A stretch of DNA of 10,181 bases from Candidatus Aminicenantota bacterium (GTDB taxonomy: Bacteria > Acidobacteriota > Aminicenantia > UBA2199). The notes beneath the pieces were generated by a model. It was not told the origin of the DNA and did no database searches. It saw nothing but the letters and a program-made list of their open reading frames with translations. The stretch covers positions 1,011,583 through 1,021,763 of the forward strand of contig CP070627.1 of assembly GCA_020355945.1 (NCBI GenBank), in the 5' to 3' direction. Every line of letters starts with the position of its first letter. Positions within the stretch are counted from its first letter, which is position 1. The translations under genes and the position numbers were made by a program. Positions 1 to 10,181 of this stretch are shown piece by piece.

Positions 1-130
1 AAAGTTTTTGCGGGGGGGTCCAGGGGCCCCTCGGCGAGGGGAGCCTAAAAAGGCAAAGTGCTTTGCCACATACGCTGTGCGCCATGCACCATGCGCAATA
101 CTCTCGCCCCCTGGCCGCCGGAGGCAAGTT
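1..130 (+). repeat. Composite GC-rich hairpin repeat, in frame before A1 of module 1
   Basis: This stretch translates without a stop but looks unlike any protein family (basic, Gly/Pro/Arg-rich, few hydrophobic residues). It is built from small inverted repeats: CCCCTC-GGC-GAGGGG (27-41), GCCT-AAAA-AGGC (43-54) and GGCAAAG-TG-CTTTGCC (52-67). A near-repeated CATGC unit lies at 83-94. Bases 116-125 are the exact reverse complement of 6341-6350 (GCCTCCGGCG). The start of the element lies outside the window. It occupies the place between A0 and A1 where modules 2 and 3 also carry repeat-derived inserts, which supports its being translated. Confidence 0.6.
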
Positions 131-3100
131 ATTTTAACTTACCGTCAATTAAATGAGGAATCCAATCAATTGGCCTCTTTTTTAAGAAAAAAGGGTGTTA
201 CCCGGGGTTCGGTAGTGGTTTTGATGTTTCGCAGTTCTGTTGAGATGGTGCTGGGGGCATTGGCGGTTTTGAAAGCCGGGGGTGCTTACCTGGTTTTATG
301 GCCGGGTTTGGCCGGTGAAACGGTTAACTCGATATTAGCGCAAAGCAGTGCGCTGCTGGTGTTGACCGGCAGTAGTGAAATTGGCAGTCATTCTCTTGCA
401 TTGCTGCGGGACCGGGGGCTGCGTCCTTTTAAACCCTTTTTTACTGAGCCCCGGCAGCAGATCAGTGATTTTGACCACCTGCCTATCCCGGACCGCTCCT
501 TAGTGAATTACGAAAACTACACCCGTGATATTGGTCTGGCAATGGTCAAAAATACCATTACTCTCCAGGGCAGCCGGGGATGTCCTTATCAATGTTTATA
601 TTGTCATAAAATCTGGCCCCGTCGGCATGTGACCCGTTCGGCAGAAAATATTTTCAAAGAGGTGGAGCTTTACTATAACATGGGCATGCGGCGGTTTGTG
701 TTTGTAGATGACATTTTCAACCTGGACCTTCATAATCGTCTGCGGTTTTTTGAACAGGTCATCAAAAACAAGTTAAAAGTGAACTTCTTTTTTCCCAATG
801 GTTTGCGCTGCGATCTATTAACCAGGGATTATATTGATTTAATGGTAAAGGCGGGAACGGTTTCCCTTGGTTTGGCCCTGGAAACAGCCAGTCCCAGGCT
901 GCAGCGACTCATTAAAAAGAACCTGGACCTGGACAAATTGCGGGAAAATATCTTATATATCTGTGAGAAACACCCCCAGGTCATCCTGGAGCTTTTCCTG
1001 ATGCATGGATTTCCCACAGAGACCGAAGAAGAAGCGCTCATGACCCTGGACTTTCTTAAGCACCTGAAATGGGTGGACTTTCCCTATCTTCATATTTTGA
1101 AGATTTACCCCAACAGCGAAATGGCAGAGTTGGCTGTAGAGAAAGGGATTTCAGCGGAGGCCATTGCCCGTTCTGCCAACTTAGCGTTTCATGAGCTGCC
1201 TGATACCTTACCTTTTGACAAATCCTTTACCTTAAAATTCCAGGCTGATTTTCTTAACGACTATTTCCTGGTAAAGGACCGTCTATTAGCCAGGTTACCT
1301 TATCAAATGCGGGTATTAACCCCGGACGAAATCGCGGCCAAGTACAACAGCTATTTACCCACAAAAATAGAAACCTTTGCTCAATTACTGGAATTTGTGG
1401 GAATTTCAGCCGATGAACCGGGAATCCGGGGCGCGGCTTCGGATAAGACTGTCCCTGGTTTACATGCCAAAATGCAGGCGCATTTTCCCCAGGTGCAGCC
1501 GGTTAAACAGGCCTTAAGGATATTACTGCTTGACCTGTCACAATTTTTCAGCAATGAACGGGAAATTCTCTATGACGGCGTGGAACCACCGTTGGGATTG
1601 ATGTATTTATTGACCTATTTGAACCGGGAATTAGCCGGTAGAGTGAACGGAAAAATCGCCAAATCCCGGATCGACTTTGATAGTTTCGATGAATTAAAGG
1701 CGCTGTTGGATGAGTTTCAACCACAAGTGATTGGTATTCGCACCCTTACCTATTACGCAGATTTTTTCCATAAAACCGCTGCCATGATCCGTCATTGGGG
1801 AATCCATGTCCCCATCATAGCGGGTGGCCCCTATGCCACCAGTGACTATGCTGCCATTTTACAGGACCCCCATGTGGACCTGGTGGTGTTGAGTGAAGGG
1901 GAACTTACATTTACACACTTGATCCGCAAAATCCTGGAGAACCAGGGGAAATTACCCGGGGAAAGCATACTCAAGGAAATACCTGGTATTGCATTTATCC
2001 CGGGAAAAGAGAAAGAGAGCAGGGAATCTTACCCGGAAGTCCTGATGCTGGATGCACTGGACCAGGCATTATCCAGGGAAAGCCTGGAGAACCTTGAGCC
2101 GGTGAATCGACCCGGAGACCTGGCTAATATTCTTTATCGAGACCGGGAGAGCGGTTATGAAAAAATACTCCTGGATCATAGCAGTGCCCATGCCTTATGC
2201 AGTGGTTCGGACAACCGCCAGCCAGCAGCCGCTTTTGTGTTTGATGGAGCCGTGCACCAGGTATTCCCGGCCCTGGGCCAGGGGGGAGCCCTGTGTATAT
2301 CCCCCATTGAAAAGGGACTGACCAGCGCAGGATTGGAATTACTTGAATTCTATAAAGCCCCCCGCACCGACACCCTGTCAGGACCCTCGATCAATATCCG
2401 CATCAAACTGGCAGAAAATAATCCCTGGGTGCAAAAAACCGGGTCATTTGAGAATGAAATCGAAGAAAAATTAGCCCTTGTCTGGGCTGAGGTGTTGGGT
2501 ATTGAAAAGAGTAATATCAAAAGAGATGATAACTTTTTTGAAAAAGGGGGCCATTCATTAAGAGCCACTGTCCTGGCAGCGAAAATCCATAAGACCTTTA
2601 ATGTAGACATCCCATTGAAGGAGATATTTTCTACCCCTGATATCCAGGGTTTGGCCCGGCGAATAAAAGAGGCGGTGGAAGAGAAGTTCATTTCTATCAA
2701 GCCTGGAGAAAAGAAGGAGTTTTATGAATTATCATCGGTGCAGAAACGGTTATATGTGATCCAACAAATGGATGAAACAGGGATTAGCTACAATCTCCCG
2801 TCGGTATGGATTTTTCAAGGTGAGGTGGATAAAACACGGCTGGAACAAATCTTCAAGCAGTTAATCACCAGGCATGAAAGTTTAAGAACCTCTTTTAAGA
2901 CAAAGGGAACCCGGCCTGTGCAGTGGATTCATGATAAGGTGGAATTTGAAATTGAATATTATTTAGCCACAGAGAACACAGAGGGGATAAGGGGGCTTGC
3001 CCCCTTGTCTAAAGAGCCCGTAACCGCTCTTATAAGTTCTTTCGTTCGTCCTTTTGATCTTTCGCAGGCGCCGCTGCTGCGGGTGGGGTTGATAAAAACC

Positions 3101-6100
3101 AGTGTCAACCAATACATCCTGTTAGTAGACATGCACCATATTATCTCGGATGGCCGGTCAGCCGAAATATTGATCCGTGAATTTGCCGCCCTTTATGAAA
3201 AAAAAGAACTCCCGGGCTTAAGGCTCCAATATAAAGATTACTCCCTCTGGCTGCACAGGGTTAAAAATAGGGAATCATTGGTCCGCCAACAGGAGTATTG
3301 GTTAAAGGAATTTGCTGCTCAAGGAGAAATACCGAAATTAAATTTACCAACGGATTATGTAAGGCCGGCAGTCCAGGGTTTTGAGGGATTTACCACGAAT
3401 TTTGTCCTTGGCTTTGAAGAGACCGCTGCATTAAAAAACCTGGGATTCACAGCAGGTGCTACATTGTTCATGGTGGTGTTGGCTGTCATTAATCTATTTT
3501 TATCAAAACTAACCAACCAGGAAGATATTGTGGTGGGTACACCAGTGGCTGGCCGCCGGCATGCAGACTTAGAACCCATTATTGGCATGTTTGTCAATAC
3601 CCTGGCATTGAGAAATTTTCCCAAAGGCGAAAAAACCTTTACAGGATTCTTAACCCAGGTCAAAGAAAATGCCTTAATGGCCTTTGAAAACCAGGAATAT
3701 CAATATGAAGACCTGGTGGATGCGGTCAATGTAGACCGGGATACCAGTCGCAATGCTTTGTTTGATGTCGTGTTTGCCCTGGAGGGCGCGGAATTTGACC
3801 ATATCAGCCAATTGCAACTCCCGGGCTTAAAAATAAATAACAGTGAATTTGAAACCAATATCTCCAAGTTTGATCTCACCTTGTTTGCAAACCAGTCAAA
3901 AGGGGAATTATTATTCCGATGGGAGTACAGTACAAAACTCTTCAAACCAACCACGATTGAACGGTTTATCAACTATTTTAAAAATCTCATCTCGGTCATA
4001 TTGGCAAACCCGGGAAAGAAAATATCGCAAATAGAAATGCTGTCCCCGGGAGAAAAAAGCCAAATTTTATATGATTTTAACGATACAAAGGCAGCGTATT
4101 CAAGAAACAAAACCATGCATCAATTGTTCGAGGAACAGGCAGAGAGGACACCGGACCATATGGCCCTGGTAGGGAATTGTCAATTATCAATTGTCAATTG
4201 TCAATTGTCAATGGAAGGGGAGTCCTGCGGACAGGTTTTAAACGCCTGCGGCGAGAGGGGGGGGCTGCCAGCAGATTATGTTTCAATCACCTATCGGGAA
4301 TTGAATGAAAAAGCCAATCAATTGGCAGGGGTATTGAGGAAAAAACGGCTGGATACAAGTGACAATCGACTGGTGGCTCTATTGATGGACAGATCAATCG
4401 AAATGATGGTGAGTGTCATGGGGATTTTAAAAGCCGGGGGTGGGTATATCCCGCTGGACCCATACCTGCCTGAGACTCGTATCGTTTTTATATTGTCTTC
4501 CTTAAATGTGCGGTATGTATTAACCAATCACCTTCAACTCCAGCGCCTGGGTAATGTATTTCAAAAATTACCCGGGTTGGAGCCCATTGTTTGTGTTGAA
4601 GAGGGAGTTAAAGAAATTGCCGCGAATAATAGAGAGAATCCTTTGCCCCTGGCAAAGGCAGAAGACATTGCCTATGTTATTTTTACCTCCGGGTCCACCG
4701 GTGTGCCCAAGGGAGTGGCAGTGCAGCATCGACCGGTGATCAATATTATCCAATGGGTCAATAAGACCTTTACAGTGGGGGCCCCGGATAAGCTGTTGTT
4801 TGTCACCTCGTTGGGATTTGACCTGTCGGTTTACGATATATTTGGAATTTTAGCTTCAGGAGCGTCTATACGTTTAGCTGCCCATCATGATATAAAAAAC
4901 CCGGTTCGTTTATTGGAGATCATATTGAGGGAAGGAATTACCATCTGGGATTCGGCACCGGCAGCGCTGCAGCAGTTGGTACCTTTTTTCCGGGAAACCC
5001 GTAAGTATAAAAATACCAGTGGGTTAAGGTTGGTTTTATTAAGTGGGGACTGGGTACCGGTGACACTGCCTGATATATTAACAGCCACCTTTAAAAGGGG
5101 GCGGGTGATTGCATTAGGGGGAGCCACCGAAGCCACCATCTGGTCCAATTACTACCCGGTGACCCGGGTGGGTCCGGGTTGGACAAGTATTCCTTATGGG
5201 AAACCAGTTCAAAACGCAGCTTATTATATTCTTAATTCCTATGGAAAAGTGTGTCCCCTTGGAGTGCCCGGAGATTTATATATCGGTGGAGAATGCCTGG
5301 CATCCGGCTATATCAACGAACCGGCATTAACCAGGGAAAAATTCGTTCATAATCCGTTTATACCCGGGACCCGCATGTATAAAACCGGGGATATTGCCCG
5401 CTGGTTTGACGATGGGAATATGGAATTCCTGGGTAGAAGCGATAACCAGGTAAAAATAAGAGGTTACCGCATCGAATTGGGAGAAATAGAAACTCAATTG
5501 TTGAATCATAAAGAAGTAAAGGAAGCAGTGGTTATGGCTGTTGGGGCAGCAGGGACAGCGGCCAGTGACCAACGGCTGGTGGCTTATGTGGTTCCTGGTT
5601 CAATGCCGGGAGTAAAAGACCTGTCAGACCAATTGACCAGGAATATCAGGAACTTTTTAAAAGAGAAGCTGCCTGAATATATGATCCCGCAAGCATTTGT
5701 ACTGATGGAGCAGTTCCCTCTAACTCCCAATGGCAAAGTCCACCGCAAAGCACTGCCTGAACCGGTAATGGATACCGGGTGCAATTACTTAGCCCCCCGG
5801 AATGAAATAGAAGAGAAATTGGTGGAAATATGGTCTGAGGTTTTAGGCATACACTCATCCATAGGAATCAATGACAATTTTTTCCAGTTGGGCGGTCACT
5901 CGTTAAATGCCACCACAGTGATATCCAGGATTCACCATGTCTTCAATGTAAAGATGCCCCTGGCAGAAATATTTAGAATACCCAGTGTCCGGGAATTATC
6001 CGAGTACATCCAATCTGCAGCCCGGGAGAAATACGTTACCATCCAACCCGGGGAAGACAGGGAATACTACCCATTGTCTTCGGCCCAGAAGAGATTGTAC

Positions 6101-9100
6101 TTCTTATACCGAATGGATACCCGGAATATTGGTTATAATATGCCGGCAATCATGGTCCTGGAAGGGGATATCGATCAACAAAAGTTTGCAGGAACCTTTA
6201 AACGATTGATCATGATACACGAAAGCTTACGAACCTCTTTTCATATGATTGAAAATGAGCCGGTCCAGGAGATACATGATGAGGTGGAATTCCAGGTAGA
6301 AAATTACGAATTAGAGGAGTCCTTCGGACAGGTTTTCGACGCCTCCGGCGAATCTTCAGCCCACGAATTACACGAATTACACGAAAAGAATGAAAATGAA
6401 AAGGGGACAGGGGGGCTTGCCCCCTTGTCCGGGGAATCTGCAGCAAGCACTATAAATAACTTCATCCGTCCCTTTGATCTATCCCGGGCACCACTGCTTC
6501 GGGTAGGATTGGCAAAAACAGGCCCGGGACAACATATATTACTGGTGGACATGCATCACATCGTATCGGACGGGATCTCAACGGGGCTCCTGTTAAACGG
6601 GTTTATTACACTGATCAACGGTGGTTTTCTGCCTGAACCGGGTGTCACGTATAAAGATTACGCCCAATGGCAGATCAGTCAAATGGAAACCGAGGCTTTA
6701 AAAAAACAGGAAGCCTTTTGGCTCCGGGAATTTGCCGAAGAGATACCGGTGTTGAACCTACCCATGGATTTTCCCCGCCCCTTCGTTCAAAACCTGGAAG
6801 GGAATACCTTGATGTTTGAGATAGGTGCGGCAGAGACGAAACAATTGCAGCAGTTGCTCCTGGAGGAAGAATGTTCCCTGTTTATGGGTTTGTTATCCTT
6901 ATTTAATGTCCTATTATCCAGGCTCAGCAGCCAGGAAGACATCGTGGTGGGGTGCGTTGCAGCAGGACGGTTATTACCAGGGCTGGAGGAAGTTATCGGG
7001 ATGTTTGTCAATACTCTTCCCCTCCGCAATTGTCCTGCCGGAAATAAACCCTTCGGTCAATTTCTGCAAGAGGTAAAAGACAAAACCCTGCGCGCCTTTG
7101 AAAACCAGGAATACCAATTTGAAGAATTGGTAGAGAAATTGTCGGTTAAACGGGATATCGGTCGCAATCCCTTGTTTGACACTGCCCTGGATGTCCAGGA
7201 CCCGGACATCAACATCAACATCAATATCCAGGACGTTCCTATACAGGGTTTGAAAATGAAACCCTACCCCTATTCCAGCCGCATATCCAAGTTTGACCTG
7301 ATATTCCACTGTGAAGACCTAAAGGATAAACTTTTGTTTACCGTCGAATACAGTGTCAAACTCTTTAAAAAGGACACCATCAGCCGCTTCGCTGCATACT
7401 TTAAGAAAATCGTATCCCAGGTGATTGATAATAGGGATATGATGATGGGGGAGATTGATATCCTGGCCGAAGCAGAAAAACAAGAGATATTAAATGATTT
7501 AAACGGTAATGTCGGTAATGTTGACAGTAGTCAAACCTATCCCGGCAGACTCCTTCATCAATTATTTGAAGAACAGGTCACCAGGACCCCGGATTATATC
7601 GCTGTATCAGGAGCCCTTCAATTACACCAAGAAGGGACAAGGGGACTTGCCCCCTTGTCTAAACTTATGTCTATTACCTACAAAGAATTAAATAAAAAAG
7701 CAAACCAATTGGCTCATTTACTGCGAAAAAAAGGAGTTAAACCCGACAATATAGTGGGAATTATGATGGAGCCTGGCCTGGAGATGATTACTGCTGCCCT
7801 GGCCCTATTAAAAGCAGGGGGAGTTTATTTGCCCATTGATCCCACTTATCCCCTGGAACGCATCCAATTTATGTTGGACGATTGTGAAGCAAAGTTTCTA
7901 TTAACCACCAGCGGACCAGTGGAAAATTTCCCCTTTACTGCGCTGCAAGGGCTTCAAATCAATGAGCATAAACATAAACATGGCAGGGGAAGGGGATATT
8001 ATATAACCCCCGGTCGTTCCCAGATTACTGACCTTGATGCCCAGCCATTGGTAGACCGTACCACTGTGAATTATGATAAATACAGCCAGTATATTGGAAT
8101 TGCCATGGTGAAACAGACCATTTCGATTCAAGCCACGCGGGGTTGTCCATACCACTGCGCCTACTGCCATAAAATCTGGCCTAAAAAACACGTGTTCCGC
8201 TCGGCTGAACATATATTCGCTGAAGTGCAACAATATTATCAACTGGGAGTGCGTCGATTCGTTTTTATCGATGATGTTTTCAATTTAAATAGGGAAAACA
8301 GCCAGAGATTTTTTCAATTAATCATTGACAACACTCCGGATGTGCAGCTCTTTTTTCCCAACGGTGTGCGGGGGGATATTTTAACGCGGGACTACATTGA
8401 TCTAATGGTCCAGGCCGGAACCACCAGTATTGCCCTGGCCCTGGAAACTGCCTCCCCCCGATTGCAAAAACTGGTGGGCAAGAACCTCAACCTGGAAAAA
8501 CTGGAGGAAAACCTGGAATACCTCTGCAAACGATATCCTGGTGTTATCCTGGAACTCTTTACCATGCACGGGTTCCCCAGCGAAACCGAAGAAGAAGCAC
8601 TGCAAACCCTGGATTTTATCAAACGTCTCCAATGGCTCCATTTTCCCTATGTCCACATTTTAAAAATTTATCCCTCTACTGATATGGCAGAAATTGCTCG
8701 AAAAAGCGGTATTTCCAGTGACACCATTGCGCGCTCCACCAATCTTGCTTACCACGAACTGCCTGAAACCCTTCCCTTTGACAAACACTTTACTATTAAG
8801 TATCAAGCCGATTTTCTTAACCGGTATTTCCTGTTAAAAGAGCGGCTCCTGCATGTATTGCCATATCAAATGAAAATTTTAACCGAAGATGAACTGGTGC
8901 AAAAGTATAACAGCTATTTGCCTGTTGAAATCAAAACCTTTACCGATTTCCTGGAATTTGCCAGCATCAAACCAGGGGAATTGGACCTCACTGGTTTATC
9001 CAATAAAAACCCCATGCATATACCGAGTTTAGACAGGCGGATAAAAGAGTCCTTTGCTTCATCTGCAGTGGTTCCTCCCGTGGATGCGCTGAAAATATTG

Positions 9101-10181
9101 TTGTTGGACCTCTCTTTATTTTTTAGCAAGGATACAGAAACCATGCTCTATAACCTGGTTGAACCGCCCCTGGGCTTGATGTACCTGTTGACCAACTTGA
9201 AACAGCAATTTGGGAGCAAAATCAATGGTAAGATCGCCAAATCGTGTATTGATTTTGACAATTACCAGGAATTAAAACAACTATTGGAAGAATTCCAGCC
9301 GGATGTCATTGGGCTTCGCACATTAACCTTTTACAAACACTTTTTTCATCGGACCGCGGCCATGATCCGGGACTGGGGGATAGATGTCCCGGTGATTGCT
9401 GGCGGCCCTTATGCCACCAGTGATTACGCCTCTCTTTTAAACGATCATCATATCGACCTGGTGGTACTGGGTGAAGGGGAACTCACCTTTTGCGAGATCA
9501 TAGCGAAAATCCTTGAAAATAACGGGAAATTGCCGGATGAAACCGTATTGCAGCAAATTGCCGGCATTGTTTATATCCCGCGAAAAAATGGTTCCATGAT
9601 TAGCAATACCCGGGCCCGGGAAATTATTATGCCGGATGCCCTTATGTCCATGCTGGCAAAAGAATCAACAGGAAATTTATCCAACACCAATCAACCCGGG
9701 GATACAGCTTATGTGATTTACACTTCCGGCACTACGGGTAAACCCAAAGGTGTCATGGTGGAGCACCGTAATATCACCGGTTTAATGACCACCGGCAAAG
9801 ACCTGTTGGATTACAACAGTGGTGATGTATGGACCATGTTTCATTCCTTTTGTTTTGATTTTTCCGTATGGGAGATGTACGGTGCGCTCCTATATGGCGG
9901 CAAACTGGTATTGATACCCCGGATGATAGCCCGTGACCCCCAGCAGTACCTTGAGATTTTAAAACAGGAACGAGTCACCATCCTCAACCAGACACCCACG
10001 GTATTTTACCAACTGGTACAAGAAGAAATGCAGGACCCTGGCAAAGACCTTCACTTGCGGTATATTATTTTTGGAGGGGAAGCCTTAAAACCCGGGAAAC
10101 TAAAACCCTGGAAGGAAAAATACCCGGAGACAGAACTAATCAATATGTACGGCATCACTGAAACCACGGTTCATGTCACTT
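1..10181 (+). CDS. Giant nonribosomal peptide synthetase with radical SAM inserts (partial at both ends)
   Basis: Frame +2 is open through the whole window, about 3,393 codons, with no stop and no frame break when read row by row. The product is a cytoplasmic multimodular NRPS, which builds a peptide from amino acids held as thioesters on carrier domains. Domain order is: split A (broken) - T - C - A - T - C - split A (cut by the window end). Both split A domains hold a radical SAM plus B12-like insert. Family motifs are clear throughout: HHxxxDG in both C domains, GGHS in both carriers, and SGSTG/SGTTG loops in the second and third A domains. There is no epimerisation, Cy or thioesterase domain here, so release happens elsewhere. 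Start and stop lie outside the window; the first in-frame Met (224) is inside an A domain and is not the start. The chain also carries many in-frame short repeats. Confidence 0.97.
134..430 (+). other. Module 1 A domain, N-terminal part (degenerate)
   Basis: The segment starts with a good A1 motif (LTYRQLNEESNQLA) and reaches the A2 region (LKAGGAYL). Where functional A domains read PIDP-YP-ER after A2, this one reads VLWPGLAGETV, so the conserved Asp and the Pro/Glu/Arg pattern are lost. It then continues to LLVLTGS, the usual strand before the A3 loop, where the radical SAM insert begins. The opening A0 part (FEEQ-RTPD) is not visible, because the preceding 130 bases are repeat-derived. In a working domain this lobe would help bind amino acid and ATP. 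The A2 decay fits the loss of the rest of this A domain downstream. The assignment to the A family is secure; loss of activity is inferred. Confidence 0.85.
431..1505 (+). other. Radical SAM domain inserted in module 1 A domain
   Basis: A radical SAM domain holds a [4Fe-4S] cluster and cleaves S-adenosylmethionine to start radical chemistry. The CX3CX2C cluster motif is intact in RGCPYQCLYCHK, with cysteine codons at 581, 593 and 602. Further marks of the B12-type (BchE-like) branch are FVFVDDIF (695-718), ALETASPRLQ (878 on) and MHGFPTET (1001-1024), the last matching the usual G-P-ET pattern. It is preceded by ISDFDHLPIPDR, which resembles the linker that joins an N-terminal B12 domain to the radical SAM core in stand-alone relatives. 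About 250 bases of helical, conserved linker (for example KYNSYLP) follow before the B12-like domain. The copy in module 3 is closely similar over its whole length. The substrate is unknown; methylation, epimerisation or C-C/C-S bond formation on a carrier-bound residue are all possible. Confidence 0.93.
1508..2005 (+). other. B12-binding-like Rossmann domain, module 1
   Basis: The segment opens with a hydrophobic strand (LRILLLDLSQFF), then EPPLGLMYLLTYL (from 1583), LLDEFQPQVIGIRTLT, IIAGGPYAT (from 1814) and EGELTF (1895-1912). This order of motifs is the signature of the cobalamin-binding domain of radical SAM proteins. I do not see the DxHxxG histidine motif that ligates cobalt in B12 enzymes, so B12 may bind base-off without a histidine ligand, or may not bind at all. 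The domain lies C-terminal to the radical SAM domain, whereas the common order is B12 first. It ends at GIAFIPGKE, which matches the GL-YR-G segment that in stand-alone proteins leads into the radical SAM core. The family call is firm; cofactor binding is inferred. Confidence 0.8.
2102..2440 (+). other. Module 1 A domain, C-terminal remnant (A3 lost, A5-A10 missing)
   Basis: After the insert the A-domain sequence resumes with RPGDLANILYRDRES. This matches the PGD-AYVIYTSGTTG lead-in found at the same place in module 3, but the Gly/Ser/Thr phosphate-binding loop is gone. A later stretch, FVFDGAVHQVFPALGQGGAL, looks like the A4 region (FD-SV-x-F-ALL-G). A few residues resembling the following helix (LELLEFYK) come next, and then the carrier domain begins almost at once. 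Motifs A5 to A10, including the YGPTE, YKTGD and catalytic-lysine regions, are missing: roughly 250 residues compared with module 2. Adenylation by this unit should be impossible. The frame stays open, so this is decay by deletion inside a live gene, not a pseudogene. Confidence 0.82.
2441..2690 (+). other. Carrier (T/PCP) domain, module 1
   Basis: A peptidyl carrier domain that holds the growing chain on a phosphopantetheine arm. It begins with ENEIEEKLALVWAEVLG, continues with DNFFEKGGHSLRAT, and ends around IFSTPDIQGLARRI. The serine that takes the arm is codon 2555 in GGHSL, intact. Length and motif order match the carrier in module 2. Its own A domain is broken, so it must be loaded by another A domain, or it receives the chain from upstream without adding a residue. 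It sits directly after the radical SAM plus B12-like unit, which makes it the likely platform for that enzyme's substrate. Confidence 0.93.
2714..4060 (+). other. Condensation (C) domain, module 2
   Basis: Forms the peptide bond between the chain on T1 and the residue on T2. Core motifs in order: ELSSVQKRLYVIQQM (C1), RHESLRTSF (C2), MHHIISDG (C3 active site, HHxxxDG at 3134-3154), KDYSLWL (C4), IVVGTPVAGRRH and IGMFVNTLALR (C5), NQEYQYEDLV (C6), then the SKFDLTLF region. The intact HHxxxDG argues for a regular condensation domain and against a heterocyclisation (Cy) domain, which would read DxxxxD. The N-terminal motifs look like the LCL type, accepting an L-configured upstream residue; that subtype is by eye only. 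A repeat-derived insert of about a dozen residues lies between IEYYLA and FVRPFDL. Confidence 0.95.
2967..3010 (+). repeat. CACAGAG direct repeat plus GLAPLS palindrome, copy a
   Basis: Two CACAGAG units (2968-2974 and 2977-2983) run into a palindrome with stem GATAAGGGGG (2986-2995), loop CTTG and stem CCCCCTTGTC (3000-3009), with one mismatch. It is read in frame as GIRGLAPLSK inside a C-domain loop. Two more copies of the palindrome exist (6405-6430 and 7636-7659), always in the same orientation and reading frame. There is no T-run after the stem and it lies mid-gene, so a terminator role is unlikely. Confidence 0.8.
4175..4209 (+). repeat. Heptamer tandem repeat AATTGTC x5
   Basis: Five units of AATTGTC (the second is AATTATC) run without gaps. 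Because seven is not a multiple of three, the repeat cycles through all frames and gives the 7-residue period N-C-Q-L-S-I-V. CAATTG within it is self-complementary. It sits between A0 (RTPDHMALVG) and A1 of the module 2 A domain, just before the twin-hairpin element. Repeats of this kind usually occur between genes. Confidence 0.85.
4220..4264 (+). repeat. Twin mini-hairpin element, copy 1, with G8 tract
   Basis: Two 4-bp stems with 3-base loops, GTCC-TGC-GGAC and CGCC-TGC-GGCG, are separated by AGGTTTTAAA and read in frame as ESCGQVLNACGE. A second copy at 6317-6352 keeps 31 of 36 bases by eye and the same reading frame. This copy ends in eight consecutive G (4257-4264), prone to slippage. 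It lies in the A0-A1 insert of module 2. Confidence 0.75.
5798..6035 (+). other. Carrier (T/PCP) domain, module 2
   Basis: A peptidyl carrier domain running from RNEIEEKLVEIWSEVLG through NDNFFQLGGHSLNATT to EIFRIPSVRELSEYI. The phosphopantetheine serine is codon 5900 in GGHSL. It carries the residue chosen by the module 2 A domain and passes the chain to the C domain that starts about 30 bases later. The A10 motif of the A domain ends some 50 bases before it, a normal spacing. Nothing unusual is seen in it. Confidence 0.95.
6317..6352 (+). repeat. Twin mini-hairpin element, copy 2
   Basis: GTCC-TTC-GGAC and CGCC-TCC-GGCG are read as ESFGQVFDASGE, the same frame and orientation as copy 1. 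Differences between the copies fall mainly in hairpin loops and the AT-rich spacer, so the stems are preserved. It opens the long insert in the module 3 C domain. Confidence 0.75.
6362..6385 (+). repeat. Nine-base tandem repeat CACGAATTA
   Basis: Two full units and a six-base partial unit, read as HELHELHE. It follows the twin-hairpin element and precedes a run of N-E-N-E-K codons and palindrome copy b, so three repeat types are stacked in one C-domain loop. Confidence 0.8.
6405..6430 (+). repeat. GLAPLS palindrome, copy b
   Basis: GGACAGGGGGG (6405-6415), loop CTTG, CCCCCTTGTCC (6420-6430): an 11-bp stem in RNA, counting one G-U pair. It is read as GTGGLAPLSG in the module 3 C domain, at the same protein position as copy a in the other C domain. 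Confidence 0.8.
7205..7228 (+). repeat. Hexamer tandem repeat (AACATC), D-I-N-I-N-I-N-I
   Basis: Four six-base units, GACATC, AACATC twice and AATATC, encode alternating Asp/Asn-Ile. They lie in the late part of the module 3 C domain, after LFDTALDVQDP and before the QDVPIQGLK segment, a loop that is short in the sister C domain. The length could vary between strains by whole codons without breaking the frame. Confidence 0.8.
7541..7960 (+). other. Module 3 A domain, N-terminal part (up to motif A2 and beyond)
   Basis: Begins with LLHQLFEEQVTRTPDYIAVSG and has A1 ITYKELNKKANQLAHLL and A2 [23 protein letters not shown], all in good condition, unlike module 1. It runs to AKFLLTTSGP and a short low-complexity bridge, then gives way to the radical SAM insert; the A3 loop follows only at 9719. 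The insertion point is therefore between A2 and A3. Methyltransferase domains are known to interrupt NRPS A domains, but a radical SAM insert is not a case I know to be characterised. A palindrome-derived insert lies between IAVSG and A1. Confidence 0.93.
7634..7660 (+). repeat. GLAPLS palindrome, copy c
   Basis: GACAAGGGG (7636-7644) pairs with CCCCTTGTC (7651-7659) around the loop ACTTGC; an A at 7645 breaks the innermost pair present in copies a and b. It is read as GTRGLAPLSK between A0 (DYIAVSG) and A1 (ITYKEL) of the module 3 A domain, the same frame as the other copies but in a different domain type. Confidence 0.8.
7967..7995 (+). repeat. Hexamer repeats CATAAA and AGGGGA, H-K-H-K-H-G-R-G-R-G
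   Basis: CATAAA CATAAA CAT is followed by GGC AGGGGA AGGGGA. The stretch codes a short basic bridge exactly at the junction between the N-terminal A lobe and the inserted radical SAM unit of module 3. Module 1 has no such bridge. It may be a flexible linker or a scar of repeat expansion. Confidence 0.65.
7997..9082 (+). other. Radical SAM domain inserted in module 3 A domain
   Basis: Second copy of the inserted radical SAM enzyme. The CX3CX2C motif reads RGCPYHCAYCHK, with cysteine codons at 8144, 8156 and 8165. FVFIDDVF (8258 on), ALETASPRLQ and MHGFPSET (8564-8587) follow in the same order as in module 1, and so does the conserved tail with KYNSYLP. Over the best-aligned part the two copies look about two-thirds identical by eye. 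The insert opens with ITDLDAQPLVDR, again like the B12-to-radical-SAM linker of stand-alone proteins. Here the host A domain is intact as far as it can be seen and has a threonine code, so a carrier-bound or adenylated threonine, or the neighbouring residue, is a plausible substrate. The reaction itself cannot be read from the sequence. Confidence 0.93.
9083..9592 (+). other. B12-binding-like Rossmann domain, module 3
   Basis: Same motif series as in module 1: ALKILLLDLSLFF, EPPLGLMYLLTNL (from 9161), LLEEFQPDVIGLRTLT, VIAGGPYAT (to 9418), LGEGELTF (to 9490), GIVYIPRKNG. The GGP-AT and GEGE-TF motifs are the closest to the consensus of cobalamin-binding domains in radical SAM proteins. No DxHxxG motif is visible. 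It follows the radical SAM domain instead of preceding it, as in module 1, so this order is a fixed property of the insert. About 100 bases of variable linker join it to the returning A domain. B12 binding is inferred only. Confidence 0.8.
9692..10181 (+). other. Module 3 A domain, middle part, threonine code (cut by window end)
   Basis: The A domain resumes with QPGDTAYVIYTSGTTGKPKG; A3 spans 9719-9751 with an intact phosphate loop. A4 reads FDFSVWEMY and A5 reads NMYGITETTVH. Pocket residues against PheA are D (9857), F (9860), W (9869), N (9986), I (10067), G (10073), M (10145), V (10169), H (10172). DFWNIGMVH is the known threonine code, an exact match, so L-threonine is a strong prediction. 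Motifs A6-A10 and the following carrier lie beyond the window. The fully consensus catalytic motifs suggest this interrupted domain still adenylates, in contrast to module 1. Confidence 0.93.

What the first reader, a model, noticed from the sequence alone, without database searches (positions are those of the whole stretch)
7541..10181. Radical SAM plus B12-like enzyme embedded between A2 and A3 of a threonine-type A domain
The A domain has intact A1-A2, then about 1.7 kb encoding a complete radical SAM core (CX3CX2C) and a B12-binding-like domain, then intact A3-A5 in the same frame. Interrupted A domains with methyltransferase inserts are known; I know of no characterised one with a radical SAM. 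The design would place radical chemistry next to amino-acid activation and could produce a modified threonine or modify the chain on the carrier.
Basis: partly seen in the sequence, partly recalled or inferred. Interest (0 to 1): 0.9.

Follow-up and report, generated by a model that had tools for sequence, protein, structure and literature searches.

The report
Radical-SAM/B12 enzyme inside NRPS adenylation domains
A bacterial peptide-making megaenzyme carries, inside the domain that selects an amino acid, a complete radical enzyme of the kind that usually uses vitamin B12 to add methyl groups to unreactive carbons, which would let the assembly line alter a building block as it loads it.

Summary
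The window is one open frame of an NRPS, probably from an Aminicenantes MAG. The third A domain (Thr code DFWNIGMVH) carries a radical SAM domain followed by a B12-binding domain between A2 and A3; AF2 folds the A core around it. It also missed that this is a large family: 120 of 259 copies examined sit in complete A2-A3-interrupted A domains, in Aminicenantes and in some Firmicutes isolates. The insert is not Thr-specific: codes include Pro, Ile, Val, Leu, Glu/Gln and Asp/Asn. It also occurs once at A8-A9 and in pseudo-A domains. Its order, radical SAM then B12, is the reverse of TsrM, TokK and CysS.

Best reading: a portable cobalamin-dependent radical SAM domain, most likely a C-methylase, acting on the T-bound residue. 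The chemistry is inferred, not shown. It is a new variant of a known kind (interrupted A domains). My ten paper searches found no description, but the main catalogue of interrupted A domains was not held.

The parts
2..10180 (+). Open frame of an NRPS, cut at both ends: [psiA-rSAM-B12]-T-C-A-T-C-[A(rSAM-B12)...
134..364 (+). Module 1: A1-A2 part of a pseudo-adenylation domain
   Evidence: AN profile 47-134/138; TIGR01733 match to positions 1-81/409
365..2101 (+). Module 1 insert: radical SAM core (CX3CX2C at 581-604) followed by B12-binding domain (about 1502-1996)
   Evidence: BLASTP 52% identity over 774 columns between the two modules; Pfam and NCBIfam
2105..2430 (+). Module 1: decayed remnant of A3-A4 (no SGTTGKPKG loop; A5-A10 absent) leading directly to T
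2441..2686 (+). Module 1 T (carrier) domain, core FFEKGGHSLRAT at 2534-2572
2714..4069 (+). Condensation domain with HHIISDG
   Evidence: Pfam 905-1356 aa; motif
4127..5737 (+). Module 2 uninterrupted A domain, code DLYDLSLIW (Cys-like; label recalled)
5813..6010 (+). Module 2 T domain
6062..7411 (+). Condensation domain with HHIVSDG (limits approximate, my own cut)
   Evidence: second of two Condensation stretches; motif
7541..7918 (+). Module 3 A domain, N-terminal part with A1-A2 (motifs 7673-7852)
7919..9676 (+). Module 3 insert: rSAM (about 8000-8983; CX3CX2C at 8144-8167), helical linker, B12-binding domain (about 9077-9571, GGPYAT and GEGE motifs)
9677..10180 (+). Module 3 A domain resumes: A3 9710-9766, A4 region 9848-9883, A5 10139-10174; the window ends after A5

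Best explanation
The insert is a folded cobalamin-dependent radical SAM domain that NRPS assembly lines have adopted as a portable tailoring domain. Shown here: a radical SAM core followed by a B12-binding domain sits in the A2-A3 loop of an intact, Thr-coded A domain; it has close standalone relatives; and it recurs at the same loop in A domains of many specificities, once at A8-A9, and in pseudo-A domains. Inferred: the host A domain activates L-Thr and loads it on the downstream T domain. The radical SAM domain (reductive SAM cleavage at the [4Fe-4S] cluster, methyl relayed by methylcobalamin) then works on the T-bound aminoacyl thioester, most likely C-methylating an unactivated carbon such as C-beta, before the next C domain takes the residue. 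In module 1 the same enzyme sits in a dead A domain and probably serves a complete A domain encoded just left of the window.
Against: No biochemistry. The insert misses the NCBIfam B12-rSAM models listed for it by far (ApyD 107 bits against a cut-off of 750; PhpK 97 against 600; 25 of 117 hits shown), so a named reaction cannot be transferred. The best solved rSAM match, AprD4, is a dehydratase. Domain order is reversed relative to known cobalamin radical SAM methylases. Four pseudo-A proteins (P0074, P0082, P0083, P0112) begin with the pseudo-A, run into a partial C domain and show no T; L028 has the same form right after a protein that ends in T-C. These do not fit A-rSAM-T. The Gly deficit and the code-insert correlation come from query-biased, related sequences and could reflect shared ancestry of whole modules. 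Two of 168 interrupted A domains carry Phe- or Tyr-like codes. Two of 154 INS copies have lost the first cysteine. Some clusters encode a separate PhpK-like or other B12-rSAM beside the NRPS, which could be the methylase instead.
Confidence: 0.57

Rival explanations
1. The embedded domain is a cobalamin-dependent radical SAM enzyme acting on the T-bound residue, but does other chemistry (dehydration, rearrangement, oxidation or C-C bond formation) rather than methylation.
For: The best solved match of the rSAM part is AprD4, a radical diol dehydratase. Reversed domain order and scores far below the named methylase models listed. A standalone relative (L059) lies in a cluster with AMP-binding, LuxE, LuxC and FabA-like genes whose chemistry is unknown.
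Against: The B12 part matches TokK and CysS, recalled as C-methylases; the best rSAM-type NCBIfam hit is ApyD. AprD4 is recalled as working without cobalamin, while here a B12 domain follows the rSAM in 259 of 259 copies.
Confidence: 0.22
2. The insert modifies the growing or finished peptide, a residue on another module's T, or the free amino acid, rather than the aminoacyl-T of its own module.
For: DscE modifies discodermins in trans in vitro (PMC12858407, passages). Some pseudo-A proteins have no T and no complete A in the same protein (P0074, P0082, P0083, P0112; L028). Standalone forms exist.
Against: Insert sequence tracks the code of the host A domain. In pseudo-A or bare forms followed by T, a complete A sits next to the rSAM in 17 of 17 rows with visible upstream sequence. 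MT inserts of interrupted A domains act after loading onto T (PMC11355689, passages).
Confidence: 0.16
3. A decaying or structural insertion without catalytic role.
For: Two of 154 INS copies lack the first cysteine.
Against: CX3CX2C in 311 of 315 copies; strong conservation of many other residues; maintained even where the host A domain is dead.
Confidence: 0.04
4. Assembly chimera of an NRPS and a standalone radical SAM gene.
For: Standalone relatives of about 550 aa exist.
Against: Same junctions, spacing and frame in 120 of 259 copies from many assemblies, including isolates: Paenibacillus tepidiphilus L034, Clostridium frigidicarnis L043 and Abyssisolibacter fermentans P0206.
Confidence: 0.01

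Closest known systems
A2-A3 interrupted A domains with methyltransferase inserts (TioN, MarQ, TtcC)
   Same: A core split at the same loop by a SAM-using tailoring domain, with the A fold kept
   Different: The A2-A3 inserts listed in the part of Table 2 that I saw (PMC11355689, passages) make N- or S-methyl groups; here the insert is a radical SAM plus B12 enzyme suited to unactivated carbon
Interrupted A domains with oxidase, monooxygenase or ketoreductase inserts
   Same: Enzyme-in-enzyme layout, listed in PMC8097286 and PMC8949500 (passages)
   Different: No radical SAM insert is named in those passages; a term search found no 'radical' in the main text of either paper or of PMC11355689
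DscE, standalone B12-rSAM C-methyltransferase of the discodermin NRPS cluster
   Same: Cobalamin radical SAM C-methylation of a nonribosomal peptide (PMC12858407, passages)
   Different: Separate protein acting in trans on discodermins, not embedded in an A domain; its sequence was not compared here
TokK, CysS, TsrM (cobalamin-dependent radical SAM methylases)
   Same: B12-binding plus radical SAM; the B12 part matches TokK and CysS by profile
   Different: Their Cbl domain is N-terminal (TsrM: PMC8992657, passages; TokK and CysS: matched at chain residues 65-139 and 56-150); here it follows the radical SAM core
PhpK (TIGR04479) and ApyD (NF050148) families
   Same: Best-scoring rSAM-type NCBIfam relatives among those listed
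   Different: 97 and 107 bits against cut-offs of 600 and 750; the best stretches match only the rSAM region of these models

Membership tests
Interrupted adenylation domain | Conserved A motifs on both sides of the insert in one frame | tested here: met
   Module 3: A1-A2 and A3-A5 in frame; A6-A10 beyond the window; relatives complete in 120 of 259 copies
Interrupted adenylation domain | Insert is a separately folded domain that leaves the A fold intact | tested here: met
Interrupted adenylation domain | Both activities shown for the single polypeptide | not testable with these tools
   needs biochemistry
Radical SAM superfamily | CX3CX2C motif and radical SAM core | tested here: met
   PF04055 9.2e-40; motif in 311 of 315 copies; Foldseek AprD4 and MgmA
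Cobalamin-dependent (class B) radical SAM methylase | Cobalamin-binding Rossmann domain | tested here: met
   PF02310 5.6e-24; TokK and CysS by profile; cobalamin binding itself untested
Cobalamin-dependent (class B) radical SAM methylase | Cbl domain N-terminal to the radical SAM core, as in TsrM, TokK and CysS | tested here: not met
   Order is rSAM then B12 in both window copies and in the aligned standalone relatives
Cobalamin-dependent (class B) radical SAM methylase | Methyl transfer from methylcobalamin to carbon or phosphorus | not testable with these tools
   needs biochemistry
PhpK family (TIGR04479) | Score above curated cut-off 600 | tested here: not met
   96.5 bits
ApyD (NF050148) | Score above curated cut-off 750 | tested here: not met
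   107.4 bits
Thr-activating A domain | Specificity code DFWNIGMVH(K) | tested here: met
   Nine of nine visible positions; the Thr assignment of the code is recalled; Lys517 is outside the window

The most novel reading that the evidence does not exclude
NRPS assembly lines own a dedicated, swappable C(sp3)-H-methylating domain: a permuted cobalamin radical SAM enzyme that can be plugged into A2-A3, A8-A9 or a pseudo-A domain, and that C-methylates the T-bound residue of whichever module hosts it (for Thr, Val, Ile, Pro, Glu/Gln, Asp/Asn and others). In the pseudo-A form it is usually paired with an A domain whose substrate-gating Asp235 is Cys, so it may act on a non-standard acid.
Probability: 0.43. 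Interest if true: 0.92.

Novelty: new variant of a known kind. Interest (0 to 1): 0.8.

Why it matters
C-methylation of unactivated carbons (tert-leucine, beta-methyl amino acids) is prized in peptide drugs and, in what I read, is known on NRPs only from a trans-acting enzyme (DscE). A domain that does it in cis, module by module, would add a new tool to NRPS engineering and would explain C-methylated residues from genome sequence. It would also be the first radical SAM enzyme embedded in an adenylation domain that I could find in the ten searches listed in the full report, with a domain order opposite to the studied cobalamin methylases, which bears on how the cobalamin and radical SAM domains co-operate. 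Named isolates (Abyssisolibacter fermentans with a Thr-coded case; Paenibacillus tepidiphilus and Clostridium frigidicarnis) make it directly testable.

Tried and rejected
Assembly artefact: rejected. Thr-specific enzyme: rejected by the spread of codes. Epimerase: 16 of 148 rSAM modules whose T is followed by a C-superfamily domain have an EGHGR E-like domain, so it is not the general epimerase. Named-family transfer from PhpK or ApyD: below cut-offs. Phage or plasmid origin: no PHROG; 14 plasmid records match but none covers 80% of the query. Linked rSAM genes: PhpK-like ORFs (phmmer over 250 bits) lie in 7 of 56 NRPS-insert loci; L003 overlaps L004 and L012 overlaps L014 on the same contigs, so these are 5 separate regions, and one of the genes is split into two ORFs. 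The ORFs of L014 and L055 were scanned and pass TIGR04479's cut-off. A second type of B12-rSAM ORF sits beside others. I could not link either to the insert's reaction. VIA-align rows shown were all A domains or NRPS, so they say nothing on the insert. The AF2 model of P0087 (pTM 0.77) was poor after residue about 820 and was not used.

Ascertainment: the 240 proteins are the two top-120 lists, chosen for similarity to the Thr-hosted insert, so the Thr share is inflated; the window and P0121 are the same protein and both are in the 259 copies. For the code table, A segments of 150 residues or less and codes with gaps were dropped, as were P0121 and 11 duplicate locus ORFs. P0163 and L003 are a near-duplicate pair that stayed in. 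One search took only pseudo-A or bare rSAM units followed by T; forms without T (P0074, P0082, P0083, P0112) fall outside its 19 rows. The PSEUDO label includes those four and two (P0140, P0190) that are probably complete A domains split by another insert. The tree is FastTree only. In one search at most 3 candidates per genome were scored and at most 9.

Full report
What is in the window. The 10,181 bases hold one open frame (2-10180, 3393 aa). Pfam and profile searches give: [A1-A2]-rSAM-B12-[remnant]-T-C-A-T-C-[A1-A2]-rSAM-B12-[A3-A5]. The window's own protein in the database (P0121) is listed with a record length (9131798) shared with hits named Candidatus Aminicenantes. The window is therefore probably a contig of such a MAG (inference). 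No whole genome is held.

A second copy. Module 1 (365-2101) holds an insert that is 52% identical over the shared stretch. Its host A domain has lost the A3 loop and everything from A5 to A10; a T domain follows directly. In the tree it falls among other pseudo-A copies: a starred set of 10 rows (99) holds 7 PSEUDO, 2 after-A and 1 other, counting the window copy and its identical database twin. One search lists 19 pseudo-A or bare rSAM units that run directly into T. Two start at a sequence end (the window and P0095). In the other 17 (16 distinct loci) a complete A domain lies immediately upstream; in 13 of the 17 its code is C[V]Q[YF]xAHVV, i.e. Pro-like but with Cys at position 235, which normally holds Asp. 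All 14 such Cys235 domains seen (13 distinct) are followed by this rSAM unit; every protein examined was retrieved because it contains the unit, so this is not an unbiased count. I predict such an A domain left of the window. Not fitting: P0074, P0082, P0083 and P0112, and an ORF of L028, carry a pseudo-A rSAM unit that runs into a partial C domain with no T and begin with the pseudo-A itself.

A family. The insert finds 790 proteins near its own length and 713 of 0.55-1.75 times the length of the whole window protein at E<=0.001 (120 listed each). Of 259 copies in these 240 proteins plus the window, 120 sit in complete A2-A3-interrupted A domains and 80 are standalone proteins of up to 620 aa; the other 59 are cut, pseudo-A, after-A or unclear forms. 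Spacing is constant in the 120. In P0125 the unit sits between A8 and A9 instead. In 84,980 species genomes, 76 loci were kept: mostly Aminicenantes and Acidobacteriota MAGs, with Firmicutes including Paenibacillus tepidiphilus and Clostridium frigidicarnis. Distribution is patchy: 7 of 142 genomes of one MAG's class and 1 of 396 in a phylum sample passed strict cut-offs (the latter drawn evenly, few candidates scored per genome). That 10.4-Mb MAG (G001) has 29 listed copies at 777 bits or more.

Host specificity. Of 168 interrupted A domains with full codes: Thr 50, Pro-like 18, Glu/Gln-like 18, Ile-like 17, Val-like 13, Asp/Asn-like 10, xWExTADD 8, Leu-like 7, Ser 2, other 25 (including one Phe-like and one Tyr-like), Gly 0, Cys-like 0. 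Of 196 uninterrupted: Gly 10, Cys-like 9. Code names are recalled. Insert sequence tracks the code (43 changes against a mean of 83 in 100 shuffles; 89 of 139 nearest neighbours alike, 19% expected; 23 of 162 mapped copies with class 'other' left out). This fits action on the module's own substrate, though shared descent of whole modules would give part of it.

What kind of enzyme. A profile of 15 insert-family sequences matches AprD4 with its rSAM part, and TokK and CysS with its B12 part. In those two, as in TsrM (PMC8992657, passages), the B12 domain comes first; here it comes second, in both window inserts and in the 13 standalone relatives aligned with them. NCBIfam's best rSAM-type hits are ApyD and PhpK, far below cut-off. 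The B12-rSAM of the Apy pathway makes beta-methyltyrosine (PMC10635010, abstract and section list). So the insert works like a cobalamin radical SAM enzyme, but I do not file it in a named methylase family.

Standalone branch. Nine standalone forms from proteobacterial (SAR11 included), SAR324 and Selenomonas records form one side of a 100% branch. In 7 of the 9 loci (L048, L050, L051, L052, L053, L057, L059) an AMP-ligase-like ORF lies in the fetched stretch, directly adjacent in L051 and L059. Only L059 was scanned with Pfam: AMP-binding, LuxE, LuxC, FabA-like and a SPASM radical SAM; the short ORF that I took by eye for a carrier protein matched nothing. In [Clostridium] polysaccharolyticum (L060) a standalone form lies beside A, A-T and ketosynthase-like genes. 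An ancestral role on carrier-bound acyl groups is a guess from this.

Mechanism. Known interrupted A domains with methylase inserts load first and methylate on T (PMC11355689, passages). The A8-A9 case and the pseudo-A forms with T show that the unit works from several places between an active A and its T. I therefore favour modification of aminoacyl-S-T. Sixteen of 148 rSAM modules have a separate E-like domain, so epimerisation is not the general job. Absence of Gly codes fits a target other than C-alpha; C-beta methylation would turn Thr into 3-hydroxyvaline and Val into tert-leucine. The chemistry is inference; I put methylation on T at 0.57.

Against this reading. No biochemistry exists; AprD4 is a dehydratase; the order is reversed; the T-less pseudo-A proteins do not fit; PhpK-like ORFs lie in 7 of 56 NRPS-insert loci (5 separate regions) and could be the methylase; samples are query-biased.

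Novelty. Ten paper searches listed no paper whose title or abstract start describes a radical SAM-interrupted A domain; I opened seven papers, by outline or passages only. Three reviews or surveys list methyltransferase, ketoreductase or reductase, oxidase or monooxygenase inserts and do not contain 'radical' in the main text. The 2025 Entotheonella paper calls an NRPS system associated with an rSAM C-methyltransferase homolog 'an unusual enzyme combination' (PMC12858407, passages). The main catalogue of interrupted A domains (Lundy et al. 2020) is not held, so priority is not proven.

Noticed in passing
window 1-2700: Module 1 is a pseudo-A domain with an intact rSAM-B12 insert but no A3 loop and no A5-A10; in 17 of 17 relatives of the form rSAM-T with visible upstream sequence a complete A domain precedes it.
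   Followed up: yes
P0122, P0137, P0163, P0164, P0188, P0200, P0222, P0240, L003, L009, L015, L025, L027, L061: Pro-like A domains with Cys instead of Asp at code position 235 occur only next to the rSAM unit in this set (14 of 14, one near-duplicate pair). Their substrate may lack a standard alpha-amino group.
   Followed up: partly
P0074, P0082, P0083, P0112; L028 9614-12202: Pseudo-A rSAM-B12 proteins that start with the pseudo-A and run into a partial C domain without a T domain; how they would meet a substrate is unclear.
   Followed up: no
L003/L004, L012/L014, L044, L055, L066; L023, L025, L029, L030, L037, L038, L040, L058, L064: Separate B12-type radical SAM genes sit beside the interrupted NRPS genes. 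The L014 and L055 ORFs pass the PhpK-family cut-off; L040 and L029, the two scanned of the second type, match no NCBIfam model above cut-off.
   Followed up: partly
window 2980-3013, 6400-6433, 7630-7663: Three copies of a 34-nt repeat with a GGGGGCTTGCCCCC-like palindrome are embedded in frame in the NRPS (peptide GLAPLS); exact 20-nt cores were not found in the 76 loci. A second family, D6, has copies at 4216 and 6313.
   Followed up: partly
L048-L054, L057, L059: Standalone rSAM-B12 relatives; AMP-ligase-like ORFs in 7 of these 9 stretches. In L059 also LuxE, LuxC, FabA-like and a SPASM radical SAM; transketolase-like ORFs in several were judged by eye only. Possibly surface-glycan or lipid clusters.
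   Followed up: partly
P0125 aa 1806-2323: The rSAM-B12 unit sits between A8 and A9, the usual methyltransferase site.
   Followed up: yes
many relatives, e.g. P0153, P0169, L034: Many of these NRPS proteins begin with only the C-terminal half of a C domain (profile from about position 185) and end with a complete C domain; possibly a docking arrangement.
   Followed up: no
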